A stretch of DNA of 64,000 nucleotides from a virus. The DNA is taken from the IMG/VR virus record IMGVR_UViG_3300009104_000006, positions 1 to 64,000 of that record. One strand, given 5' to 3'. The notes under the pieces are model-generated. The model was not told where the DNA came from, ran no database searches, and was given only the letters and a program-made list of their open reading frames with translations. Both the position numbers and the translations under genes were made by a program. This document shows positions 1-64,000 of the stretch, piece by piece. Numbering within the stretch: position 1 is the first letter of the stretch; every line of letters begins with the position of its first letter.

Positions 1-761
1 TCTCCCCACATCACTAATTCTTCAGTAGCGAGATTTCCACCGCTCCCCGGTATGAATGGGCAACCACCCATTCCTCCAATCGAAGAATCGAATTGTTCCA
101 CGCCACAATCGAAAGCAGCACTCAGATTATCCTTCATTCTGCCTCTTCTCTTACCATGATGGAGATGAAGGGCAATCTTAGCGTCTAACTCTTCTGTCCA
201 AGCCATCGTTTTGGTGATAAGAGGAGGGTTAGCCTTGCCGACCGTATCACATAGAACAATTGTAGAGCCCAATGTATCTGCCCAATCGAGCGCCTTCTCC
301 ATTAAGTTTCTTGGAATCTCGCCTGCAATAGGACAACCAAAAGAAGTGGAGAGATATACTCTGATGTTATCCTTCGGAACACCAGCAAGAGCATGGCAAT
401 AAGACGTGAAGATATGAGACATGGTTCTTCCGTGATTTCTCGTATTGAAGTAATCAGACGGTGAAAAGAAGACATTGTATTGGGTGACTCCTATATCCAT
501 TGCTCTCTCTATACCTTTTCTATTTGGAACGAGCATTCCTAATTCGCATTGAGACTGCAGCCAAGCCACTCTACTGAAAACCACTTCGCTATCAGCCATA
601 TTTGGAACCTTATCAGGATTCACCATAGCACCGACTTCAATCTTATCAATGCCCACTTGTGCTATCTTCTTGATGAGTTCTACTTTCTTATGAGTAGATG
701 TAATAGTGTCGCTACTTTGTAATCCGTCTCTCGGTCCCACTTCGTAAATGCTGAAGTCCAT
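1..761 (-). CDS. HMG-CoA lyase-like protein (3' end outside window)
   Basis: Open frame from an ATG at 761 running off the left edge; 253 codons are visible, against about 300 for the family. It begins with E-V-G-P-R-D-G-L-Q, the metal-binding DRE-TIM signature. It then has C-D-T-V-G-K-A-N-P, the metal-binding H-L-H, and D-S-S-I-G-G-M-G-G-C-P-F, which carries the active-site Cys of HMG-CoA lyases, followed by G-N-L-A-T-E-E-L. In the family the enzyme cleaves 3-hydroxy-3-methylglutaryl-CoA to acetyl-CoA and acetoacetate. All these residues are intact, so activity is likely. It lies 9 bases after the tagged ADP-ribosyltransferase-like gene and is the last visible gene of the run; it lacks the N-terminal tag. 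No strong ribosome-binding site is seen. A related DRE-TIM lyase or synthase is possible, but the GGCPF motif favours HMG-CoA lyase. Confidence 0.85.
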   Translation of the reverse strand, partial: MDFSIYEVGPRDGLQSSDTITSTHKKVELIKKIAQVGIDKIEVGAMVNPDKVPNMADSEVVFSRVAWLQSQCELGMLVPNRKGIERAMDIGVTQYNVFFSPSDYFNTRNHGRTMSHIFTSYCHALAGVPKDNIRVYLSTSFGCPIAGEIPRNLMEKALDWADTLGSTIVLCDTVGKANPPLITKTMAWTEELDAKIALHLHHGKRRGRMKDNLSAAFDCGVEQFDSSIGGMGGCPFIPGSGGNLATEELVMWG

Positions 762-770
762 AAAACGGAC

Positions 771-1217
771 TTAGACTGTCTTTTGATTTAGAGGAATCGG
801 CACCAGTCGTTCTCTTGGTATCGCATTAGGAAAATAAGGTATGCCTTGATACCTTTTCATATCCAATCCTCCCCCTCTTATTCCGAACATAGCAGGTGCT
901 TGATTTCTATCTTGACTTCTCCATCTGGCATACTCTGCTCCGCCTTGTGGGTCATTACTTGCATAAACGCCATGAGGATACCAATCTTGCACAGGCTTAC
1001 CTTGCAGTTGTGCTGCGGTCTGCTGCATATTCATCTGTGCTTCATATGGTAATTTAGGCTGTAATCCTTGAGTTCCAATTGCCGCAGCAGGACCAACAGT
1101 AGTCCCATGATATTGGGTTACAGGTCCATGTGGTGAGGGAAAATCGGGATGAAACTCGCCTAATGTGCTCTGACGGGTCTGTTTCAGCAAAAGCCACGCT
1201 TGGTTGAAGGGGGTCAT
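771..1217 (-). CDS. Tagged ADP-ribosyltransferase-like protein
   Basis: 148 aa from the ATG at 1217. An upstream GTG at 1229 is in frame, but the 1217 start places the shared tag MTPFNQAWLLLK at the very N-terminus. After the tag come Y-H-G-T-T (H37) with a following I-x-x-x-G-L, then H-G-V-Y-A-S-N-D-P (Y85) and A-E-Y-A. These are the usual first and second motifs of H-Y-[E/D] ADP-ribosyltransferase folds. E136 in I-P-R-E-R-L could be the third catalytic residue. In the family such enzymes move ADP-ribose from NAD to protein or nucleic acid; T4 Alt is a packaged example. The preceding gene's stop lies 9 bases before the ATG. The target is unknown. Confidence 0.6.
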   Translation of the reverse strand: MTPFNQAWLLLKQTRQSTLGEFHPDFPSPHGPVTQYHGTTVGPAAAIGTQGLQPKLPYEAQMNMQQTAAQLQGKPVQDWYPHGVYASNDPQGGAEYARWRSQDRNQAPAMFGIRGGGLDMKRYQGIPYFPNAIPRERLVPIPLNQKTV

Positions 1218-1225
1218 CCGTGAGT

Positions 1226-1696
1226 TCACTCCATGACTTTGACTGGTAAGGGCGTATCACCGTGACCACGAGCGAAGAGTTCAGCCATTCTATGTCTCCC
1301 TTCATGATATGTTTCAGGCTGAGAATCGGGAAAAACATATGGCATACCGAACTTGATGTCCTCTCCCGCTTGTGCTCTGTCCATCAACTCTTGATAGAAA
1401 GTATCATCTGACTCTCTTGGAGACTTTTTTCTTCCTAATGCGTCAATATATATACCGCCCTTTTCCTCTCCAGTAGTCATTTTTCCGTATTCACCGGGTG
1501 TTATGTGCTGAATCTCCCCCTGAGGAAAATTTAGACTGTGTCCTTTACTTGGGTCATCGGGAACGTAGCCGTATACATTCTCTTGTGACCTCCAATGGGG
1601 GTCATCTTCGCCTTGTGTAACAAAATTGATGTTGGGAATACCCGTTTCATAAATTGGTGCTTTAAGTAAAGCCCATGCTTGGTCGAAGGGGTTCAT
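1226..1696 (-). CDS. Tagged HEGRHR-motif protein (ParB-like fold), short form
   Basis: 156 aa; the ATG overlaps the previous stop as ATGA. It opens with MNPFDQAWALLK. The C-terminal part has a predicted strand F-G-M-P-Y-V-F-P, then Y-H-E-G-R-H-R-M-A-E-L (residues 130-140), then P-L-P-V-K-V. This layout resembles the small ParB/sulfiredoxin-like domain found in phage polyvalent proteins (dG-x-HR, then alternating strand). The next upstream gene has the same domain in a longer protein, so the two are probably paralogues. It could be a nuclease-like or nucleotide-binding fold. I cannot assign a reaction. Confidence 0.5.
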   Translation of the reverse strand: MNPFDQAWALLKAPIYETGIPNINFVTQGEDDPHWRSQENVYGYVPDDPSKGHSLNFPQGEIQHITPGEYGKMTTGEEKGGIYIDALGRKKSPRESDDTFYQELMDRAQAGEDIKFGMPYVFPDSQPETYHEGRHRMAELFARGHGDTPLPVKVME

Positions 1697-2403
1697 TGTT
1701 GTCCCTCCATGCTAAACATTTCGGGAGTGAGTTCCAAATTCCTTTCCTTATCATATTGCCCTCGTAGTTTCACACCAACTAAATCATCCATCATTTCTTG
1801 TGTGGCCGGATGAGGATATTCACCCCGATGTCCGCGATTATCGTCATAATCATCCGTTGAAATCTGCACAGGCACTGGCTCATCACCCATCAAATTATGA
1901 ATAGCCGCCATCCTGTGTCTCCCTTCGTGACCTATAACATTCCCCCTACTCACATTAAGATTTGGAATAAAAGTGGGCACGCCCGCCCTCATATTTTCCT
2001 CAATACCCTTGCCCGTCTTTGATTCTAAATAATGGCTAATATCAAGATTACCCTTTTCGTCGGCCCCGTAATATCCCGGCTCGTTCGTCGACGCCAAACT
2101 GAGAAAATCCGAGGGGCGCATCATAACTTTGCCCGCCATCCTACCAAACCACGGACTCCCACCCATCGGAAAATAATTCGGGACAATACGTTTGCTTTCC
2201 CAATCATGCCAATCGTCCCTCCAATGACTCGGCTTCTCGCCTAAATCCCTCGTTTGTGGAAAACCCTTTTCATCAAACCATTTTTTGTCCTCTTCATCTT
2301 CACCTGAATAAATCGGCTCATCCCTATCCCAAAATTCAGTCGGCCCAACTTTGTATCTCGCCATTTTGAGAACTTGCCACGCTTGGTCGAAGGGGGTCAC
2401 CAT
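1693..2403 (-). CDS. Tagged HEGRHR-motif protein, long form
   Basis: 236 aa, starting MVTPFDQAWQVLK; GGAGG precedes the ATG by six bases. The middle is rich in Trp and acidic residues. A P-S-D-F-L-S-L-A segment (residues 97-104) and G-V-P-T-F-I-P lead into G-H-E-G-R-H-R-M-A-A-I (158-168) and P-V-P-V-Q-I. The arrangement parallels the 156-aa neighbour and matches phage proteins in which an 'FL-LA' strand is followed by an EGRHR helix. I infer a ParB/sulfiredoxin-like fold. The partner or substrate is unknown. Confidence 0.5.
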   Translation of the reverse strand: MVTPFDQAWQVLKMARYKVGPTEFWDRDEPIYSGEDEEDKKWFDEKGFPQTRDLGEKPSHWRDDWHDWESKRIVPNYFPMGGSPWFGRMAGKVMMRPSDFLSLASTNEPGYYGADEKGNLDISHYLESKTGKGIEENMRAGVPTFIPNLNVSRGNVIGHEGRHRMAAIHNLMGDEPVPVQISTDDYDDNRGHRGEYPHPATQEMMDDLVGVKLRGQYDKERNLELTPEMFSMEGQQ

Positions 2404-3044
2404 CTAAAACCACCTCTTTTAATCCGCTCCTCTTCCTCACGTCGCCATTGACGATATGAGTCTGCGGCAGGATTCTTTACTTTCACTCTTTCATCATCAC
2501 GCGCTTTCCCCCATTCATGAGAATGACTCACCGTAGACAACGGATGCCTCAAAGCCTCGGCAGGGTCATGCCTTGAAGCCATTAGTTCATGGACTAACTG
2601 TAATTGAACCATAGGCTTAACATCCCCTTGTTTAAGACTCGCGTATGCATTTTTGAAAGCACTAATCATCTCAGGTGTATTCTGTATAGCCTCATGGGTG
2701 CTTTCATGAGCGGCTGCATCTATAACATTCTCCATCAAAGGTTGGTCATATTTCTTGTCATAAGTGTCCCAACTGGTATTTCTAAAATCATCAATCTTGG
2801 GGTCATAATTTATCCCAAAACGACCATCTACACCCTCATAATCGCCCGCCTTATTGGGCCAACCTCTATGTGCTAAATTGACTCTACCTACCGAATTACC
2901 TGTTACATCGGTGTTATAGAAGCCCGGTGAAAAATCTCGGATAGGCAACGGATAGTGTTCTATCTCATCCTTAAACGGACTCTCTTCCGAATCAAGGAGA
3001 AATTCGGTTTTCAGCAAAAGCCACGCTTGGTTGAAGGGGTTCAT
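2397..3044 (-). CDS. Tagged putative zinc metalloprotease (HExxH)
   Basis: 215 aa; starts MNPFNQAWLLLK at an ATGA overlap with the preceding gene. The body holds A-A-H-E-S-T-H-E-A-I, an HExxH zinc-binding motif at H113-H117 within a predicted helix. A later helix, V-H-E-L-M-A-S (about residue 167), could supply the third ligand. HExxH is the hallmark of zincin metallopeptidases, so a protein-cutting role is plausible. The motif is short and can arise by chance, but its helix context is right. The last codons overlap the next gene by seven bases. Confidence 0.45.
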   Translation of the reverse strand: MNPFNQAWLLLKTEFLLDSEESPFKDEIEHYPLPIRDFSPGFYNTDVTGNSVGRVNLAHRGWPNKAGDYEGVDGRFGINYDPKIDDFRNTSWDTYDKKYDQPLMENVIDAAAHESTHEAIQNTPEMISAFKNAYASLKQGDVKPMVQLQLVHELMASRHDPAEALRHPLSTVSHSHEWGKARDDERVKVKNPAADSYRQWRREEEERIKRGGFRW

Positions 3045-3697
3045 CTTTGCCCCCTATGCGGCCAATTACTTCTATCCTTGTGTTTCGCCCACATTCTTTC
3101 AGCATTATTGGTTTGGTTATCATCGCGCACAATTACATGACCTCCTCGTGTCTCCCTGTCGAGAACATCAGCAGCCATATCATACATGGCAGTCCCATGA
3201 CCCTGATGTTTGTAATTATCCAACATTATCATATAATCCATCAAACTGATGTCTGAATGTTCAGGATTATCTTTTTTCCAATCTTCAAATCCTTTCACTC
3301 TTCTCATTGGTCCAGCATCCTTGACTCTCGGCATACCTATCATGTTCCTGTTGGCGAAGTTATTATCGCTTTCTTGAGGTCGAAAGGAAGCCTCTGCTAT
3401 TGAGTGCCTGTAACCGTCATCGACCCATTCTTTTGGCACATCGCCCACATCATGATTAGGTGGTAAAATGTTCATGTTTATCGTCGGATATGAAAATCTC
3501 CCATACGCCGTGTCTGTTTCGGCATGATTGATGTCAGCCACCATCGGGTGCATCTCGCCAGTCTCAGGATGCTTGAAGTCAGCGACATAGCGAACGTTCT
3601 CATCCCCCTCATTATCTTGCCACGTGTCGCGCCTTTCTAAACTACCATCGACCATAGGTGCTTTGAGAAAAGTCCACGCTCGGTTGAAAGGGGTCAT
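3041..3697 (-). CDS. Tagged GNAT-type acetyltransferase-like protein
   Basis: 218 aa; starts MTPFNRAWTFLK, with GGAGG six bases before the ATG and an ATGA overlap with the upstream gene. The C-terminal third contains K-H-Q-G-H-G-T-A-M-Y-D (H164-G168), which fits the acetyl-CoA phosphate-binding motif (Q/R-x-x-G-x-G/A) of GNAT enzymes. It is followed by a helix, a strand V-I-V-R and N-x-x-x-x-x-M-W, where GNATs often have N...A...Y/W. An acetyl transfer to protein, peptide or small molecule is likely; the acceptor is unknown. Confidence 0.5.
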   Translation of the reverse strand: MTPFNRAWTFLKAPMVDGSLERRDTWQDNEGDENVRYVADFKHPETGEMHPMVADINHAETDTAYGRFSYPTINMNILPPNHDVGDVPKEWVDDGYRHSIAEASFRPQESDNNFANRNMIGMPRVKDAGPMRRVKGFEDWKKDNPEHSDISLMDYMIMLDNYKHQGHGTAMYDMAADVLDRETRGGHVIVRDDNQTNNAERMWAKHKDRSNWPHRGQR

Positions 3698-5214
3698 TGG
3701 AAGCCTCCGGGTATTCTCTCAGCCATATCATCTCTGGAAATCGGTCCCAGCACGTGGTTGCGATTCTTATCATAGAAGGTATACATCCCATCTCTCTGTT
3801 CCCATCCCATTATGTTGTCTGCTGCACCATCAGGCATCAATCCTTGAATAAATGCATTTGGTAAATGCCCCCACTCTCGGTTGTGTTTGTTTCCATAGTA
3901 TTGCGGGGTCCAGTTTTTCGGCACACCCCCAGTAACGAGTTGCTCTGGTGGAAAATCCCCCTCAATATAGGCCTCTGCTCCTTCTGCAGAATGCCCAGTG
4001 TTAGCAAATTGCCCCGTCATTTTAGACGGGTCTCCTCTTACTCCTACCCATTGACTGACCTCACTATCGTTTCCTCCAAAGCCCACTGGCTTTACACGGT
4101 CTGTTTTTTCCTTCGATGAGTCACGGAGTCCTCCAAATTCCCTGCTTAAGTAGGCATCAACGTCATCAATTGCAGGCGCAGGAGACATAAAATTACCAAG
4201 ATAAGGATTTTCTTCGTCATGATAAGTCGAATCACCTATCTGGACCGGTGGCCCCGCTTCAAAAGGCATCCTCTTGCCATAATCTACTCTGCGAGGGTCA
4301 TGCTCGTGCTCCCACATCTGAGAATCTTCATGCATTTCGCGCCCTTTAATTCCCCGTTTTCGCGCATCCATCGCATGTTCGGGGTTCATATATCGTAAAG
4401 CGCTAACTGGTTCCACGCCCTCCCAACCAGTAGTCCTATCGAGACTCCAATCGTGCTCAGGTAAAATGCTATCACGAGAAGTCTCTGGATTGAGAATGGG
4501 GCTAAAAGGCATAGCATAATGCCTCGGTAGTTCTCTGTCTTCGCTAAATCCTAACTCTTCTAACTTGTTCCAATTGTTATTGATATCGGGATTAAACTTA
4601 ATTGAGTTGGCCCGCATCTCATCATAGGTTATCTGCCCCGCATGATAAGCACGGAGAGACTGTTCTCTTTTGTTAGCCAAATCTTCCAGATGAGCAACTT
4701 GTTCAGGAAGAGTTCTCGATACTGGTTGGTCTCTTAGATACCATTTTTCTTGAGGCGTAAGAAGTAAGCCATCTTCACCAAACCATTCCTTCCGTTGTTT
4801 AGATGTCGGTGAGCGATACGAAATCCGCTCTTCATTCCCTCTAAGCCTGTGTAGCCTTTCCGCCCATTCCCTTGCTTTTGCTTTGTTTTGTGCGTCAATA
4901 TGGTCCTGAGTCACTGGGAACGACAAACCGTCACCTTGATTCAGAAGCCTCTCGTGCACAACCTCATCGAGCCCCCAAGGCGCAAATGTCTTTAGTTCAT
5001 CCATCTCATTTGCGAACTCGTGAGGGTAATGTTCGTGATTTTTGGGCAACAAATACATCTTTACCGAGTTAGGAACCTCATCGTAGCGACGAAACCTCTC
5101 TAATTTTTCAAAAATTTTATTGTCCCTTCTCGGCACTGGTTTTGGCTTCATTCCCCATTGGTCTAACGTAGTCTGAGCCTTCAGAATATCGAATGCACTG
5201 TCGATAGGGTCCAC
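3694..5214 (-). CDS. Large tagged protein of unknown function
   Basis: 506 aa if translation starts at the GTG at 5214. The frame is open to 5271, but only this start places MDPIDSAFDILK at the N-terminus, matching the tag of the downstream genes. The body is hydrophilic and rich in Trp, Arg, Asp and Pro, with several W-x-x-x-x-Y stretches; I see no catalytic motif, membrane segment or signal peptide. The C-terminus has M-Y-T-F-Y-D, a short beta-hairpin-like piece. As first gene of the leftward run it is probably abundant. Its size and composition would suit an internal virion protein, but that is a guess. Confidence 0.55.
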   Translation of the reverse strand: MDPIDSAFDILKAQTTLDQWGMKPKPVPRRDNKIFEKLERFRRYDEVPNSVKMYLLPKNHEHYPHEFANEMDELKTFAPWGLDEVVHERLLNQGDGLSFPVTQDHIDAQNKAKAREWAERLHRLRGNEERISYRSPTSKQRKEWFGEDGLLLTPQEKWYLRDQPVSRTLPEQVAHLEDLANKREQSLRAYHAGQITYDEMRANSIKFNPDINNNWNKLEELGFSEDRELPRHYAMPFSPILNPETSRDSILPEHDWSLDRTTGWEGVEPVSALRYMNPEHAMDARKRGIKGREMHEDSQMWEHEHDPRRVDYGKRMPFEAGPPVQIGDSTYHDEENPYLGNFMSPAPAIDDVDAYLSREFGGLRDSSKEKTDRVKPVGFGGNDSEVSQWVGVRGDPSKMTGQFANTGHSAEGAEAYIEGDFPPEQLVTGGVPKNWTPQYYGNKHNREWGHLPNAFIQGLMPDGAADNIMGWEQRDGMYTFYDKNRNHVLGPISRDDMAERIPGGFQ

Positions 5215-5353
5215 TGCACTCACGAATGACGGAAAGCGGTCAACCTCTTTGACGTTTCGATGAATAAACAATTGATAAATGAAACAAAGTCGCTTTGCGC
5301 GTGGATTATCTGTTTTTGTGAAAATTTTCTCCAGCGCTGTGCGTGACTATAGA

Positions 5354-5482
5354 GCGGTATGCTATTGCGGTATGCCCTATTGCTCCGGCTAAGGCTGCGG
5401 TATGCCCTGCGGTATGCACCACTGCGGCGGTGCAGTTTCCACACCATCTTGCGGTATGCCCTGCGGTATGCTTGCGGTATGC
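5354..5482. repeat. Cluster of seven GCGGTATGC repeats
   Basis: Seven exact copies of GCGGTATGC, all in the same orientation, at 5354, 5367, 5397, 5409, 5451, 5463 and 5474. Spacings of 11 to 13 bases recur, close to one helical turn, which suggests sites for an oligomeric DNA-binding protein. Most copies are preceded by T (TGCGGTATGC). Two more exact copies lie at 5732 and 5744, 12 bases apart, next to a variant GCGGTTTGC at 5719. The most likely role is an origin or operator array. Confidence 0.7.
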
Positions 5483-5718
5483 TATTGCTTTCGTGCGCTC
5501 ATATGACCGGCACACCCGCAAGCGGTGTGCCTCTCGCGTGTGCCGCAAGACGGCACTACGCTCGCACTATGCACCCATATACGCTCGTTTGCTAAGGGTC
5601 AAGGCTACAACAAAACCGCTATACTGCGCGGCTACGCCTTAACATCAACGCCAGCCCTTGCACCGCTTTGGATTCCCCACCCATGTGGTTGGTCGTATCA
5701 AATACACCTCTCCCCTAC

Positions 5719-5752
5719 GCGGTTTGCTTTTGCGGTATGCTACTGCGGTATG
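5719..5752. repeat. Second cluster of GCGGTATGC repeats
   Basis: GCGGTTTGC (5719-5727, one mismatch), GCGGTATGC (5732-5740) and GCGGTATGC (5744-5752), spaced 13 and 12 bases, in the same orientation as the larger cluster. It ends 70 bases before the first 24-bp promoter, so it could also regulate that promoter. Confidence 0.65.
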
Positions 5753-5822
5753 CTCCGAATCCTCTCGCATCACGCCTTGCGTCGCACGTAAGAGTAAGTA
5801 AATCCGCCCCCTTCTTTCATGC

Positions 5823-5846
5823 TTTGGTATTTAAACGAAGATAGTA
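5823..5846 (+). promoter_or_regulatory. Viral promoter element, copy 1
   Basis: TTTGGTATTTAAACGAAG followed by ATAGTA. TATTTAAA is a good archaeal TATA box. The element is repeated almost unchanged at nine sites, always at the head of a rightward gene group. Here it stands 34 bases before the preferred start of the orphan basic protein gene. Confidence 0.85.
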
Positions 5847-5880
5847 TAGTGTATTTGCCGGACAACGGCGGAGAATGAAA

Positions 5881-6636
5881 ATGAATATGACAAGGAAACT
5901 GACAATGATTATGAAAGATTTGGTGGATGCTCTCATCCGAGTATGGGGGGGAGAGAGTATAACTCTCGACTTCGACTGCTCCGGTGCGGCACCCGTCAAG
6001 GTTGGCTCAACACGAGCCGATGGAACGATTGTAGGCCCATACAAGCCTACCAAGACCCAAGCCAAGAATGCCCTGCATAGATACATCAAGGATGCGGTTG
6101 CTAACCAAAAGGCAGCCAGCAACCTGCCGGTCAAGTGCGACCATGCTGGTGCAATCAAGGCGAGCAAGGTCAAATTCACACCATCAGCAAAGACGGGCAA
6201 AGTGCCTGTGCTTGCTTACCACATGAACAAACTGCACGGCGATGCGAAGCGTGCTTTGAAGGCGAGCAAGCGACAGGCTGGACTTGAGAAGGCCATCGCT
6301 GACGGCGGCGTGTGGATAGCACGCGGTGTCTTCGACAAGAATGGCGACATTCGTGGCTACCCAAGCCAAAAGAAGGCAGCCGCAGCATGGTGTCGCACCT
6401 TCATCCCACCTACGGATGGAGTGCAGTGGTTCGAGCGAGAGGATGCAAAAGACCTACGAAAGGTCGGTCGCACCCACACTCAGCGAGCGGCTTGGCTCAT
6501 CATGGATGGCCTCACCATCACCACTGAGGGCGGACTCAGCCAAGACGAGGTAGTCCTCATGGCCGCAAAGGAGTTCGGCTTCAAGGGCAAGACGGTGAAG
6601 GGCGCACAGGCGTTCCTTGACCGCAACGTCGCTTGA
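5881..6636 (+). CDS. Basic Ala/Lys-rich orphan protein
   Basis: 251 aa from the ATG at 5881, chosen because GGAG at 5870-5873 lies seven bases upstream; ATGs at 5875 and 5887 are also in frame. The protein is strongly basic, with Lys/Ala-rich helical stretches in the middle and a predicted mixed alpha/beta C-terminus ending in a helix of about 20 residues. I recognise no family. The gene is much richer in G+C than the coding regions around it and sits alone between an origin-like repeat region and a terminator, with its own promoter. DNA binding, perhaps at the adjacent repeats, is a reasonable guess. It may have been acquired from another source. Confidence 0.7.
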   Translation: MNMTRKLTMIMKDLVDALIRVWGGESITLDFDCSGAAPVKVGSTRADGTIVGPYKPTKTQAKNALHRYIKDAVANQKAASNLPVKCDHAGAIKASKVKFTPSAKTGKVPVLAYHMNKLHGDAKRALKASKRQAGLEKAIADGGVWIARGVFDKNGDIRGYPSQKKAAAAWCRTFIPPTDGVQWFEREDAKDLRKVGRTHTQRAAWLIMDGLTITTEGGLSQDEVVLMAAKEFGFKGKTVKGAQAFLDRNVA

Positions 6637-6639
6637 ATA

Positions 6640-6891
6640 GGCTCACACCGACTACGCAACCGCCCCCTGTCCAAGCGGCAGGGGTGCGGCAACACCCTCA
6701 CAAACAGGGGGGCAGGGCGCGACCAGCCAGCGATGGCGGCGATGCCCTGTCCTCCTACCCACACGAACCTGCTGATGTCCTTTGGTGGTGCTTAGGACTT
6801 GCCCGTTGGCTACAACCAACGGGAGCGGCGTGATATGGGGAGCGCACCTCCCACCCTCGCCCCGCACTCGCGGGGTGGGGGCATTTTTTTT
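6640..6891 (+). ncRNA. Hairpin-rich 3' region or small structured RNA (candidate)
   Basis: This GC-rich stretch after the orphan gene holds several strong stems: CCCCTG (6664-6669) with CAGGGG (6679-6684); GGCAGGGC (6711-6718) with GCCCTGTC (6744-6751, one wobble pair); and CCCGTTGG (6802-6809) with CCAACGGG (6816-6823), eight perfect pairs and a six-base loop. It ends in a terminator hairpin and eight T. No good reading frame crosses it. I see no RNase P, SRP or tRNA signature. It is either a stable small RNA or a protective 3' untranslated region. Confidence 0.45.
6860..6891 (+). terminator. Hairpin plus T8 terminator
   Basis: CCCCGC (6860-6865), a four-base loop, GCGGGG (6870-6875), a G-rich spacer, then eight T at 6884-6891. 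T-runs alone stop archaeal RNA polymerase; the hairpin would also stop bacterial polymerase. It closes the unit that starts at the promoter at 5823. Confidence 0.75.
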
Positions 6892-6944
6892 GGCTTGGCT
6901 TCATGCTACACGCGCGGGCTAAGTCAGACCGCAGACTGTATGGT

Positions 6945-7039
6945 ATCTGAGAGCAGACCGCAGCCGTATGCGTGGGCTATCTGAGCAGACCGCAGGGCAT
7001 CTGAGAGCAGACCGCAGGGCATCTGAGAGCAGACGGCGG
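6945..7039. repeat. Direct repeats ATCTGAGAGCAGACCGCAG
   Basis: Copies at 6945-6963 (exact), 6979-6995 (two bases shorter), 6999-7017 (exact) and 7021-7039 (degraded at the end), with a partial copy GTCAGACCGCAG at 6923-6934. The last three are packed at about 20-base spacing. The array follows the T8 terminator and precedes the second promoter. It does not look like CRISPR: the units are too short and the spacers almost absent. A protein-binding array is the best guess. Confidence 0.6.
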
Positions 7040-7531
7040 GGCTGGTCTTCGTCATTGATGTTCTTCGTTCCACAACCGCAGGCGGTTTATCGTGGCTCAC
7101 AACATCACTTGCCTCGCCCACCCATACGGTTGGTATTCTCATAGAATATCCTCTCACTATCGGAGAGAGATACACGCCCAGTTAGCCTTGACTTAAGTAG
7201 CGATGCTGATTTCGGTGTGTCCTATGCTCCCCCGCATGGTTGTGTATCGCTGATGATTATGCAGACTGTGCTAATTTGCACATACGCACATGAGGACAGC
7301 GCGGATTCGGACAGACGGCAGAACCTTTCCGAAGTTTCCTTAGTATTGTCTAAACAAGGAGAATAATAGTGTAGTATAGAGAGGTAGTAGGACAATCGAA
7401 CTGTCCGATTGTATAGACAAGACAATAGAATCATCGGAAAACTATGGTATCACACGCACAAAAACAGGATACCACGCTCATGTTGCTGACCCTCAATCCA
7501 AAACCTCGATGAAATCTTGACGAAAAAAGGC
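7040..7531. other. Non-coding region with inverted repeats
   Basis: About 490 bases with no supported gene. It contains AACCGC/GCGGTT (7074-7087), a repeat of CCCACCCAT-x-x-GGTTGGT shared with 5676-5693, an inverted repeat ACAATCG/CGATTGT (7392-7398 and 7406-7412), and TTGTCTA (7346-7352) facing TAGACAA (7414-7420). It leads into the promoter at 7532 and is probably regulatory. Confidence 0.5.
7347..7366 (+). promoter_or_regulatory. TGTCTAAACA-GGAGAAT element, copy 1
   Basis: The 20 bases here match 44333-44352 at 18 positions. In both places TATAGAC lies a short distance downstream, so each copy can be read as a half of an inverted repeat with TGTCTA. Here the element is about 165 bases upstream of a 24-bp promoter; at 44333 it lies just downstream of one. 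It is probably an operator or a shared leader sequence. Confidence 0.4.
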
Positions 7532-7555
7532 TTTGGTATTTAAACGAAGATAGTA
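7532..7555 (+). promoter_or_regulatory. Viral promoter element, copy 2
   Basis: An exact copy of the 24-bp element with its TATTTAAA box, 38 bases before the first small gene of the long rightward operon that includes the SNF2 helicase and ligase. Confidence 0.85.
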
Positions 7556-7593
7556 TAGTGGAATTGATGCTGAATAGTATTACTGAACAAAGA

Positions 7594-7698
7594 ATGGAGT
7601 TGCCCTACCCTTGCACTTGTGCAACAGTAGGGATAGTGAAAGCCAAGTATAGAGGAATGGTTCTATGCACACACTGTAAGATACGGAGGGATGAATGA
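7594..7698 (+). CDS. 34-aa Cys-rich protein
   Basis: A short frame starting at the first ATG after promoter copy 2. It has C-T-C near the N-terminus and C-T-H-C near the C-terminus, enough for one zinc site. The stop overlaps the next start as ATGA, which supports real translation. Function unknown. Confidence 0.6.
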   Translation: MELPYPCTCATVGIVKAKYRGMVLCTHCKIRRDE

Positions 7699-7856
7699 TG
7701 CCCGCCATCGGTAAGATGAGGACACGCTGGCACATCACCTGCTTGTGTGAGCCCACCTACACCAACCAAATGAGGAAGGACAAGGTGCTACACCGCATAG
7801 ATATGCACATCGAAACGTGTCCTGTCTATACTTGGATAATGGAGGGGCGACCATGA
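7695..7856 (+). CDS. 53-aa Cys/His-rich protein
   Basis: It starts at the ATG of an ATGA overlap (a second ATG follows at 7698). It contains H-I-T-C-L-C and H-I-E-T-C, which could bind zinc. GGAGGGG for the next gene is written inside its last codons. Function unknown. Confidence 0.55.
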   Translation: MMPAIGKMRTRWHITCLCEPTYTNQMRKDKVLHRIDMHIETCPVYTWIMEGRP

Positions 7857-8164
7857 ACAAAGATGAAAATAGGAACACCCCTTATCACAAACTTGAGTGG
7901 ATTCACTTCGCAATTCAAGAGGCTATGAATGGAAACATAGAGGAACTCGACCGAGCACTCCCTCTCGTTGAGGACTTAAGGGAATACTCCATTCAAACAC
8001 GACTCAAAGCAAACGCACCACTACAACTCGCGGAAGTCAATCGGTTGCGTGAATTGTTAAGTGAAACAGAATACCGATTGGAGATAGCCGAAGATGTATT
8101 GGGTCGCTCGGATTGGAATACTATTTACCGTGAGATTATTGACGAGGATGGTGGAGAAGAATGA
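7853..8164 (+). CDS. 103-aa protein with APLxLAEVxRLR motif
   Basis: The start at 7853 follows GGAGGGG and overlaps the previous stop; the longer frame from 7817 has no such support. It contains A-N-A-P-L-Q-L-A-E-V-N-R-L-R-E-L, a motif shared with the MIDTDKY genes near 14.4-15.7 kb and resembling the 'aPeLLaaLeal' segment of phage Ea22-like proteins. Predicted all-helical, partly coiled coil; ends in D-G-G-E-E. Function unknown. Confidence 0.7.
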   Translation: MNKDENRNTPYHKLEWIHFAIQEAMNGNIEELDRALPLVEDLREYSIQTRLKANAPLQLAEVNRLRELLSETEYRLEIAEDVLGRSDWNTIYREIIDEDGGEE

Positions 8165-8403
8165 ACGAAGACGAACACAAAAAGTTAGATGCTTTGATTG
8201 ACGCACACTTCAAGGTGGTGGATATAGATTCAGCCATCCTTGATTATGATAACCATTGGACTTTTGAGGAATACAAAGACATGGTGATGCACGCCGATTG
8301 GCTCATCGATTTATCAAGTGGAAGGACATACCTATTATCTCGCAGATGGGAAGACGACATTCAAGCACGACTACAAAAAATAAAGGAGAGTGAGGAGGAA
8401 TGA
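8161..8403 (+). CDS. 80-aa acidic protein
   Basis: ATGA overlap with the previous gene. An acidic, Trp-containing, mostly helical small protein ending in S-E-E-E. No family recognised. Confidence 0.6.
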   Translation: MNEDEHKKLDALIDAHFKVVDIDSAILDYDNHWTFEEYKDMVMHADWLIDLSSGRTYLLSRRWEDDIQARLQKIKESEEE

Positions 8404-8636
8404 GCGAGGACAAGCGCCATCCTCCATACACTATGCTCACCATTCGTGAGGTCATAGACACGATGCGTCTTCTCATAGAGAAAGAGGACTGTGAATTAGA
8501 TACGCCCATCGTGTGGTATCACTTAGCAGATGATTGCTTGACCGCTATGACACATGAGTGTTGTCATGTATTTCATGAGGATGAGTCATGGGTGGAACTG
8601 ACTCTCCATAACCCACATGGAGGCGAGGAAGAATGA
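8400..8636 (+). CDS. 78-aa protein with Cys/His cluster
   Basis: ATGA overlap. Contains T-H-E-C-C-H-V-F-H, a possible metal site, and ends H-G-G-E-E-E, where the ribosome-binding site of the next gene is encoded. No family recognised. Confidence 0.6.
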   Translation: MSEDKRHPPYTMLTIREVIDTMRLLIEKEDCELDTPIVWYHLADDCLTAMTHECCHVFHEDESWVELTLHNPHGGEEE

Positions 8637-8923
8637 GTATGATGAATGAAACAGATGAACACAACAAATGGAAGCATGGATATTGGAGATTGAAGAAAGA
8701 GAACAGCACGCTTAGGCTTAGGCTGGAGGTAGCCACGACGCGCATTGATGAATACAAAGAAGAACATGAGAGAGAAGTCATAGAGTTATGCGAGGAAATA
8801 GATGGGCTACGAAGGCAAGTGATAGAGGCAAGGGCAGGCGCAAGGATGGTTATGCACTTGACTCGTGAAGGCACACTCACTCCTGAAGATGGCGAGTGGC
8901 TGATTGATGAGGTGTATGTATGA
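8633..8923 (+). CDS. 96-aa coiled-coil protein
   Basis: Residues 15-65 form a heptad-rich helix (K-K-E-N-S-T-L-R-L-R-L and following), probably a dimeric coiled coil. A short C-terminal unit ends E-D-G-E-W-L-I-D-E. Function unknown. Confidence 0.6.
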   Translation: MSMMNETDEHNKWKHGYWRLKKENSTLRLRLEVATTRIDEYKEEHEREVIELCEEIDGLRRQVIEARAGARMVMHLTREGTLTPEDGEWLIDEVYV

Positions 8924-9096
8924 GCGATTGCAGAACTGAGAGAGTGAGTATCACAGACCACCATTGGGAGATGAGTGATATGTTTTGGGATGAGCCATAC
9001 GAACAGTTCCGAATAACGATTACGTGTAGTAAATGTGGGCGCTCAGGATGGGGCTGGGTTGATTTGCCTGCGATGATAGGAGGCGAGGAAGAATGA
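8920..9096 (+). CDS. 58-aa single zinc-knuckle protein
   Basis: Starts at an ATGA overlap. Contains C-S-K-C-G-R-S-G-W near the C-terminus, half of a zinc ribbon, and an early Cys; ends I-G-G-E-E-E. The frame is coupled on both sides. Function unknown. Confidence 0.6.
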   Translation: MSDCRTERVSITDHHWEMSDMFWDEPYEQFRITITCSKCGRSGWGWVDLPAMIGGEEE

Positions 9097-9398
9097 GCAG
9101 CCACACTGACCCCGAAGTGATAGGAACGATTTGGTTTGACGATGCTTCGTCTTACCCACAGGCCTTGTCATTCATCGAAGAAGTATCTGAATTACTATGG
9201 GGTGCTAACGATGATGGAACAAGAGAACCTTACTCGATAGAAGAAAGCATTGAAAGGATGAAGGAATATACTCTCAAGTCATACGCTTGGGATTTGTTAG
9301 AGGAACACTTCTTTGTTGCTGATTGGGATATGGATAACGACACGGAAGAAAAGTATGAGATGCGCGAACTGATGAACCGACTGATGGGAGGCGAGTGA
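9093..9398 (+). CDS. 101-aa acidic protein
   Basis: Coupled to both neighbours; ends L-M-G-G-E directly before the helicase start. Acidic, helical, Trp-rich; no family recognised. Confidence 0.6.
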   Translation: MSSHTDPEVIGTIWFDDASSYPQALSFIEEVSELLWGANDDGTREPYSIEESIERMKEYTLKSYAWDLLEEHFFVADWDMDNDTEEKYEMRELMNRLMGGE

Positions 9399-12071
9399 AT
9401 GATTACACCAAACAAAGACGACATGATGAGGATGGTAAGGGCGTTCGTGTCCATTCATCACGAAGTGAATAGCATTCACATCAAAGACGACATTGGACCT
9501 AACGCACCGGATGCTCCCTTCTTCAAGCGAGTGGCTGCTAAGGATGAGATGGATGAGGAAGACTACATCGAGATGAGCCAACGCTTCCGCAAATACATCG
9601 GCACTCAATTACCTGAGATTATGGAGATAGCGGGCTACGCACCTACTACTGATTGGGGTAAAGCATTAGATGGACTACATCAGATAGGTGAGGAAGCGAA
9701 AGAGAAGAGGCTTGAGCGTGAGAAGATACAACGAGAGTATGCAAAGAAATTGAGCAAGGGTGAGCAGAAGGTGAATAGTTATGTGGATGACCTCATTACC
9801 CAGAAGGGTTGCGAGTCATACTTCACACCTCTATCCGATAGCGAACTGAAGTCCTTGAAGAATGAACTCTTAGACATAGGTATAGATGTAGCGTCAGTCA
9901 ATGAGTTAGTGGATGGTGCTAACGAGAGTGGGTTGAGTAAGTTAGAATACTTCAAGTCGCAGTTCTCTCTCGACGTGGAGGAATACGAAGAAGTATGGTA
10001 TAGCAAGAACGACTACCAACAAAGATACCCACGTAAGAGTAAGAGATTGAAACTTGTATGGAAGGGGCGCAACACCAAGTTATACTATGACCTCAAGACG
10101 GCAGTGCCTTTCCCTTCGTTTAAGTATCAAAACTATACCATGTCTTGCTCGCTCGATAGCATGGTTATCGAGAAGGTATCTTCTATACTATCCAAGCATG
10201 GCTACGACACAAGCAAACTCGATGTTGTCGGTGCATCAATCAAGACTACTGAACCTAAGACTAACAGTAGTGGGTATGCAGTGCGTTTGAAGGGCGATGT
10301 TTTGTTCCTCAAACTACCTTACAACGATACTACGTGTAGGAATGTAGTCAAAGGACTCAACGGGCGTAAGTGGATTCCCGATGCTAAACAATGGACTGTT
10401 CCAATAAGCGAGGCTAATATCTTCATCAAGAAACTCAAAGAGGCAAGTGAATGGGATGATAACCCCGCCTCCTTACTTACTGAATTGGAAGGGATAGATG
10501 AACTGAATGATTACCTAAAGGGTAAGGCTGAACGCATAGCAATCAGTGGTGCAGCCACGCTCACAGATGATAAGGTAGTCAAGGAGATGGAGAGTAGGCT
10601 GGCTAAGATATTTCCAGACGGTCGCACACTCTATCCATTCCAATACGCAGGCGTGCGCTTTGCTGAGTTAGCACCTAACAAGTCGTGTCTAATTGGAGAT
10701 GACATGGGTGTAGGTAAGACAATTCAAGCACTCGCTTATGCTGCACTGCATGAGGAACTATGGCCTGTGCTTGTAGTATGCCCTGCGAATGTGAAATACA
10801 ATTGGCTCAAGGAGATACAGACTTGGCTTCCACACGTAGGTGTTCAAGCAGTGAAGACAGGAAAGGAAGACATAGAATGTGAAACATTCACCATCATTAA
10901 CTACGACTTGGCGAAGCGACAACAGGATAATCTTCATGCACTCGGAGCGAAACTAATCATCTTCGATGAATCTCACTACCTCAAGAACTCAAAGGCACAA
11001 AGAACACAGGCTTGCGTAGCATTAGCAGGAGAGGCTGACTCGGTGTTGTGTCTAAGCGGCACAGCCATTACCAACAGGCCTGTTGAACTATTCACTACGC
11101 TGGAAATGATTAGACCTGCTGAATACAAAGGGAACTTCTTTCAGTATGCAAAGAGATACTGTGGTGCTGAACAAAATAGATGGGGATGGGATTTCACAGG
11201 AGCATCTAACATCGAAGAACTACATGAGAAACTACGTGATTGTATGATTCGCAGACTCAAGAAGGAAGTGTTGGATGAACTACCAGATAAGGTGCGTCAG
11301 TTTATTCCCGTCGTTCCTAATCAGAAAGAGATGGCGGCATACAAGCGAGCACATAGAACATGGATGACTGACTACGCTCACTACAAAGCAGAAGGGAGAA
11401 TCCCTCTTGGCTTCGTTCTCAATATGCTGACTGACTTACGCCACCATGCGGGAACGCTCAAGGTAGGAGCGACCATTGATTGGGTGGCTGACTACAAGGA
11501 ACAGAATGAAGACAAACCAATCATCATATTCTATCATCACAAAGATGTAGGGGCTGGCTTGTTAGACATGATGACTAACGATAAGAGATACAACCACAAG
11601 AGATGGAGGGTAATAGCAGGCGGCACACCATCAATCAAGCGACAACAATATGTTGAACAGTTCCAAGCAGGTATGTTAGATGGATTACTTTGCTCCACGA
11701 TAGCAGCAAAGGAAGGACTTACTCTTACTGCCGCAGACACAGTAGTGTTCATCGAGCGCGAGTGGGTGCCCGGATGGGAAGAGCAAGCCGAAGATAGAAT
11801 CAACAGGATAGGACAGGACAACGACACAGTGTGGGCGATTTACTTATCGGTCGTAGGAACGATAGACGAAAAGTTCGACAGGATAGTGGAGGAAAAGAGG
11901 CGCATAACTTCCGCCGTTCTCGATGGTGGAGATGTAGGAGAAGATAGAGCAGGGATTGCGATTGCCCTGCTCAAAGCGATGGTCGATGCCGGAGAAATAC
12001 CTGCCGATATGCTGAAGCATATGGGTAGCAAACCAAAGGCACACGATAACAAGGAGGAAGAAGAAGAATGA
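9399..12071 (+). CDS. SNF2-family DNA helicase/translocase
   Basis: 890 aa. Residues about 430-860 form an SF2 SNF2-type motor: D-D-M-G-V-G-K-T (Walker A, K440), I-I-F-D-E-S-H (D523-H526), L-S-G-T-A-I-T-N, and E-D-R-I-N-R-I-G-Q (R800, R803, Q806). Just before it, about 290-340, lies a HARP-like segment (N-G-R-K-W-I-P-D-A-K-Q-W-T-V-P) as in SMARCAL1-type annealing helicases. The first 250 residues are unassigned and helical. It probably remodels forks or displaces proteins during viral replication. It ends in a Glu tail and overlaps the next gene. Its SMARCAL1-like layout is also common in phages. Confidence 0.85.
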   Translation: MITPNKDDMMRMVRAFVSIHHEVNSIHIKDDIGPNAPDAPFFKRVAAKDEMDEEDYIEMSQRFRKYIGTQLPEIMEIAGYAPTTDWGKALDGLHQIGEEAKEKRLEREKIQREYAKKLSKGEQKVNSYVDDLITQKGCESYFTPLSDSELKSLKNELLDIGIDVASVNELVDGANESGLSKLEYFKSQFSLDVEEYEEVWYSKNDYQQRYPRKSKRLKLVWKGRNTKLYYDLKTAVPFPSFKYQNYTMSCSLDSMVIEKVSSILSKHGYDTSKLDVVGASIKTTEPKTNSSGYAVRLKGDVLFLKLPYNDTTCRNVVKGLNGRKWIPDAKQWTVPISEANIFIKKLKEASEWDDNPASLLTELEGIDELNDYLKGKAERIAISGAATLTDDKVVKEMESRLAKIFPDGRTLYPFQYAGVRFAELAPNKSCLIGDDMGVGKTIQALAYAALHEELWPVLVVCPANVKYNWLKEIQTWLPHVGVQAVKTGKEDIECETFTIINYDLAKRQQDNLHALGAKLIIFDESHYLKNSKAQRTQACVALAGEADSVLCLSGTAITNRPVELFTTLEMIRPAEYKGNFFQYAKRYCGAEQNRWGWDFTGASNIEELHEKLRDCMIRRLKKEVLDELPDKVRQFIPVVPNQKEMAAYKRAHRTWMTDYAHYKAEGRIPLGFVLNMLTDLRHHAGTLKVGATIDWVADYKEQNEDKPIIIFYHHKDVGAGLLDMMTNDKRYNHKRWRVIAGGTPSIKRQQYVEQFQAGMLDGLLCSTIAAKEGLTLTAADTVVFIEREWVPGWEEQAEDRINRIGQDNDTVWAIYLSVVGTIDEKFDRIVEEKRRITSAVLDGGDVGEDRAGIAIALLKAMVDAGEIPADMLKHMGSKPKAHDNKEEEEE

Positions 12072-12322
12072 GTAATGAAATTACAAGAATGAATGAATGG
12101 AAAATAGTATGCTGCGAGTGTAAGGCAGAAGATAGCATAATGTCAGACGAGAGAATCTATGCGACCTACCGAGTGAATGCTTGTGCTACTGATGAAATAG
12201 ACTATGACAGCGCAAGCGAGAAGATATACACCTCAACGACTGAGGGCTACTTCTGTGAAGAATGTCAGGAGAACTTCAGCCATGATGAGGTATTAGATAT
12301 GATTAGAAAGGTGAGTGAATGA
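12068..12322 (+). CDS. 84-aa zinc-ribbon protein
   Basis: Two C-x-x-C knuckles, C-C-E-C near residue 17 and F-C-E-E-C-Q near residue 64, flank a beta-rich middle: a full zinc ribbon. Coupled to the SNF2 gene by ATGA overlap. DNA, RNA or protein binding is likely. Confidence 0.65.
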   Translation: MSNEITRMNEWKIVCCECKAEDSIMSDERIYATYRVNACATDEIDYDSASEKIYTSTTEGYFCEECQENFSHDEVLDMIRKVSE

Positions 12323-12648
12323 TTAACACAAATGAAGAAATGAATGTGCCTAAGACATGGGCAATAGATGTGTATGCTATGTGGCGTATGCTTGACCGAG
12401 ATGAGTGGCTTGCCGATAGGGTTGCCGATACCATACAAGACATTGATGAGGTGCTTACTGCAAGACAAATCATCAATGTATTGTTTGAAAGGAACAGGAA
12501 CTTAGCCGAGATGACTCTCGACTATATGTCTGACCTACATGCCGATGCATCAGGCTCTTGGGATGATGATGGAAAGGATAACAACATGATACTACTTTCT
12601 TGGGATGCCTACTACGAACTATACCCTGAAGAAAAGGTGAGTGAATAA
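12319..12648 (+). CDS. 109-aa helical protein of unknown function
   Basis: Starts M-I-N-T at an ATGA overlap. Predicted all-helical, acidic, with a D-D-D-G-K-D loop near residue 83. No family recognised. Confidence 0.6.
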   Translation: MINTNEEMNVPKTWAIDVYAMWRMLDRDEWLADRVADTIQDIDEVLTARQIINVLFERNRNLAEMTLDYMSDLHADASGSWDDDGKDNNMILLSWDAYYELYPEEKVSE

Positions 12649-12649
12649 T

Positions 12650-13780
12650 ATGAGCAGCAATACAGGAACATGGTATAAGAGAAGTAGCACAGGTAAGATG
12701 GTTGAATGGTCGGGGTGGTCGCAAGGCGACACCTACTACGTCAAGAGTGGGCAAGTCGAAGGGAAGAAGACTACTACTGCTGGTGTAGTATGCACAGGCA
12801 AACAGGGGCGCAGTGATAGCGAGCAAGCGGAGTTCCAATTGAATGCTAAACTCAACAAGAAGAAAGATGACGGGTATCTTAACGACTACGATAAAGCCTT
12901 GACTCATGTAGTAATGCTACCAATGCTGGCTCACTCATACAAGAAGAGAAGCCACAACATCTCCTTCCCTTGCATAGTGCAAAGGAAGTTCGATGGAGTG
13001 CGGTGCTTCGCCATGCCGGATGGTAGGCTGCTCTCTCGTAAGGGCAAAGAGTTCCCTCATCTCAATCACCTTAGACACATACACATACACGTGCCGAAGA
13101 TTAACAATAACCCAATAGTGTTTGACGGTGAGTTATACTCAGACCACATGACCTTTCAAGAGTTAGTCGGATTAGTCAAGAGAGAGGCACTGAAGGCTGG
13201 CGATAAAGAGAGGATGAAACTAATCAAACTACGAGTGTATGATTGTTATGATACGGAGAACATCGACACCCCCTTCAAGGGTCGTGCTACTTTGATTCAA
13301 TGGATGCTATCTCGAAATTATATTGGAACTAATGTGTTGCGAACCAGAACAGCCATGCCGAAGGGTTGGGAGGCAGTGGAGAACTTCACTGCTAACAATG
13401 AGGATGACATATACAGGTTGCAGAAACAGTTTATCGAAGAAGGCTACGAGGGTGCTATGGTTAGGAATCTTCACGGCGCGTATGCGCTGGGTAAGAGGTC
13501 AGCCAATCTTCAGAAGGTCAAGACCTTCCTCGATGGTGAGTATAAGATAGTAGGATTCACCGAAGGTGAGGGTGGAGAAACAGGCTGCGTGATATGGAAG
13601 TGCAGCACTGCGAGCCATACCTTCAACGTTAGACCGAAAGGCACACGTGAGCAAAGAAGAGTATGGTTCAACAATGGTAATTCATACATCAATAAGATGC
13701 TTACGGTTAAATATCAAGAATTAACTGATGACGGCATCCCCCGCTTCCCTGTGGGGATAGCAGTGAGGAACTACGAATGA
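12650..13780 (+). CDS. lig: ATP-dependent DNA ligase with WGR-like N-terminus
   Basis: 376 aa from the ATG at 12650 (a GTG at 12641 is also in frame). Residues 1-60 look like a WGR-type module (T-Y-Y-V-K-S-G-Q-V-E-G-K). The nucleotidyltransferase motifs follow: V-Q-R-K-F-D-G-V-R with the adenylated Lys at K113, F-D-G-E-L-Y (motif III region), E-G-A-M-V-R-N (motif IV) and L-Q-K-V-K (motif V), then an OB-fold. It seals nicks using ATP. It lacks the large N-terminal DNA-binding domain of cellular archaeal ligases, as phage ligases do. The last codons overlap a tiny Cys-rich gene. Confidence 0.85.
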   Translation: MSSNTGTWYKRSSTGKMVEWSGWSQGDTYYVKSGQVEGKKTTTAGVVCTGKQGRSDSEQAEFQLNAKLNKKKDDGYLNDYDKALTHVVMLPMLAHSYKKRSHNISFPCIVQRKFDGVRCFAMPDGRLLSRKGKEFPHLNHLRHIHIHVPKINNNPIVFDGELYSDHMTFQELVGLVKREALKAGDKERMKLIKLRVYDCYDTENIDTPFKGRATLIQWMLSRNYIGTNVLRTRTAMPKGWEAVENFTANNEDDIYRLQKQFIEEGYEGAMVRNLHGAYALGKRSANLQKVKTFLDGEYKIVGFTEGEGGETGCVIWKCSTASHTFNVRPKGTREQRRVWFNNGNSYINKMLTVKYQELTDDGIPRFPVGIAVRNYE

Positions 13781-13893
13781 GAGAACTATGCGACTGCTGG
13801 CCTACTGAATGGCATCAAGAGGTATATGCTGATGGTGCTAACAAGTGTAAGCACTGCGGTTTGCTCATGCCTAAGTTTGCGAGTGTGAATTGA
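13777..13893 (+). CDS. 38-aa zinc-ribbon microprotein
   Basis: Starts at the ATGA after the ligase. C-D-C near residue 5 and C-K-H-C-G-L-L near residue 24 form a minimal zinc ribbon. Coupled to the next frame. Function unknown. Confidence 0.6.
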   Translation: MRELCDCWPTEWHQEVYADGANKCKHCGLLMPKFASVN

Positions 13894-13988
13894 TGATGCA
13901 GTGTAGTGTGGATGGTTGTTATCGTTGGGCTAATACGCTCACAAGACTGTGCTACTACCACTTAACTTGGGGAGGCGAAGAAGAATGA
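13893..13988 (+). CDS. 31-aa Cys/His microprotein
   Basis: C-S-V-D-G-C, then L-C-Y-Y-H: the C-x4-C...C-x2-H spacing of small zinc fingers found in phages. Ends W-G-G-E-E-E at the next ATGA. Function unknown. Confidence 0.55.
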   Translation: MMQCSVDGCYRWANTLTRLCYYHLTWGGEEE

Positions 13989-14101
13989 TGGCTGAGATTA
14001 TACTCACCCTTGTTGCTATCGTTTTCACGTGGTTCTTCGCCTATACTTTTCACTTCCTTTACACTAATAGTGTGAGTTTCATAAACATCGAAGAAGAATG
14101 A
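13985..14101 (+). CDS. 38-aa single-span membrane protein
   Basis: Residues 4-26 are a clear membrane segment (I-I-L-T-L-V-A-I-V-F-T-W-F-F); the tail is short and acidic (E-E-E). Last gene before a T8 terminator. It could be a host-membrane modifier; no family recognised. Confidence 0.6.
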   Translation: MMAEIILTLVAIVFTWFFAYTFHFLYTNSVSFINIEEE

Positions 14102-14201
14102 TACGCGCCTACAATTGATAGTAGTCTGTTGCGTTGTTCATATACTCTCGCAATCGTATATGCTGATGTATGTATTCGCGCATGACATTTGATGATAGTC
14201 G

Positions 14202-14209
14202 TTTTTTTT
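14202..14209 (+). terminator. T8 terminator
   Basis: Eight T in a row about 100 bases after the last gene of the SNF2-ligase operon and 15 bases before the next promoter. This fits T-run termination in archaea. No strong hairpin precedes it. Confidence 0.6.
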
Positions 14210-14223
14210 GGTGTTGAAGAACC

Positions 14224-14247
14224 TTTGGTATTTAAACGAAGATAGTA
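14224..14247 (+). promoter_or_regulatory. Viral promoter element, copy 3
   Basis: An exact 24-bp element. It is followed by TAGGAGAATGAGAACA and the ATG at 14267, so the transcript leader is only a few bases longer than its ribosome-binding site. Confidence 0.85.
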
Positions 14248-14266
14248 ATAGGAGAATGAGAACAAT

Positions 14267-14443
14267 ATGAAAATAGGTAAATGGATTAACTTCGCAAGGT
14301 GGAGTGATAGAGCAAACTGCATAGGCAAGGGGCGCATACGTAATTGCGAAGTGCAAGATGATGCTCTAATGATTGATATGACGCTCGATGGTGTGCGCTA
14401 CATCGGCACGCTATACCAATACAAGGAGGATGAAGAAGAATGA
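14267..14443 (+). CDS. 58-aa protein of unknown function
   Basis: The first gene after promoter copy 3. Small, beta-rich (L-M-I-D-M-T-L-D-G-V-R-Y-I-G-T-L), ends E-D-E-E-E at the next ATGA. No family recognised. Confidence 0.6.
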   Translation: MKIGKWINFARWSDRANCIGKGRIRNCEVQDDALMIDMTLDGVRYIGTLYQYKEDEEE

Positions 14444-14757
14444 TTGATACACACAAATACGAAGGACACACGGAAGGACTGTGGGAATACAATACCGACG
14501 ATGATGGTTGGACACTTGCGGCTATCCATGAACGGAACGACCCTGACCGAGATGAGTTCATGGTGCTGATGACAAAACCGAATGGCGACCCTTACCTCAC
14601 AATGAATCCTGACCTCGCACTCATAGCAGACGCACCACTACTCCTTGAAGAAGTCAAGGACTTACAGAAGAAATTAGACAACCTGCGTGAGTATTGTCAT
14701 GCAGAAGGTTATGACATTTTCAATTGGGAAGTAAAGAACATTGAGGTGATTGAATGA
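14440..14757 (+). CDS. MIDT-KY family protein 1 (Ea22-like)
   Basis: 105 aa starting M-I-D-T-H-K-Y-E-G-H-T-E-G. The middle has I-A-D-A-P-L-L-L-E-E-V followed by a coiled coil. In many phages a T-x-G-P-W...aPeLL-L pattern marks Ea22-like accessory proteins of unknown role. First of four adjacent genes with nearly the same start. Confidence 0.65.
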   Translation: MIDTHKYEGHTEGLWEYNTDDDGWTLAAIHERNDPDRDEFMVLMTKPNGDPYLTMNPDLALIADAPLLLEEVKDLQKKLDNLREYCHAEGYDIFNWEVKNIEVIE

Positions 14758-14936
14758 TTGACACAGACAAATACAAGGAACTAAGAGAAGAAATAGAAAT
14801 GACTTTTCAGATTTACCAAGAGGATAAAGAGGAACTATTGAGAACAAACGGTGAAGAAGTTTGGGGTTGGATTCAAGCACTTGATTATGTCTTATATCAG
14901 ATGGATTTAGCAGAAAAGGAAGGTGAAGAGGAATGA
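14754..14936 (+). CDS. MIDTDKY family protein 2, short
   Basis: 60 aa; starts M-I-D-T-D-K-Y-K-E-L but lacks the later APLLLAEV motif, so it is either a truncated paralogue or a fusion of the conserved start to another body. Helical, acidic, ends E-G-E-E-E. Confidence 0.6.
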   Translation: MIDTDKYKELREEIEMTFQIYQEDKEELLRTNGEEVWGWIQALDYVLYQMDLAEKEGEEE

Positions 14937-15463
14937 TTGACACAGACAAATACCATAAGGCGAAACTCACAGAAGGGCCGTGGAAATACAAACGAGAAGA
15001 ATTGGAAGGAGATGGAAATTACCCTCGTGCTGATTTCAGGGCATACATTGTTGCCGGTCAAGATAGAATTGCTAAGATGATAACCCACACATACTACGAT
15101 GCACAACTCATGGCAGACGCACCACTACTACTCGCAGAAGTCGAGCGGTTGCGTCATCTATGTGATACATTATTCATCTATGCACATAACATTGAAACCG
15201 GACAATCCACCATCGAGAAATCCAATGGAGAGCCTCTAAGCACAATAGATTTTGAGAAAGATATGACTTGGGTGAATTGGGTGAATCAGCCCAAAATAAG
15301 CAACATCAAAATCGGGGGAATACCCCACCTAAAGATTGTCGATGATTCTATCCATTCAGACGGTGAGGCGGATTATGTCTTAGCGACTGAGTGTAAAGCA
15401 GGTCATTTGGTTGGGGAAATAGGATATGAGGATTGTCCTAATTGTGGTGGTGAAGAAGAATGA
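14933..15463 (+). CDS. MIDTDKY family protein 3 with C-terminal zinc knuckle
   Basis: 176 aa; M-I-D-T-D-K-Y, then T-E-G-P-W-K-Y and M-A-D-A-P-L-L-L-A-E-V-E-R-L-R. The C-terminus adds E-C-K-A-G-H and E-D-C-P-N-C-G, a possible zinc site, before G-G-E-E-E. The fullest member of the local family. Confidence 0.65.
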   Translation: MIDTDKYHKAKLTEGPWKYKREELEGDGNYPRADFRAYIVAGQDRIAKMITHTYYDAQLMADAPLLLAEVERLRHLCDTLFIYAHNIETGQSTIEKSNGEPLSTIDFEKDMTWVNWVNQPKISNIKIGGIPHLKIVDDSIHSDGEADYVLATECKAGHLVGEIGYEDCPNCGGEEE

Positions 15464-15750
15464 TTGACACAGACAAATACGAAGGACACATAGCAAGCGA
15501 AGGACAGACTTGGGTTTGGTCTAAGTGGATGCTAAAGAACGCTGAAACGATTGACCAACATGAGGCTACCTCCGCACTATTGAATGACGCACCACTACTA
15601 CTCGCAGAAGTCAAGCGGTTGCGTGAAGTAATAGATACATCACTTGAGTATATCAAGCGACCCGATATTGATGATGACTCACACACATTGAGTGTTGTGA
15701 AGAACACATTGAGTGTTGTGAAGAAGATATTGGAAGGTGTTGAGGAATGA
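15460..15750 (+). CDS. MIDTDKY family protein 4 with heptad duplication
   Basis: 96 aa; M-I-D-T-D-K-Y-E-G-H and N-D-A-P-L-L-L-A-E-V-K-R-L-R. Near the C-terminus T-L-S-V-V-K-N is repeated as T-L-S-V-V-K-K, because a 21-base unit is exactly duplicated at 15684-15725. The effect is to lengthen the coiled coil by one heptad. Confidence 0.65.
   Translation: MIDTDKYEGHIASEGQTWVWSKWMLKNAETIDQHEATSALLNDAPLLLAEVKRLREVIDTSLEYIKRPDIDDDSHTLSVVKNTLSVVKKILEGVEE
15684..15725 (+). repeat. Exact 21-base tandem duplication
   Basis: Two perfect 21-base copies, 15684-15704 and 15705-15725, each coding one heptad inside the fourth MIDTDKY protein. It looks recent, since no base differs between copies. Confidence 0.85.
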
Positions 15751-16235
15751 TTGACGAAGATAAACCAAAGAGGCTTACGCTTAAGGAGAACACGGCAAGG
15801 CATAGGAAGGAGCATCCTAACGATATTCTCTCCTTCTCGGAAGGTAAAATCGAGGATGAGTATTCGGGTATTTTCAGTAGCGTGACCCATTACGGGACGC
15901 TACATGTGCCAAGCAAGAAAGAATTGAAACCTAAGCGAAAGAAGAAGATGCTCTCACTCATTGAGAAACATAACCGAGAGGAACTTACATTATTTAGCAG
16001 ACGTGAATTACTATTGTTAGGACACGAGTGGCTTCGTATGTTCAGACACAATAGCGAAATCGAAGCACCGGATATGCCCATAGACAATAGTGGAGAGGTC
16101 ATAGATTATCCCGCAGGGAGAGGTCGCGGAAAAACAGCGATAGCCGAGTGGTTGTGTAAATACGAGTCGCACTACAATGAACTACAGATGAAAGCGGATT
16201 TAGATGAGAGAATAGAACAAACTCTTTTGGGATGA
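15747..16235 (+). CDS. 162-aa basic protein of unknown function
   Basis: Starts M-I-D-E-D-K-P, a diverged version of the MIDTDKY start. It has a Lys/Arg-rich middle (K-P-K-R-K-K-K-M) and a helical C-terminus. G-R-G-R-G-K-T resembles a P-loop but lies too near the C-terminus for an ATPase. Last gene before promoter copy 4. Confidence 0.6.
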   Translation: MIDEDKPKRLTLKENTARHRKEHPNDILSFSEGKIEDEYSGIFSSVTHYGTLHVPSKKELKPKRKKKMLSLIEKHNREELTLFSRRELLLLGHEWLRMFRHNSEIEAPDMPIDNSGEVIDYPAGRGRGKTAIAEWLCKYESHYNELQMKADLDERIEQTLLG

Positions 16236-16243
16236 AAACAACC

Positions 16244-16267
16244 TTTGGTATTTAAACGAAGATAGTA
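16244..16267 (+). promoter_or_regulatory. Viral promoter element, copy 4
   Basis: An exact 24-bp element 25 bases before the ATG of the dikinase-like gene; GGAG lies between. Confidence 0.85.
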
Positions 16268-16292
16268 TAGTGAAAACAGTGGAGATAGAAAG

Positions 16293-18725
16293 ATGACAAT
16301 TGAAAAGAAGTATGAAAAGATGGATGCGACGGACCTGTTTGCATCCATTTGGGATGAAATGTCAGACGAAGTGCATGAAGAGAAGGCGAGTGGAAAGACG
16401 CTTGCTGAAACAGTCACGACCGCTCGTCTTGCATTAACTAAATCTCAGAAGGCTAAGTCGTTCCTCAAGTATGTGCAATCATACAAACAGGGTAAGGCGA
16501 AGTGGAAAGCCCCCATGACTGAAGTGATACTATTGGATGATGACTACGATATAGTCGAGGCATCGTATAAGCGTGTCATGGCTCATGACTTTGATGGTAA
16601 AGGTATAGCATTCTTACGAGCCTGTCCGGAGTTTGCGAGGCATGGCGTTCTTGAGTCTATCAAGGTGGATGACACCTCACTAAGAGATGATTGGAAGAAC
16701 TTGCGTGATAAGATGTTAGAGCATGACCCCAATGGGTGTATGATACTACAACCATTCGTCAGTGCTACATCGTCTTCGGTTCTCGGACCACAGGAATACG
16801 CAGCAATCAGCGAAGGACACGACGGTATCACGGCAGGGTGGGGAAGGGTGCTTTACTTCATACTGAACCCCGACGATACACTCATGACTGAACACATGGC
16901 ATCTATCGGCCATAAGCATGGAGAGTATGAGATGGAGTTTGTATATCAGCGTGATGAAAACTTCAAGGTCGCAAAGTCAAGTGGCCCTCAAGCATACATT
17001 ACACAGATTCGTGGCGCACCACCTCATGCACCGAGAGCATCTCCGTTCTCCTTCATAGATGCTAATGGAAACGCGAGAATCGCTACGGTGGACGTTGCTA
17101 TACCCGGCGGCACAGTCGTAGTTAAGCAAGCGTATGTGGCTACCGGATTAGAAGAAATGCAAGAGTTAGAAGAGAAGGTGAATAAGGAAACCATGCCGGA
17201 AGGATTCGTCATATCGCATCCCGATGGCTCTCTCATGTCTCACGTTTGCGCTCATGCAAGACAACATGGAATCCCCTACATAGTAGGCGAGGTAAATGAA
17301 GGAGAGATATGGGTTGAAGGCTCTCCGTCTTGGGGTGCGTATTACTTAGAAGGAATGACCCCAATTGAGGCTCAACCATACGACCCATGCGCGCCGGAGT
17401 ATGTGGAATCATTCAAGGCGGGATTGAGTAGGAGTCAGACTCATTGGCAAAGACAACACGGCTGGCTCGGCCACTTCTTTCATCAATGGGCTGGTATGAA
17501 TTACAATGGGAAGGCAGGTGCTTTCCTTGCTGGAGGTTTTGTTGGTTGGATGGCTAAAGGTATACTTGCGCTATGTCTGGGTGAAATGAGATATGCTAAA
17601 TCACTCAAGAAGAATGCTATGGTGGACTTGTGGCCTACCCTAACTGCTATGGTTGGCACAGACGAGTGGAAGGAACTCAAAGAAGACTACAACGGTAAAG
17701 AGAGTTCACTTGGCGTAGCAAGTGGAAGCGAGAGGAAGCACTACTACATGGCTATGGAGAGAGTGAATGTGGATTTCCTTGAATTGAAGGCTGCACTACA
17801 ATGGTGCGTAGTCAATTTCAAAACAGGATGGTCCGGTGCTTATGGTGGTAAGGCATGGAGTGAGTGCGCTCAACATGGGGTGAATGTGTGCAACGCAGTA
17901 ATAGAGTTCACTAAATCACCGGACGAAGAATCCCTCCAAGAACTCATGGGCGTAGTCAATAACGCTAAGAATGCTGAACACAATAACGGCTTCCTGTATG
18001 GAAAGTTCCTCGACCAAAGAGCATTCGACTACTCAAGTGCGCATCCGGGTAAGGATTCTGAGGGCAATCCCAAGACGAATGGGTTATTCCCTCACAATAC
18101 ACACGGCCTCAGTTCCATGTTCCGAACGTATGAATTAGCGAGACTATTCATGGATGGGGCGCAGAATGAAAAGTGTTCACCTCCACCTACTGATTGGCTA
18201 CTTATGTTCAATTTCCTCAAGGGCAAGAGTGCGAATTATTGGCGACAACACTTCATAGCCCTTGATGCAGATATACCAGCAGGCTTGCGAAATGCAGCCA
18301 TAGAGTGTGGGCCTAAACTCATGCACTTAGGAAACAAATATACTCAATCAAACAATTTCATCCCCTGTGGGATTGAAGAGTGTAAGCACTGTAAGGATAA
18401 CGATGTTCTCGTTATGAAACTCAAATATGGAAAGGATGCAACCGCCATACTTCTTACTCCTATGTTCCCCGAAGCGTTCATGGTTGATTCAGATACCAAT
18501 AAATCAAGCATAGACGCATATGCCGTGTGTCAATTATTGAGAGATAAGAAGTATTCCGAAATAACTCCTACCATGTGGGTGGACGCATGGAATGCACTAA
18601 ACAACCAAGACCCTACTTATCCCATGCTCTCAGAATTACTAACTAAGTTCGCTAAGAATCAGATGGGTGATAATCCCGAATGGACTGATGCGGTATTAGC
18701 GATATTGAAGGAGGAAACAGAATGA
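16293..18725 (+). CDS. PEP-synthase/dikinase-like protein with phosphohistidine domain
   Basis: 810 aa. Residues about 145-240 match the end of a PEP-synthase type ATP-grasp domain: L-Q-P-F-V-S-A-T-S-S-S-V-L, G-I-T-A-G-W-G, Y-E-M-E-F-V-Y and I-T-Q-I-R-G. Residues about 255-345 are the swivelling phosphohistidine domain, with S-H-V-C-A-H-A-R-Q-H-G-I-P (H317 as the likely phosphate carrier). The remaining 460 residues match nothing I know and have W-x-x-M/G-rich helices. The N-terminal half of a normal ATP-grasp domain is short. In the family, ATP's phosphate passes through the His to pyruvate or, in rifampicin phosphotransferase, to a drug. The acceptor here is unknown. The next gene is a phosphatase. 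Confidence 0.65.
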   Translation: MTIEKKYEKMDATDLFASIWDEMSDEVHEEKASGKTLAETVTTARLALTKSQKAKSFLKYVQSYKQGKAKWKAPMTEVILLDDDYDIVEASYKRVMAHDFDGKGIAFLRACPEFARHGVLESIKVDDTSLRDDWKNLRDKMLEHDPNGCMILQPFVSATSSSVLGPQEYAAISEGHDGITAGWGRVLYFILNPDDTLMTEHMASIGHKHGEYEMEFVYQRDENFKVAKSSGPQAYITQIRGAPPHAPRASPFSFIDANGNARIATVDVAIPGGTVVVKQAYVATGLEEMQELEEKVNKETMPEGFVISHPDGSLMSHVCAHARQHGIPYIVGEVNEGEIWVEGSPSWGAYYLEGMTPIEAQPYDPCAPEYVESFKAGLSRSQTHWQRQHGWLGHFFHQWAGMNYNGKAGAFLAGGFVGWMAKGILALCLGEMRYAKSLKKNAMVDLWPTLTAMVGTDEWKELKEDYNGKESSLGVASGSERKHYYMAMERVNVDFLELKAALQWCVVNFKTGWSGAYGGKAWSECAQHGVNVCNAVIEFTKSPDEESLQELMGVVNNAKNAEHNNGFLYGKFLDQRAFDYSSAHPGKDSEGNPKTNGLFPHNTHGLSSMFRTYELARLFMDGAQNEKCSPPPTDWLLMFNFLKGKSANYWRQHFIALDADIPAGLRNAAIECGPKLMHLGNKYTQSNNFIPCGIEECKHCKDNDVLVMKLKYGKDATAILLTPMFPEAFMVDSDTNKSSIDAYAVCQLLRDKKYSEITPTMWVDAWNALNNQDPTYPMLSELLTKFAKNQMGDNPEWTDAVLAILKEETE

Positions 18726-20020
18726 GTGGTTGCCATAAGAAAAATCCGTTGGTGTTCGACACCGGCACAGTGAAGGTATATGCAGGTGGAACGAATCGAG
18801 AGGGTGGGTGGCATAGAATGCCCAACAAACCCGATTTAGCGATGGGTCCGTTAGGTGTGATTGCATCGAATAAGACGGCAGACTTACTACCGAAGGGATG
18901 GAAGTCATCAAGCAACGTCATTGGAAACATACCAACAGTAGTGATGGAGATTGATTGGCCCGACTACGGCATACCAAAGAATCTCGGACCATCGTGGTGG
19001 GATGCGTTGGTGGAGGACATAGAAAGTAAGAATATCACTACCATCTCCACTCAGTGTATGGGAGGACATGGGAGAACAGGAGTTCAATTGGCTATTCTTG
19101 CGCACAAACTGATACCAGAAAAGGACCACACGTGGAAGGATGCGGCAGAACTCATCGCGTTCATCCGAGAATCCTACTGTAAACACGCAGTCGAATCCAA
19201 GCAACAACAAACCTACGTGGCAGACTGCTGCGGTCTTTCTGAAGGCGAAGCGATGACCTCAGTGCAAAAGAACGCATGGGCTGGCGTGGAGTTTGACGAC
19301 TCGGCACTTATGACCGACGATGAAATGGATGCTCAGATTCGTGAGAACGAAAGAAAGCGACGGGGTAAACCGAAGCCTCAGAAAGGTAAGGGGCGCAAGC
19401 GGGAACACTACGATGACCCAATCAAGAAGAATTGGACGCTCACTAAGTGCGACGATTGCCTTGACTATGAATGGAGGCGAACCACAGAAGAGGATATGGA
19501 CATACCTTGTCGAACTTGTGGCTCGCAAGCAATTATGCAAGCAGACATAGAATTGTTAGACGGTTATGGACTCACTCAATGCGCTCACACGAATCAGATG
19601 TGGCACCCTATCGAAATGTATGATGATAAAATGTCGTTCAAAGCAATCGCACTGGATAGACGTATGCAGGTAAGAGATGTGGAAGATAGTAATGGCGAAT
19701 ATCTCGGAACTGAAATCAAACTCAATACAGTTTGGCAACCTACATGGTGGATAACTCTCGATGAAAAAGATGACCTCGTCTCAGTGAGTAAAATTTACGG
19801 ACAGATGAGAAAGACCGAGAGGGAGTTCAAGAAGAAGAATAAGCCTACCTTAGATGATTACACAAATAAGAGGCCGAAGAAGCACCACCCTAACGATACA
19901 AGACTCGACGCATATAGAGAGAAGCGCAAGAGAGGCGAAGTCGAAGATGACTTCGATAGACTCATGGGCGACGACCTACATGGGCGAGCAACAAACGAAG
20001 AAATAGAAGCGGAGGACTGA
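18722..20020 (+). CDS. Protein tyrosine phosphatase-like protein with zinc ribbon
   Basis: 432 aa; ATGA overlap with the dikinase-like gene. It has D-W-P-D-Y-G-I-P (residues 78-85), the WPD loop with the general acid D81, and Q-C-M-G-G-H-G-R-T-G-V, the C-x5-R phosphate loop (C112, R118). Both key elements of Cys-based phosphatases are therefore intact at usual spacing. The second half holds a zinc ribbon (C-D-D-C and C-R-T-C, about residues 242-268) and a basic, charged C-terminus. It probably removes phosphate from protein or RNA 5' ends. Pairing with the phosphotransferase suggests opposing or sequential steps. Confidence 0.7.
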   Translation: MSGCHKKNPLVFDTGTVKVYAGGTNREGGWHRMPNKPDLAMGPLGVIASNKTADLLPKGWKSSSNVIGNIPTVVMEIDWPDYGIPKNLGPSWWDALVEDIESKNITTISTQCMGGHGRTGVQLAILAHKLIPEKDHTWKDAAELIAFIRESYCKHAVESKQQQTYVADCCGLSEGEAMTSVQKNAWAGVEFDDSALMTDDEMDAQIRENERKRRGKPKPQKGKGRKREHYDDPIKKNWTLTKCDDCLDYEWRRTTEEDMDIPCRTCGSQAIMQADIELLDGYGLTQCAHTNQMWHPIEMYDDKMSFKAIALDRRMQVRDVEDSNGEYLGTEIKLNTVWQPTWWITLDEKDDLVSVSKIYGQMRKTEREFKKKNKPTLDDYTNKRPKKHHPNDTRLDAYREKRKRGEVEDDFDRLMGDDLHGRATNEEIEAED

Positions 20021-20022
20021 AA

Positions 20023-20469
20023 ATGGAAACAATGATGGAAGAAGAAAGACTGCAAGTAAAGTGCAATTACGACGATGAATTGATGCACATACAAGGTGTA
20101 TCGGGGAAGACCCAAATGGGGAGAGAGTATGGAATTGCGGAGAAAATAAGGACGACGATGGACGTTAGTATGTGGTTGCGCGAGCAACCTCCTGTCCTCA
20201 AGTCTGCGGCATCTGGTGAACTGCTATACACACCTTTCACCATATACAGGTATGCAAATGGAGTGATGCAGATGTTCATTCCCGGCACGCCCGCTAACCA
20301 CCCACAAGGTGCTATGTTGGGATTACACCCCCTTTCTGAGGGAGTAAAGAGAGTGCTGACTTTCGCTAAGAAGGCCGGATTCATACAAGAGGCAGACACT
20401 GACCCGTATGTGCCGGAAGAAACGCTTAACCTCGATGCTGGACTATTCATAGAGGGGGAAGAGGAATGA
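20023..20469 (+). CDS. 148-aa protein of unknown function
   Basis: GGAGG eight bases before the ATG. Alpha/beta; contains T-P-F-T-I-Y-R-Y and I-P-G-T-P-A-N; ends E-G-E-E-E. No family recognised. Confidence 0.6.
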   Translation: METMMEEERLQVKCNYDDELMHIQGVSGKTQMGREYGIAEKIRTTMDVSMWLREQPPVLKSAASGELLYTPFTIYRYANGVMQMFIPGTPANHPQGAMLGLHPLSEGVKRVLTFAKKAGFIQEADTDPYVPEETLNLDAGLFIEGEEE

Positions 20470-20708
20470 GCGATACCGGTTATCCGGCATGGATGCTCTA
20501 TCGTTTACATACCTCAAGTGGAGAATCGTGGATTGATTTTAGGCAGGTGTGTGCAATAGTTTGCCACCTACCTAATAGGGAGAACTTCAACATAGATGTG
20601 CATATGAAGAATGGAAGCATATTCACCGTGATTGATACTAACCACGCTCACCGCAAAGAAATCATGAACGCATGGAAAAACATAATTCAAGCGGAGGGGA
20701 ACGAATGA
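20466..20708 (+). CDS. 80-aa beta-rich protein
   Basis: Coupled by ATGA. The pattern W-I-D-F-R-Q-V, I-D-V-H-M-K-N-G-S-I-F-T-V-I and a final helix resembles small phage proteins with a PH-like barrel. Function unknown. Confidence 0.6.
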   Translation: MSDTGYPAWMLYRLHTSSGESWIDFRQVCAIVCHLPNRENFNIDVHMKNGSIFTVIDTNHAHRKEIMNAWKNIIQAEGNE

Positions 20709-21286
20709 AGTTTGAGAATGATACAGTAGCGAAGATTGCAGACACCTTGCAGACACTCAACAATGAGTTAGGTAAGGACTTCCCCATACCCCCGAAGACT
20801 GCTAAAATGATTGCAGATAGACGTAAGTCCTTTAGACGCTTCCAGCGTATGTGTGATGATAGTCGCCTTCAGCACTTTGGTTGGATAACACATATGCCAC
20901 CAATTGATTCACTTACGGACCCATTGACTATGTTCATGTTATGGGAAGAATTAGCGGAGATACACGACTTACCTATGGCATTCTTCTCAGCACTTGGATT
21001 ACATATGCGAACAGACCCCGGCATTATGAAGGTATACAATAAGGGTGTATGGGTATTCTTTACTGACAAGGATGGACAACCTACCTTAGAAGAGAAGCAC
21101 GCAAAACTGACCACGCCTGCATTTCATAGAGCGGCGTGGGATGGCGCATTAGCAGGATTTTGGGATATGGAGGACGTGATGATGTTCCCTTCATGTGTGG
21201 ATATGCCTACTGAGACACTGATGGAGATTACCGAACAAACACCCCAAGTGGGAGCGGAGATTTACTTCGTTGAACCATTAGAATGA
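20705..21286 (+). CDS. 193-aa protein of unknown function
   Basis: The start at 20705 overlaps the previous stop (ATGA); a longer frame from 20672 would run through that gene. Helical N-terminus, mixed C-terminus, three Trp-rich patches. No motif recognised. Last gene before promoter copy 5. Confidence 0.6.
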   Translation: MKFENDTVAKIADTLQTLNNELGKDFPIPPKTAKMIADRRKSFRRFQRMCDDSRLQHFGWITHMPPIDSLTDPLTMFMLWEELAEIHDLPMAFFSALGLHMRTDPGIMKVYNKGVWVFFTDKDGQPTLEEKHAKLTTPAFHRAAWDGALAGFWDMEDVMMFPSCVDMPTETLMEITEQTPQVGAEIYFVEPLE

Positions 21287-21289
21287 AGG

Positions 21290-21313
21290 TTTGGTATTTA
21301 AACGAAGATAGTA
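21290..21313 (+). promoter_or_regulatory. Viral promoter element, copy 5
   Basis: An exact 24-bp element starting four bases after the previous stop. TAGGAGAATGAGAAAC and an ATG follow, as at copies 3 and 6. Confidence 0.85.
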
Positions 21314-21330
21314 ATAGGAGAATGAGAAAC

Positions 21331-21861
21331 ATGACAAAAATAATGAAAATGATTTGTGGAACGGATTTCGGGCATCCTCGAACAGGGAGAACGTCGAGAA
21401 CGTGGATTTCTGCTTTAGAGAGCGAGCGGGGATTCTATGGAATCCGTAATAAGGAAACAGGAGAGATACACGTGCCGAGCGTATACTACGTCGAGTTTTG
21501 TCGAGGCGAATCGCAGACGTATTGGGATAGTGAGACGAACACCACCTACATCAAAGGCATATGGAAGATAACAAGATTTAACGACGACATTAAATTGTTG
21601 CTAAAGCGGTATCGCAAGAAAGAGAGCGACTTTGAGATTATTGCATTCAGCATGAAGGACGGCAAAGGACTTCCATTCAATCAAGGGTATGGTGGAATAA
21701 ACCGCATATACGAGGCTGGTCCATCACCTATGCAAAGAGATGACGCACAAAACATTCAACAAATCGTGGTCTTGCAGACCTCATTAACCCCCTCAGATAA
21801 GGGCGAAGTGCAGGTAGTCAAGAAGAATGCGATTGTTGCATTAGAAGTGAAGGAGGTATGA
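21331..21861 (+). CDS. 176-aa protein of unknown function
   Basis: The ATG at 21331 is chosen because the frame's earlier ATG at 21283 would put the promoter inside the gene. It starts M-T-K-I-M-K-M and looks mixed alpha/beta with a charged middle (K-R-Y-R-K-K-E). No family recognised. Confidence 0.6.
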   Translation: MTKIMKMICGTDFGHPRTGRTSRTWISALESERGFYGIRNKETGEIHVPSVYYVEFCRGESQTYWDSETNTTYIKGIWKITRFNDDIKLLLKRYRKKESDFEIIAFSMKDGKGLPFNQGYGGINRIYEAGPSPMQRDDAQNIQQIVVLQTSLTPSDKGEVQVVKKNAIVALEVKEV

Positions 21862-21863
21862 AT

Positions 21864-23573
21864 ATGAGCGGAGAAAGACAAGGTTGGTCCACATGGGCAA
21901 GATATGAGGAAGCAGGTATCGTCGGTAACGATATGATGTTTACTGACGATAAAATTGAGATAGCGCACGCTATTGGTAAGACGAGAGATACGATTGGCAA
22001 GTGTTGGCCTATGGATGCGGCAGTGGCGTTTAGCCTCGCATCTAAAGGGCCGGGCGTGAGTTTGAAAGCCGAAGATTTGGTTAATCAACACACGAAAATG
22101 GCGGCGGCTATGATGACTCAGATGGTTGGATATGGCACTGTGCCAGACCCAAGAGTCGAATCATGCGGACATGATGAGGTTGATGCCCGCCTTGTAAAGT
22201 GGAGAACACCCTACCTTGATGATGGAATCATCAAATGGCGCATCCAGAAACATAGCGGATTACAAGGATTGCTTGAGACAATGAAGAAGTCGTGGGATTT
22301 CCGTATATGTGGAGAAGCACCGGACTTTAGTATTCCAGAAGCACATGGCATCTTGATGAGTCCGAAATTCGCTCCACTGCGAATACAGATAGAGAAGAAA
22401 CTCAAAAGCACTAAGTGGGATTGTGCGAGCGAACCTTTCACTTACAGTAATACTCTTGGAGAGTGCAAATGGAAGGGCGAGGTATACCCTGAAGGCCACG
22501 AACAAGCAGGTAGTCCGAGATTGTGCGCTCACCACGACCAACCATCCTATACCGGATGGGTTCTCATTAAGAGAATAAAGGACGGAAAAATCAACGACAA
22601 GAGGTTTGTGAAAATATGGAATAGGGGAGCAGGCGTAGGTTCAGTGCATCAAGGCTGGAACAACGATATGATTGCCCAAAAGATGGGATATTATGGGTCT
22701 AAGCATATAGCGGTTAAGAGAGTCGTGTTATGGGATAAGGTAGCGAGAAGCCTCTCTAACACTATATGGGAGAACGACCCTAAGTTTGTTATCAAGAACA
22801 TTAAGGAAGCATTGAGGCGTATGCAGTCAAGGAACTTAAACTGCGTAGCAAGAGATGGAGAACGTAGCGAAACTTCGGGCAGAATGCTACCCTCCACAGT
22901 CACATATAGGTGGAAGAATTGGGAATGGCTTGCTCAATTGAAGGCTTGGATAGCACAGACAAGTAAGAAGAATCGTAAAGAGCATGACCTCGTAAATGGC
23001 TGGAAATGGACAAAGTATGATGCTAAACAATCCTACGGGTTTGAAATTGCTAAGTTCAAGTGGATTCCGGGTAAGGCGAACGAAGATTATGTCGAGGCAG
23101 AACACAAGAGTGGTGTGGGGAACGATGCGGTTTACACCACACCACCTGCAATCGAAGACAAGATTTACACTTACTACGTAAACATAGGTGGAAACTCTTG
23201 GAACTCTAAAGGACTCCCGTATAGATTCAAGAGCAAGCAAGAGGCTTACAAGTTCAAGAACTTCCTTTCTATGATGGCAGGTAAGTGCGGTGCCGTAAAC
23301 TCAGAAGGCAGAACATGGGATGGAAGTGCAGGTATAGAAGCGGTTGATGGAAACGAAGCCTTCTCGGTAATGAGAACCGCTCATAACCTTGAGATGGGGA
23401 TGGATATAGACCCCGAAAACACACCGAATCCTACCGAGATAATGCAAGCCATCCTCTTCGGCACACCCCAAGAGTATGACGAACACATCGAATACCTTAC
23501 CAAAGCGTGTGCAACTGATTACAAACGCCCCGTTATTATGGAAGTGGAAGAAGAGCAAAAGGTGGTCGCTTGA
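21864..23573 (+). CDS. 569-aa protein of unknown function
   Basis: The ATG at 21864 lies seven bases after GGAGG; the ATG at 21858 is only one base from it. Rich in Trp, Lys and Cys, with possible metal ligands C-K-W (about 205) and L-C-A-H-H (about 222). The C-terminal half has strand-rich Y-T-Y-Y-V-N. No known catalytic motif, membrane span or signal peptide. Large enough to be an enzyme or structural scaffold. Confidence 0.6.
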   Translation: MSGERQGWSTWARYEEAGIVGNDMMFTDDKIEIAHAIGKTRDTIGKCWPMDAAVAFSLASKGPGVSLKAEDLVNQHTKMAAAMMTQMVGYGTVPDPRVESCGHDEVDARLVKWRTPYLDDGIIKWRIQKHSGLQGLLETMKKSWDFRICGEAPDFSIPEAHGILMSPKFAPLRIQIEKKLKSTKWDCASEPFTYSNTLGECKWKGEVYPEGHEQAGSPRLCAHHDQPSYTGWVLIKRIKDGKINDKRFVKIWNRGAGVGSVHQGWNNDMIAQKMGYYGSKHIAVKRVVLWDKVARSLSNTIWENDPKFVIKNIKEALRRMQSRNLNCVARDGERSETSGRMLPSTVTYRWKNWEWLAQLKAWIAQTSKKNRKEHDLVNGWKWTKYDAKQSYGFEIAKFKWIPGKANEDYVEAEHKSGVGNDAVYTTPPAIEDKIYTYYVNIGGNSWNSKGLPYRFKSKQEAYKFKNFLSMMAGKCGAVNSEGRTWDGSAGIEAVDGNEAFSVMRTAHNLEMGMDIDPENTPNPTEIMQAILFGTPQEYDEHIEYLTKACATDYKRPVIMEVEEEQKVVA

Positions 23574-23884
23574 TTACCCCCGAAGTAGGAATGGGCGCGA
23601 CCATGTGTGTTGGCTCGGACCGATACCCCGCTACCATCATTGAAGTGGAGTTCAATGCGGATGGGCTTGTTAAGACAATAGCGGTTCAAGAGGATAGTGC
23701 GAAAACCATAGGTGGAAAATGGCCTAACCTCGATTACGAGTATCACCCTAACCCAAAAGGGAATATCGTATACTACTCAATGCGGAAGACAGGGAGATTC
23801 AAGCAGAAAGGCTGGCCCCTACGTTCTCCGGGTGGAGGAATCGGGATAGGACATAGGCGGTATTACCAAGACCCGTCGTTTTGA
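23570..23884 (+). CDS. Conserved small protein with SDRYPATIxEV and YYQDPSF motifs
   Basis: 104 aa from a TTG overlapping the previous stop (TTGA), or 97 aa from the ATG at 23591. The pattern V-G-M-G-A-T...S-D-R-Y-P-A-T-I-I-E-V...V-Q-E-D and a C-terminus R-R-Y-Y-Q-D-P-S-F is one I recall from many marine phage and bacterial small proteins of unknown role, probably an SH3-like barrel. Confidence 0.55.
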   Translation: MITPEVGMGATMCVGSDRYPATIIEVEFNADGLVKTIAVQEDSAKTIGGKWPNLDYEYHPNPKGNIVYYSMRKTGRFKQKGWPLRSPGGGIGIGHRRYYQDPSF

Positions 23885-23897
23885 AGGAGAGAGAAGA

Positions 23898-24602
23898 ATG
23901 AACGAACAATGGAAACCAACGAAAGAACTGATAGAATGGGCGAAGGAACACTTTGCGCAAATGAGTGTAGGCGGTCTATGGATGCCCGAAGGAAGTGGGC
24001 TGACGTATATCAAGGAGACAGAAAACAAGTGGCGACTACAATCCATGATAGAGAGCGATGAAGTGAGAGAGAATCACGACAGAATGAAGACACTGATGTG
24101 GGACGCGGGAGTCTCCGTATTGGATGACGATGTGGCTATACTACCACTACCGGAAACGGCGGAAGAGGCTTACCTCCAAGAGATAACAATGAAGAGAGAG
24201 GTCGCTAAAGGATGGGCCGATAAGGATGGAACCTTGCTTATAGATATGGGGCTGGAAAATTTGTGGCCGGAATATATTGAAAACAGGGAGATTCTTCTCG
24301 ATGATGGTGAGACTAAGTCCATCGAAATATGGGGCTACAAAGCACTCAATCCAAACACAGGCGAGCAGATTGTGATTGACCCCGACGACTACCATCTGCT
24401 GATGGGAGATGAATACTTCATGCGATTTAGGGCCAAAGAAAGATGGTATAGTGCTTTGAGTCGAGAAGAGATGGTGGCATATTTGGATGCGGGTGAAACA
24501 GGCGTAGGAGTAGGCTCCTTAATCGACGAAGTAAGAGTTCCGCCTTGGCTATGGGGAACCTACTGTGAAGAGACGACCATCACAAAGGAAGAAGAGGAAT
24601 GA
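23898..24602 (+). CDS. 234-aa protein of unknown function
   Basis: GGAG lies before the ATG. Acidic, many Trp; ends K-E-E-E-E. Starts with a helix W-x-P-T-x-E-L-I-E-W-A-K. No family recognised. Confidence 0.6.
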   Translation: MNEQWKPTKELIEWAKEHFAQMSVGGLWMPEGSGLTYIKETENKWRLQSMIESDEVRENHDRMKTLMWDAGVSVLDDDVAILPLPETAEEAYLQEITMKREVAKGWADKDGTLLIDMGLENLWPEYIENREILLDDGETKSIEIWGYKALNPNTGEQIVIDPDDYHLLMGDEYFMRFRAKERWYSALSREEMVAYLDAGETGVGVGSLIDEVRVPPWLWGTYCEETTITKEEEE

Positions 24603-24604
24603 AA

Positions 24605-25984
24605 ATGAATACTCTTAGCAATGACGAGTGGGAGGCCATACGAGCCTTTCTCTTAGTGTCTCCAAGTGAATTAGCATTCACATCTAAGGGAAGTTTATGC
24701 AACGATGTAGTTTTGCATCCGGTTAAATTGCCGAATACAAATATAGATTCTGGTCTATATTTCGATAGCGAAGGTGGATTCAATAAGTTCATCGAGATGA
24801 TTCCTATATTGGCGGAGAAATTCAACGCCGTGCATCAAACGCAAGAGAGAATATGGGATGGAGAGAAGGGTGTAAGCCTGTTGCCATCTGCACATCTTGG
24901 CATAGGTAAGACAAAATACCCGTCTGCCCTATCGTTTGGAAATGTAGGAACAGGAAGATACGGGGCATTGGAAATAATAAACGCAAGTAAGCAATTCATA
25001 GAAGACAATAGACTCCACATAGTGCGCCCTAAAAGAAGGCAGATATCCCTTAGTAAATTGGAAGAAGTAGGAATAGAAGTTAATTCCCCACACTATACTG
25101 CGGCAATCTCTCTTGGAGCAAGTGGATATGAGAACATAGCATCAGAAGATACGGGGCATTTACTGACGGGCCTCTTTACTGCCGAACAATGGGCGGCGGA
25201 TAATTTGAATGACGGCGTAGTAGGTCCAATAGAAATAATTAGAGACACTATCGCTTCTGATTTTGTCGTGAAGGCTCACGATGACTTAAGGAACGTGTTA
25301 ATTCAAATTAACGAAAGTGAAAGTAAGAAAGATAGACACATTACAACAGTCTCATTCAAAACGAAGTTCCAAAACTATTACACCTCGCCGGATAGGATAT
25401 TTCAAGCGTGGTTCGACAAATTCGCTGGAGGAAATTATCACGAAATTTACCATTCTTACAAAAAGACACCAATGTTCAAGGAGTATAAGAGGGAATACGA
25501 GCGAATCCAATCAGAAGCAATTGCCTATCTTAATTATGAAGGATTTGGTGATTTGCTCGACTCTCTAATCATAGAGGTGTGGCTTTCATCATCATCTAAC
25601 CCGCGTCAGTTAGATATAGAGAAAAATGCTGATGGGTTTTTCTTTGATTTACCATCCTTAGACACATACGATAGCGGAGCGTTCAGCATCGGCGAAGTTT
25701 ACCATCGAGATTTGGATAGGTGGTTCCCAAACCCAGAAGTGCAGGTGCGGTTGTATCACAAAGAAAATACCGAGCCACAAGCGTGGCACGTGTTGAGAAA
25801 TCTCCCCAAGATTTTCACTGAGTTAGAAACCTATCACAAAGTAATGAGTGAGATAGTAGCCTTAACACATAGAGATGATGGTGGGGAATTATTGGACGAC
25901 GATAGACGAAATGAAGTATTGGACGAGATTATCTCGCTCCTTGCTCCGTTCGACTACGCTGTGATGAAGGGGGAAGAGGAATGA
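24605..25984 (+). CDS. 459-aa protein of unknown function
   Basis: The ATG at 24605 has GAGG at better distance than the ATG at 24599. Alpha-helical, acidic, with Tyr/Trp-rich middle and a C-terminal helical bundle; ends M-K-G-E-E-E. I see no motif for a known enzyme. Confidence 0.6.
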   Translation: MNTLSNDEWEAIRAFLLVSPSELAFTSKGSLCNDVVLHPVKLPNTNIDSGLYFDSEGGFNKFIEMIPILAEKFNAVHQTQERIWDGEKGVSLLPSAHLGIGKTKYPSALSFGNVGTGRYGALEIINASKQFIEDNRLHIVRPKRRQISLSKLEEVGIEVNSPHYTAAISLGASGYENIASEDTGHLLTGLFTAEQWAADNLNDGVVGPIEIIRDTIASDFVVKAHDDLRNVLIQINESESKKDRHITTVSFKTKFQNYYTSPDRIFQAWFDKFAGGNYHEIYHSYKKTPMFKEYKREYERIQSEAIAYLNYEGFGDLLDSLIIEVWLSSSSNPRQLDIEKNADGFFFDLPSLDTYDSGAFSIGEVYHRDLDRWFPNPEVQVRLYHKENTEPQAWHVLRNLPKIFTELETYHKVMSEIVALTHRDDGGELLDDDRRNEVLDEIISLLAPFDYAVMKGEEE

Positions 25985-26058
25985 TTACTGAGGCTCTATT
26001 ACGGATTCTTCCTAAGTGGTTTATTCTATTGGGGGATTTAGTGGAGGTATTAAAATGA
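25981..26058 (+). CDS. 25-aa leader-like peptide
   Basis: A short frame M-I-T-E-A-L-L-R-I-L-P-K-W-F, coupled by ATGA on both sides, with GGAGG for the next gene inside its end. It is hydrophobic and may exist mainly to carry ribosomes across the gap. Confidence 0.4.
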   Translation: MITEALLRILPKWFILLGDLVEVLK

Positions 26059-26342
26059 ATAACTACGAAATAGAATGGTATTCACAGACCGACGATTGCA
26101 TGAAAACCACATCATTAACGATGAAGGATTTGGCTGACTTCTTCCTACAAATTAGAGGTTTTCCAAGCATACTATTCTTGGGTTCAATTGCAGGTGAAGG
26201 ACAATCGGGCGGTCGGTTTATCACCGAATGCGCTAAGGATTTAGAGCGAGCCATCATTGACGATTTAGGCATGGATGAATACACGAGACAGATGGATGAG
26301 ATGATAAATCCTCATCGGTTAATGGGAGATGGTGCTCGATGA
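26055..26342 (+). CDS. 95-aa protein of unknown function
   Basis: The ATG at 26055 follows GGAGG by seven bases and overlaps the short frame before it. Mixed alpha/beta, contains G-S-I-A-G-E-G-Q-S-G-G-R. No family recognised. Confidence 0.6.
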   Translation: MNNYEIEWYSQTDDCMKTTSLTMKDLADFFLQIRGFPSILFLGSIAGEGQSGGRFITECAKDLERAIIDDLGMDEYTRQMDEMINPHRLMGDGAR

Positions 26343-26614
26343 CTTCTGACGAGATAGCGTGGAAGAGTCCGAGCATGGAAGGTAAGTGGAAGGACAACAA
26401 GGGAGTTATTCACCTGCGCTCCATCGAATACTACGGCAAGGATTGGATAGATATGCGTATCATGAATATGTCCAAGACTCCACCTCATTTCACTCGACAC
26501 GGAGTTAGACTCACACTAACGCAAGCAAAGGAGATGGTTGCGGTATTGAAGGAGATGGTTGCGGCCATGCAAGAGAAGAGGGAGAAGGATGAGAGGAAGA
26601 GCGGCGAGCATTGA
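26339..26614 (+). CDS. PC4-like small DNA-binding protein (tentative)
   Basis: 91 aa. Strands W-I-D-M-R-I and R-H-G-V-R-L-T-L lead into a helix T-Q-A-K-E-M-V-A-V-L-K. This is the order of the PC4/Sub1 fold, which binds single-stranded DNA as a dimer. The helix has been lengthened by a heptad duplication. Similarity is weak and judged by eye. Confidence 0.45.
   Translation: MTSDEIAWKSPSMEGKWKDNKGVIHLRSIEYYGKDWIDMRIMNMSKTPPHFTRHGVRLTLTQAKEMVAVLKEMVAAMQEKREKDERKSGEH
26528..26564 (+). repeat. 16-base repeat at 21-base period
   Basis: AAGGAGATGGTTGCGG occurs at 26528-26543 and again at 26549-26564, period 21 bases, coding K-E-M-V-A twice. It repeats the heptad-duplication pattern seen at 15684. 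Confidence 0.8.
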
Positions 26615-26840
26615 CCATGCTGAGTATGAAATCCTGCGCGTCTTAATCGACGACATAGACCTGCGTAGGCTTCGCCAATCTATGTGTCCGGACGATAAGG
26701 ACACCAAGAAGAAAGAAACGGCAGAAAACCGATTCGATAAGGCTGCTGCGAATGTAGCAGTATTGATACAGAACATGATGGATAGAAGAGCGCACAAACT
26801 ACCAAAGAACCACGTCGATTACAAGGAGAAGAGCAAATGA
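26589..26840 (+). CDS. 83-aa basic helical protein
   Basis: Best start is the ATG at 26589, inside the end of the previous gene (26-base overlap). Helical with alternating acidic and basic patches, basic C-terminus. No family recognised. Confidence 0.55.
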   Translation: MRGRAASIDHAEYEILRVLIDDIDLRRLRQSMCPDDKDTKKKETAENRFDKAAANVAVLIQNMMDRRAHKLPKNHVDYKEKSK

Positions 26841-27493
26841 AACACTACAATTACTTTCACGGAAACTATGGCAAGCCCACTTACATCACCGAAGTGCCTC
26901 GTGTTCGTATTGGCGGAACGCGAGAGGAAATCGCTGAGTTCATAGGACTTATGGCACAAAGACAGACCGCCTTCGGGAATGAGGAATCACACATACACAA
27001 AGTGAATAACGCACTCAATGGGAAGAAATCGCCGGGCCATCCCGCGATTCCTACGCATCCTGATGGACTCCATATATGTCTTCGTTTGGAACAAAAAGGC
27101 AACGTATACGTTAGCCGCACCTATATGTGGGGCTTTAATTACAAAACGGAAAGAAGAGTTAGCACCTTTGAGAGGAATAATAGGAGGCTTCCTTCGACGA
27201 ATAATGTCCTCATTCTTTCGCTTGTGCTAAAGCGATGGCCTCCCGCAGCAGAACAACGCACCCCATCAGACTACCTCGAAAGAATAGAACGCGAACTTGA
27301 AACGGGAGAATCGCATATTAACAGAACGTTTGAACCTATCAATTCGACGCTTGTCGAACCCTCGACAATAGAAGAGGATGATATGCCTGTCTTAGATGAG
27401 AAGAATATGAAACCTTGGTATGCGTATCATACTCCCATGTATAAGCCCAAGACTGAGGATGAAGAAGTATTTGAGGATGAAAATCATGGCTAA
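26837..27493 (+). CDS. 218-aa protein of unknown function
   Basis: ATGA overlap. Beta-rich N-terminal 110 residues (R-I-G-G-T-R-E-E-I, L-H-I-C-L-R-L-E), then an acidic, probably disordered C-terminus. No family recognised. Confidence 0.6.
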   Translation: MKHYNYFHGNYGKPTYITEVPRVRIGGTREEIAEFIGLMAQRQTAFGNEESHIHKVNNALNGKKSPGHPAIPTHPDGLHICLRLEQKGNVYVSRTYMWGFNYKTERRVSTFERNNRRLPSTNNVLILSLVLKRWPPAAEQRTPSDYLERIERELETGESHINRTFEPINSTLVEPSTIEEDDMPVLDEKNMKPWYAYHTPMYKPKTEDEEVFEDENHG

Positions 27494-27812
27494 GACACCG
27501 ACTCGTATTCACATATACATGGGAGCCTTTTACCCTCTATGGGAAGACGGTAGCCTATGTAAAAATGCAAAGAAAGAAGCAGGTTGGAGCGACGCTTACA
27601 TGAGCGAATCCAAAGGTCTGTATCAGAAATTACCGAGATGTGAGGACTGCACATCTGAACTTGAGCGAAGGAATAAACTGCGAGAACAATGGTATGTTAA
27701 TGAGAACGTGGATAGAGCGAAACCAAAGAAACTCGGCATCTATGCAAAACGCACACCCACGCGTGATGATAGTCCTCTCTATTTGAGAGAGTATCTTAAT
27801 CTTGGTATTTAA
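27486..27812 (+). CDS. 108-aa zinc-site protein whose stop lies in a promoter
   Basis: Starts at 27486 (an ATG at 27477 is also in frame). Contains S-L-C-K-N near residue 23 and C-E-D-C near residue 52. Its last codons and TAA stop are part of promoter copy 6, giving an L-G-I C-terminus. Function unknown. Confidence 0.55.
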   Translation: MAKTPTRIHIYMGAFYPLWEDGSLCKNAKKEAGWSDAYMSESKGLYQKLPRCEDCTSELERRNKLREQWYVNENVDRAKPKKLGIYAKRTPTRDDSPLYLREYLNLGI

Positions 27813-27824
27813 ACGAAGATAGTA
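27801..27824 (+). promoter_or_regulatory. Viral promoter element, copy 6
   Basis: The 24-bp element with one change, C for T at the first base. The TAA inside its TATA box ends the upstream gene. GGGAG and the ATG at 27842 follow. Confidence 0.85.
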
Positions 27825-27841
27825 ATGGGAGAATGAGAAAC

Positions 27842-28126
27842 ATGGCAAGAAAATACGATGAAGAAATAGCAAAACTAACAGACGAACGACAAGCACTTGC
27901 GGGTAAATTAAGCGACCTCATGAAGCAAAGAGACATACAGAAGTATTTGGAGGTCTGCCGCGACGAGGGCCACGTATGGACTCTAACGACAGTAAACTCA
28001 GATATGTGGGAGATTGGGAATGTCCACCTCCTTTGCACCCGATGTAGTGCTGAGTGCATAACAGAAGGCGGAACATTAGGTTGGCAGAAGTCTGATGTTG
28101 AGGACTTGATGGAAATGTTGGAGTGA
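27842..28126 (+). CDS. 94-aa coiled coil plus zinc-ribbon protein
   Basis: The ATG at 27842 is chosen by analogy with copies 3 and 5; the ATG at 27833 is too close to GGAG. Residues 5-35 are a charged helix; C-x-x-x-x-H and L-C-T-R-C-S-A-E-C follow, a probable zinc ribbon. Confidence 0.6.
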   Translation: MARKYDEEIAKLTDERQALAGKLSDLMKQRDIQKYLEVCRDEGHVWTLTTVNSDMWEIGNVHLLCTRCSAECITEGGTLGWQKSDVEDLMEMLE

Positions 28127-28131
28127 ATATA

Positions 28132-28296
28132 ATGCGTTATCCCGAAAGAAGCACTTGGCATCCCGAAGATGATTTGCCCGGTTGGGTGTTTGAAACTTCA
28201 GAATGCGACAAGTGTGAAGGTATAATTGATTCATACGAAGGGCATGACTATGCAGAATACGATATGCAGATGTGTTGTTGTGAGGAGGAAGAGTAA
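28132..28296 (+). CDS. 54-aa Cys-rich protein
   Basis: E-C-D-K-C-E-G near residue 24 and M-C-C-C-E-E-E-E at the end suit a zinc ribbon. Tightly spaced between neighbours. Function unknown. Confidence 0.55.
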   Translation: MRYPERSTWHPEDDLPGWVFETSECDKCEGIIDSYEGHDYAEYDMQMCCCEEEE

Positions 28297-28297
28297 T

Positions 28298-28546
28298 ATG
28301 AAGAAGAAAATCACGGCCTTCCTCGATTTCAATGATGACGGAGAACTAACAGTCGAAGATATACAGGCGTTAGCGCCGAGAATCATACGACACGAAGGAA
28401 TGTTCGTAGCAGGTATAGTCATAGCAATAGGAAGCCTATCGAATGTATTAGGCTATTCAGACATTGATAGCGATTTGTTTTGGTGCTTTGCTGGTGTGGC
28501 GGCGATACTCGAATACATAGACGACATACGGAAGCGGAGGCGGTGA
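28298..28546 (+). CDS. 82-aa EF-hand plus two-span membrane protein
   Basis: The start at 28298 follows GGAGG. Residues 9-20 read D-F-N-D-D-G-E-L-T-V-E-D, a canonical EF-hand loop. Two hydrophobic stretches follow (about 34-51 and 61-75), ending in R-K-R-R-R. A calcium-dependent or metal-dependent membrane protein is suggested, for instance a channel-like or holin-like factor; the basic tail fits a cytoplasmic C-terminus. Confidence 0.65.
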   Translation: MKKKITAFLDFNDDGELTVEDIQALAPRIIRHEGMFVAGIVIAIGSLSNVLGYSDIDSDLFWCFAGVAAILEYIDDIRKRRR

Positions 28547-28550
28547 GTGT

Positions 28551-29249
28551 ATGAACAAGGAATCAGTGTGTAAAATCTGCGACGAAGCCTTCACTTACGA
28601 AGTGAAACGTGGACGCACGCCGAGTATGTGCGCCAAAGAATCATGCTTGAAGAAATACAGGAAGCAAATGAGGAAACCTAAACCTCGCGTAGTGCGAAAG
28701 CGCATTTGTGAGAACGAAGACTGCGATACTGAAATTACACAGAAAGGAAAAGGGCGCACAATCAAGCGGTGTGAAGAATGCCGGACCAAACTCAAGAAGA
28801 AGCAAAATGCTGAATATCGAGCCAAGACATTCAGACCGATTATTCGTGAACAAGGCATTTGCATTGACTGCGAAACTCCTTTGGGAACTAAGAAAGGACG
28901 AGGTAAACTCGCTACAAGATGCCCTGTGTGTCAATTGAAGCAACGCAACGAAATCGCAAGAGTCTCGGCATTGAAGAACTACGACCCCGTTATACGGGTC
29001 TATACTTGTGAGAAATGTAAGCAAGAGAAAGAGCAGAAAGGACGAGGCAAACTGCGCAAAACCTGCCCCGATTGCATGAACAACAAGAAGGTAAAGAGGG
29101 ATGCGAAGAGTGAATTAGAGTCTTTACTTGAGATGAAGCAAGCAAAACAGATTGAGAAAGTCGAAGCCATGATACAGGAGGCGGAAGACGAATATGACGA
29201 CGTTGGACACGCTATGTGGAGCGGAATACTCAAATCTATGGATGATTGA
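28551..29249 (+). CDS. Protein with four tandem zinc-ribbon units
   Basis: 232 aa. Four units each pair a C-x-x-C (or C-x4-C) with a later C-x-x-C (or C-x4-C), joined by K-G-R-G-K or K-G-K-G-R loops: about residues 5-33, 51-77, 99-124 and 142-166. The linker loops are very basic, as in nucleic-acid-binding ribbons. A charged coiled coil ends the protein. I infer DNA or RNA binding at extended sites. The next gene also begins with one such ribbon. Confidence 0.7.
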   Translation: MNKESVCKICDEAFTYEVKRGRTPSMCAKESCLKKYRKQMRKPKPRVVRKRICENEDCDTEITQKGKGRTIKRCEECRTKLKKKQNAEYRAKTFRPIIREQGICIDCETPLGTKKGRGKLATRCPVCQLKQRNEIARVSALKNYDPVIRVYTCEKCKQEKEQKGRGKLRKTCPDCMNNKKVKRDAKSELESLLEMKQAKQIEKVEAMIQEAEDEYDDVGHAMWSGILKSMDD

Positions 29250-29267
29250 TTAAATAGGGTGGTAAAT

Positions 29268-30041
29268 ATGTCGTATGTAAGAACGTGTCGAAAATGCGAG
29301 AAACCATTTCGTGCGATGTCATTCACGTCTAAACGCTGGACGTGTGATGAGTGCAGTCCGAGAGTAAAGAACCTACACAGACAAATAAAGAAAAGAAGTG
29401 ATGATATGAGCAAAGACGCATACAAGAGATTGAGAGAAATAGAAGACAAATTAGGAGCGCTTGAACTCACTGTTGAAATCCAACAGGGAGAACAAAACAC
29501 GATAGTGAGAGACATAGAAACACGCGCTCTTGATTTGCTTACGGAAGCAGTCGAGAAAAAGGTGGAGCAGATATTTGATGAGAAAATCGCTCTCGTGGAT
29601 AGCATGGAAAAGAAGTTTTCAGAAAAACTCGCTATCGTAAACTCTCGAATCACTAAGGCATTCGAGAATGCGAACATACCTACGCCGAGTCCAAATCTAA
29701 TAGACGAAACACCGGCAAAAACTCTAACGCCGATGCAGAAAAGGAGATTCAAAACTCTCACGAAGTTCTTAGAGATGAGGGGAACCCCGACGACTAAGGC
29801 ACAAATCCTCGAATGGGCATGGCAGGACGTGCCAAGAGGTTCTGCTGGCAAATTGTTATTGTTGGGTGAAGAACTCAAAATCATCAAAAGAATAGGCAAC
29901 AAATTAAGAGCGAAGAACTCTAACGCCAAAGGAAGAAGAGAGCACCAATACGTATTAGTCAGCGAGGAAAAGTCGGAAGTTAAGGACAAGTATCTCTATA
30001 ATGAGGACGAGGCTCCGATTAACCCAACGGTGTATGAATGA
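29268..30041 (+). CDS. Zinc ribbon, coiled coil and winged-helix-like protein
   Basis: 257 aa from the ATG at 29268 (GTG at 29259 also in frame). C-R-K-C...C-D-E-C (residues 7-28) form a ribbon; residues about 40-130 form a long coiled coil; residues about 155-225 look like a winged helix (T-K-F-L-E-M-R-G-T-P-T-T-K-A-Q-I-L). A dimeric DNA-binding regulator is a reasonable inference. Confidence 0.6.
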   Translation: MSYVRTCRKCEKPFRAMSFTSKRWTCDECSPRVKNLHRQIKKRSDDMSKDAYKRLREIEDKLGALELTVEIQQGEQNTIVRDIETRALDLLTEAVEKKVEQIFDEKIALVDSMEKKFSEKLAIVNSRITKAFENANIPTPSPNLIDETPAKTLTPMQKRRFKTLTKFLEMRGTPTTKAQILEWAWQDVPRGSAGKLLLLGEELKIIKRIGNKLRAKNSNAKGRREHQYVLVSEEKSEVKDKYLYNEDEAPINPTVYE

Positions 30042-30715
30042 TGGACCCTTTAGCGAAGGCATGGGAACATCTTCAAGCAAGCGACCCTCGATACTTAGGC
30101 GGCTCCACAGGAGCAGTGCAAATGACCCTCCCTTCGGGGGAGAAAGTGGTTGTGAAGCGCGGCGCTCACGCTAAACACATCGATAACGAGTTTGATTTCA
30201 ATAGGTATCTCCACGAATTGGGGGTGGGCGTGCCTAAAGCATCGCTGCAAAGAGATGAGAGTGGAATGCCGCTAATGCTCACCGAGTTCGAGAGTGGGGC
30301 AAGACCGCCCTCGCTCTCTAACAGGAAGGATATTGGGGTATTACAGGAAGGTTTTGTTCCTCAAGCCCTCATAGCGAATTGGGATGTATTAGGGGCGAAT
30401 ATGGATAATGTGTTAATGCGACCCGACGGCACTCCTACCTATGTGGACGTGGGCGGTTCTGGCCCATATAGAGCGCAAGGAGGCGAAAAGGGGCAAGCAT
30501 GGGGAGATGCAGTAGGTGAGTTAGAGACTATGCGTTGGAAGCCACCATTTACAGAAGACGTGTTTGGAAGTATGGGTGATAAAGAACTTGGACAGTCTTA
30601 CGATGCTTACGGTGGCTCAGATGCTATGGAACAAGCCCTCTCGGTTTTGAGAGATAAACAGACAAGAGATGTGATGGGCCGTCGAATTGACTCGCTCCGT
30701 CGTCGCTTAGATTGA
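30038..30715 (+). CDS. Tagged kinase-like protein
   Basis: 225 aa starting MMDPLAKAWEHLQ, the same tag as the 0.8-5.2 kb genes but on the other strand and 25 kb away. After it come G-G-S-T-G-A (phosphate loop-like), V-V-V-K (K40), N-E (E51), L-L-x-E-F-like L-T-E-F, then N-W-D-V-L-G-A-N-M-D-N-V-L (D116, N124) and Y-V-D-V-G-G (D137). This order fits the HipA/PI4-kinase-like fold used by several phage and toxin kinases. Protein phosphorylation or AMPylation is plausible. Last gene before promoter copy 7. Confidence 0.55.
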   Translation: MMDPLAKAWEHLQASDPRYLGGSTGAVQMTLPSGEKVVVKRGAHAKHIDNEFDFNRYLHELGVGVPKASLQRDESGMPLMLTEFESGARPPSLSNRKDIGVLQEGFVPQALIANWDVLGANMDNVLMRPDGTPTYVDVGGSGPYRAQGGEKGQAWGDAVGELETMRWKPPFTEDVFGSMGDKELGQSYDAYGGSDAMEQALSVLRDKQTRDVMGRRIDSLRRRLD

Positions 30716-30738
30716 TTGGCTTCGCCGCCGCTCAGATG

Positions 30739-30762
30739 TTTGGTATTTAAACGAAGATAGTA
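30739..30762 (+). promoter_or_regulatory. Viral promoter element, copy 7
   Basis: An exact 24-bp element 25 bases before the ATG at 30788, with a GGAG in the leader. Confidence 0.85.
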
Positions 30763-30787
30763 TAGAGGGTATAGGAGATAGAGAAGA

Positions 30788-31102
30788 ATGTGGATAGGAT
30801 TGAATGACGGTTGGTTGAGTATAGTGAAGAACTACAATGATGATGAAACACTGTTAGTGAGAGCAAGAAAATTAACTCACCTTACTAACGTATTTCCAAA
30901 ATGCGACTACTTCAAGGACTCCTTAGCAGATTACCCATATAGGGCATTCATACCGAGAGAAGAAGTCGGAGAAGCAGTGAAGAATAGATTGAAAGAAACA
31001 GGTTATACCAATTTCAAAGGCTCAGTCAAAGATAAGCAATTGAAAGCACTATACAACGAAATGTGGAGTCTCGTAGCATATACCTTCGTTAATGATAGGT
31101 GA
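30788..31102 (+). CDS. Conserved 104-aa protein with LVRAR and NFK motifs
   Basis: M-W-I-G-L-N-D-G-W-L-S-I-V...L-L-V-R-A-R...D-Y-P-Y-R-A...Y-T-N-F-K matches a small protein family I recall from many phages and bacteria, function unknown. Its presence here supports exchange with bacteriophages. Confidence 0.6.
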   Translation: MWIGLNDGWLSIVKNYNDDETLLVRARKLTHLTNVFPKCDYFKDSLADYPYRAFIPREEVGEAVKNRLKETGYTNFKGSVKDKQLKALYNEMWSLVAYTFVNDR

Positions 31103-31106
31103 TTGA

Positions 31107-31427
31107 ATGAAATTCCATAAGTCTAAGTTCATGGAGGCCTCAATTTACTCGTTAGGTATGGAATTGGGATTGAAGCCTTCTCAAGTCAATGCGGCGTATA
31201 CATTGTATCATCAAGTGCGAAAGAACTCACACTATTCCAATAGAAGAACAGACAAATGTTTGTTGATTGATTGCATATTTCTAATGACGCGCAACCAGCC
31301 CGATTTGAAAATAAGCATCAAAGATGTTGAGAAAGCAACCATGAGGATATTCGGAGAAAAAACAAAGCCAAACCCCAATAAGTGGGTGTCTTCCGTTCCA
31401 CATTTGATAGAAGATGCGCTTCAGTGA
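31107..31427 (+). CDS. 106-aa cyclin-fold or TFB-like protein (tentative)
   Basis: All-helical. The stretch S-N-R-R-T-D-K-C-L-L-I-D-C-I-F-L-M-T-R, then L-K-I-S-I-K-D-V-E-K-A-T, follows the pattern of a TFIIB/TFB cyclin repeat (GRS-x4-AA-x-x-ACR...eIa-x-x). Only one repeat and no zinc ribbon are present, so it could act as a minimal competitor or promoter-specificity factor. Judged by eye; uncertain. Confidence 0.4.
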   Translation: MKFHKSKFMEASIYSLGMELGLKPSQVNAAYTLYHQVRKNSHYSNRRTDKCLLIDCIFLMTRNQPDLKISIKDVEKATMRIFGEKTKPNPNKWVSSVPHLIEDALQ

Positions 31428-32673
31428 GTTAGCAATTGTATGCGAACGCATACGCTTAGGCGATTCTGAATTAACACTGACGCTGGACGAGGCCGAAGCA
31501 AGACAAGCATACGCCCTCTTGTTTCCTAATGAAACCTTGACCGAAAGACAATTAGTTTTTAAAGTGGCTAACGAATTAGGCGTTCCATACGAAGTCCTCA
31601 TGTCCTTAGAGGCGAGCAGTATATCGGTTTTACTTGCGTCTGAAAGCAGTGCCTCTAATTCAAGCGAGTGGTCGTTAGAGGAAGCGCTCCGCGTTAGGAA
31701 TGCAACCACCACACTCTTATTTTCATTCCTTTCCTTAAGCAAACAGATGGACGAAATAGATGCGCGCTTATTTTGGGATAGTGTTTTAGGCAAGCGAATG
31801 CCCATCTCTTCCTTGCGTTTTCTCAAGTCTCTCAACCCCGAAGTGCCGCACGAAACGATAACTAATAGCCGGTCTTTCCTTACAGATTCTGAAATAATTG
31901 CCTCTCTATATGGGAATACAGATGCCCTTCTTGACCCCAAACGGTGGTATGAGAAGCCGACTGCTGGATTACGTAAGCGCAAATGGAAGGCTTGGAATGA
32001 ATATACAACGGTTGCCTTAGATACATTTCAAGCGATACCGAGCGGCACAGTTACGGTCGAATATGACGAAGATGAAAATATAATCATAGAAAAAGTAGGA
32101 AAGACAATTACCGATATAGCATATCCCGAACACCCAACCCTTTCTCTCAAAGAGCGACTCGACAAATATGCAGACTCACACGAAGAGGCAAACATAGCGT
32201 GGCCCGAAATGATACCGTCGTGGGATAGTATAGTCAAGCGAGAAGGCACGATAAGGTTCCCAAATACGGGAGCATTCTCTCCAACGGAATACGGAGGCTA
32301 TATTCTCGTAAAGCAATCGCATATCAGCAAACTACGCATCGCATCATACAAGTCTGGAGATGCGCTATACGTGAAATTACACGCACTTGATGGAGACGAA
32401 TACATTGATGTTGGACTTCTCACGGTTCAAATACCCTCAGAACGAGCGGCAGTGATATTCAACATAGAAAGAATGATTGGTTCTAATACAGAAGAAGCCA
32501 AGTCGTGGCGAGAAATCTCCGATGACGTTTGCATTGTCTTAGGCGTCAGTTCTCCTTTTGTGGATAGGAGGACAAATACACTGAGCGAGCCATCTCTCGT
32601 TGAGGTGATGAGCGATATGGGTATATCTGACTTGACACAATATGTAGATTTGGTGGGTATAGATGCAAACTAA
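31414..32673 (+). CDS. 419-aa protein, N-terminus ligase-like
   Basis: It begins M-R-F-S-E-L-A-I-V-C-E-R-I, and later has A-R-L-F-W-D-S-V-L-G, both like the helical DNA-binding domain of archaeal ATP-dependent ligases. The rest is beta-rich (G-D-A-L-Y-V-K-L-H-A-L-D-G-D) and no K-x-D-G site is present, so it is not a ligase itself. The separate viral ligase lacks this domain, so the protein could act as its partner. Tentative. Confidence 0.4.
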   Translation: MRFSELAIVCERIRLGDSELTLTLDEAEARQAYALLFPNETLTERQLVFKVANELGVPYEVLMSLEASSISVLLASESSASNSSEWSLEEALRVRNATTTLLFSFLSLSKQMDEIDARLFWDSVLGKRMPISSLRFLKSLNPEVPHETITNSRSFLTDSEIIASLYGNTDALLDPKRWYEKPTAGLRKRKWKAWNEYTTVALDTFQAIPSGTVTVEYDEDENIIIEKVGKTITDIAYPEHPTLSLKERLDKYADSHEEANIAWPEMIPSWDSIVKREGTIRFPNTGAFSPTEYGGYILVKQSHISKLRIASYKSGDALYVKLHALDGDEYIDVGLLTVQIPSERAAVIFNIERMIGSNTEEAKSWREISDDVCIVLGVSSPFVDRRTNTLSEPSLVEVMSDMGISDLTQYVDLVGIDAN

Positions 32674-33091
32674 TGACCGACGCGAGGAATGGATGGGGTT
32701 AGGCATCATCCTAACGGAGATACGCTTTAGAACATGGGTCGAAAAGAGGGCTGACGCTCGATGGGGCTATCGTGTGAGAAGGAGAATATGCTGGCGTTCC
32801 TTATTCAAAACGGGAACGGGTAGTCAATTACAATGCGTGAAGATATTTCTCACGCCTTTTGGTATTGAACTCAAGGAGAAATACGAAGAACGCGAAGAGA
32901 TAGAAAAATGGTTTCATCTCTTGAATCGCCAATGGAGCGAAGCGATAACAGATAGGGCGGGGTTGAATATGATGGAATGGGTTACTGCAAATCCCATTCC
33001 GCGTAAATCTGCAAATGACGCGGATTTCCTTAATTGGATTGAGTCATTCGATAATGAAAAAGAGATGCTTGAAAATGCCTTTGGTATTTAA
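32663..33091 (+). CDS. 142-aa protein whose stop lies in a promoter
   Basis: Overlaps the previous gene by 11 bases. Basic N-terminus with many Arg and Trp. Its TAA stop is the one inside the TATTTAAA box of promoter copy 8; it ends F-G-I. Function unknown. Confidence 0.6.
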   Translation: MQTNDRREEWMGLGIILTEIRFRTWVEKRADARWGYRVRRRICWRSLFKTGTGSQLQCVKIFLTPFGIELKEKYEEREEIEKWFHLLNRQWSEAITDRAGLNMMEWVTANPIPRKSANDADFLNWIESFDNEKEMLENAFGI

Positions 33092-33103
33092 ACGAAGATA
33101 GTA
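33080..33103 (+). promoter_or_regulatory. Viral promoter element, copy 8
   Basis: An exact 24-bp element that ends nine bases before the clamp-loader ATG. With an archaeal start site about 25 bases after the TATA box, the mRNA would begin at or within a few bases of the ATG, so this message is probably leaderless. Confidence 0.85.
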
Positions 33104-33112
33104 TAGAGAATC

Positions 33113-34072
33113 ATGGACCTCGCAGAAATAGCGATACCGAAAACTTTGACCGAATTGGTTGGGTTGGACGAACTCGTTGCAGACGTAAATGGGTGGGCTG
33201 ATGCAGATGATTGGCCTCAAGCCCTTCTCTTCTATGGGCCTTCGGGAACGGGTAAGACGAGTTCGGCCCACGTCATAGCACGAACACTACTCGATGATTG
33301 GTTCAACGATATGAACTTCATTGAGAGCAACGCCAGCGACGATAGGGGCATAGACTTCATTCGCAACGAACTCAAGTCTGCGATGCGTAGCAAACCTCTC
33401 GGAACGCCGAGAAAAATCATCCTACTCGATGAGGCAGACGGCCTCACACCAAGCGCGCAAGACGCTATGAGACAATTGATAGAGAAGTATAGTCATAATG
33501 CGATGGTCATAATGACGTGCAACGAATTAGAGAAGATACGCCCAGCCATACGCTCACGATGCAAAGCGTATGCGTTTACGCCTGTGCCAGCAGGACCGGG
33601 GGCGATGCGTCTAATCTCGGTGCTACATAATGCTGATGAGAACTTTGTGGGTTCGTCGGTTTTAGCCGATAAACTTCAAAATCTGATTGAACTCATGAAC
33701 GGTGATATGCGTGCATCTATTATGTTCCTCGATTCAATTGATATAGAGCAATTAGGAGAGAGACTATCACGCTTAGAGGAAACAATGGGTGAGGATGCGA
33801 TTGCCCACGCCATAGGAGACGAGTGGTGGAAAGTGCGCAATAACTTCCATGAGATGCTCAAGAACGGGCGTTCCCTACATCAAGTGATGAGGAACTTCTA
33901 TCTGAACATATACGATTACTTTGATGAAGAGGATAACCTCGATTCTATATGGGATATAATGGCGGCATACGGCGACGTGATGACGCATAGATACACATGG
34001 CCCGGCGATGACTACTCCTACTGCGATTATGCGGTGGCGAAAATGAGAGAAAAGGTGAAGAAAAATGAATGA
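33113..34072 (+). CDS. rfcS: Archaeal-type clamp loader subunit (RFC small)
   Basis: 319 aa. AAA+ motor with G-P-S-G-T-G-K-T (42-49), L-D-E-A-D (D106, E107), and I-R-S-R-C (the RFC-box arginine finger). The collar region fills the last 100 residues. In archaea RFCS joins RFCL to load PCNA. No large subunit is in view; the virus may use the host's or a homomer. It heads the replication operon. Confidence 0.85.
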   Translation: MDLAEIAIPKTLTELVGLDELVADVNGWADADDWPQALLFYGPSGTGKTSSAHVIARTLLDDWFNDMNFIESNASDDRGIDFIRNELKSAMRSKPLGTPRKIILLDEADGLTPSAQDAMRQLIEKYSHNAMVIMTCNELEKIRPAIRSRCKAYAFTPVPAGPGAMRLISVLHNADENFVGSSVLADKLQNLIELMNGDMRASIMFLDSIDIEQLGERLSRLEETMGEDAIAHAIGDEWWKVRNNFHEMLKNGRSLHQVMRNFYLNIYDYFDEEDNLDSIWDIMAAYGDVMTHRYTWPGDDYSYCDYAVAKMREKVKKNE

Positions 34073-35408
34073 AGAAAAGAAGACAGATAGCAAGAATCCG
34101 TTTAGTAAAACGGAGAAGGAACAGAAGGAGTGGCCTTCCGAGGTCATGGAACGCTTCAAAATGCAGGCCGAAAGGACTGGCGAGAGCGTCGAGAAGGTCG
34201 TAGCAGCCTACACTAAGCACATAGCCACAACATACGGTTGTGATGATTGGCAGAAAGAGGACACAGACCTTCTAATTGATTGGAGCGAGATGATGTTCAT
34301 GGAGGACCGAAAGTCCAATGTGAGCGGCGGAGGCGGAGAGACGCTTACCTTCGTTGGTGAATGGCTCGGTGTTGAAGACAAGATGAACGACAGGAACGGA
34401 TGGGCAGTTAGGAACGCTACACAAAGATGGACAGATGACGCTAACGAAGCACTATCGTCTGGCCTCGTAGGGCATTACTACGTTGAAGGAGACGTATGGT
34501 GTATCAGCACGAGCCTCAAGCAGATAGTAACTGAGGAAACTTCTGAGGAAGAGCCTACTATGGGCTTCAAGGTCGGAGATGAGTGGCTATGTCTATTGTC
34601 GAAGGCAGGACGACCATATCCATGTGTAAGGATGGGGCGATATTACCGATTCTTGGGCAACGAGAAGGGAGCATTCTTGAATCAAGGCGAGATAAAGCCT
34701 TGGCGAGTGGACTTGACCGGCACTAACGCACACTTACCAATACACGTTGGCGTGCCTGTGGAGATACAGGTAAGACTACCTACATCGAAGAACGAAGCAT
34801 TCCAAGACGTGCTTGGAACGAACTTCAATTTCTCGGAAACTATGGTATACACAAACGAGTGGTGTCCAGAAAGCGAAAGAAGCCTTCTCAACCCATTCAA
34901 ACTATGGACAGATGAGGAACTAATAGATGACCTGTATGTTCCGCTACATGAACTTGAAGAAGCCTTCGACTCACGAAAGAGGCACTTCAAAGGGCGAGAT
35001 GGAAACGACGGCACAATCGGTCCAGACATAATCGTGAAGGGAAGAGTTACGAGAATGTCCACTGAGGGCAGGGAATCCGAGTGGGATGAGACAGGAAGGA
35101 ATTTCAGTCTCTCCATAACATCACGGTCGCTCGAAGACACTTATGGAACGAAGAATAGAGGCGAGATTCCATGTTGGGTAAGCGGCGCGTGCCACGACTT
35201 AGCGCACCCCTTCCACTTCATAGACGTGGACGATGAACTATGGGGCTTTGCGGAGAAAAGCACAATTCTCATTCATGGAAGATTGAAGATGAGGGTGCAA
35301 GACGGCAATAGACTCCCACAGATTACGGTATGGGGCATCTATGCAGACAACAGAAGGTCCACGAGACGAGTGGACGGTGGAGACACTGACCTATCGCAAT
35401 TCGATTGA
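34065..35408 (+). CDS. Probable single-stranded DNA-binding protein
   Basis: 447 aa, overlapping the clamp-loader gene by eight bases. Beta-rich with at least two OB-like stretches (I-I-V-K-G-R-V-T-R-M and S-T-I-L-I-H-G-R-L-K-M) in the last third, an acidic tail ending Q-F-D, and a place between clamp loader and recombinase. These fit an RPA-like SSB. I see no zinc site. The function is inferred from fold pattern and context. Confidence 0.45.
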   Translation: MNEEKKTDSKNPFSKTEKEQKEWPSEVMERFKMQAERTGESVEKVVAAYTKHIATTYGCDDWQKEDTDLLIDWSEMMFMEDRKSNVSGGGGETLTFVGEWLGVEDKMNDRNGWAVRNATQRWTDDANEALSSGLVGHYYVEGDVWCISTSLKQIVTEETSEEEPTMGFKVGDEWLCLLSKAGRPYPCVRMGRYYRFLGNEKGAFLNQGEIKPWRVDLTGTNAHLPIHVGVPVEIQVRLPTSKNEAFQDVLGTNFNFSETMVYTNEWCPESERSLLNPFKLWTDEELIDDLYVPLHELEEAFDSRKRHFKGRDGNDGTIGPDIIVKGRVTRMSTEGRESEWDETGRNFSLSITSRSLEDTYGTKNRGEIPCWVSGACHDLAHPFHFIDVDDELWGFAEKSTILIHGRLKMRVQDGNRLPQITVWGIYADNRRSTRRVDGGDTDLSQFD

Positions 35409-35422
35409 AAGGAGAGAAAAAA

Positions 35423-35692
35423 ATGACAACAAAAGACATGACTAAGGATGAATTGAAGAAAGAATTGACCAAGATTAAGACGGAGTTAAATGACACCATC
35501 ACTCGGTATAACGAACTTGCTGCGCAAGCCACCCTAATGGAGAAAGAGCATTCTCGTAGGTTGGCTTACCTACGCTCGTTTGAGCGGTTCGCTAACACGA
35601 TTGACCAAACGATGAACCAATTGAAGACAGACATAGGAGAACTGAACCGAATGTTCTCAGTGGATGAAAGCGACACGGATGGTGGTGAGTGA
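35423..35692 (+). CDS. 89-aa coiled-coil protein
   Basis: The ATG at 35423 has AGGAG well placed; a TTG at 35405 is the alternative. Heptad-rich helix for most of its length. Ends D-G-G-E, which carries the next ribosome site. Possibly a recombination mediator, from position only. Confidence 0.6.
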   Translation: MTTKDMTKDELKKELTKIKTELNDTITRYNELAAQATLMEKEHSRRLAYLRSFERFANTIDQTMNQLKTDIGELNRMFSVDESDTDGGE

Positions 35693-35961
35693 TGGCGGGA
35701 TTCGGAAAGACGAAGGCGGCACAGGAAGAGAAGAAGTCGGCAAGCAAGGCTGCTAACACCGACCCATTTGCGGAACTACGTGCAGAACTCGCAGACGTGA
35801 ATGCTAACAAACCGAAGACTCACATCTTCATGGCGTTGGTGGGGAAGGAGAATACGGGTAAGAGTGCCATCATATTCGACTTCTATCAGCGATACTGCGA
35901 CAAACATAAGGGGAAGGGCAGACAAACTACTCTTGACGAGTTTGAAGAGGTGAAGGCATGA
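35692..35961 (+). CDS. RecA-like ATPase, N-terminal half (Walker A)
   Basis: 89 aa. A charged N-terminal 40 residues leads into I-F-M-A-L-V and G-K-E-N-T-G-K-S (51-58), a P-loop. The frame stops after the helix that follows. The next gene starts in the overlapping ATGA and continues the fold at strand 2. Together they make one Sak4/AAA_24-type recombinase core. Confidence 0.6.
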   Translation: MAGFGKTKAAQEEKKSASKAANTDPFAELRAELADVNANKPKTHIFMALVGKENTGKSAIIFDFYQRYCDKHKGKGRQTTLDEFEEVKA

Positions 35962-36674
35962 GCGCGAAGCAATTTTGGGTTGTCGATTTCGACAATGGTG
36001 GCTCCGCTACTAAGTCAGCATACTATCCGAACAATGAGGGCATCAAGTGTTGGGAACCTTGGGTATACCTCAAGGGAGAGAGAACTGCCTACGACTACCC
36101 TGCTACCCATGACCGAACGATGAAAATCATGCAGTTCGCTATGGAGAAGCACGAGGATTTGTGGGGCGTTCTAATTACTGGCATAGACCTATGGGATAGC
36201 GTAGCGACTAACTGTATGAGAATACAAGACTTAGGACTCTCTAAGGATGGTATAGAGGCCGCAGACAATCGTGGTGCAGGCTCTAACGAAAGAGTGCAAC
36301 AGCAGTGGGATTGGGCGATTAGAGTTACCCGATTCCACCAATTGACTGCCGTCTGTCGCGCTTTGGTGAAGAGAGGCGTGAGAGTCTTTTGGGAGACACA
36401 CATGAAGGACGTATACGGTAAAGGCGGTAAGATGCTTGAGAGCGATGGCGCACCCGCATGGGAGAAGAGCAGTGCTGGATATATGTTCCAAATTGTTCAC
36501 TGTCGTCGCAAGGACGAGGTTGAGGATGGGAAGGTCGTAGGCGAAACGTTCACGGCCACCTTTGAGAAGAGCAAGACTGACGCCACGCTACAAGGGCAAC
36601 GGAGAACCATTCTAACAACGAGACAGGGCGAGAAACCTAACTTCATGGGTCTGCCGGAACTTGAGCGGTTGTGA
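35958..36674 (+). CDS. RecA-like ATPase, C-terminal half
   Basis: 238 aa. It starts with W-V-V-D-F-D-N-G-G, the strand after the P-loop helix in phage RecA-like (AAA_24/Sak4) proteins, and has G-V-L-I-T-G-I-D-L-W (Walker B) and F-W-E-T-H-M-K (likely catalytic Glu and sensor). AGGTGA lies seven bases before its ATG, so it is translated on its own. With the previous 89-aa protein it should form a split recombinase. Confidence 0.6.
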   Translation: MSAKQFWVVDFDNGGSATKSAYYPNNEGIKCWEPWVYLKGERTAYDYPATHDRTMKIMQFAMEKHEDLWGVLITGIDLWDSVATNCMRIQDLGLSKDGIEAADNRGAGSNERVQQQWDWAIRVTRFHQLTAVCRALVKRGVRVFWETHMKDVYGKGGKMLESDGAPAWEKSSAGYMFQIVHCRRKDEVEDGKVVGETFTATFEKSKTDATLQGQRRTILTTRQGEKPNFMGLPELERL

Positions 36675-36678
36675 TTGA

Positions 36679-36999
36679 ATGAGCAAAGTGGAAGACGAAG
36701 TGTGCGCAATCATACAAGCAAGAGCGAAGAAGGTGCAAGCCACCGACAAATACGCTGGCGCTACAATGGAGCGCGATGACCTCACGCATGATGAGTGGTT
36801 GGAGCATCTGCAACACGAACTCATGGATGCGGTCATCTATATTCAGCGACTACGAACGAGAGAGCAAACGCTCGCATCAAAACTGTCTGAGTATTGTAGT
36901 GAAAGACGACTGACGAGGTCGGGTAGCACTACTCCTAAACTCGATGCGCTTCTTGAAGAATATCATGGGGTGAACGCAGATGGCGCAGATAACGCTTGA
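36679..36999 (+). CDS. MazG-like nucleotide pyrophosphohydrolase (tentative)
   Basis: 106 aa, helical. K-Y-A-G-A-T-M-E-R-D-D-L and H-L-Q-H-E-L-M-D-A-V-I-Y-I carry the E-x-x-D of the MazG/dATP-dGTP diphosphohydrolase group. It would cleave nucleoside triphosphates to monophosphates, cleaning or altering the dNTP pool. Overlaps the clamp gene by 20 bases. Confidence 0.5.
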   Translation: MSKVEDEVCAIIQARAKKVQATDKYAGATMERDDLTHDEWLEHLQHELMDAVIYIQRLRTREQTLASKLSEYCSERRLTRSGSTTPKLDALLEEYHGVNADGADNA

Positions 37000-37759
37000 T
37001 AGCAAGGAGTGGCTTGCCCACTTAGGTCAATTCAGCGACGTGATTAGTGATTTAGTAATCAACGTCTTTGAAACGCCAAACGCTATCGGTTATAGCGCAG
37101 GCTATCAGACCTTCTTCCTCAATGTATCTCGCGCCTACCCTGACGCTAAAGCAAAGGCAGGCCCACTTACTTTCTCAGACCTCACTAAAGCCTGTGCCTT
37201 CTTGAAGAAGTGTAGTGGAGATGTAACGATAAAGCAGGTGAAGAATGGAAACACGCTATACTTGTCAAGCGGCTCGTTCAAACTGTCGCTTCCTGTATCG
37301 GATAGCAAAAGCCAGCAATTAGTCAAGACCTACTCCAAACTCGTGAAGGAGGCTAAGGGGAACAAGTGGAAGACGTTTGGCGCCGATACCTACACAGTGC
37401 ATGGGAGAACGAAGATGAGCGAGATACTCAAACTCGCTTCGTTGAAGAACATCGTTACTAAATATGGGGCAGATTATAGTGTTACAATGGACATTGAGAA
37501 CGAAGAGATTTCTGCATCTGCGGGTAAGACTCACGATGCCAAGATATTTGCATCAAGCACAGTCACTGATGTAACTCTTGAGAAGAAAGGTATCAAGACT
37601 GTGAAGTCTAACTTCGGTCCATGGTTGCTCCCTTGCCTTGGCTTAGTGGATAGCGGCACTACGTGTCGTTTTCACTTTGGTGATGCGAGTGGGCTTGTGA
37701 TAGAACAGACCGAAACGGACTTGAAGAGACTACTGATAATCATAGACCAGCAGGAGTGA
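36980..37759 (+). CDS. pcn: PCNA-like sliding clamp
   Basis: 259 aa, close to the usual 245-250. Beta-rich with two similar halves: L-T-F-S-D-L-T-K-A in the first, T-K-M-S-E-I-L-K-L-A in the second. It ends with an alternating hydrophobic strand pattern (L-K-R-L-L-I-I-I-D), as in PCNA. Beside the clamp loader and PolB genes. It would tether the polymerase to DNA. Sequence similarity is faint; context carries weight. Confidence 0.6.
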   Translation: MAQITLDSKEWLAHLGQFSDVISDLVINVFETPNAIGYSAGYQTFFLNVSRAYPDAKAKAGPLTFSDLTKACAFLKKCSGDVTIKQVKNGNTLYLSSGSFKLSLPVSDSKSQQLVKTYSKLVKEAKGNKWKTFGADTYTVHGRTKMSEILKLASLKNIVTKYGADYSVTMDIENEEISASAGKTHDAKIFASSTVTDVTLEKKGIKTVKSNFGPWLLPCLGLVDSGTTCRFHFGDASGLVIEQTETDLKRLLIIIDQQE

Positions 37760-37765
37760 GCCAGC

Positions 37766-37864
37766 ATGAGTAAGGAAATCGGACGTTGTGGTAAGTGCCA
37801 CAAGATTGGGCCTTTGTGGTCTAACGAAAATCAGATACTATTGTGTAGGAAGTGCGCTCAATGA
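37766..37864 (+). CDS. 32-aa zinc-ribbon microprotein
   Basis: C-G-K-C-H-K at residues 8-13 and L-C-R-K-C at 26-30. Two complete knuckles in 32 residues. The stop overlaps the PolB start (ATGA), so it is translated just before the polymerase. Confidence 0.65.
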   Translation: MSKEIGRCGKCHKIGPLWSNENQILLCRKCAQ

Positions 37865-40254
37865 TAATTGACTATTACTATCCCGATGACGAGTGGGAAG
37901 GCGTTGGTTATCCACACGTTTACTACCGATATAGGGGAGCAGATGGGGAAATAATCGAACACACGATAAATCCCAACGAAAACTCCGACATTGATGACCC
38001 GCTTTGGATTCCCCCACATTGTTGGGTGGCGGAGAACACCCATCCGAAGAAATTGTCTCGTTTGACTGCACGCTATCCGGGCGTTAAGGTGCGCTCGGAC
38101 ATTAAGGCGAAAGGGATAGATAAAGCATCATTGATACGTCTCGACGTGCCTAATCCAATACACCTTTACGACATTAAGAGTGAGATTCAGACTTATGAGG
38201 CAGATATGCCTTACACAGACCAATTGATTATTCATGCTTATCCCGACAACAAGAACATACCGGACTTTCATCCGAGAATTTGGTATTTCGATATGGAATG
38301 GCAACCCGAAGGGTGTCCACATGAAGGCGCAATTACCATGATTTCGATTGACGACACTATGGGAAATCGACCATTGGTATTCGCTTGGAAAGAAAAGGAA
38401 GATGGTTGCACCATAGACCACATAGAAAGAGAAGGAGGATATGATAGATACCTCTATGGAAGCGAACAGGAAATGCTCGACGCTTTTCTTAAGCACTTGA
38501 ATAAGTGCAACCCCGACATTCTCATCGCGCACGCCATCTATTGGGCCGACTTGCCTAAACTCGTTGAGCGTTTAGGAAATAGAGCAGACAAACTCAGTCC
38601 ATTGGGGCAAACAGTAAGGCCACGCAAAAAGGATGGCTACCACGATAATGCTCAACCAATTTTAGGAAGGCTCGTTTACGACACTGCGCTCGCGTGGAAT
38701 ACAGGAAGCGGATTGGAGGCAGTTTGGCAGAAGAATGGACGTGGAACATTCAGAAACAAGAAACTCGCAACCATCGCAGAAGATTTAGAGTTAGCCAAAG
38801 AGTTAGGTGAGCAAGGAGAAAAGATGGATGCTGATGTATTTACATGGTGGGTTGAGAACTTTGATGAGTTCGTTGATTACTGTGTGCGCGATACTACACT
38901 ATTGAGGCATTGTGCTGAAAAGGTGAATGCGATACCTTACCATTTGGCTATGCAGAAAGAATGTGGAGTCGTCTTCAAAAGCACCTGCAACGTATCTCGT
39001 TTTGTAAGAGGGCGTATCTCTCGCCATACTGACATAAAGGCTCTCACCACTCACTACCACCAACGCGACCAATACGATGGCGCAGACGTGCCGGAAACTG
39101 TTGGTGGACGACACGAAGGAGTCGCCTGTATTGACTTCAAGTCCATGTATCCTCAGATTTGCGTGGATGCGAATCTATGCCCAACGACAAAACAGAAAAG
39201 TGGCGGTGAAGAAATCCGAAGCGTTGGAAACGGAACGCATTGGAGAAAAGAGGCATCGGGCATAGGCGTCATTCCAGCCATCATTTCGGGTATGCTTGAA
39301 CTGCGACAAGACTACAAGAAGAAAATGAAAGCAGCAAAGAGCGAAGACGAGAAACTCAAATGGGATTTATTGCAGACTGCCGTTAAAGTCGCAACCAACG
39401 CAATCTATGGCTATATGTCTCAGAAGAAAGTAAGTGGTGGATGGATAGACCCCGATGTGGGTCGCACCATCACCTACTATGGAAGAGAGTGCATCAACAC
39501 CCTTCTGCTGGAAAGTGAGAAGGCTGGTTATACGGCTCTCGCAGGCCACACCGATTCCGGTTATATTCAAATTCCATTTGATGAGATAGACGCTCACCTC
39601 AAGAGCCTCAACAAAATCATTAGAACTCGATACGAACTTCCCATGATGGAAATCGAGTTAGAAGCCTACTTTGACTATTGGCTAACTGCTGATGTGAAGA
39701 ATCAAAACTTCGGATTTATGATTTGGCCTCCCGAAAAGAAGGGGCAATTGAAAGTAACAGGATTTTCATACAAGGCTTCCAGCGTATCTCCACTCACAAA
39801 GACGATACAAGGGAAGATATTCGATTTAGTCGGAACAGGAGCAGATGAAGAAGAAGTTACGAAGGCGATTAGAAAAATATCACTTGACGTTCTTGCGGGA
39901 AATTGGACGTGGGATGCGCTTTCACCGTATGGAAAAATAGGCAAAGCAGAATACAAGAGAACGCCGCCTATGGCCGTGAGAGGGGCATACTACTACAATG
40001 ACCATATCAACCCTAAAAATCCCTTTAGGGTCGGAGAAAGCCCACAGTGGTGCTATGTGCTACAAACTCCCAAAGATATGCCCCCGACTCTTGTCGTTGG
40101 ATTTAGGGATGCGACAGAAGTCAAGGATTTCCAAATTGATTATGCCGTGTGTGTTCAGAAGTTTATCGAAAAGAAAATTGAGAACATATATCGGGTTTTG
40201 GATTGGGATATTGGAGAGGCAATTGGGAGACAAAAACCCAAGACGCATTGGTGA
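37861..40254 (+). CDS. polB: Family B DNA polymerase
   Basis: 797 aa from the ATGA overlap at 37861. Exonuclease motifs: F-D-M-E-W (D144, E146), A-I-Y-W-A-D-L-P and Y-C-V-R-D-T. Polymerase motifs: A, I-D-F-K-S-M-Y-P (D425); B, K-V-A-T-N-A-I-Y-G (K509, Y516); C, G-H-T-D-S-G (D565). Motif C normally reads D-T-D-S; here the first Asp is His (H563). The main metal ligand D565 is kept, so it should be active. It is the replicative polymerase, with proofreading. Confidence 0.9.
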   Translation: MIIDYYYPDDEWEGVGYPHVYYRYRGADGEIIEHTINPNENSDIDDPLWIPPHCWVAENTHPKKLSRLTARYPGVKVRSDIKAKGIDKASLIRLDVPNPIHLYDIKSEIQTYEADMPYTDQLIIHAYPDNKNIPDFHPRIWYFDMEWQPEGCPHEGAITMISIDDTMGNRPLVFAWKEKEDGCTIDHIEREGGYDRYLYGSEQEMLDAFLKHLNKCNPDILIAHAIYWADLPKLVERLGNRADKLSPLGQTVRPRKKDGYHDNAQPILGRLVYDTALAWNTGSGLEAVWQKNGRGTFRNKKLATIAEDLELAKELGEQGEKMDADVFTWWVENFDEFVDYCVRDTTLLRHCAEKVNAIPYHLAMQKECGVVFKSTCNVSRFVRGRISRHTDIKALTTHYHQRDQYDGADVPETVGGRHEGVACIDFKSMYPQICVDANLCPTTKQKSGGEEIRSVGNGTHWRKEASGIGVIPAIISGMLELRQDYKKKMKAAKSEDEKLKWDLLQTAVKVATNAIYGYMSQKKVSGGWIDPDVGRTITYYGRECINTLLLESEKAGYTALAGHTDSGYIQIPFDEIDAHLKSLNKIIRTRYELPMMEIELEAYFDYWLTADVKNQNFGFMIWPPEKKGQLKVTGFSYKASSVSPLTKTIQGKIFDLVGTGADEEEVTKAIRKISLDVLAGNWTWDALSPYGKIGKAEYKRTPPMAVRGAYYYNDHINPKNPFRVGESPQWCYVLQTPKDMPPTLVVGFRDATEVKDFQIDYAVCVQKFIEKKIENIYRVLDWDIGEAIGRQKPKTHW

Positions 40255-40259
40255 TTGAA

Positions 40260-40391
40260 ATGAATGGTAAAGATATAGACAAGTGGTCTGAGATGCACGT
40301 GGGCAGCCTTGCTCTTACACGAACTATCGTAGGTTTCGTGAATGTAATCTTGAGCGTTATAGTAGTAGCGAAATTATTTGGGTGGATATGA
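40260..40391 (+). CDS. 43-aa single-span membrane protein
   Basis: Residues 21-41 are a membrane segment (T-I-V-G-F-V-N-V-I-L-S-V-I-V-V). Six bases after the polymerase and coupled to the next gene. It may bring replication to the membrane; unproven. Confidence 0.55.
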   Translation: MNGKDIDKWSEMHVGSLALTRTIVGFVNVILSVIVVAKLFGWI

Positions 40392-40516
40392 TGTTGTCTC
40401 AATGCGTATGTGGATGGCATGGTATTACCACAACCTGTATGGTGAACGGAACGCCTACTTGTCCAAACTGTCGAAAACCATTCACCAATATGAGATGTGA
40501 GGGGTGTTCTGAATGA
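40388..40516 (+). CDS. 42-aa Cys-rich zinc protein
   Basis: C-V-C-G-W-H, C-P-N-C and C-E-G-C: six Cys and one His in 42 residues, probably two zinc sites. ATGA overlaps on both sides. Function unknown. Confidence 0.6.
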   Translation: MMLSQCVCGWHGITTTCMVNGTPTCPNCRKPFTNMRCEGCSE

Positions 40517-41511
40517 AGTTTAATCCGAATGAAGAGGCTTTCTTTGAGCGGCGCACTGAAGCGCATACGCCGGAACTGCTTGAATCATACAACAGGTCGT
40601 GCTATAATTGGACACCCGACATGAAGGATATGATACTGAGGGCAAGTAAATCGTCTATCAATGACTATGATTGGTGTCCTCATCAATACAAACTCAAGAA
40701 TATCTATCGTCTCTCCGAACCGGAAAACGATGACATGATTCGTGGAACGAACGTGCATAGCATAGTCGAGTATTTCTGGGATAACGTAGGAGCAAAGATT
40801 CCCGAAGCCCTCGTGCTTATGAGAGAAGGAAAGAAGATGCTCGCAAAGGACTTACTGTGGCAGGTAATACCGACACCTCCGCTTCCATACCAATTTGGAG
40901 AAGAAGTAGTCATACGAAAGTGGTTTGATTGGCAGTGGGATAGATTTCTCATTACAGATGGAGAAAATTGGACACCCGTTGGAAACGAAATATCAGCACA
41001 CGGCGTCGTTATGGTGGAAGTGGATGGCGAAGAATATCCTGTCCATCTTCGAGGATTCATTGATACCATCTTCTCGGATGGAGAGGGCGGCTTCATACTG
41101 ATGGAACTTAAGACAGGTAAATGGCGAGAGAAGAAGACTGCCACTAAGATGAGAGTGGAAATGCAGATTTACAGAATGATGCTTGAAGAAGGAGAATACA
41201 CTGATTTTCTCCCTATCACACATTGGGCTTGGGAGTTCCCAAGAGGATATGTGAATGGCGGCGATAGGGCCGAATGGGAATTAGAAGAAACTGGAACACG
41301 AAAGACGCAATTCGCCCCTCGAACTGCGATGAGGAAATTACAGAACCTTGTGAAAGGACACCTATATGATTCATTTGAACCAAAAATACGAGAATGGAGA
41401 ACACCCAACGGAGAGACAATGACAAATTGCTCTTACTGTTCGTTTATGGAACTGTGTCCGGCTTGGGGAATGAATGAAGGAGAAAACGAATATGAGAATG
41501 AAGAAGAATGA
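40513..41511 (+). CDS. Cas4/RecB-like Fe-S exonuclease
   Basis: 332 aa. A PD-(D/E)xK core: G-F-I-D-T-I (D184), M-E-L-K-T-G-K (E198, K200) and Q-I-Y (motif QxxxY region). Cysteines C55 and C306, C309, C315 have the arrangement that binds an iron-sulfur cluster in Cas4 and AddB-type nucleases. It would resect DNA ends for recombination or packaging intermediates. Ends in E-N-E-E-E. Confidence 0.8.
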   Translation: MKFNPNEEAFFERRTEAHTPELLESYNRSCYNWTPDMKDMILRASKSSINDYDWCPHQYKLKNIYRLSEPENDDMIRGTNVHSIVEYFWDNVGAKIPEALVLMREGKKMLAKDLLWQVIPTPPLPYQFGEEVVIRKWFDWQWDRFLITDGENWTPVGNEISAHGVVMVEVDGEEYPVHLRGFIDTIFSDGEGGFILMELKTGKWREKKTATKMRVEMQIYRMMLEEGEYTDFLPITHWAWEFPRGYVNGGDRAEWELEETGTRKTQFAPRTAMRKLQNLVKGHLYDSFEPKIREWRTPNGETMTNCSYCSFMELCPAWGMNEGENEYENEEE

Positions 41512-41815
41512 ACTGAAAGAAAAAGTGAATAGAACGGCAGACATTTTGTCTGAGATGTTGAAAGGAGAAGATGAGAACATGGAAGTGAATGTAACTTACG
41601 GTATGTTGGGAACGGGAGATTTCAAGGCCCAATTAACCAAGCAGATGACGCTTGATTACTACACCGAAGAGAACGCAGAAGTTCCTTATTTTCACGTTCT
41701 TGACGTTGTGATAGACAAGCGCGCATTTACGTATACTGAGAAGAACTTGTTTCCCGAAGGGCCAGCGTCCTTAGCAGTAAAAATCCATCGAAGATACAAG
41801 GATATGGCTGAGTAA
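41492..41815 (+). CDS. 107-aa protein of unknown function
   Basis: Start 41492 has GGAG eight bases upstream (41474 also in frame). Basic helical N-terminus, then a beta-rich part (H-V-L-D-V-V-I-D-K-R). Between the nuclease and primase genes. No family recognised. Confidence 0.55.
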   Translation: MRMKKNELKEKVNRTADILSEMLKGEDENMEVNVTYGMLGTGDFKAQLTKQMTLDYYTEENAEVPYFHVLDVVIDKRAFTYTEKNLFPEGPASLAVKIHRRYKDMAE

Positions 41816-41816
41816 T

Positions 41817-42920
41817 ATGGCGTTTGCGTCATTGATACGCGACTTCCCAAGAGAAGTCCTTGAAGTAAGTTCGAGCGGTAAGCACGGAGGGCGTTATATC
41901 GTCCGCGATTGGGAAGCGTTGGAAAAGTATTGGAGAGGGAAGAACGGGTCTGGTAATGCGTATCACACTGCATATGGGTATCGAAGCACCCAAGCGCCCA
42001 AGCACCATAGAGTCGAATACAATACTGCAATAGTCAGACACTTTGTAATGGACTTTGACTGCAAGGACTTCAAGAATGGAGGTGTTGATGTTGATTTCTC
42101 CTTCATGCAAGAACAAGTGCAACGCCTTCACAGACACCTATTGGACAATGACTACCAACACTACATCTTCTTTACAGGAGGTGGATTTCACATCTATATT
42201 CCTTTGTCTGAAGCATTCCTACCAATAGACGGATTGGAGGTAACAAGAATCAAAAGTGCCGGAAGAAGGCTAATGAAACGCTGGCATGATAACCTCAACC
42301 TCTCATGTAACGACCCTACTGTTGCATTCGACCTTGCGGGAATGATACGCATCCCTAACTCCTACAACGCAAAGAGAGGGTGTTGGGTTATACCGATTGA
42401 AAGTGATGAACTCATGTCCTTAGATTTCGAGACTATTTACGAAATAGCACAGGATTACAGACGTGGCTACATCGTTCAAGGAAGCAAACCACTCAAACTC
42501 ATTCTGCCTAAGAAGAATAATGCCTTTAGCAAGAAAGAGCGAAAGAATGTATCTGATTTACCCACAGTCTCGTTAGGCTCAATCAAGGTTCTGCCTTGTA
42601 TAGCCCAAGCGGCTCTTGGAGCAGGTAATCCAACACATAGAGCGAGATACCATCTCGCATCCTATCTCGCAGACAGGCTTCGTTGGTTCTTTCCGATTGA
42701 TAATGTGCCGAAAGAAGACTTGCCGAAACACGTCGAGCAGATTGTGCAGATATGCTCGGAGCAAGGATGGGTCGATTGGAACGAAAACATAACGAGAACC
42801 CAAGTCGAGAGCATAGTGTTCAAGGGTTATGCTCATGCACGTTGTGAAACTTTGATGCAAGAAGGCCTGTGTGCAGGTAAATGCAAGTATTACGATGGAA
42901 CTGCGGAGGATTTGCTATGA
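41817..42920 (+). CDS. Fused archaeal primase: PriS-type core with PriL-like Fe-S domain
   Basis: 367 aa. Residues 1-230: archaeo-eukaryotic primase core with V-M-D-F-D (D79, D81), F-T-G-G-G-F-H-I-Y-I-P and G-M-I-R-I-P-N-S-Y. Residues about 255-367: L-P-C-I-A (C261), H-R-A-R-Y, A-R-C-E-T-L (C343), G-L-C-A-G-K-C-K-Y-Y (C352, C356). This is the order of cysteines in the PriL iron-sulfur domain. Cellular archaea keep these on two proteins. It would make primers for PolB. Confidence 0.8.
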   Translation: MAFASLIRDFPREVLEVSSSGKHGGRYIVRDWEALEKYWRGKNGSGNAYHTAYGYRSTQAPKHHRVEYNTAIVRHFVMDFDCKDFKNGGVDVDFSFMQEQVQRLHRHLLDNDYQHYIFFTGGGFHIYIPLSEAFLPIDGLEVTRIKSAGRRLMKRWHDNLNLSCNDPTVAFDLAGMIRIPNSYNAKRGCWVIPIESDELMSLDFETIYEIAQDYRRGYIVQGSKPLKLILPKKNNAFSKKERKNVSDLPTVSLGSIKVLPCIAQAALGAGNPTHRARYHLASYLADRLRWFFPIDNVPKEDLPKHVEQIVQICSEQGWVDWNENITRTQVESIVFKGYAHARCETLMQEGLCAGKCKYYDGTAEDLL

Positions 42921-43132
42921 GAGAGTGTAGCGAATGTGGCGCCAAGTTAAGCCATAGGAACCCCCAAAGAAAAGCGAATGGAAAATACTCATTCAGAAAA
43001 TTATGCCAGCCTTGTTTCAATAATCCAAAGGCCGAAGACCGTTGCATCGCCTTAACTGCGAAAGGGAAGAGGTGCAAACTTAGACGTCTTCCCGAATCAA
43101 AAAGGAATATGTGTGCGATGCACAGGAGGTGA
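42917..43132 (+). CDS. 71-aa double zinc-finger protein
   Basis: ATGA overlap with the primase gene. First, C-S-E-C-G...L-C-Q-P-C; second, R-C-I-A-L-T-A-K-G-K-R-C...M-C-A-M-H, a C-x-AlT-x-x-G-x-x-C...C-x2-H unit common in phage and bacterial small proteins. Nucleic-acid binding is likely. Confidence 0.65.
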   Translation: MRECSECGAKLSHRNPQRKANGKYSFRKLCQPCFNNPKAEDRCIALTAKGKRCKLRRLPESKRNMCAMHRR

Positions 43133-43136
43133 ACAG

Positions 43137-43610
43137 ATGCAACCAATCAACGTATCTAATACGACTCTATCCACATACAAGGGGAGAAGACACCGTAAGT
43201 TCGACGCTAAACAAAAGAAGCGGCATGACTTTGGAAAAGCACAGTGTGTGATTTGTGATGAGGTATTTACCAAATATACACATAACACAAAAGTGTGTTC
43301 TAAAGAGTGTAGGAAGAAAAAGAAAACACGCAATAATCGCAAGTATAACGAAGAAAATCCTGAGAAGCAAAAAGCGTATGCACGCAAGTATCGTGAAAAG
43401 AATCGTGAGAAGATAAAAACGGAAGCACGCAAGTGGCGCGAAGAGAATCGTGAGAAAGAAGCGGCGAGAAGCCGCAAGTATCGCAAAGAGAATCGTGAGA
43501 AGACAAATGCGTATGGCCGCAAGTATTACGAAAAGAATCGTGAGAAGGTATTAGCGAGAGACCGCGCACGATATCACGCAAAGAAAAAACAAGAGGAAGT
43601 GAACAGATGA
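43137..43610 (+). CDS. Zinc ribbon protein with 15-residue charged repeats
   Basis: 157 aa; AGGAGGTGA lies just before the ATG at 43137. A ribbon C-V-I-C-D...V-C-S-K-E-C (about residues 37-58) is followed by five 15-residue repeats of the type K-Y-R-E-K-N-R-E-K, which form a long charged single helix. Phage homing-type and HNH-like proteins often have such R-K-Y-x-E repeats. DNA binding through the basic helix is inferred. Confidence 0.6.
   Translation: MQPINVSNTTLSTYKGRRHRKFDAKQKKRHDFGKAQCVICDEVFTKYTHNTKVCSKECRKKKKTRNNRKYNEENPEKQKAYARKYREKNREKIKTEARKWREENREKEAARSRKYRKENREKTNAYGRKYYEKNREKVLARDRARYHAKKKQEEVNR
43342..43566 (+). repeat. Five 45-base coding repeats
   Basis: Successive copies begin with AAGTATCGTGAAAAGAATCG-like sequence every 45 bases, at about 43342, 43387, 43432, 43477 and 43522. 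They code K-(Y/W)-x-x-x-N-x-E-K units. Copies differ at synonymous and charged positions, so the array is not brand new. Confidence 0.7.
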
Positions 43611-44287
43611 CTGACTTATTCATAGACACCAACGAGAGAGGCAGATTATGCGAATCCGTGATACGCAAGGCCGAAAGTGCAGGCTTGTGTGTTGAAAGAA
43701 AGACGCTTGTGGTTGGCGATTACCTGTTAGGCGCAGCGTGCATCGAAGCCAAATCGGTTAGCGACTTCCTCCATTCTTGCGACACCGGACACCTGTGGAA
43801 GCAATTGGATAACATGGATGCTAATTACGAACGCTTCTTCTTATTGATACACGGCAGTATATCAGCCTACGTCAAAATGAACAAGAAGCATTCATACAGC
43901 CGCATCCAAAGTAAGATGGTAGGACTCATAGCGCGCACTATGGCAGATTTTGACTGCCAAGTCTTGTTTACTCCAAACGTCAGTGAAGCCGCCTCATTCG
44001 TGGTGAAACTACACAACAAACTCCACAAGCCAGCGTCTCAACATGGCGCACAGGGAATACGTAGGGTCAGCACAAACGATGTGCGGAAGGACATACTTCT
44101 GTGCATACCCGGCATAGGCTCAGTCATGGCTGATAGATTACTCAAGGAATGTGGCTCTATTGAAGAGATGCTTTTCTTAGACTCACTCAAGAAGGTGAAA
44201 GGGTTGGGCGACAAGTCAGCGAAGAAAATCATCAAGGCATTAACCAGCGAATCTCCTGTTCACATCGAAAGGAAGGTGTTCAATTGA
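43607..44287 (+). CDS. XPF/ERCC4-type structure-specific nuclease
   Basis: 226 aa. Nuclease core: I-D-T-N-E-R (D7, E10), V-G-D-Y-L-L (D38) and I-E-A-K-S (E47, K49), the family's E-R-K motif with Ala in place of Arg. The C-terminus has two helix-hairpin-helix units, I-P-G-I-G and V-K-G-L-G-D-K-S-A-K-K-I. As in archaeal Hef/XPF it would cut branched DNA. No helicase domain is attached. It ends three bases before promoter copy 9. Confidence 0.8.
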   Translation: MTDLFIDTNERGRLCESVIRKAESAGLCVERKTLVVGDYLLGAACIEAKSVSDFLHSCDTGHLWKQLDNMDANYERFFLLIHGSISAYVKMNKKHSYSRIQSKMVGLIARTMADFDCQVLFTPNVSEAASFVVKLHNKLHKPASQHGAQGIRRVSTNDVRKDILLCIPGIGSVMADRLLKECGSIEEMLFLDSLKKVKGLGDKSAKKIIKALTSESPVHIERKVFN

Positions 44288-44311
44288 TTTGGTATTTAAA
44301 CGAAGATAGTA
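44288..44311 (+). promoter_or_regulatory. Viral promoter element, copy 9
   Basis: An exact 24-bp element, starting right after the XPF-like gene's stop. Unlike the others it is followed by a long leader (about 100 bases) before the next ATG, with the element shared with 7347. Confidence 0.85.
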
Positions 44312-44332
44312 ATTCCGATTATTCCGAAACAA

Positions 44333-44352
44333 TGTCTAAACAGGGAGAATTA
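44333..44352 (+). promoter_or_regulatory. TGTCTAAACA-GGAGAAT element, copy 2
   Basis: Matches 7347-7366 at 18 of 20 bases. Located in the long leader between promoter copy 9 and the helicase gene, with TATAGAC about 10 bases downstream. Fits an operator or leader element that controls the helicase operon. Confidence 0.4.
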
Positions 44353-44415
44353 AATACGAGTGTATAGACGGGACGAAGGAATACTCGGACAGGAGATAAG
44401 GGGAGAGAAAAGAAA

Positions 44416-45828
44416 ATGAAGAAGGCAAGTGAATATGAAGCAGTGAAGAAGTTCTCCGTGTTTGACGGCTACGTCAAGCACTTCGGGAACATATCAATGG
44501 ACAACGATATACCAGCGATGCTATCGTTCTTCTTTGTGCAGGGCCAATTAGCAGTGCCATACGTGCGTATACCTTGGGGGGCAACCCACTTGGACCCGCG
44601 TGTGCATTCGTTTTGGATTCAATCAAGCAGAACGGGCAAGTCAATTGCATGGGAGTTCGTAGGCGACGTATTGAAGGACGTGGGAATCCCTACGGACCTC
44701 TATACCACAGGAACTGACGCAGGATTGATAGGCGGGTTCGAGGAAACATTGGTGGATGGAAACAAGGAAGTCGAATTGAAGGAAGGCTTCTTGAACGGAC
44801 GAAAGGCGTTGAACTTCGATGAAGGTTCAATCATCCTCAATCCAAACAAGCATAGCCAAGAGACGGTTCTGTATCTGCAATCGGCGTGCAACCCTGTTGG
44901 AAGCAACAACAACATACTCGTCAAGCACACCAAACAAGGACGAATTGAAACTGAATCGCTGGTATCACTGTGGATTACCACATATCCACCTGCCGGCGTT
45001 AAGGAATATGTGCTGACGAAAGGAATCTTCCAACGAGTTCTGCTATATTGGTCTAATTGGAGCATGGATAGAAGAAAGAACGTCAGTCAAATGAGAGGGG
45101 AAAAGTGCTACAAGAGTATACCCAAAATGAAAGTCTCTTACGATGAGATAGTGGAATACTTCGTCTCATTGGAAAAGAGATTAAGAGACAAGGTGCTTGA
45201 ACTCACGGAAACCTCCTTCGTTGAATGGGATGCTATGTCGAGAGCGGAGCAAGAAACCATATTACAGGATTGTATGACTGAGATGTTCAGTGCAGATGAA
45301 GGAACATTCTATGCCGCACTTGCTGGTTCGATAGACGACTATTACGAATTGATGGATGGATTAGGGCCGGGCATCAGCGATGTAGTGGCGTCCTTCATAC
45401 CCGCTATGGAGAACTACACGGCTATCCTATCGACGCACATGGCTATGCTGGATGATAAATGGATTGTAACGGGCGACCACGTGGATATGGCAACGGAAAT
45501 TTTGTATGACCTATTCAAGAATCTCATACAGTGGCTTGAAGGCGAAGTCGAGATTGGACCGAAAGTGGCTGAAAGAGCAACACAAAGGAACAAGTGGATT
45601 GTTGCTTACCAAGCCACCGAATCTGTGGAACTTGGAAACAAGGGCGACGCATGGCGCAAAAAGAACGGAGTGATTGGTGCTTACCTATCACAGACAGGAG
45701 TTACTCGTGGCACAGGCTACGCTCACTATGCTAAATGGGCAGTGAAATTGTTTGATAATGCTAAAGATGGCACTACGGGATATGTGCGACTAAAGGAGGA
45801 GTTCAAGAATGACAGTAAGAAAGCGTAA
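44416..45828 (+). CDS. DUF3987-like replicative helicase (putative)
   Basis: 470 aa. S-S-R-T-G-K-S (70-76) is a Walker A loop that lacks the usual first Gly; L-N-F-D-E-G-S (D135, E136) is Walker B; S-L-W-I-T-T-Y-P-P fits a sensor, and K-G-I-F-Q-R-V-L-L fits an arginine-finger strand like the 'G-x-x-x-R-F-L' of DUF3987 proteins. These are DnaB/primase-associated motors in phages. With no MCM or DnaB in view it is the best candidate for the replicative helicase. Confidence 0.6.
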   Translation: MKKASEYEAVKKFSVFDGYVKHFGNISMDNDIPAMLSFFFVQGQLAVPYVRIPWGATHLDPRVHSFWIQSSRTGKSIAWEFVGDVLKDVGIPTDLYTTGTDAGLIGGFEETLVDGNKEVELKEGFLNGRKALNFDEGSIILNPNKHSQETVLYLQSACNPVGSNNNILVKHTKQGRIETESLVSLWITTYPPAGVKEYVLTKGIFQRVLLYWSNWSMDRRKNVSQMRGEKCYKSIPKMKVSYDEIVEYFVSLEKRLRDKVLELTETSFVEWDAMSRAEQETILQDCMTEMFSADEGTFYAALAGSIDDYYELMDGLGPGISDVVASFIPAMENYTAILSTHMAMLDDKWIVTGDHVDMATEILYDLFKNLIQWLEGEVEIGPKVAERATQRNKWIVAYQATESVELGNKGDAWRKKNGVIGAYLSQTGVTRGTGYAHYAKWAVKLFDNAKDGTTGYVRLKEEFKNDSKKA

Positions 45829-45943
45829 GATGTGCGTCGAATGTAAAGGGCGCGGTGTAGTATGCTATCAAAATGTTGATGGAGAGTATGAACTCGAACT
45901 ATGTATGTGCGCAGCATACCCAAGGGAGATGATGCAGGAATGA
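45809..45943 (+). CDS. 44-aa CxxCxGxG zinc protein
   Basis: Starts inside the helicase gene's end, with GGAGG ten bases before. C-V-E-C-K-G-R-G is a DnaJ-type zinc motif; L-C-M-C gives the second pair. Function unknown. Confidence 0.6.
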   Translation: MTVRKRKMCVECKGRGVVCYQNVDGEYELELCMCAAYPREMMQE

Positions 45944-46038
45944 CGGACCCGCGAATTAAGTTATTTTGGATTCAAGCCTGTCGTAGTGGCAGATGTGGTT
46001 GTAAGATGCCATGGGCTTGTATGGAGGAAGAGAAATGA
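45940..46038 (+). CDS. 32-aa Cys-rich microprotein
   Basis: ATGA overlaps on both sides. Four Cys (C14, C19, C21, C27) in R-C-G-C-K-M-P-W-A-C. Metal binding likely; function unknown. Confidence 0.5.
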   Translation: MTDPRIKLFWIQACRSGRCGCKMPWACMEEEK

Positions 46039-46643
46039 CGGACATAATGGCATTAGACATAGAGACAAGCAATTACTCATGGGAGATTGGTGGTTGGGAT
46101 AACAAAGCCCTCTTCGACACATCAGTCGTAGCCACATGGAATGGAACGGAAGGACACATATTCACGAAAGCAGACGTCTCTCTCGACGGGTGTGAAACAC
46201 ATGACCTTCATCCAAGGGTTCTTGGCGACCACATAAGTAACCACGTTGCGAAAGGTGGGAGGATGCTCGGCCACAACATTATCGGATTCGACTTTCCTGT
46301 CCTTAAGCAATCGCTTGACTGCTGGGCGATAGGAGATGTAATGCAGAAATCTGAGAATGTGATTGATACTAAACTACTCTTTCAGAAGGCGTCGTTATCA
46401 TACGGTAAACTTGAGTCATCTCTCCAATCACTCTCCAATCACAATTTGGGAGAAAGCAAGAGCATGAAAAGCGTCGATGCGCCCATAGGCTGGAGAGAAG
46501 GAAAATATGAGGAAGTATGCGATTACTGCCTCAAAGACGCCAAACTAACGTATGACCTATACAAGTATGGGAAAGACAATGGTGTATTGAAGTCAAGGTC
46601 ATTTGAGACCGGAGACATAGTGGAGGTTGAGATAGGATGGTAG
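46035..46643 (+). CDS. DEDDy 3'-5' exonuclease
   Basis: 202 aa. M-A-L-D-I-E-T-S (D8, E10), G-H-N-I-I-G-F-D-F-P (Exo II) and Y-C-L-K-D-A (Exo III, Tyr type) are the complete DnaQ/DEDDy set. Probably a separate proofreading or DNA-degrading nuclease; PolB has its own domain. The lineage resembles the phage T7-type exonuclease domain. Confidence 0.75.
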   Translation: MTDIMALDIETSNYSWEIGGWDNKALFDTSVVATWNGTEGHIFTKADVSLDGCETHDLHPRVLGDHISNHVAKGGRMLGHNIIGFDFPVLKQSLDCWAIGDVMQKSENVIDTKLLFQKASLSYGKLESSLQSLSNHNLGESKSMKSVDAPIGWREGKYEEVCDYCLKDAKLTYDLYKYGKDNGVLKSRSFETGDIVEVEIGW

Positions 46644-46915
46644 AATACAAACCAAGAGGCGAATTGCCCGAAATAGACGATACGACAGACGACGAGAACT
46701 ACAAACTCAAGCGAGCATTAGACATATTGTTCAGCATGATACAGGGTGGAAGAAATCTATACGACATAAGTAGGGTGGCATCTAAACTTGCAGAAGAAGT
46801 AGGCTATCCGTATTTGCGAAAACCGGCTACATTGAAGGAGACATATGAGATATTAGCCGAAGCGGAAAATGCCAACCCCATCAAAAAAGACTATCCATCG
46901 GAGGAAGAGGAATAA
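46637..46915 (+). CDS. 92-aa helical protein of unknown function
   Basis: ATG overlaps the end of the exonuclease gene. Helical, acidic, ends P-S-E-E-E-E. No family recognised. Confidence 0.6.
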   Translation: MVEYKPRGELPEIDDTTDDENYKLKRALDILFSMIQGGRNLYDISRVASKLAEEVGYPYLRKPATLKETYEILAEAENANPIKKDYPSEEEE

Positions 46916-47088
46916 TGGATGATGAAGGATTCCTACTACACGAAGTTATTCCCGAAGGAGCCAATATACTATTTTTCTGTTGGGTTTGCGACACTCCATC
47001 AAATAGTGAGATTGGATTTACAGTGGGATATTGCACTCAAGAGTGCTTTGAAAAGGACTTAGAAAGATTACAGGGGGAAGAAAAATGA
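46915..47088 (+). CDS. 57-aa zinc-site protein
   Basis: F-C-W-V-C-D near residue 22 and Y-C-T-Q-E-C near 39 form a ribbon. Coupled to the thermosome gene by ATGA. Confidence 0.6.
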   Translation: MDDEGFLLHEVIPEGANILFFCWVCDTPSNSEIGFTVGYCTQECFEKDLERLQGEEK

Positions 47089-48617
47089 CAGAAGGAGATA
47101 GTGAAACGACACTAAGAAGCAACATAGAGGCAGTAAAGACGATTGTAAAAACGGTGAAGACTACGCTTGGACCGCTTGGGCGCGACAAATTGCTGGTTGA
47201 TGATGGTGGGAACACCATCGTAACCAACGACGGAGCAACAATTCTCCGTGAACTCGACGTAAGTCATCCCGCAGGGAAGATGATAATCGAATGTTCGCAA
47301 ACACAGGAGAGCCTGTGCTACGATGGCACTACTACGGCCGTTGTGCTTGCTGGTGAATTATTGACTAATAGTGCTGCACTTCTGAATAAAGGACTTCACC
47401 CTAATGTTGTATGTAAGGGCTACAACGATGCTGCTACTATGGCAGTGGATTACCTAATGAATGAAATTGCCTTGAAGAATAAAGAACACTCGTATGTGAG
47501 TGATAGTCCCCTTGATACAAATAGCCACACCGAATATGCAGTCGCAAAGACGGCGATAACCGGAAAAACTGTGGATGCGGCACTTGACGCAGTAGCACAT
47601 CTGTGTGTATCGGCAGTGGAAAAGGCAGGAGATGCTGACAAAGTGAGGGTGCTATGTCTTCCGGGTGGAAGCCTAAAGGACTCGTATCTTTTCAATGGGG
47701 CAATCGTCAATAAGGACTTAGTCATTGAAGACGAGATAGATGGAGATTTACACATTGTCCTTTTGAATGGAGGGCTTGAACCACAGAAGACAGAAGATAA
47801 TGTAACTGTCCAATTAGATATGCAGGGATATACGCAATTCAAATCATCCACTAATGAAGGAGTGTTGGAGCAAGCGAAGCAGATAAGCGAACACTTACCG
47901 GAAGGAGGTTTGGCCTTTGTGAGAGACGGCGCGTTGGATAGCGTGGTAAACTACCTACGAAAGAACAACGTCCACACTATCAGAAATCTCCCACAAAGCA
48001 CAATGCGTGCGCTCTCAGCGACTCTTGGCCTTTCAGTGGCTCAGACCCCTTCGGACATAGAATGCGCCGCACAGGCAAAGGTCCACAAAGAGCGACATTA
48101 TGATGTGAATTACATTTTCGTGCAAGGAGTGGTTGATTCAGACCAATCCACGCTTGTATTGCGAGGTGCAACCACCACTACACTCGATGAGATAGAGCGA
48201 GGATTTGATGATGCGCTCGGTGTAGTATCATTGGTGAAGAATGGCGACAGTGTAGTGCCGGGAGGCGGTAGCACATACGCGGCTATGGCATCCCATCTCC
48301 GTTCCGAAGCCGCTTCAGTGTCGGGAAGAGCGCAGATGGCGATAGAAGCATTTGCTGACTCGTTGGAGATAATTCCAGCCACGATAGCGGAGAATGGAGG
48401 GCAAGACCCTCTTGACTGCATCCTTGCACTCAGACACTCCATACAAGACGGCGTAACTGATATGGGGCCGGATTTAGAGCATGAGGGCATCGTTTCGATG
48501 TTAGACAATAACGTAATGGAGCCTGTGTCGTTGGTTAGACAAGCAGTTCTAAGTGCAACCGAAGTAACAACCTCAATCCTCAAGATTGACGACATGATTG
48601 CCAAGCGAGGCGAATGA
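47085..48617 (+). CDS. ths: Group II chaperonin (thermosome subunit)
   Basis: 510 aa, slightly shorter than cellular thermosome subunits (about 540). T-L-G-P-L-G-R-D-K-L, T-N-D-G-A-T-I-L, Y-D-G-T-T-T-A-V (D80), V-V-P-G-G-G and N-G-G-Q-D-P-L-D are the family's nucleotide-binding and equatorial motifs. The glycine of the usual G-D-G-T-T is Tyr here, and the A-x-E after PGGG is S-T-Y. It would fold viral proteins in an ATP-driven ring, as a homomer or mixed with host subunits. Thermosomes have been reported in magroviruses. Confidence 0.9.
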   Translation: MTEGDSETTLRSNIEAVKTIVKTVKTTLGPLGRDKLLVDDGGNTIVTNDGATILRELDVSHPAGKMIIECSQTQESLCYDGTTTAVVLAGELLTNSAALLNKGLHPNVVCKGYNDAATMAVDYLMNEIALKNKEHSYVSDSPLDTNSHTEYAVAKTAITGKTVDAALDAVAHLCVSAVEKAGDADKVRVLCLPGGSLKDSYLFNGAIVNKDLVIEDEIDGDLHIVLLNGGLEPQKTEDNVTVQLDMQGYTQFKSSTNEGVLEQAKQISEHLPEGGLAFVRDGALDSVVNYLRKNNVHTIRNLPQSTMRALSATLGLSVAQTPSDIECAAQAKVHKERHYDVNYIFVQGVVDSDQSTLVLRGATTTTLDEIERGFDDALGVVSLVKNGDSVVPGGGSTYAAMASHLRSEAASVSGRAQMAIEAFADSLEIIPATIAENGGQDPLDCILALRHSIQDGVTDMGPDLEHEGIVSMLDNNVMEPVSLVRQAVLSATEVTTSILKIDDMIAKRGE

Positions 48618-48743
48618 ATGTTGATAGATTTGGTAATAGAACTTGCGTTGTTGGGAGCGTTGTCCTTTACCTTAGTTTACGGAATGTGGTATGTCGGCTT
48701 ATTCATGGATGCGTTTATGCGCTCCATATATGGTATGGAATGA
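48618..48743 (+). CDS. 41-aa membrane protein
   Basis: A frame M-L-I-D-L-V-I-E-L-A-L-L-G-A-L-S-F-T-L-V with one or two membrane helices. Starts just after the thermosome stop. A competing frame at 48614 is less hydrophobic and less convincing. Confidence 0.5.
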   Translation: MLIDLVIELALLGALSFTLVYGMWYVGLFMDAFMRSIYGME

Positions 48744-48752
48744 GGGATTCCA

Positions 48753-48884
48753 ATGAGTAAGTATTGCGATTGCATAAAGAAAGATTGGAAAATAACAGAT
48801 TTTCATTATGCAAGATGTTTACAATGCAAAAAATGGATTCCTACACATGAAGTAATTAGGGCGTGGCACGAATGGGACGTTTGA
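48753..48884 (+). CDS. 43-aa zinc-ribbon protein
   Basis: Y-C-D-C near the start and R-C-L-Q-C-K-K-W-I near residue 22. Two knuckles. Function unknown. Confidence 0.6.
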   Translation: MSKYCDCIKKDWKITDFHYARCLQCKKWIPTHEVIRAWHEWDV

Positions 48885-49069
48885 TGGAGAGACTAAAAGT
48901 CCACTGTCGCAATTGTGAATACAAACATATTCCTCGCTCTCTCGTAGCGCGTTATTCTGGCTACTCAAATGTGCGAGTTGCAGGTAGCACTCCAAAGCAA
49001 ATCCAATTATGGGAGTGTAAAGAGTGCGGCCATATTTGGCAAGATACTGCATTCGAGAAGAAAAGTTAG
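48884..49069 (+). CDS. 61-aa zinc-ribbon protein
   Basis: H-C-R-N-C-E-Y near residue 8 and W-E-C-K-E-C-G-H-I-W near 44: a clean ribbon with C-x-x-C pairs. Starts at a TGATG overlap. Confidence 0.65.
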   Translation: MERLKVHCRNCEYKHIPRSLVARYSGYSNVRVAGSTPKQIQLWECKECGHIWQDTAFEKKS

Positions 49070-49131
49070 TATAGAGGCGGTGTATTTTTCGCACCGTGTT
49101 TCAGTGGTTGGCTCGCCGCCTTATCTCGTTA

Positions 49132-49377
49132 ATGGGTAATATCTATGTCTGGCTGGATAAGAAAATCCAATATACAGACGAGGAAACAGGCACCGTTCTC
49201 GGTCTTGAGATAGACGATGACTTGCGTGTAAACTCGCGCTACGAACTATGTCAAAGAGTGGAAGAAACCTTCGGCTTAGAAAAGGAGACATTTTGGCATT
49301 TACTAAGCACACAGAAGATTCGTTTTGCCGTTCAACAGGCAAGAAACTTACAGAAAGAGGCTACCAATGGACGATAA
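49132..49377 (+). CDS. 81-aa protein of unknown function
   Basis: The ATG at 49132 (a GTG at 49096 is possible). Helical, charged. TAGTATAGAGG at 49068-49078 resembles the end of the 24-bp promoter but the TATA part is missing. Function unknown. Confidence 0.5.
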   Translation: MGNIYVWLDKKIQYTDEETGTVLGLEIDDDLRVNSRYELCQRVEETFGLEKETFWHLLSTQKIRFAVQQARNLQKEATNGR

Positions 49378-49453
49378 CGATAACGATATTGGTTTAGATG
49401 TCGAGGGAGTTTGGTTGTGGCTACTTCGGAAAATAGGAACAATCCCAAATTGA
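49367..49453 (+). CDS. 28-aa acidic peptide (doubtful)
   Basis: An acidic peptide rich in Asp and Asn at its start, with an AGAGG seven bases before the ATG, ending eight bases before the convergent structural genes. Coupling supports it; length argues against. Confidence 0.35.
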   Translation: MDDNDNDIGLDVEGVWLWLLRKIGTIPN

Positions 49454-49460
49454 TGGGTAA

Positions 49461-49790
49461 TCAGCAATCCACGCCGTCAGTGAAGCCGTCTTTGGTCTTC
49501 AAGTCAAGATAAGATTGTTTGATGAGATTGTATTGATTCTTAGAGCCAGCCGCATCTAACTCAAACGAACCGTTGAAGCCACCAATCGGTGATGCCCCAT
49601 CGTTATAGGCTGACAGTGATGCGAAAATCTTACCACTGTAATTGATATCGAAAGTCGTAGTGCTAATTTCATCACCGTTCTCGTCTTCCGTAATTTCCAC
49701 TTCTTTGTTCACCCTTGCATCTCTTACAATGCAGTGCGCGCTTTCACAAGTTATTCCATAATGCGTTTCATATTCTATTCTTAGTGCCAT
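49461..49790 (-). CDS. 109-aa virion-associated protein (inferred)
   Basis: The ATG at 49790 begins M-A-L-R-I-E-Y-E-T. The pattern I-N-Y-S-G-K-I-F-A-S-L-S-A-Y and Y-N-L-I-K-Q-S-Y-L-D-L-K resembles small marine phage proteins next to tail-fibre genes. Last gene of the leftward tail operon. Role unknown. Confidence 0.55.
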   Translation of the reverse strand: MALRIEYETHYGITCESAHCIVRDARVNKEVEITEDENGDEISTTTFDINYSGKIFASLSAYNDGASPIGGFNGSFELDAAGSKNQYNLIKQSYLDLKTKDGFTDGVDC

Positions 49791-49801
49791 TTTACTACTT
49801 C

Positions 49802-50356
49802 CTATTCCCAATTCCAACCATTCATTTGCTCTATGTAATCACCATACCTGTCCTGCATTCTGGCTATATAGTCAATGAGGCTTTCATCGTGAGTTACCCA
49901 AGTATCAAACCAACCAATATCCCAAGATGTGCCTTCTGGTGGATTCCATGTGTTAATATCTGCGTGAATGAGTTTGAAGCGCCCGTCCTTAGCACAGTGT
50001 TCCCAAACTAAATCTATCACATCTTGATTCTTTTCAACGATAGTGATACTCTTTGCATCCGAAGCCAATAGAGGGATATTGAGCATACCCACTCCTAAAC
50101 CAGCGACTAATACATCTCCAGCCATCTTATCCATCATCCATGCGTGTTCGCCATATTCTCTTTCAGTGTCTTGCATGATATTCAGATAGGATAGACCAAA
50201 TTTCTCGAATAGAACAGTATATGTTCCTTCAGGTATGTTAGCATTTTGAACATAATTTAGCCAAGAGTCATGACCGGAAGATTCAGTGCAAGACTTGATA
50301 GAAAACTTACCTACTTCCCCATCGGGTATTCCAGATACTTCCCATCTACTCATCAT
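49802..50356 (-). CDS. SAM-dependent methyltransferase-like protein
   Basis: 184 aa; GAGGTG precedes the ATG at 50356. D-V-L-V-A-G-L-G-V-G is the glycine-rich SAM loop, S-I-T-I-V-E-K-N has the acidic ribose-binding residue, and I-H-A-D-I-N-T-W a motif IV-like strand. A Rossmann methyltransferase inside a fibre operon may modify surface proteins or receptors. Substrate unknown. Confidence 0.6.
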   Translation of the reverse strand: MMSRWEVSGIPDGEVGKFSIKSCTESSGHDSWLNYVQNANIPEGTYTVLFEKFGLSYLNIMQDTEREYGEHAWMMDKMAGDVLVAGLGVGMLNIPLLASDAKSITIVEKNQDVIDLVWEHCAKDGRFKLIHADINTWNPPEGTSWDIGWFDTWVTHDESLIDYIARMQDRYGDYIEQMNGWNWE

Positions 50357-50364
50357 TTGACACC

Positions 50365-50985
50365 TCATACGAACGTAATTTTTATCTGGATATCTGGGTC
50401 TGCCAAGGTCGAGCCGCAAGCGTTAATGGCATTGGCTCTCATATCCCATTGAACGTAATCCTCTTCGTCCAACGCCAGATAACCCCTTCCACCAGAAACA
50501 TGGGCGATTTGAGCATATTCGCCGGTCCCAGACGAAGTAGCATCTTGGCTTGTTGATGCACTACCGCCTATTGATGCTGAAGAAACTGCATTTGTATTGC
50601 TATCATCGTAAGTAAGGCTTTTCATTACCCATGACCATGAGGTTGCTTCTCTCGTTAGAGTGTTGGCATCTCGTATGTAGCCCTTACAACCGAATCTTAG
50701 GACTCCACTGTTATTGTTGAGCATAGCGTTGTAGTTTGAGTCCACAACAAACTCAATCTCGGCAGTAGACATTCCACTATTCATTGAAAATCCATTCCCA
50801 TTATTACTACTCAACGCATCTTCACCACTACTACCCAGATTTATGGAGTATACTATGAGTGCATCGTCATAGTTACCAGACGAAGATGTAGCCATTGAGA
50901 CAGTTTCTGGGGCTTGTAAACAGCCGCCGCCAGCACTTTGATTTCCTTGTTGGGCTACAACCCCAACTGCGCCTATGAAACTCAT
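50365..50985 (-). CDS. 206-aa tail-associated protein
   Basis: Starts M-S-F-I-G-A-V-G at an ATGA overlap with the upstream fibre gene. Ser/Gly/Asn-rich, beta-rich; S-G-T-G-E-Y-A-Q-I-A-H-V-S-G-G-R. Composition fits a fibre tip or chaperone domain. Not further identified. Confidence 0.55.
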   Translation of the reverse strand: MSFIGAVGVVAQQGNQSAGGGCLQAPETVSMATSSSGNYDDALIVYSINLGSSGEDALSSNNGNGFSMNSGMSTAEIEFVVDSNYNAMLNNNSGVLRFGCKGYIRDANTLTREATSWSWVMKSLTYDDSNTNAVSSASIGGSASTSQDATSSGTGEYAQIAHVSGGRGYLALDEEDYVQWDMRANAINACGSTLADPDIQIKITFV

Positions 50986-53378
50986 GCTCCAACCTGCACC
51001 CATTGACTTTCGCTACTACTGATATTAACACAGACATAGGCCGTAGCATCATTATCTGCTATTGCCGCATTAGAAGCCCATGAACCAGCCATAGCATCGC
51101 CCGAACCTAATGATACGGTAACACTACCACCTGTGTTATTGAAAATGGTATATTGTGTTCCTACTGCCGCATCTGCCGGTAAAGTCAATGTTCCCGCCGT
51201 CCAATACACATACGAGCCGCTTTGTGCCTGTGTGAGCGTTGTATTTCCTGTGACTGCTACCACATCAGCCAATTGATTGAGTGACACATTACCATTTGAG
51301 TCACCTGTAATCCACACAGGGGAACCATCGCCCGAAGAAATTGAGAGTTGGTCTGAACCTGTTGCGCTTGCTGCATCTGCTCCACCAATCATTACGTTAT
51401 TTGAGCCTGTTGTGATGTTATCTGCGGCCTGATAACCAATTCCTATGTTCTTTGAACCGGAAGAAATACCTTTGAGAGAATCAGCGCCAAATGCCGTGTT
51501 ATAATTTCCTGTTTGATAATTGGTTGTTCCGGCTAATGCAAACTCTCCAACTGCGGTATTGTAGCCTGTCCCTGCTCGTGCATACAACATAGCATACTTT
51601 CCAACTGCCGTGTTATGGCTACTTGTGGTTTCATTATGTGCAACACCTTTACCGATGAATGTATTACTTGCTCCTGTTGTTAGATTATATGCGGTTTGAT
51701 GTCCTACCGCAGTATTGTAATCTCCCCCGCTTGCTTGACTGAAAAGAGTATTAGTTCCTATTGCAACAGAATAATGCCCTCCGGCAGTTTGCATCGCACT
51801 TCTTCCTATTACTGTATTTTCTTGGCTGTTAGTGACGCTATTACCGCTTAATGCGAGATGTCCTATTGCTACGGTGCTTGCTGAGGTAGTTTGTAATAAA
51901 CCTGCACTTCTCCCGATAAAATTGTTATAATTAGCCGATGTTAATGCACTACCCGCTTCATGTCCAATTGTTATATTCTCATCACCGGAAGTAATTGCAT
52001 CTCCGGCATAGTTCCCAATAGCGATATTCTTCTCGCCACCATTCGGATTATAGAGGGCTTCAAAACCGATTGCGATATTATCTGCTTCTGTTGTTGCACT
52101 ATCTAATGCTTGAACGCCAATGGCTATGTTTCTTGTTCCACTTGTATTTCCGTAAAGGGTGCGATAACCAAGAGCAGTATTGGAATTACCGGTTGTTGCT
52201 TTCAAAGCAGATGCTCCCACACCTGTGTTCTGAGTTGCTGAATTGGCTGTGCTTAACACATTTGAACCAATAGCGGTGTTATTAGCACCATTACCAATAC
52301 CACCACCAGCAAAATAACCCACTGCTGTATTATCATTAACTGTTGTAATTTCCTTTAATGCACCATATCCAATTGCGACATTGTAATGGCCGCTTGTTAA
52401 GTCTTCTAATGCTACACCGCCAATACCCACATTCATCAATGAGGAGGCTATTGCGCTGAATACACTTGCGCCAATACCAATGTTATGATTTGCGCTTGCT
52501 AATGTTCCTGTTGTCGGTGCTGAACCACCGCTATCTGTCTGAATAAGAAGTGAAGATGCAAAGTTAGTTCCTGATTGCTTAACATCGGTTAAGTCGCCCA
52601 ACACAGAAGCACCGCCACCACCTGCGGCTTCTAATCCAATAGTCCCTGCTGAATGGTCGTAAGTCATTACATAGTTATCTTGACCCGAACCTACGCTTTG
52701 GTCTGCATCAAGAGTGAAATTACCTAATGCAAGATTTCCTGTTCCCGATGGGGTTATGAACATATCAAAATTAGAATTACCTGTATCTTTCATCTTTGCC
52801 CCAATCTTTCCAGCGACATATCCACCATAGTTTATCTCTCCTAATCTAAACTCTAATTGTGTTCCAAAACCTGCTGCTCTTGTGCCTGATGTTATCGCAG
52901 TCGTCATGTGTGCTGCGGTCTGAATTGCATTAGTTGCAGTTGTTGGTGATGTAAAGGTAGCAGCAGTTGAACTGTTACTATTACCTTTAACCTGAAATGC
53001 GAAGGAATTAACAGAAGAAGCATAATTCACTAATACTGACCCTGTGCCGTTTGGGTTAATGTGTATATCCGCATTTGACGTGGTGACGATATCATTACCG
53101 TTCATGTCTAAATCACCACCCAACTGTGGTGTGTCATCTGCGGCTAAACTTGCTATACCACCACCACCTGCTGAACTCCATACAGCCTTACTTCCATCCC
53201 AAGTCAGAACATCATCTGACGAAGGGCTGTCCTGACCTATCTTGGTGATGTGCCCTGAGCCATCGAAGGTGAGAGCAGCGGTCCCGCCAGCCTCCTTTAG
53301 CGAGCCACCATCATCAAGCGTGATGTCGTCTGTAACGATTAGCCCGTTTTTTACTTTGAAGTCCTTTTTCGTTCCCAA
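50982..53378 (-). CDS. Tail fibre with YadA-head-like repeats
   Basis: 798 aa from a TTG at 53378 (the frame is closed 18 bases upstream). N-terminus M-G-T-K-K-D-F-K-V-K-N-G-L resembles the next gene's start. About residues 290-680 hold some 16 repeats of the type N-T-A-I-G-x-x-A-L-x-x-x-T-x-G, each about 22-25 residues, as in the left-handed beta-roll of YadA heads. C-terminus is beta-rich. This is a trimeric host-binding fibre. Confidence 0.75.
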   Translation of the reverse strand: MGTKKDFKVKNGLIVTDDITLDDGGSLKEAGGTAALTFDGSGHITKIGQDSPSSDDVLTWDGSKAVWSSAGGGGIASLAADDTPQLGGDLDMNGNDIVTTSNADIHINPNGTGSVLVNYASSVNSFAFQVKGNSNSSTAATFTSPTTATNAIQTAAHMTTAITSGTRAAGFGTQLEFRLGEINYGGYVAGKIGAKMKDTGNSNFDMFITPSGTGNLALGNFTLDADQSVGSGQDNYVMTYDHSAGTIGLEAAGGGGASVLGDLTDVKQSGTNFASSLLIQTDSGGSAPTTGTLASANHNIGIGASVFSAIASSLMNVGIGGVALEDLTSGHYNVAIGYGALKEITTVNDNTAVGYFAGGGIGNGANNTAIGSNVLSTANSATQNTGVGASALKATTGNSNTALGYRTLYGNTSGTRNIAIGVQALDSATTEADNIAIGFEALYNPNGGEKNIAIGNYAGDAITSGDENITIGHEAGSALTSANYNNFIGRSAGLLQTTSASTVAIGHLALSGNSVTNSQENTVIGRSAMQTAGGHYSVAIGTNTLFSQASGGDYNTAVGHQTAYNLTTGASNTFIGKGVAHNETTSSHNTAVGKYAMLYARAGTGYNTAVGEFALAGTTNYQTGNYNTAFGADSLKGISSGSKNIGIGYQAADNITTGSNNVMIGGADAASATGSDQLSISSGDGSPVWITGDSNGNVSLNQLADVVAVTGNTTLTQAQSGSYVYWTAGTLTLPADAAVGTQYTIFNNTGGSVTVSLGSGDAMAGSWASNAAIADNDATAYVCVNISSSESQWVQVGA

Positions 53379-53403
53379 GTTATCACCATAATTTCACTAT
53401 CCA

Positions 53404-56400
53404 TCAGGTTATGAGTTGTGTTGTGCAGAGACTGTATGTATGAGCCCCGTTTGCAGTAGGAGTAAATCTCACTTCGATATTACTGCCACTAACTGTAGCA
53501 TCCCAAGTTCCAACTACTGCAGAACCTGTGCTGATTTCCGCGTAGTGAGTTAGGAAGGCATTTGTGCCGTTGTATGTAATGAGTATCTCACCCGCATCTG
53601 TATCTACACTATCGTCCTTCTTAATATGATACAAGACTTTAGCCGCTCGGTATGTTGCCTTAGCGATGTTCATGAGAGATGTTGCGCCAGAAATTGATGC
53701 TCCACTACCTCTTGCTGTATCTATGATGGCTACTGCATCGGCGCTGAGTGTGGCGCCTTGCACTTGTCCATCGGAAGTTAGATTTCTAATTGTGGCTACA
53801 TCTCTGCTGGCGTCTACAGTTAGAGCCTTACTCGCTGCCACAGTCCCTACTGTAAGACCGTCTAAGACTCCTAACTCGGCGGTTGTAAGTGTAGTAGAAT
53901 CGAGAGTAAGCGAAGTATCTCCAGTAATTGTGCCCGAAACCGCCAGACTGGTTCCTGTAATTGCCCCTCCAGCAAGAGTGCCCGAAGTTGTGATATTAGA
54001 TGAGCCTGTGTTAATTGTGCCGAAGCCCGATGTGATACTACCTGAGTTGAGTGCTCCTACAGTGGTAAGACTCGATGCCGTAACTCCACTTCCAAGCGTG
54101 TTGGCGTTGAGAACTGATGTGCCACCAATCTTGTATGCAGGAGTGCTGATGGAAGTCAAGTTCATGTGATTGTTAGAAGTCCATGAGTCGGTCGAATCCA
54201 CCCAGATGAATGTCTTATCATCTCCGCTTGATTCAAGAGTAATTCCACCACCATCTATTGCCGCATCATTTCCGACACCGTTTCCAAGAGTAATGTTAGT
54301 ATCGGCTACGTCAATCGTAGTGCTGTTTACCGTGGTCGTTGTCCCGCGCACGATGAGATGACCCTTCACATCAACAGTCGATGTTGCGGCAGTTGCGCCA
54401 CCTGTGACTACAAGCACTTCGGCGAGAGCGCCACTTGTGGATGTCGCTACACTGAGACCTATCTCGCCGGTTTCTGAACCAGAAGTTGCTGCTGTCGTCT
54501 TTGTCTGTATCTTTCCAAAGGCTTGGTTGTTTTGTGCAGCATCGTCGGAGTAAAAGGTAATTGCGCCTGCTACATCACTGGCAGCACCAGCCGCCCCCTT
54601 GTCCTTTACGAAGCGCAGTTCAGAACCAGTCTGGTCATTAGTAGTATTCTTGATTTGAACCACAGGTTTAGTGCTCGTGCTACTCTCAATACTCAGTAAA
54701 GGAGTCGTAATTGTGCGTGAAGTGCTACTGGTCATACTACTGGTAGCAGCCGTCTGTGCAGCATTCACGCTCATCTCGCCACTGGAAGCAGAAAGACCTG
54801 TGCCAGCGAATAGCGTAGCAATCCTGTCCACTGTTGTCTTTCGGTTGGTTCCGCCTGCGCCATCATCGACTATGAATAAATCACCACTCGCAAGTCCTGC
54901 ACCGATGTCGGTCATTCCGTCAATGTCCAAAGAGAAAGTTAGGTCGTATGGGTCTCCGTCAGAGCCTGTTGATGTATCAGTCCAATTGATTTCTAATCCA
55001 TCTCCATCAATGAACTTCACTTCTTTGTCTTCATCAATTGTGACTTCTGTGCCGTCCCCATCCTCTAAGACAAATCCGCTACCCATTCCGTCTGCGCCTG
55101 AAGACGATTGGGCCCAAACTGCATTTCCTCCGCTTAATTTGAGAACATACCCATTTGTATGAGTGCTTCGTCCTATCCTTGTAACATTTCCAGACGCATC
55201 GAAAGTGAAAGACTCATCTCCGCCCGCTTCTTTGAGACTACCACCATCATCAAGAATAATATCTCCTTTGAACTTAGCCGTGCCGCCAGTGTCCAGAGTC
55301 ATTACGTAATTTTGAACGTTAAGAGGGTTATCGACGCTACTTGCGACGTTATCATAATCTTTAGCAATATATCCGATATGGAATATATTGGCTTGAGTTT
55401 CGCCACTTCCACCTGCTCTGTTGGCTTGCCTTCCCACACCCCAAGAGTTTCCTGTGCCGCTTCGACCTTGAGTGTATACCGTCCCTTGACCAACGTGGAT
55501 ATTTTCTGCTTGGTCTAAGACTAAGGCATTACCCATTCCGTTGTATGTGACGCCTGCAACATCATCATTAGCAATATCTGTATGAATACGGGCTTCCGCA
55601 TAATTCATAGTGGTGTCATTGGAGGAACCAGATAAAGCAGGCCCATTGACTTGAAACATTGAGTTAGTTTCTCTCGCAGTCCCATTCACTTTAGCCCAAG
55701 ATGTTGTTGTAAGATTAGTAAACTTCCCTGTGGAAGCAACATTTGCGCCAATAGTAGCACCATCCACTGTGCCCCCATTGATATCTACCGTTGTAAGGAT
55801 ACCCGCATCAGCCACAGTTCTACCTGCATTAGTCCAATTACCAGCCATTGAAGCGATAGTTGCTGCACCGCCATCAGTTAATCCGTAAGCACCAACTGTG
55901 AAGTTACCAGTATCAATATCCAAAGCAACTTGACCAGAAGTGCCAATAATTTTCAATTGCTCTTCAGAAGCATCCCATAACATATGGTCGCCAGAAGTGG
56001 CTGAATGGAATGTGACGTCTACGCCACTGCCAGCAGTGCCAGTAGTAACAGCACCGGTCGCACTGAGTGTCGTGAATGCTCCCGACCTTGGAGTAGCCGT
56101 GCCGATATCCGTATTGTCTATCGTGCCAGCGTTGATATCGACTGTAGTCAAAGTAGATGTGCCTGTTGCACTGAATGTCGTGAATGCTCCTGTAGAAGCA
56201 CCATTTGCACCGATAGGCGTGTCATCTATCGCACCACTGTCGATGTTCACATTAGTCATCGCTTCATCGGAGAAATCAACTGCGCCCGCTTGTTCGTAAG
56301 CGCCGAGTTTAGTGACTGTTAGCGTATCAGTAGCGAAAGTGAAATCGGAATCATCGGTCAATAAACCAGCAGTGGAAGCAAATGGAACTCGACCAGAAGT

Positions 56401-56880
56401 CAATCCATCGGCAGTAATACTCGCCGCTCTGAAATTGTAAGCGCCGATATCTATGTTCGCACTCGCTGTAATTCCAGCAGTTGTAAGTGCAGTAATTGTA
56501 GTAGCGGCGATTGTTCCTCCTTCGACTTTATCGCCACTAATCTGATTGTTAGCCAGAGTAAGAGTTCCGCCGGAAACATCGAGGGTTTTTCCAGAGCCAA
56601 CTGTAACATCCGATGTGGCTATCGTCGCACCATCTATCGTGCCAGCGTTAATGTCTACCTTAGTGATATTCACTTCTCCAGACCCTTTCGGGGTGATATT
56701 GATGTCGATATTGGTATCTGTGCCATCGGCTGCAAGTGTCGTGCCTGTAAGCGTAACACCGGCTGCAGCGACATTCGTATCGAATATCCCCGCTTTTACA
56801 GTATGGTCGCTCGCAAGCGTAACATCGCCGTCTTCTACTACCAATCCTTGCTTTACTCTGAAATCTTTTATCGTGCCCAT
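53404..56880 (-). CDS. Long modular tail fibre
   Basis: 1158 aa. N-terminus M-G-T-I-K-D-F-R-V-K-Q-G-L. Many V-D-I-N-A-G-T-I-D and F-T-T-L-S-A-T-G repeats, typical of beta-helical fibres. A D-D-G-G-S-L-K-E-A-G-G block is shared with the N-terminus of the previous protein, and the modules T-T-T-V-N-S-T-T-I-D...I-T-L-G-N-G and Y-R-A-A-K-V-L are shared with the 793-aa fibre. Cyanophage and pelagiphage fibres carry similar blocks. It likely carries receptor specificity. Confidence 0.75.
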   Translation of the reverse strand: MGTIKDFRVKQGLVVEDGDVTLASDHTVKAGIFDTNVAAAGVTLTGTTLAADGTDTNIDINITPKGSGEVNITKVDINAGTIDGATIATSDVTVGSGKTLDVSGGTLTLANNQISGDKVEGGTIAATTITALTTAGITASANIDIGAYNFRAASITADGLTSGRVPFASTAGLLTDDSDFTFATDTLTVTKLGAYEQAGAVDFSDEAMTNVNIDSGAIDDTPIGANGASTGAFTTFSATGTSTLTTVDINAGTIDNTDIGTATPRSGAFTTLSATGAVTTGTAGSGVDVTFHSATSGDHMLWDASEEQLKIIGTSGQVALDIDTGNFTVGAYGLTDGGAATIASMAGNWTNAGRTVADAGILTTVDINGGTVDGATIGANVASTGKFTNLTTTSWAKVNGTARETNSMFQVNGPALSGSSNDTTMNYAEARIHTDIANDDVAGVTYNGMGNALVLDQAENIHVGQGTVYTQGRSGTGNSWGVGRQANRAGGSGETQANIFHIGYIAKDYDNVASSVDNPLNVQNYVMTLDTGGTAKFKGDIILDDGGSLKEAGGDESFTFDASGNVTRIGRSTHTNGYVLKLSGGNAVWAQSSSGADGMGSGFVLEDGDGTEVTIDEDKEVKFIDGDGLEINWTDTSTGSDGDPYDLTFSLDIDGMTDIGAGLASGDLFIVDDGAGGTNRKTTVDRIATLFAGTGLSASSGEMSVNAAQTAATSSMTSSTSRTITTPLLSIESSTSTKPVVQIKNTTNDQTGSELRFVKDKGAAGAASDVAGAITFYSDDAAQNNQAFGKIQTKTTAATSGSETGEIGLSVATSTSGALAEVLVVTGGATAATSTVDVKGHLIVRGTTTTVNSTTIDVADTNITLGNGVGNDAAIDGGGITLESSGDDKTFIWVDSTDSWTSNNHMNLTSISTPAYKIGGTSVLNANTLGSGVTASSLTTVGALNSGSITSGFGTINTGSSNITTSGTLAGGAITGTSLAVSGTITGDTSLTLDSTTLTTAELGVLDGLTVGTVAASKALTVDASRDVATIRNLTSDGQVQGATLSADAVAIIDTARGSGASISGATSLMNIAKATYRAAKVLYHIKKDDSVDTDAGEILITYNGTNAFLTHYAEISTGSAVVGTWDATVSGSNIEVRFTPTANGAHTYSLCTTQLIT

Positions 56881-56892
56881 TTTCTATCCCTC

Positions 56893-59274
56893 TCATATTG
56901 TCATTGCTTGCCAAGAGATGCGCACGACTACCGCTTTACTGTTAGCCGTAGGCGTCACTTGTAATTCAACGTTCGCACCATCTATCGCTGCATCATAACT
57001 TCCCTGTAACGTTCCATGACTCGTTACAACACCGTATGTGGTGAGATATGCCTCTGTTGCATTGACCGAATCCGTTCCATTATGCGTTAGAACCATTTCA
57101 GCAGTTTCATATCTGGAATCGGTAGTATTCTGCACTTCAACAAGCACTTTCGCCGCTCTGAACTTCGTTTTATCAAAAAGAGTCACATCAATAGAAGTTG
57201 AAGTGCTTGAACTGCCTGTGCTATTCGTTGCATAGCCGAAACCAGTCTCCTTTACTTGGAATGTGGCCTCTGGGGAGGCTTGGAGTATACCGACTTTATC
57301 TCCGGCAGTATCTACTTTGAGCACATTCGTGTCGATTGTAACATCTCCGCTTCCAGTGATGGTGCCAGTAGTAAGTGCATCGAGATACCCAGTGGCGAAT
57401 CTGATGGTGTTAGAACCTAAGTTCAGCGCACTATCTGCACTTGGGTAAATATGCTGATTAAACGTCCAAGCATCATTGGCATCGACCCATGATATTGTCT
57501 TGTTAGTGCCACTCGATGATTCAAGAGTGATACCGCCTCCATCGACGGCAGCGTCGTTTCCTAAGCCATTACCGAGATTGATGTTTTTATCCTCCACGTC
57601 TATCGTAGCCACGTTCAATGTAGTAGTTGCTCCACTGACAATTAAATCACCAGTGACTGTGAGGTCATCGCTTACAGTAAGCGTTCCACTCGCTGGACCT
57701 ATTGACGTAATGCCCGTTTGGGCGGCATCAAGATTCAAAACACCACTGGATGCTGAAATGCCTGTGCCAGCCATCGCAGTAGCCAAATCAGCAATAGATT
57801 CTTTCTTGGAATTATTTGAGTCGTTAGCGTCAATGAATCCAATCGAATCGGCGGCGACATCCACAGCAGCAGCAGAAAGAGCATTCAAATTGGTGGCTAT
57901 GGAATCCCCATCAAGAAGCACCTTTGAGGTATTGAAGTATAACCTTGAATCATCAGAATCGCGCCATAGAGTAGTTGCTGAACCCGGATTAGTAGCCGTG
58001 CCAGTGCCAAATTGCACACCCGTAGGCGCACTAATGAGGCCTGCTGTTGATACTACGCCTACAGTAAGAGTGTTCGTTCCAGCATTGTAGGTGAAGGCAG
58101 ACTCGCCAGAGAATCCGCTTGACCCATCATTGTATTGAACATCACCAGTAGAGCCACCCGAAGCGCTCGAACTACTACTTGATGCGAATATCTTGACCCA
58201 TGCGCTGCCGTTGTATGCAAATACTGCTGCTGACGCAGGACCAACGGTGGAATTGATACCAGACGGGTCGAATGCTATATTGTGAGTAGCAGAAGCAGCG
58301 TTGTTTACTGTCACCGTATGACTTGGAGGAAATGTGCCACTTGGCGTTAGTGTGATGTTACCAGTAGGCGTAGCATGAAAGAAGTTTGGCCCATCGAATC
58401 TGAAAGTCTGCGAAGCATTACTCGTGCTAAGTTTGTCTGGACCGAGTCTGTATGACCTTCGCGCACCGCCTTGCTTACCACTGAAGTAAAGCACGTTATC
58501 CCCAGCATTACTGTAAGACATCCACAGAGCGCCTAACTCACTGTTAGTCAGTGCACCATTTTCATCTCCACCTCCGTGAATACCATCTAAGTCAGTGTGC
58601 ATGTCAACGCGATTTGAATCCGTAACAGTGGCTCCTACTGCACCTGTGCTTACGGGCGTCATGTAAATTGGTGATGGACGAAGGAAGGTCCGTCTGTCGA
58701 GTATCTCTCCTCCGGCTGTAGTCATATCCAAATCGCCTGTGCCGCTGGAATAGACACATTTCACTATTCCAAGAACCGTAGTTTGCTTAGACGAGAGTGA
58801 ATTATTGGGGTCAGAAAGGAATCCTTCTGGAGTTACAGGATAACCGCTCGATACAGGAGTGCCCATTTCAACATAGATATTCTTCTTCGTATTACTTCCA
58901 TCAGAGCAGACATAGACTACTAAAAGAACAGACTGACCACTTGTTAAAGCAGATTGGCTCCCTTCTATACGACTATCTTCAAGCGTCACTGTGTAATCAT
59001 CGGGCGCATTGCTATCGTAACCTCCTCCGAATGGCACTATGATGCCATCAATGACAGCATATCCACCCTTAATCGTCAATACATTGGTTGAAGCAGAAAT
59101 AGCGCCGGGCATATTCGCAGGTGTATTTCTATCACCATCTCCTACTGCCCCGTCTTCTAATGCTAAGATTCCATTACCATGAAGCCCCTCATAGAGATTA
59201 GTGAAAGATGGAGAAAGTATGTAGTCTCCATCTGTTAGGCCCGTTGTATGTCCAGATTTCGTATTATCGCCCAT
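56893..59274 (-). CDS. Tail fibre or baseplate-fibre adaptor
   Basis: 793 aa. N-terminal 220 residues look like a baseplate wedge-type adaptor (D-G-D-Y-I-L-S-P-S-F...D-G-I-I-V-P-F). Then G-G-D-V-like modules, N-I-N-L-G-N-G, and a C-terminal domain F-R-A-A-K-V-L...T-H-N-G-T...G-A-N-V-E-L-Q-V-T-P-T-A shared with the 1158-aa fibre. It probably attaches fibres to the tail. Confidence 0.7.
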   Translation of the reverse strand: MGDNTKSGHTTGLTDGDYILSPSFTNLYEGLHGNGILALEDGAVGDGDRNTPANMPGAISASTNVLTIKGGYAVIDGIIVPFGGGYDSNAPDDYTVTLEDSRIEGSQSALTSGQSVLLVVYVCSDGSNTKKNIYVEMGTPVSSGYPVTPEGFLSDPNNSLSSKQTTVLGIVKCVYSSGTGDLDMTTAGGEILDRRTFLRPSPIYMTPVSTGAVGATVTDSNRVDMHTDLDGIHGGGDENGALTNSELGALWMSYSNAGDNVLYFSGKQGGARRSYRLGPDKLSTSNASQTFRFDGPNFFHATPTGNITLTPSGTFPPSHTVTVNNAASATHNIAFDPSGINSTVGPASAAVFAYNGSAWVKIFASSSSSSASGGSTGDVQYNDGSSGFSGESAFTYNAGTNTLTVGVVSTAGLISAPTGVQFGTGTATNPGSATTLWRDSDDSRLYFNTSKVLLDGDSIATNLNALSAAAVDVAADSIGFIDANDSNNSKKESIADLATAMAGTGISASSGVLNLDAAQTGITSIGPASGTLTVSDDLTVTGDLIVSGATTTLNVATIDVEDKNINLGNGLGNDAAVDGGGITLESSSGTNKTISWVDANDAWTFNQHIYPSADSALNLGSNTIRFATGYLDALTTGTITGSGDVTIDTNVLKVDTAGDKVGILQASPEATFQVKETGFGYATNSTGSSSTSTSIDVTLFDKTKFRAAKVLVEVQNTTDSRYETAEMVLTHNGTDSVNATEAYLTTYGVVTSHGTLQGSYDAAIDGANVELQVTPTANSKAVVVRISWQAMTI

Positions 59275-59278
59275 TTAC

Positions 59279-59623
59279 TCACTTCACTTCTACTATCAAT
59301 TGAATCTTCATTTCGTTATTTGCACTTTTCACTATTGGCCTGAAAACATGCCTTGTGATGGGTGTGAAACCGCTCGCTCCGCGTAACTGGACATAGACTT
59401 CCTTCAAAGTCTCATCGAATGTATTTGCTATACCGAGTGTTCCTTCGACAAGAAGCGTCGCATTATCAATCACTTTTACCGTTGGAGTGATGGTAACGGC
59501 AGGACGACCTGCAGAGCCATCACCAGATGTTGCTGGAGTGCCATCGAATCCTATCACCATCTCATTGATGTTCGATGCAATCGTATCAATCATCAATCTC
59601 TTCAAATGGTCGTTTGCTGGCAT
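59279..59623 (-). CDS. 114-aa small tail protein
   Basis: Beta-rich (V-K-V-I-D-N-A-T-L-L-V-E-G-T-L-G) with V-Y-V-Q-L-R-G. Start overlaps the stop of the gene before it. Probably a structural adaptor or fibre chaperone. Confidence 0.6.
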   Translation of the reverse strand: MPANDHLKRLMIDTIASNINEMVIGFDGTPATSGDGSAGRPAVTITPTVKVIDNATLLVEGTLGIANTFDETLKEVYVQLRGASGFTPITRHVFRPIVKSANNEMKIQLIVEVK

Positions 59624-61035
59624 TAACTTTCACCTCGCATGATTACTGCGGCACTCTTGTTCAAGCCCATAGGCTTGTAGTTTTTACCGATTCTCCCTCT
59701 TTCGGCATTTTTTCCAATTATAAGCCCAGAAGACGACACTTGTCTTAATGTGATTATTGGTGTTATGAAAACATCCAATGAATCAAAGAAGGAAAGATTC
59801 TCATCCACAATCTGACTACTTTTATCTGGATTTTCAATTGAACCTCTTGAGATGCTACCGCTTGTGATATTCTGTAATACGCCCTCTATACCAGTATCTA
59901 ACGTCAAGAATGTAAAATCACTCGTCTTATTACTCAACTTGTGTTTTGATTCCATTACTACATACATATTATTGCCATATTCAACTACACTACCCGGTCT
60001 CAAATCCCAAGCATCTGGATGTCCATTTGTTACAATAGCCCCTCTCATAATCGAGTTTGCTTTCAATATCTGTCTTGCGACCTTCTTTGCACTCTGCACG
60101 CTGCTTATCGACGCATCATATATTGGTGTGGTGTTTTCGAGAATGTCTGTATCGAACTTACCCTGCTGTCTTGCACCATCGTCCATAGTAAGTATCAATT
60201 TCTCATTCAGAGCAATGGCCTCGCCCTGCACAGTAATTCGATTCTCTGTATTTTCCACTGGGCTTCTATCTTCACTCCCAGTTCTAAATTGTGGATTTAG
60301 TTGTTTAATTCCGCTTGAAAAGTTGAATGGCACGTATTGTAGTGCACCATGGCGATTGAATATCGAAATCCTGTTATCATGACGAGAGATGAATCTTAAT
60401 GCAGATAGCAGATTAACACCATTGAAATCTGCAGCAAGATACGTATTGCTTACCTTTCTTCTATTTTTACCCAAGTTCGCTATTGTGGGTGATTCGCCTA
60501 TCGTCACAGCAGTGATGGTGCCAGTGATAGAATTACCCAGTTTCATTGCCAAATCCGTTGTTCTCAACCCTACATCGACAATTTGACCAAAACGCAGTGC
60601 TTCTTCATCGAACCCTAAATCCTTCAATGTGCTACCTTTCAGATTCCTCACATTCACCCTTAATCCAGAAGTCGTGCTTTCATTACTACCTCCTATGATT
60701 CTATTCAACGGCTTATTTACACCATACATCAGAGATGTAGGCGCGTCTTTTCCTTTTCCTGTCCAGATAGTGCCTTTCAATGAGTGCCCATCTGTTTCGT
60801 TATGGGTGATATGCATACCAGATTCTGATTCTACAAATGTATATGTCTTTTCTGTCGCTAAATCGTAGTTCTGAGCATTCCTTGTCTCAATTGTAATTTT
60901 GCTCTTATTGCTACTTTGAGGTTGAATCTTAGCATAATGAACTGCATTATCTACGAATACAGGCTGTCTAACATCGTTCATTACTGAAGTGAGAGTGGTA
61001 TCGAAACGACCAACAGAAGATTGTATTAGTGTCAT
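59623..61035 (-). CDS. 470-aa baseplate or tail-hub-like protein
   Basis: Beta-rich, with R-F-I-S-R-H-D-N-R-I-S-I and G-S-V-V-E-Y-G-N-N-M-Y-V-V, which fit a tail hub (gpD/gp27-like) pattern in which a Galaxy-type domain precedes an OB-like domain. Located between large tail proteins. Assignment is by fold pattern and context only. Confidence 0.5.
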   Translation of the reverse strand: MTLIQSSVGRFDTTLTSVMNDVRQPVFVDNAVHYAKIQPQSSNKSKITIETRNAQNYDLATEKTYTFVESESGMHITHNETDGHSLKGTIWTGKGKDAPTSLMYGVNKPLNRIIGGSNESTTSGLRVNVRNLKGSTLKDLGFDEEALRFGQIVDVGLRTTDLAMKLGNSITGTITAVTIGESPTIANLGKNRRKVSNTYLAADFNGVNLLSALRFISRHDNRISIFNRHGALQYVPFNFSSGIKQLNPQFRTGSEDRSPVENTENRITVQGEAIALNEKLILTMDDGARQQGKFDTDILENTTPIYDASISSVQSAKKVARQILKANSIMRGAIVTNGHPDAWDLRPGSVVEYGNNMYVVMESKHKLSNKTSDFTFLTLDTGIEGVLQNITSGSISRGSIENPDKSSQIVDENLSFFDSLDVFITPIITLRQVSSSGLIIGKNAERGRIGKNYKPMGLNKSAAVIMRGES

Positions 61036-64000
61036 GCTCCATCCCCACTATGGTCTGTAATGCTAAATGAAATGTCCCCTTTGTGCCCCTTAGAATGCAA
61101 CGCTTGACTAAATCTTGGCTTAACAGAGAAGTCCATTCGCTTCATTTCGTCATCTGTATCTTCTTCTTGCCGCCTTCTTGGAGCATCGGAACGATGATGT
61201 TGTAGCGTATTATCAGAAATGACTAATCTACTCACTGTCGAGTTTAGACTCTCCTTGTCGAATCCAGAAACTTCTGTTCCGGGTAGTTTAGGACCGAAAC
61301 TCGTTGGTGCCGTGAAAGCCCCTGTGGGGTCGAATACGAATACTGGCAAGTAAGGCCCATTACCGTCCGGTAAACTTCTTCCAGATGCCAGATTCCCAGT
61401 GGCTGCTCTTCCATTACTAACTTCATACGTAAAGAGACCATATTTTCCACCAGATGATGCAAAGAGGTAATTCTGGTCGTATTGAGGAGTGCCAGTAACA
61501 ATTGAATTATGAATGCGATATACCTCTGTATGTTTAGAGTCTAAGGTTCTAATTGGTCGAAGTAAGAACTTTACATTCTTGTCTTTTTCGTTGTTTCTCA
61601 CTGATTTTGAGGTGTAGTCATCTGCATCTTGATATGGATTGCTCGTATCATTACTTCCCGTCAATGAAGCCACTCCCCAATTCGTATCATCAAACAATCC
61701 AGCATAGTTGCTTGCATCTAACACATAGGAACCGCCATAGGGTCTGAATGCGTTAGTGTGAGAATAGCGATGCACTGCACTTACAGGAGAGCCATTATTC
61801 TGTCTTCCAAATGCGCCACCTGTGTAATCGACATCGGCTATCGTATTAGTTCCAACTTGGAATCCACCATGAAGAACGACGCGCTGACCTACATTTCTGT
61901 CTGTATGAAGACTATGTGCCTCAGTATTGATAGCAATGTGATTTTGCTCTATTCCTTCAGTCACTTCAGCGTCTATTCCAATTCTGGGACTTGTTCTTGA
62001 TATTGCATCCTTATGAGGAGAAACGCCTACAAACTCTTCGATTCTATCACTTGCGACAGCCTCTGGCTTCAGTAACCCATTACTGTCTATCGCTAATTTA
62101 GCACTAATTCCCCTCTTGACTTCATCGGCTTGCAGTATAGCGTTACGGGGACGTAGCAAACCATCTCCAAAGAGCGGTTCGGCAGTATTATGACTCAAGA
62201 CTACACCCGTTTTGTGGATAGGGGCCGAAAGTTCAGTAAGCACATCCTCATTAAATCGCGTTGGATAACGCACGCCACGACCATTACCCATATCTCCCAC
62301 ACGCATAGAGTGAGTTGGCGCAAATACATCTACCAAATCATGGCCTGTATTAGTTGCATGTAAGTTCACATCGTTGTTTGTGCCACCAAATCTCGGTATC
62401 GTAGTCGTCACACTCACATTGCCGTTAGATAGATTAGCCACCCCCTTCATATTGAAAATTGGTTTAGCATTATTCCAAATTCTCCGATATGGGCTTCTGC
62501 TATTCCTTCTATCGTTCTCATAAGCGTCACCACAGTCCCATGCCGGTCTAATGCCGAATCCACGCACTGGAGCACGCCTTACATCCTCTCCTCGCTCGTT
62601 GCCCCACCAATCCACCAGATAATACTGAGAGGCCTCAGATAGGCTTGTTTTGTCCATAGCCACTTCATCTCCCCACCAGTCTCTTTGAGTTCCTGCGTTA
62701 TTGGTTAGTGTTCTCACAGGAGTCCCAAAGGGTCTGGTCATCCTTCTACCGTCGCTATAACGCACTTGCCAGTCCGCTTGGTCTTGAGCCAACATTCCTG
62801 TGAAATTGGTCTGTCTTTCCATAATTCCAACATATGTGGTAGGATGAGTCGCATTGGAAAGTCCCGAACCGCCTGCATAAGTCCATGTCGCAGTTTCAGT
62901 CTGAACCAGTGGCCCAGCGTCATAATCAAGAGTTTTGATGCCAGACCCGGTTGGATTTGTTTCATAGACTGCTCTGGTCGGACTGAGACCGTATGTAGGC
63001 CTGTTACAGGCTTGACGTATAGCGTTACGGTAGCCATACGGTTTTCTTCGAGAAGAGCCCATAGCGGCCGTTGTGATGCCCGAAGAGACAGAATAACTGC
63101 CGTCATCATCGCTATCTACCCATTCTCGAAGGTCGCTGGAAGTGAAATTGGGATTTCCATCGCTGTGATTGTGCACATTCCAAGATGCGCTTGCAAAACT
63201 GAAAAGGTCAAGTTTGCTGACATGAGGGCCGCCACGACTTCCACAAGGCCAAAAACCACTCAACATTACATCGGTTCCTCCCGCTTGATGGTCAGTGCCA
63301 GTTGTAGCGGCAACTGTTTCTCCTGTCTTCGATATGTTAGGTGTCATAATTAGGAAGTCAAATGGTCCGGCACTCATAGCATGTGTAAAATCATGATAAT
63401 GTATAGTCTCAAAGTGTTCTGGTATTGAATTATACGATGCTTTATCCACAGCAACACTTCCCCAAGTAGTTCGACTATCTGAGAAATACGTATTTGGCCT
63501 TCCTAAATTAGGATGCCACATACATAGGAAAGCATCTGGTGTATAAGATGAATATGTATCACGATTACCATTCACTATATCTGGTAGTATATTCGCAAAT
63601 ACACTCTTCTTTCTATCTGTAAGTAGTTTACTTGCAGATAATGTATTGTATGAATGTGATAATCGTAGTTCTGCACCATCGTATATATTGTCCCAGAAAT
63701 TATCTGAACCCGATTTAGCAGCCAAATAGATGGTATTCGGCACATTCACATTTGCAGCATCATTACCGCTTCTCTTTGTATACGGTTTAGAATAGATATC
63801 TCCATTCTTTGCCGTGTATTCAATCTCCTGAGCGTAATGAGAGGTTAATGGGAATAGATTTGCATTGTCTACGGTAATTGTCCCACCTGTATTGAAGGAT
63901 TCAACAATGCATTTTGGATTAAGGCTGACAATTTGTCGTAGTTTAGAGTATATGTCAAGGTATGTTGAGGTATATCCATTGATAGTTTGTTGATTGCCTA
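61032..64000 (-). CDS. Large tail structural protein (5' end outside window)
   Basis: The frame is open from 61032 to the right edge, 989 codons visible. A GTG at 63749 is not needed as a start: the upstream codons (S-G-N-D-A-A-N-V-N) continue the same protein. Beta- and Asn/Ser-rich; contains N-V-H-N-H-S-D-G-N and R-R-K-P-Y-G-Y-R-N-A-I-R. Size and place suggest a central tail or baseplate protein. No catalytic motif recognised. Confidence 0.65.
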   Translation of the reverse strand, partial: GNQQTINGYTSTYLDIYSKLRQIVSLNPKCIVESFNTGGTITVDNANLFPLTSHYAQEIEYTAKNGDIYSKPYTKRSGNDAANVNVPNTIYLAAKSGSDNFWDNIYDGAELRLSHSYNTLSASKLLTDRKKSVFANILPDIVNGNRDTYSSYTPDAFLCMWHPNLGRPNTYFSDSRTTWGSVAVDKASYNSIPEHFETIHYHDFTHAMSAGPFDFLIMTPNISKTGETVAATTGTDHQAGGTDVMLSGFWPCGSRGGPHVSKLDLFSFASASWNVHNHSDGNPNFTSSDLREWVDSDDDGSYSVSSGITTAAMGSSRRKPYGYRNAIRQACNRPTYGLSPTRAVYETNPTGSGIKTLDYDAGPLVQTETATWTYAGGSGLSNATHPTTYVGIMERQTNFTGMLAQDQADWQVRYSDGRRMTRPFGTPVRTLTNNAGTQRDWWGDEVAMDKTSLSEASQYYLVDWWGNERGEDVRRAPVRGFGIRPAWDCGDAYENDRRNSRSPYRRIWNNAKPIFNMKGVANLSNGNVSVTTTIPRFGGTNNDVNLHATNTGHDLVDVFAPTHSMRVGDMGNGRGVRYPTRFNEDVLTELSAPIHKTGVVLSHNTAEPLFGDGLLRPRNAILQADEVKRGISAKLAIDSNGLLKPEAVASDRIEEFVGVSPHKDAISRTSPRIGIDAEVTEGIEQNHIAINTEAHSLHTDRNVGQRVVLHGGFQVGTNTIADVDYTGGAFGRQNNGSPVSAVHRYSHTNAFRPYGGSYVLDASNYAGLFDDTNWGVASLTGSNDTSNPYQDADDYTSKSVRNNEKDKNVKFLLRPIRTLDSKHTEVYRIHNSIVTGTPQYDQNYLFASSGGKYGLFTYEVSNGRAATGNLASGRSLPDGNGPYLPVFVFDPTGAFTAPTSFGPKLPGTEVSGFDKESLNSTVSRLVISDNTLQHHRSDAPRRRQEEDTDDEMKRMDFSVKPRFSQALHSKGHKGDISFSITDHSGDGA

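What the first reader, a model, noticed from the sequence alone, without database searches (positions are those of the whole stretch)
771..5214. Shared N-terminal tag on unrelated protein-modifying enzymes: possible injected-effector system
Six leftward genes begin with P-(F/I)-x-x-A-(W/F)-x-x-L-K in the first 13 residues, then diverge entirely. The bodies resemble an ADP-ribosyltransferase, an acetyltransferase, a zincin, two HEGRHR proteins and a large unknown. Seen directly: the tag and the motifs. Inferred: the tag is a sorting signal, by analogy with capsid-targeting sequences of T4 internal proteins, which load enzymes into heads for injection with DNA. Such a modular effector set in an archaeal virus is, to my knowledge, undescribed.
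Basis: partly seen in the sequence, partly recalled or inferred. Interest (0 to 1): 0.92.

Follow-up and report, generated by a model that had tools for sequence, protein, structure and literature searches.

The report
Shared address tag on magrovirus proteins
Viruses of abundant, uncultured ocean archaea put the same ten-amino-acid tag on dozens of unrelated proteins, several of them enzymes; the tag most likely loads them into the virus head for delivery into the host, but that delivery has not yet been shown.

Summary
Six consecutive leftward genes (771-5223) start with P-(F/I)-x-x-A-(W/F)-x-Φ-L-K and then diverge. The record is 102 kb, has the gene content of a magrovirus (Magrovirales), and carries further copies in its head/tail module. 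Related virus records yielded about 225 N-terminal copies in front of about 100 unrelated protein clusters. The motif also occurs inside long multi-module proteins and at C-termini. It varies freely at synonymous sites. In 37 of 37 tag-bearing records, all 139 matches to an F-type tag pattern lie on the capsid-gene strand, with none for the reversed pattern; 257 Gb of cellular genomes gave one chance match. Its end, Φ-L-K, matches conserved islands flanking the virus's own S78 prohead protease domain and in the major capsid protein. Best reading: a short docking helix that brings cargo into the prohead, possibly also cut by the prohead protease, working like the capsid-targeting sequences of T4. 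Packaging, cleavage and injection are inferred. The ART fold of one cargo protein is supported by structure comparison; GNAT, zincin and ParB/sulfiredoxin readings are weaker. I found no description of the tag in the papers I could search.

The parts
771..1229 (-). tagged gene 1: ADP-ribosyltransferase-fold protein (YHGT motif), tag PFNQAWLLLK at 1182-1211, followed by RQSTLGEF motif
   Evidence: AlphaFold model pLDDT 82, best PDB folds KptA/Tpt1 then DarT/PARP
1226..1696 (-). tagged gene 2: HEGRHR protein, tag PFDQAWALLK at 1661-1690
   Evidence: model pLDDT 77, only non-significant sulfiredoxin/ParB/Osa-like matches
1693..2403 (-). tagged gene 3: second HEGRHR protein, tag PFDQAWQVLK at 2365-2394
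2397..3044 (-). tagged gene 4: probable zincin metalloprotease (HESTH ... HELMA), tag PFNQAWLLLK at 3009-3038
   Evidence: HExxH motif only
3041..3697 (-). tagged gene 5: probable GNAT acetyltransferase, tag PFNRAWTFLK at 3662-3691
   Evidence: weak profile matches, all to acetyltransferase-type structures
3694..5223 (-). tagged gene 6: large protein of unknown fold, tag PIDSAFDILK at 5179-5208, QTTLDQWG motif after it
   Evidence: start by comparison with G047
3..761 (-). HMG-CoA lyase-like gene next in the operon, untagged; a gene also reported in magroviruses
   Evidence: Pfam HMGL-like 1.7e-26; PMC10768690

Best explanation
The motif P-Φ-(D/N/E)-x-A-W-x-Φ-L-K is a short docking (address) peptide that magroviruses attach to late proteins. 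It probably folds as an amphipathic helix with F2, A5, W6 and L9 on one face. Binding to a component of the prohead (scaffold, portal or capsid inner face; receptor unknown) brings the attached protein inside before DNA packaging. The closing Φ-L-K resembles the prohead protease's own putative cleavage sites, so the protease may cut after the lysine, freeing N-tagged cargo and splitting multi-module proteins joined by internal tags. The cargo is then available for release into the archaeal host with the DNA. Shown by computation: the tag, its modularity, its position independence, its link to capsid genes, its protein-level conservation, and the shared Φ-Φ-K islands. Inferred: docking, packaging, cleavage, delivery.
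For: Modularity: 225 tagged proteins in about 100 clusters; in an alignment of 95 representatives the invariant columns are the tag residues P1, A5, W6, K10, with L9 nearly so. Unrelated Pfam domains follow it: D12 DNA methylase, HD, DUF6321; phage homologues of such bodies align from behind the tag in nearly all cases. The same domain is a separate N-tagged gene in L137/L157 and is fused behind an internal tag in L163. Position independence: four internal copies in a 960-aa protein and about 11 C-terminal copies. Selection on peptide: proline codons 66/55/54/50, 214 distinct DNA versions. Late genes: 139 of 139 F-type matches on the capsid-gene strand in 37 of 37 records, control 0. Link to capsid lineage: 47 of 50 tag-bearing records encode a homologous MCP. 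Cleavage hint: S78 protease has a hypervariable N-terminus, then [IL]x[IL][LIV]K, and a near-invariant ILK at the domain's C-terminal edge; MCP has invariant L33, K34 and D36 with A/S at 35; K-A-D is kept in Druskaviridae; other head-module proteins show Φ-Φ-K islands near hypervariable N-termini. The T4 precedent: a 10-residue N-terminal CTS suffices for packaging, and gp21 has a matching site near its own N-terminus (PMC9026906).
Against: No virion proteomics is known to me for these uncultured viruses, and no packaging assay was possible. C-terminal tags would not be removed by a cut after the lysine, so cleavage cannot be the motif's only role. The residue after the lysine is not restricted. 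ILK at the protease's C-terminal edge and LK in the MCP could be conserved for structural reasons. Druskaviridae, the nearest cultured relatives, lack the tag. Only 12 of 20 MCP-bearing records not chosen for the tag had a match, though most are fragments and all three over 90 kb had one.
Confidence: 0.62

Rival explanations
1. The tag docks late proteins onto another virion part (tail tip, portal-tail connector) rather than into the head interior, for delivery from there.
For: Some tagged genes lie in the head-tail region downstream of the MCP (86390, 81152 in G000). Strand evidence does not separate head from tail.
Against: The Φ-L-K end matches prohead-protease-type islands in MCP and protease, which points to the head. 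Most tagged genes lie upstream of the terminase gene where the order was read.
Confidence: 0.13
2. The tag works inside the infected cell late in infection: it gathers viral proteins at an assembly or replication site, or binds one host protein, and the proteins never leave in virions.
For: Co-orientation with late genes fits any late function. ART cargo carries a PCNA-box-like RQTxLxx[FYW] motif, which would fit an intracellular replication target.
Against: Enzymes such as ARTs, DNA methylases and HD hydrolases are more useful early than at the end of a lytic cycle; location among head genes is the usual sign of packaged ARTs (PMC9503650).
Confidence: 0.17
3. The shared start is a by-product of gene shuffling: a recombining 5' cassette with translation signals is swapped between genes and the peptide itself has no function.
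For: Tagged genes are clustered, overlap by a few bases and turn over quickly between related viruses.
Against: Synonymous sites vary freely while residues are fixed. The peptide also occurs internally and at C-termini, where no start signal is needed.
Confidence: 0.03
4. The motif is simply the recognition site of the prohead protease, without targeting function; internal copies are polyprotein cleavage sites.
For: Φ-L-K is shared with putative autoprocessing sites; internal copies lie between modules.
Against: P, A and W upstream are invariant in tags but absent from the MCP and protease islands, so they must do something else; C-terminal copies have almost nothing to cut off.
Confidence: 0.05

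Closest known systems
Capsid-targeting sequences (CTS) of phage T4 internal proteins IPI-III and Alt
   Same: About ten N-terminal residues placed in front of different proteins, one of them an ADP-ribosyltransferase; short motif at the end resembling the prohead protease's own sites; late genes (PMC9026906, PMC7411985).
   Different: Different sequence and presumed lysine instead of glutamate before the cut; many more cargo families; also internal and C-terminal copies; archaeal virus with an S78-type protease; packaging not shown.
Ejection proteins with N-terminal propeptides in phiKZ-like phages (SPN3US, phiKZ, 201phi2-1)
   Same: Multiple head proteins with propeptides, some thought to target them to the prohead, removed by the prohead protease (PMC7411985).
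   Different: Those propeptides are long (over 100 residues for several SPN3US proteins) and are not a common short tag; cleavage follows a glutamate motif.
Polyvalent and MuF-fused virion effectors (Iyer, Aravind and colleagues)
   Same: ART, GNAT, zincin and nucleotide-targeting domains encoded with head genes, thought to be packaged and injected (PMC9503650, PMC7824862).
   Different: There the effectors are fused to MuF, portal or each other in large proteins; here each is mostly a separate small protein with a common peptide, or joined by internal copies of that peptide.
Dar proteins of phage P1
   Same: Packaged proteins against host restriction; the DarA N-terminus is cut by the prohead protease (PMC12810830); a tagged DNA methylase occurs here.
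   Different: No shared short tag across Dar proteins is described in what I read; a bacterial phage.
Encapsulin cargo-loading peptides (from general knowledge)
   Same: Short peptide that sorts unrelated enzymes into an HK97-fold shell.
   Different: Cellular compartments, no proteolysis or DNA, no sequence relation tested.

Membership tests
Magrovirales (host virus) | 90-110 kb tailed-virus genome, replication and head modules on opposite strands, PolB, ligase, clamp loader, HMG-CoA lyase | tested here: met
   102 kb record; PolB, DNA ligase, AAA/clamp-loader-type ATPase on the plus strand; HMGL; head genes on the minus strand; features from PMC10768690
Magrovirales (host virus) | MCP related to Druskaviridae, prohead S78 protease, portal, TerL | tested here: met
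   direct comparison with a named magrovirus genome was not possible (the phage collection gave only Druskaviridae and one Methanofastidiosa virus)
T4-type capsid-targeting sequence | short N-terminal peptide common to otherwise unrelated proteins | tested here: met
T4-type capsid-targeting sequence | late genes co-transcribed with head genes | tested here: met
   co-orientation 139/139 in 37 records; transcription itself not measured
T4-type capsid-targeting sequence | sequence and cleavage consensus (L/I)-x-E of T4 gp21 | tested here: not met
   tag ends in Φ-L-K; it may work like a T4 CTS but is not a member of that family
T4-type capsid-targeting sequence | directs the protein into the head and is removed by the prohead protease | not testable with these tools
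   needs virion proteomics or reconstitution
ADP-ribosyltransferase superfamily (gene 771-1229) | ART fold with NAD-binding HG[TS] motif | tested here: met
   top 20 PDB folds all KptA/Tpt1 or DarT1, best E 6e-3 with probability 1.00; invariant G36, near-invariant H35; no Pfam match; activity not tested
GNAT acetyltransferase (gene 3041-3697) | acetyl-CoA loop (R/Q-x-x-G-x-G/A) and GNAT fold | tested here: inconclusive
   only three weak profile hits, E 0.03-0.31: RibT, a putative acetyltransferase and PA4534
Zincin metalloprotease (gene 2397-3044) | HExxH plus third ligand | tested here: inconclusive
   HESTH and downstream HELMA present; HExxH in 19 tagged bodies versus 2.7 in shuffles, a count that includes four HEGRH matches; fold not modelled
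ParB/sulfiredoxin superfamily (HEGRHR genes) | ParB-N/Srx fold with G-x-H/R-R-x-x-A motif | tested here: inconclusive
   no PDB match below E 1e-3; non-significant hits include sulfiredoxin, PadC, ParB and Osa
PCNA-interacting peptide (RQTxLxxF motif after ART tags) | Q-x-x-h-x-x-a-a binding to the sliding clamp | tested here: inconclusive
   R13, Q14, L17 invariant in 19 ARTs; last position usually not aromatic; no enrichment outside that cluster

The most novel reading that the evidence does not exclude
Magroviruses have a universal, position-independent cargo code: one ten-residue helix plus a lysine-type prohead protease cut loads and releases a large, fast-changing arsenal of enzymes, including ADP-ribosyltransferases that carry PCNA-binding boxes aimed at the replication clamp, into Poseidoniales cells.
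Probability: 0.3. Interest if true: 0.92.

Novelty: new variant of a known kind. Interest (0 to 1): 0.8.

Why it matters
If right, a ten-codon signal marks which of the many nameless magrovirus genes are delivered to the host, in viruses described as possibly the third most abundant in surface ocean plankton (PMC10160649). It would be the first short capsid-address tag described for archaeal viruses, as far as the searchable papers go, and the most promiscuous one known to me. It gives a ready list of candidate host-takeover and counter-defence proteins, and a possible tool to load chosen proteins into a virus-like shell. It also makes 'which archaeal virus proteins are injected?' directly testable.

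Tried and rejected
Pfam and PHROGs on the six window proteins: no useful match. The tag as part of one conserved domain: rejected. The tag as a DNA-level or translation element: rejected by codon variation and internal/C-terminal copies. The tag in cellular genomes: one match only, inside a membrane protein, taken as chance. The tag in Druskaviridae: not found by pattern; HVTV-1 gp115 has two loosely similar AAxSΦLKD stretches, not counted as members. MCP against PDB by sequence: no match. HEGRHR fold search: nothing significant. PCNA-box motif outside the ART cluster: no excess over shuffles. No paper found on the tag; the key magrovirus paper PMC5434244 is not held.

Full report
What was checked. 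Six leftward genes fill 771-5223 of the window. Each begins with P-(F/I)-x-x-A-(W/F)-x-Φ-L-K and then diverges. The window is the first part of a 102,093-base virus record. The rest of that record holds a head and tail module on the same strand: terminase, portal, an S78 prohead protease joined to a scaffold-like C-terminal half, and an SU10-type major capsid protein. Two more tagged genes and one internal copy lie in that module.

Which virus. The window encodes a B-family DNA polymerase, an ATP-dependent DNA ligase and a clamp-loader-type ATPase, and an HMG-CoA lyase-like gene follows the tagged genes. The capsid protein is 32-33% identical to those of Druskaviridae of halophilic archaea. 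A named magrovirus genome was not available for direct comparison.

Is the tag more than chance. A degenerate DNA pattern for the F-type tag was scanned through 2.9 million virus contigs. Whole-record searches found 139 matches in 37 of 37 tag-bearing records and none for the reversed pattern. Every one of the 139 lies on the strand of the capsid gene (strands; for the window's own record). In 257 billion bases of cellular genomes the pattern occurs once, inside a membrane protein of another kind. These records were chosen because they carry a tag, so a second set was chosen by capsid gene alone: 12 of 20 had a tag by strict patterns, including all three records over 90 kb; one match in that set lies on the opposite strand.

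A peptide and not a DNA element. Among 225 N-terminal tags there are 214 DNA versions; the invariant proline uses all four codons about equally. With the last positions left free, L9 and K10 are each kept in 229 of 249; this figure is partly circular because the loci had been fetched with patterns that asked for both.

A module and not a domain. The bodies fall into about 100 clusters at E 1e-3. This is an upper bound, since fast-evolving relatives can be split. In an alignment of 95 representatives the invariant columns are all in the tag. Known domains after the tag include a D12 DNA adenine methylase (2.7e-17), an HD hydrolase (1.1e-6) and DUF6321 (2.2e-17). Homologues of such bodies in bacteriophages align from behind the tag in nearly all cases. 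The contig with the methylase gave no protease match, so its membership of the same virus group is not proven.

Internal and C-terminal copies. A 960-residue protein of record G006 has a tag-like start and four internal M-x-I-A-F-Q-L-L-K copies about 200 residues apart. One domain is a separate N-tagged gene in L137 and L157 and sits behind an internal tag in L163. About 11 proteins end with the motif within six residues of the stop. A signal that works at either end or inside is what a docking peptide does.

Link to the prohead protease. Across 58 proteases the N-terminus is hypervariable, then comes [IL]-x-[IL]-[LIV]-K, a short linker and the catalytic domain; at the far edge of the domain ILK is invariant but for one residue in one sequence. 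Across 54 capsid proteins L33, K34 and D36 are invariant, with A or S at 35, and K-A-D persists in Druskaviridae. Three further head-module proteins show similar Φ-Φ-K islands near variable N-termini. T4 gives the precedent: ten residues of IPIII suffice for packaging, residues 8 and 10 govern processing, and gp21 has a matching site near its own start (PMC9026906). Cleavage after lysine is a hypothesis here; structural conservation could also explain the capsid and protease islands.

What the cargo is. Gene 771-1229: the model (pLDDT 82) matches KptA/Tpt1 ADP-ribosyltransferase-fold enzymes, then DarT1 and PARPs. Gene 3041-3697: three weak matches, of the acetyltransferase type. Gene 2397-3044: HExxH with a later HELxA; HExxH, which also counts the HEGRH proteins, is enriched among tagged bodies, 19 against 2.7 in shuffles. 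The two HEGRHR proteins: no significant fold match, with ParB/sulfiredoxin-like proteins among the best non-significant hits. Gene 3694-5223: unknown.

How it most likely works. The tag helix binds something in the prohead, the cargo is enclosed, the protease may cut after the lysine, and the cargo leaves with the DNA. The first step is inferred from modularity, position independence and late-strand location; the rest by analogy with T4, phiKZ-like phages and P1 and with the known habit of phages to package ARTs (PMC9503650). Confidence is about 0.9 that the peptide is a true docking or sorting signal and about 0.6 that its destination is the head.

Novelty. Head-packaged effectors and capsid-targeting sequences are known. 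A short tag of this sequence, with this many cargo families, usable at three positions and in an archaeal virus, is not described in the papers I could search. Most subscription papers, including the first magrovirus paper, were out of reach.

Noticed in passing
window 771-1229 and alignment A2; also G006 960-aa and G047 667-aa and 629-aa proteins: A second shared motif, RQTxLxx[FYW], follows the tag in ART-type proteins and some modules of the long proteins; it resembles archaeal PCNA-binding boxes. Published magroviruses encode their own PCNA.
   Followed up: partly
G000 90766-96435 (L010), minus strand: An 1889-aa protein between portal and protease genes, in the place where Druskaviridae have a zeta-toxin protein (with an ART-like end in HVTV-1); starts with GPMDVYLRHRSELLKA. 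Only marginal domain matches.
   Followed up: partly
G047 (L230) 13857-18744: Three head-module proteins have hypervariable N-termini followed by conserved Φ-Φ-K-G-D-G or I-R-K-A islands, possible further prohead protease sites.
   Followed up: partly
window 61032 to L009 77579, minus strand: A giant open reading frame of roughly 5500 codons runs past the end of the window, probably a tail-tip or fibre protein.
   Followed up: no
L116 7616-8527: A tagged D12 DNA adenine methylase; if packaged, it could modify incoming DNA at once, as phage P1 Dar proteins protect theirs.
   Followed up: partly
L036, L042, L054, L062, L063, L072, L132 and others: A basic C-terminal module (ERKSPEAMRRKLEYDKKY...RARHFK) is repeatedly joined to different proteins behind an internal tag.
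   Followed up: partly
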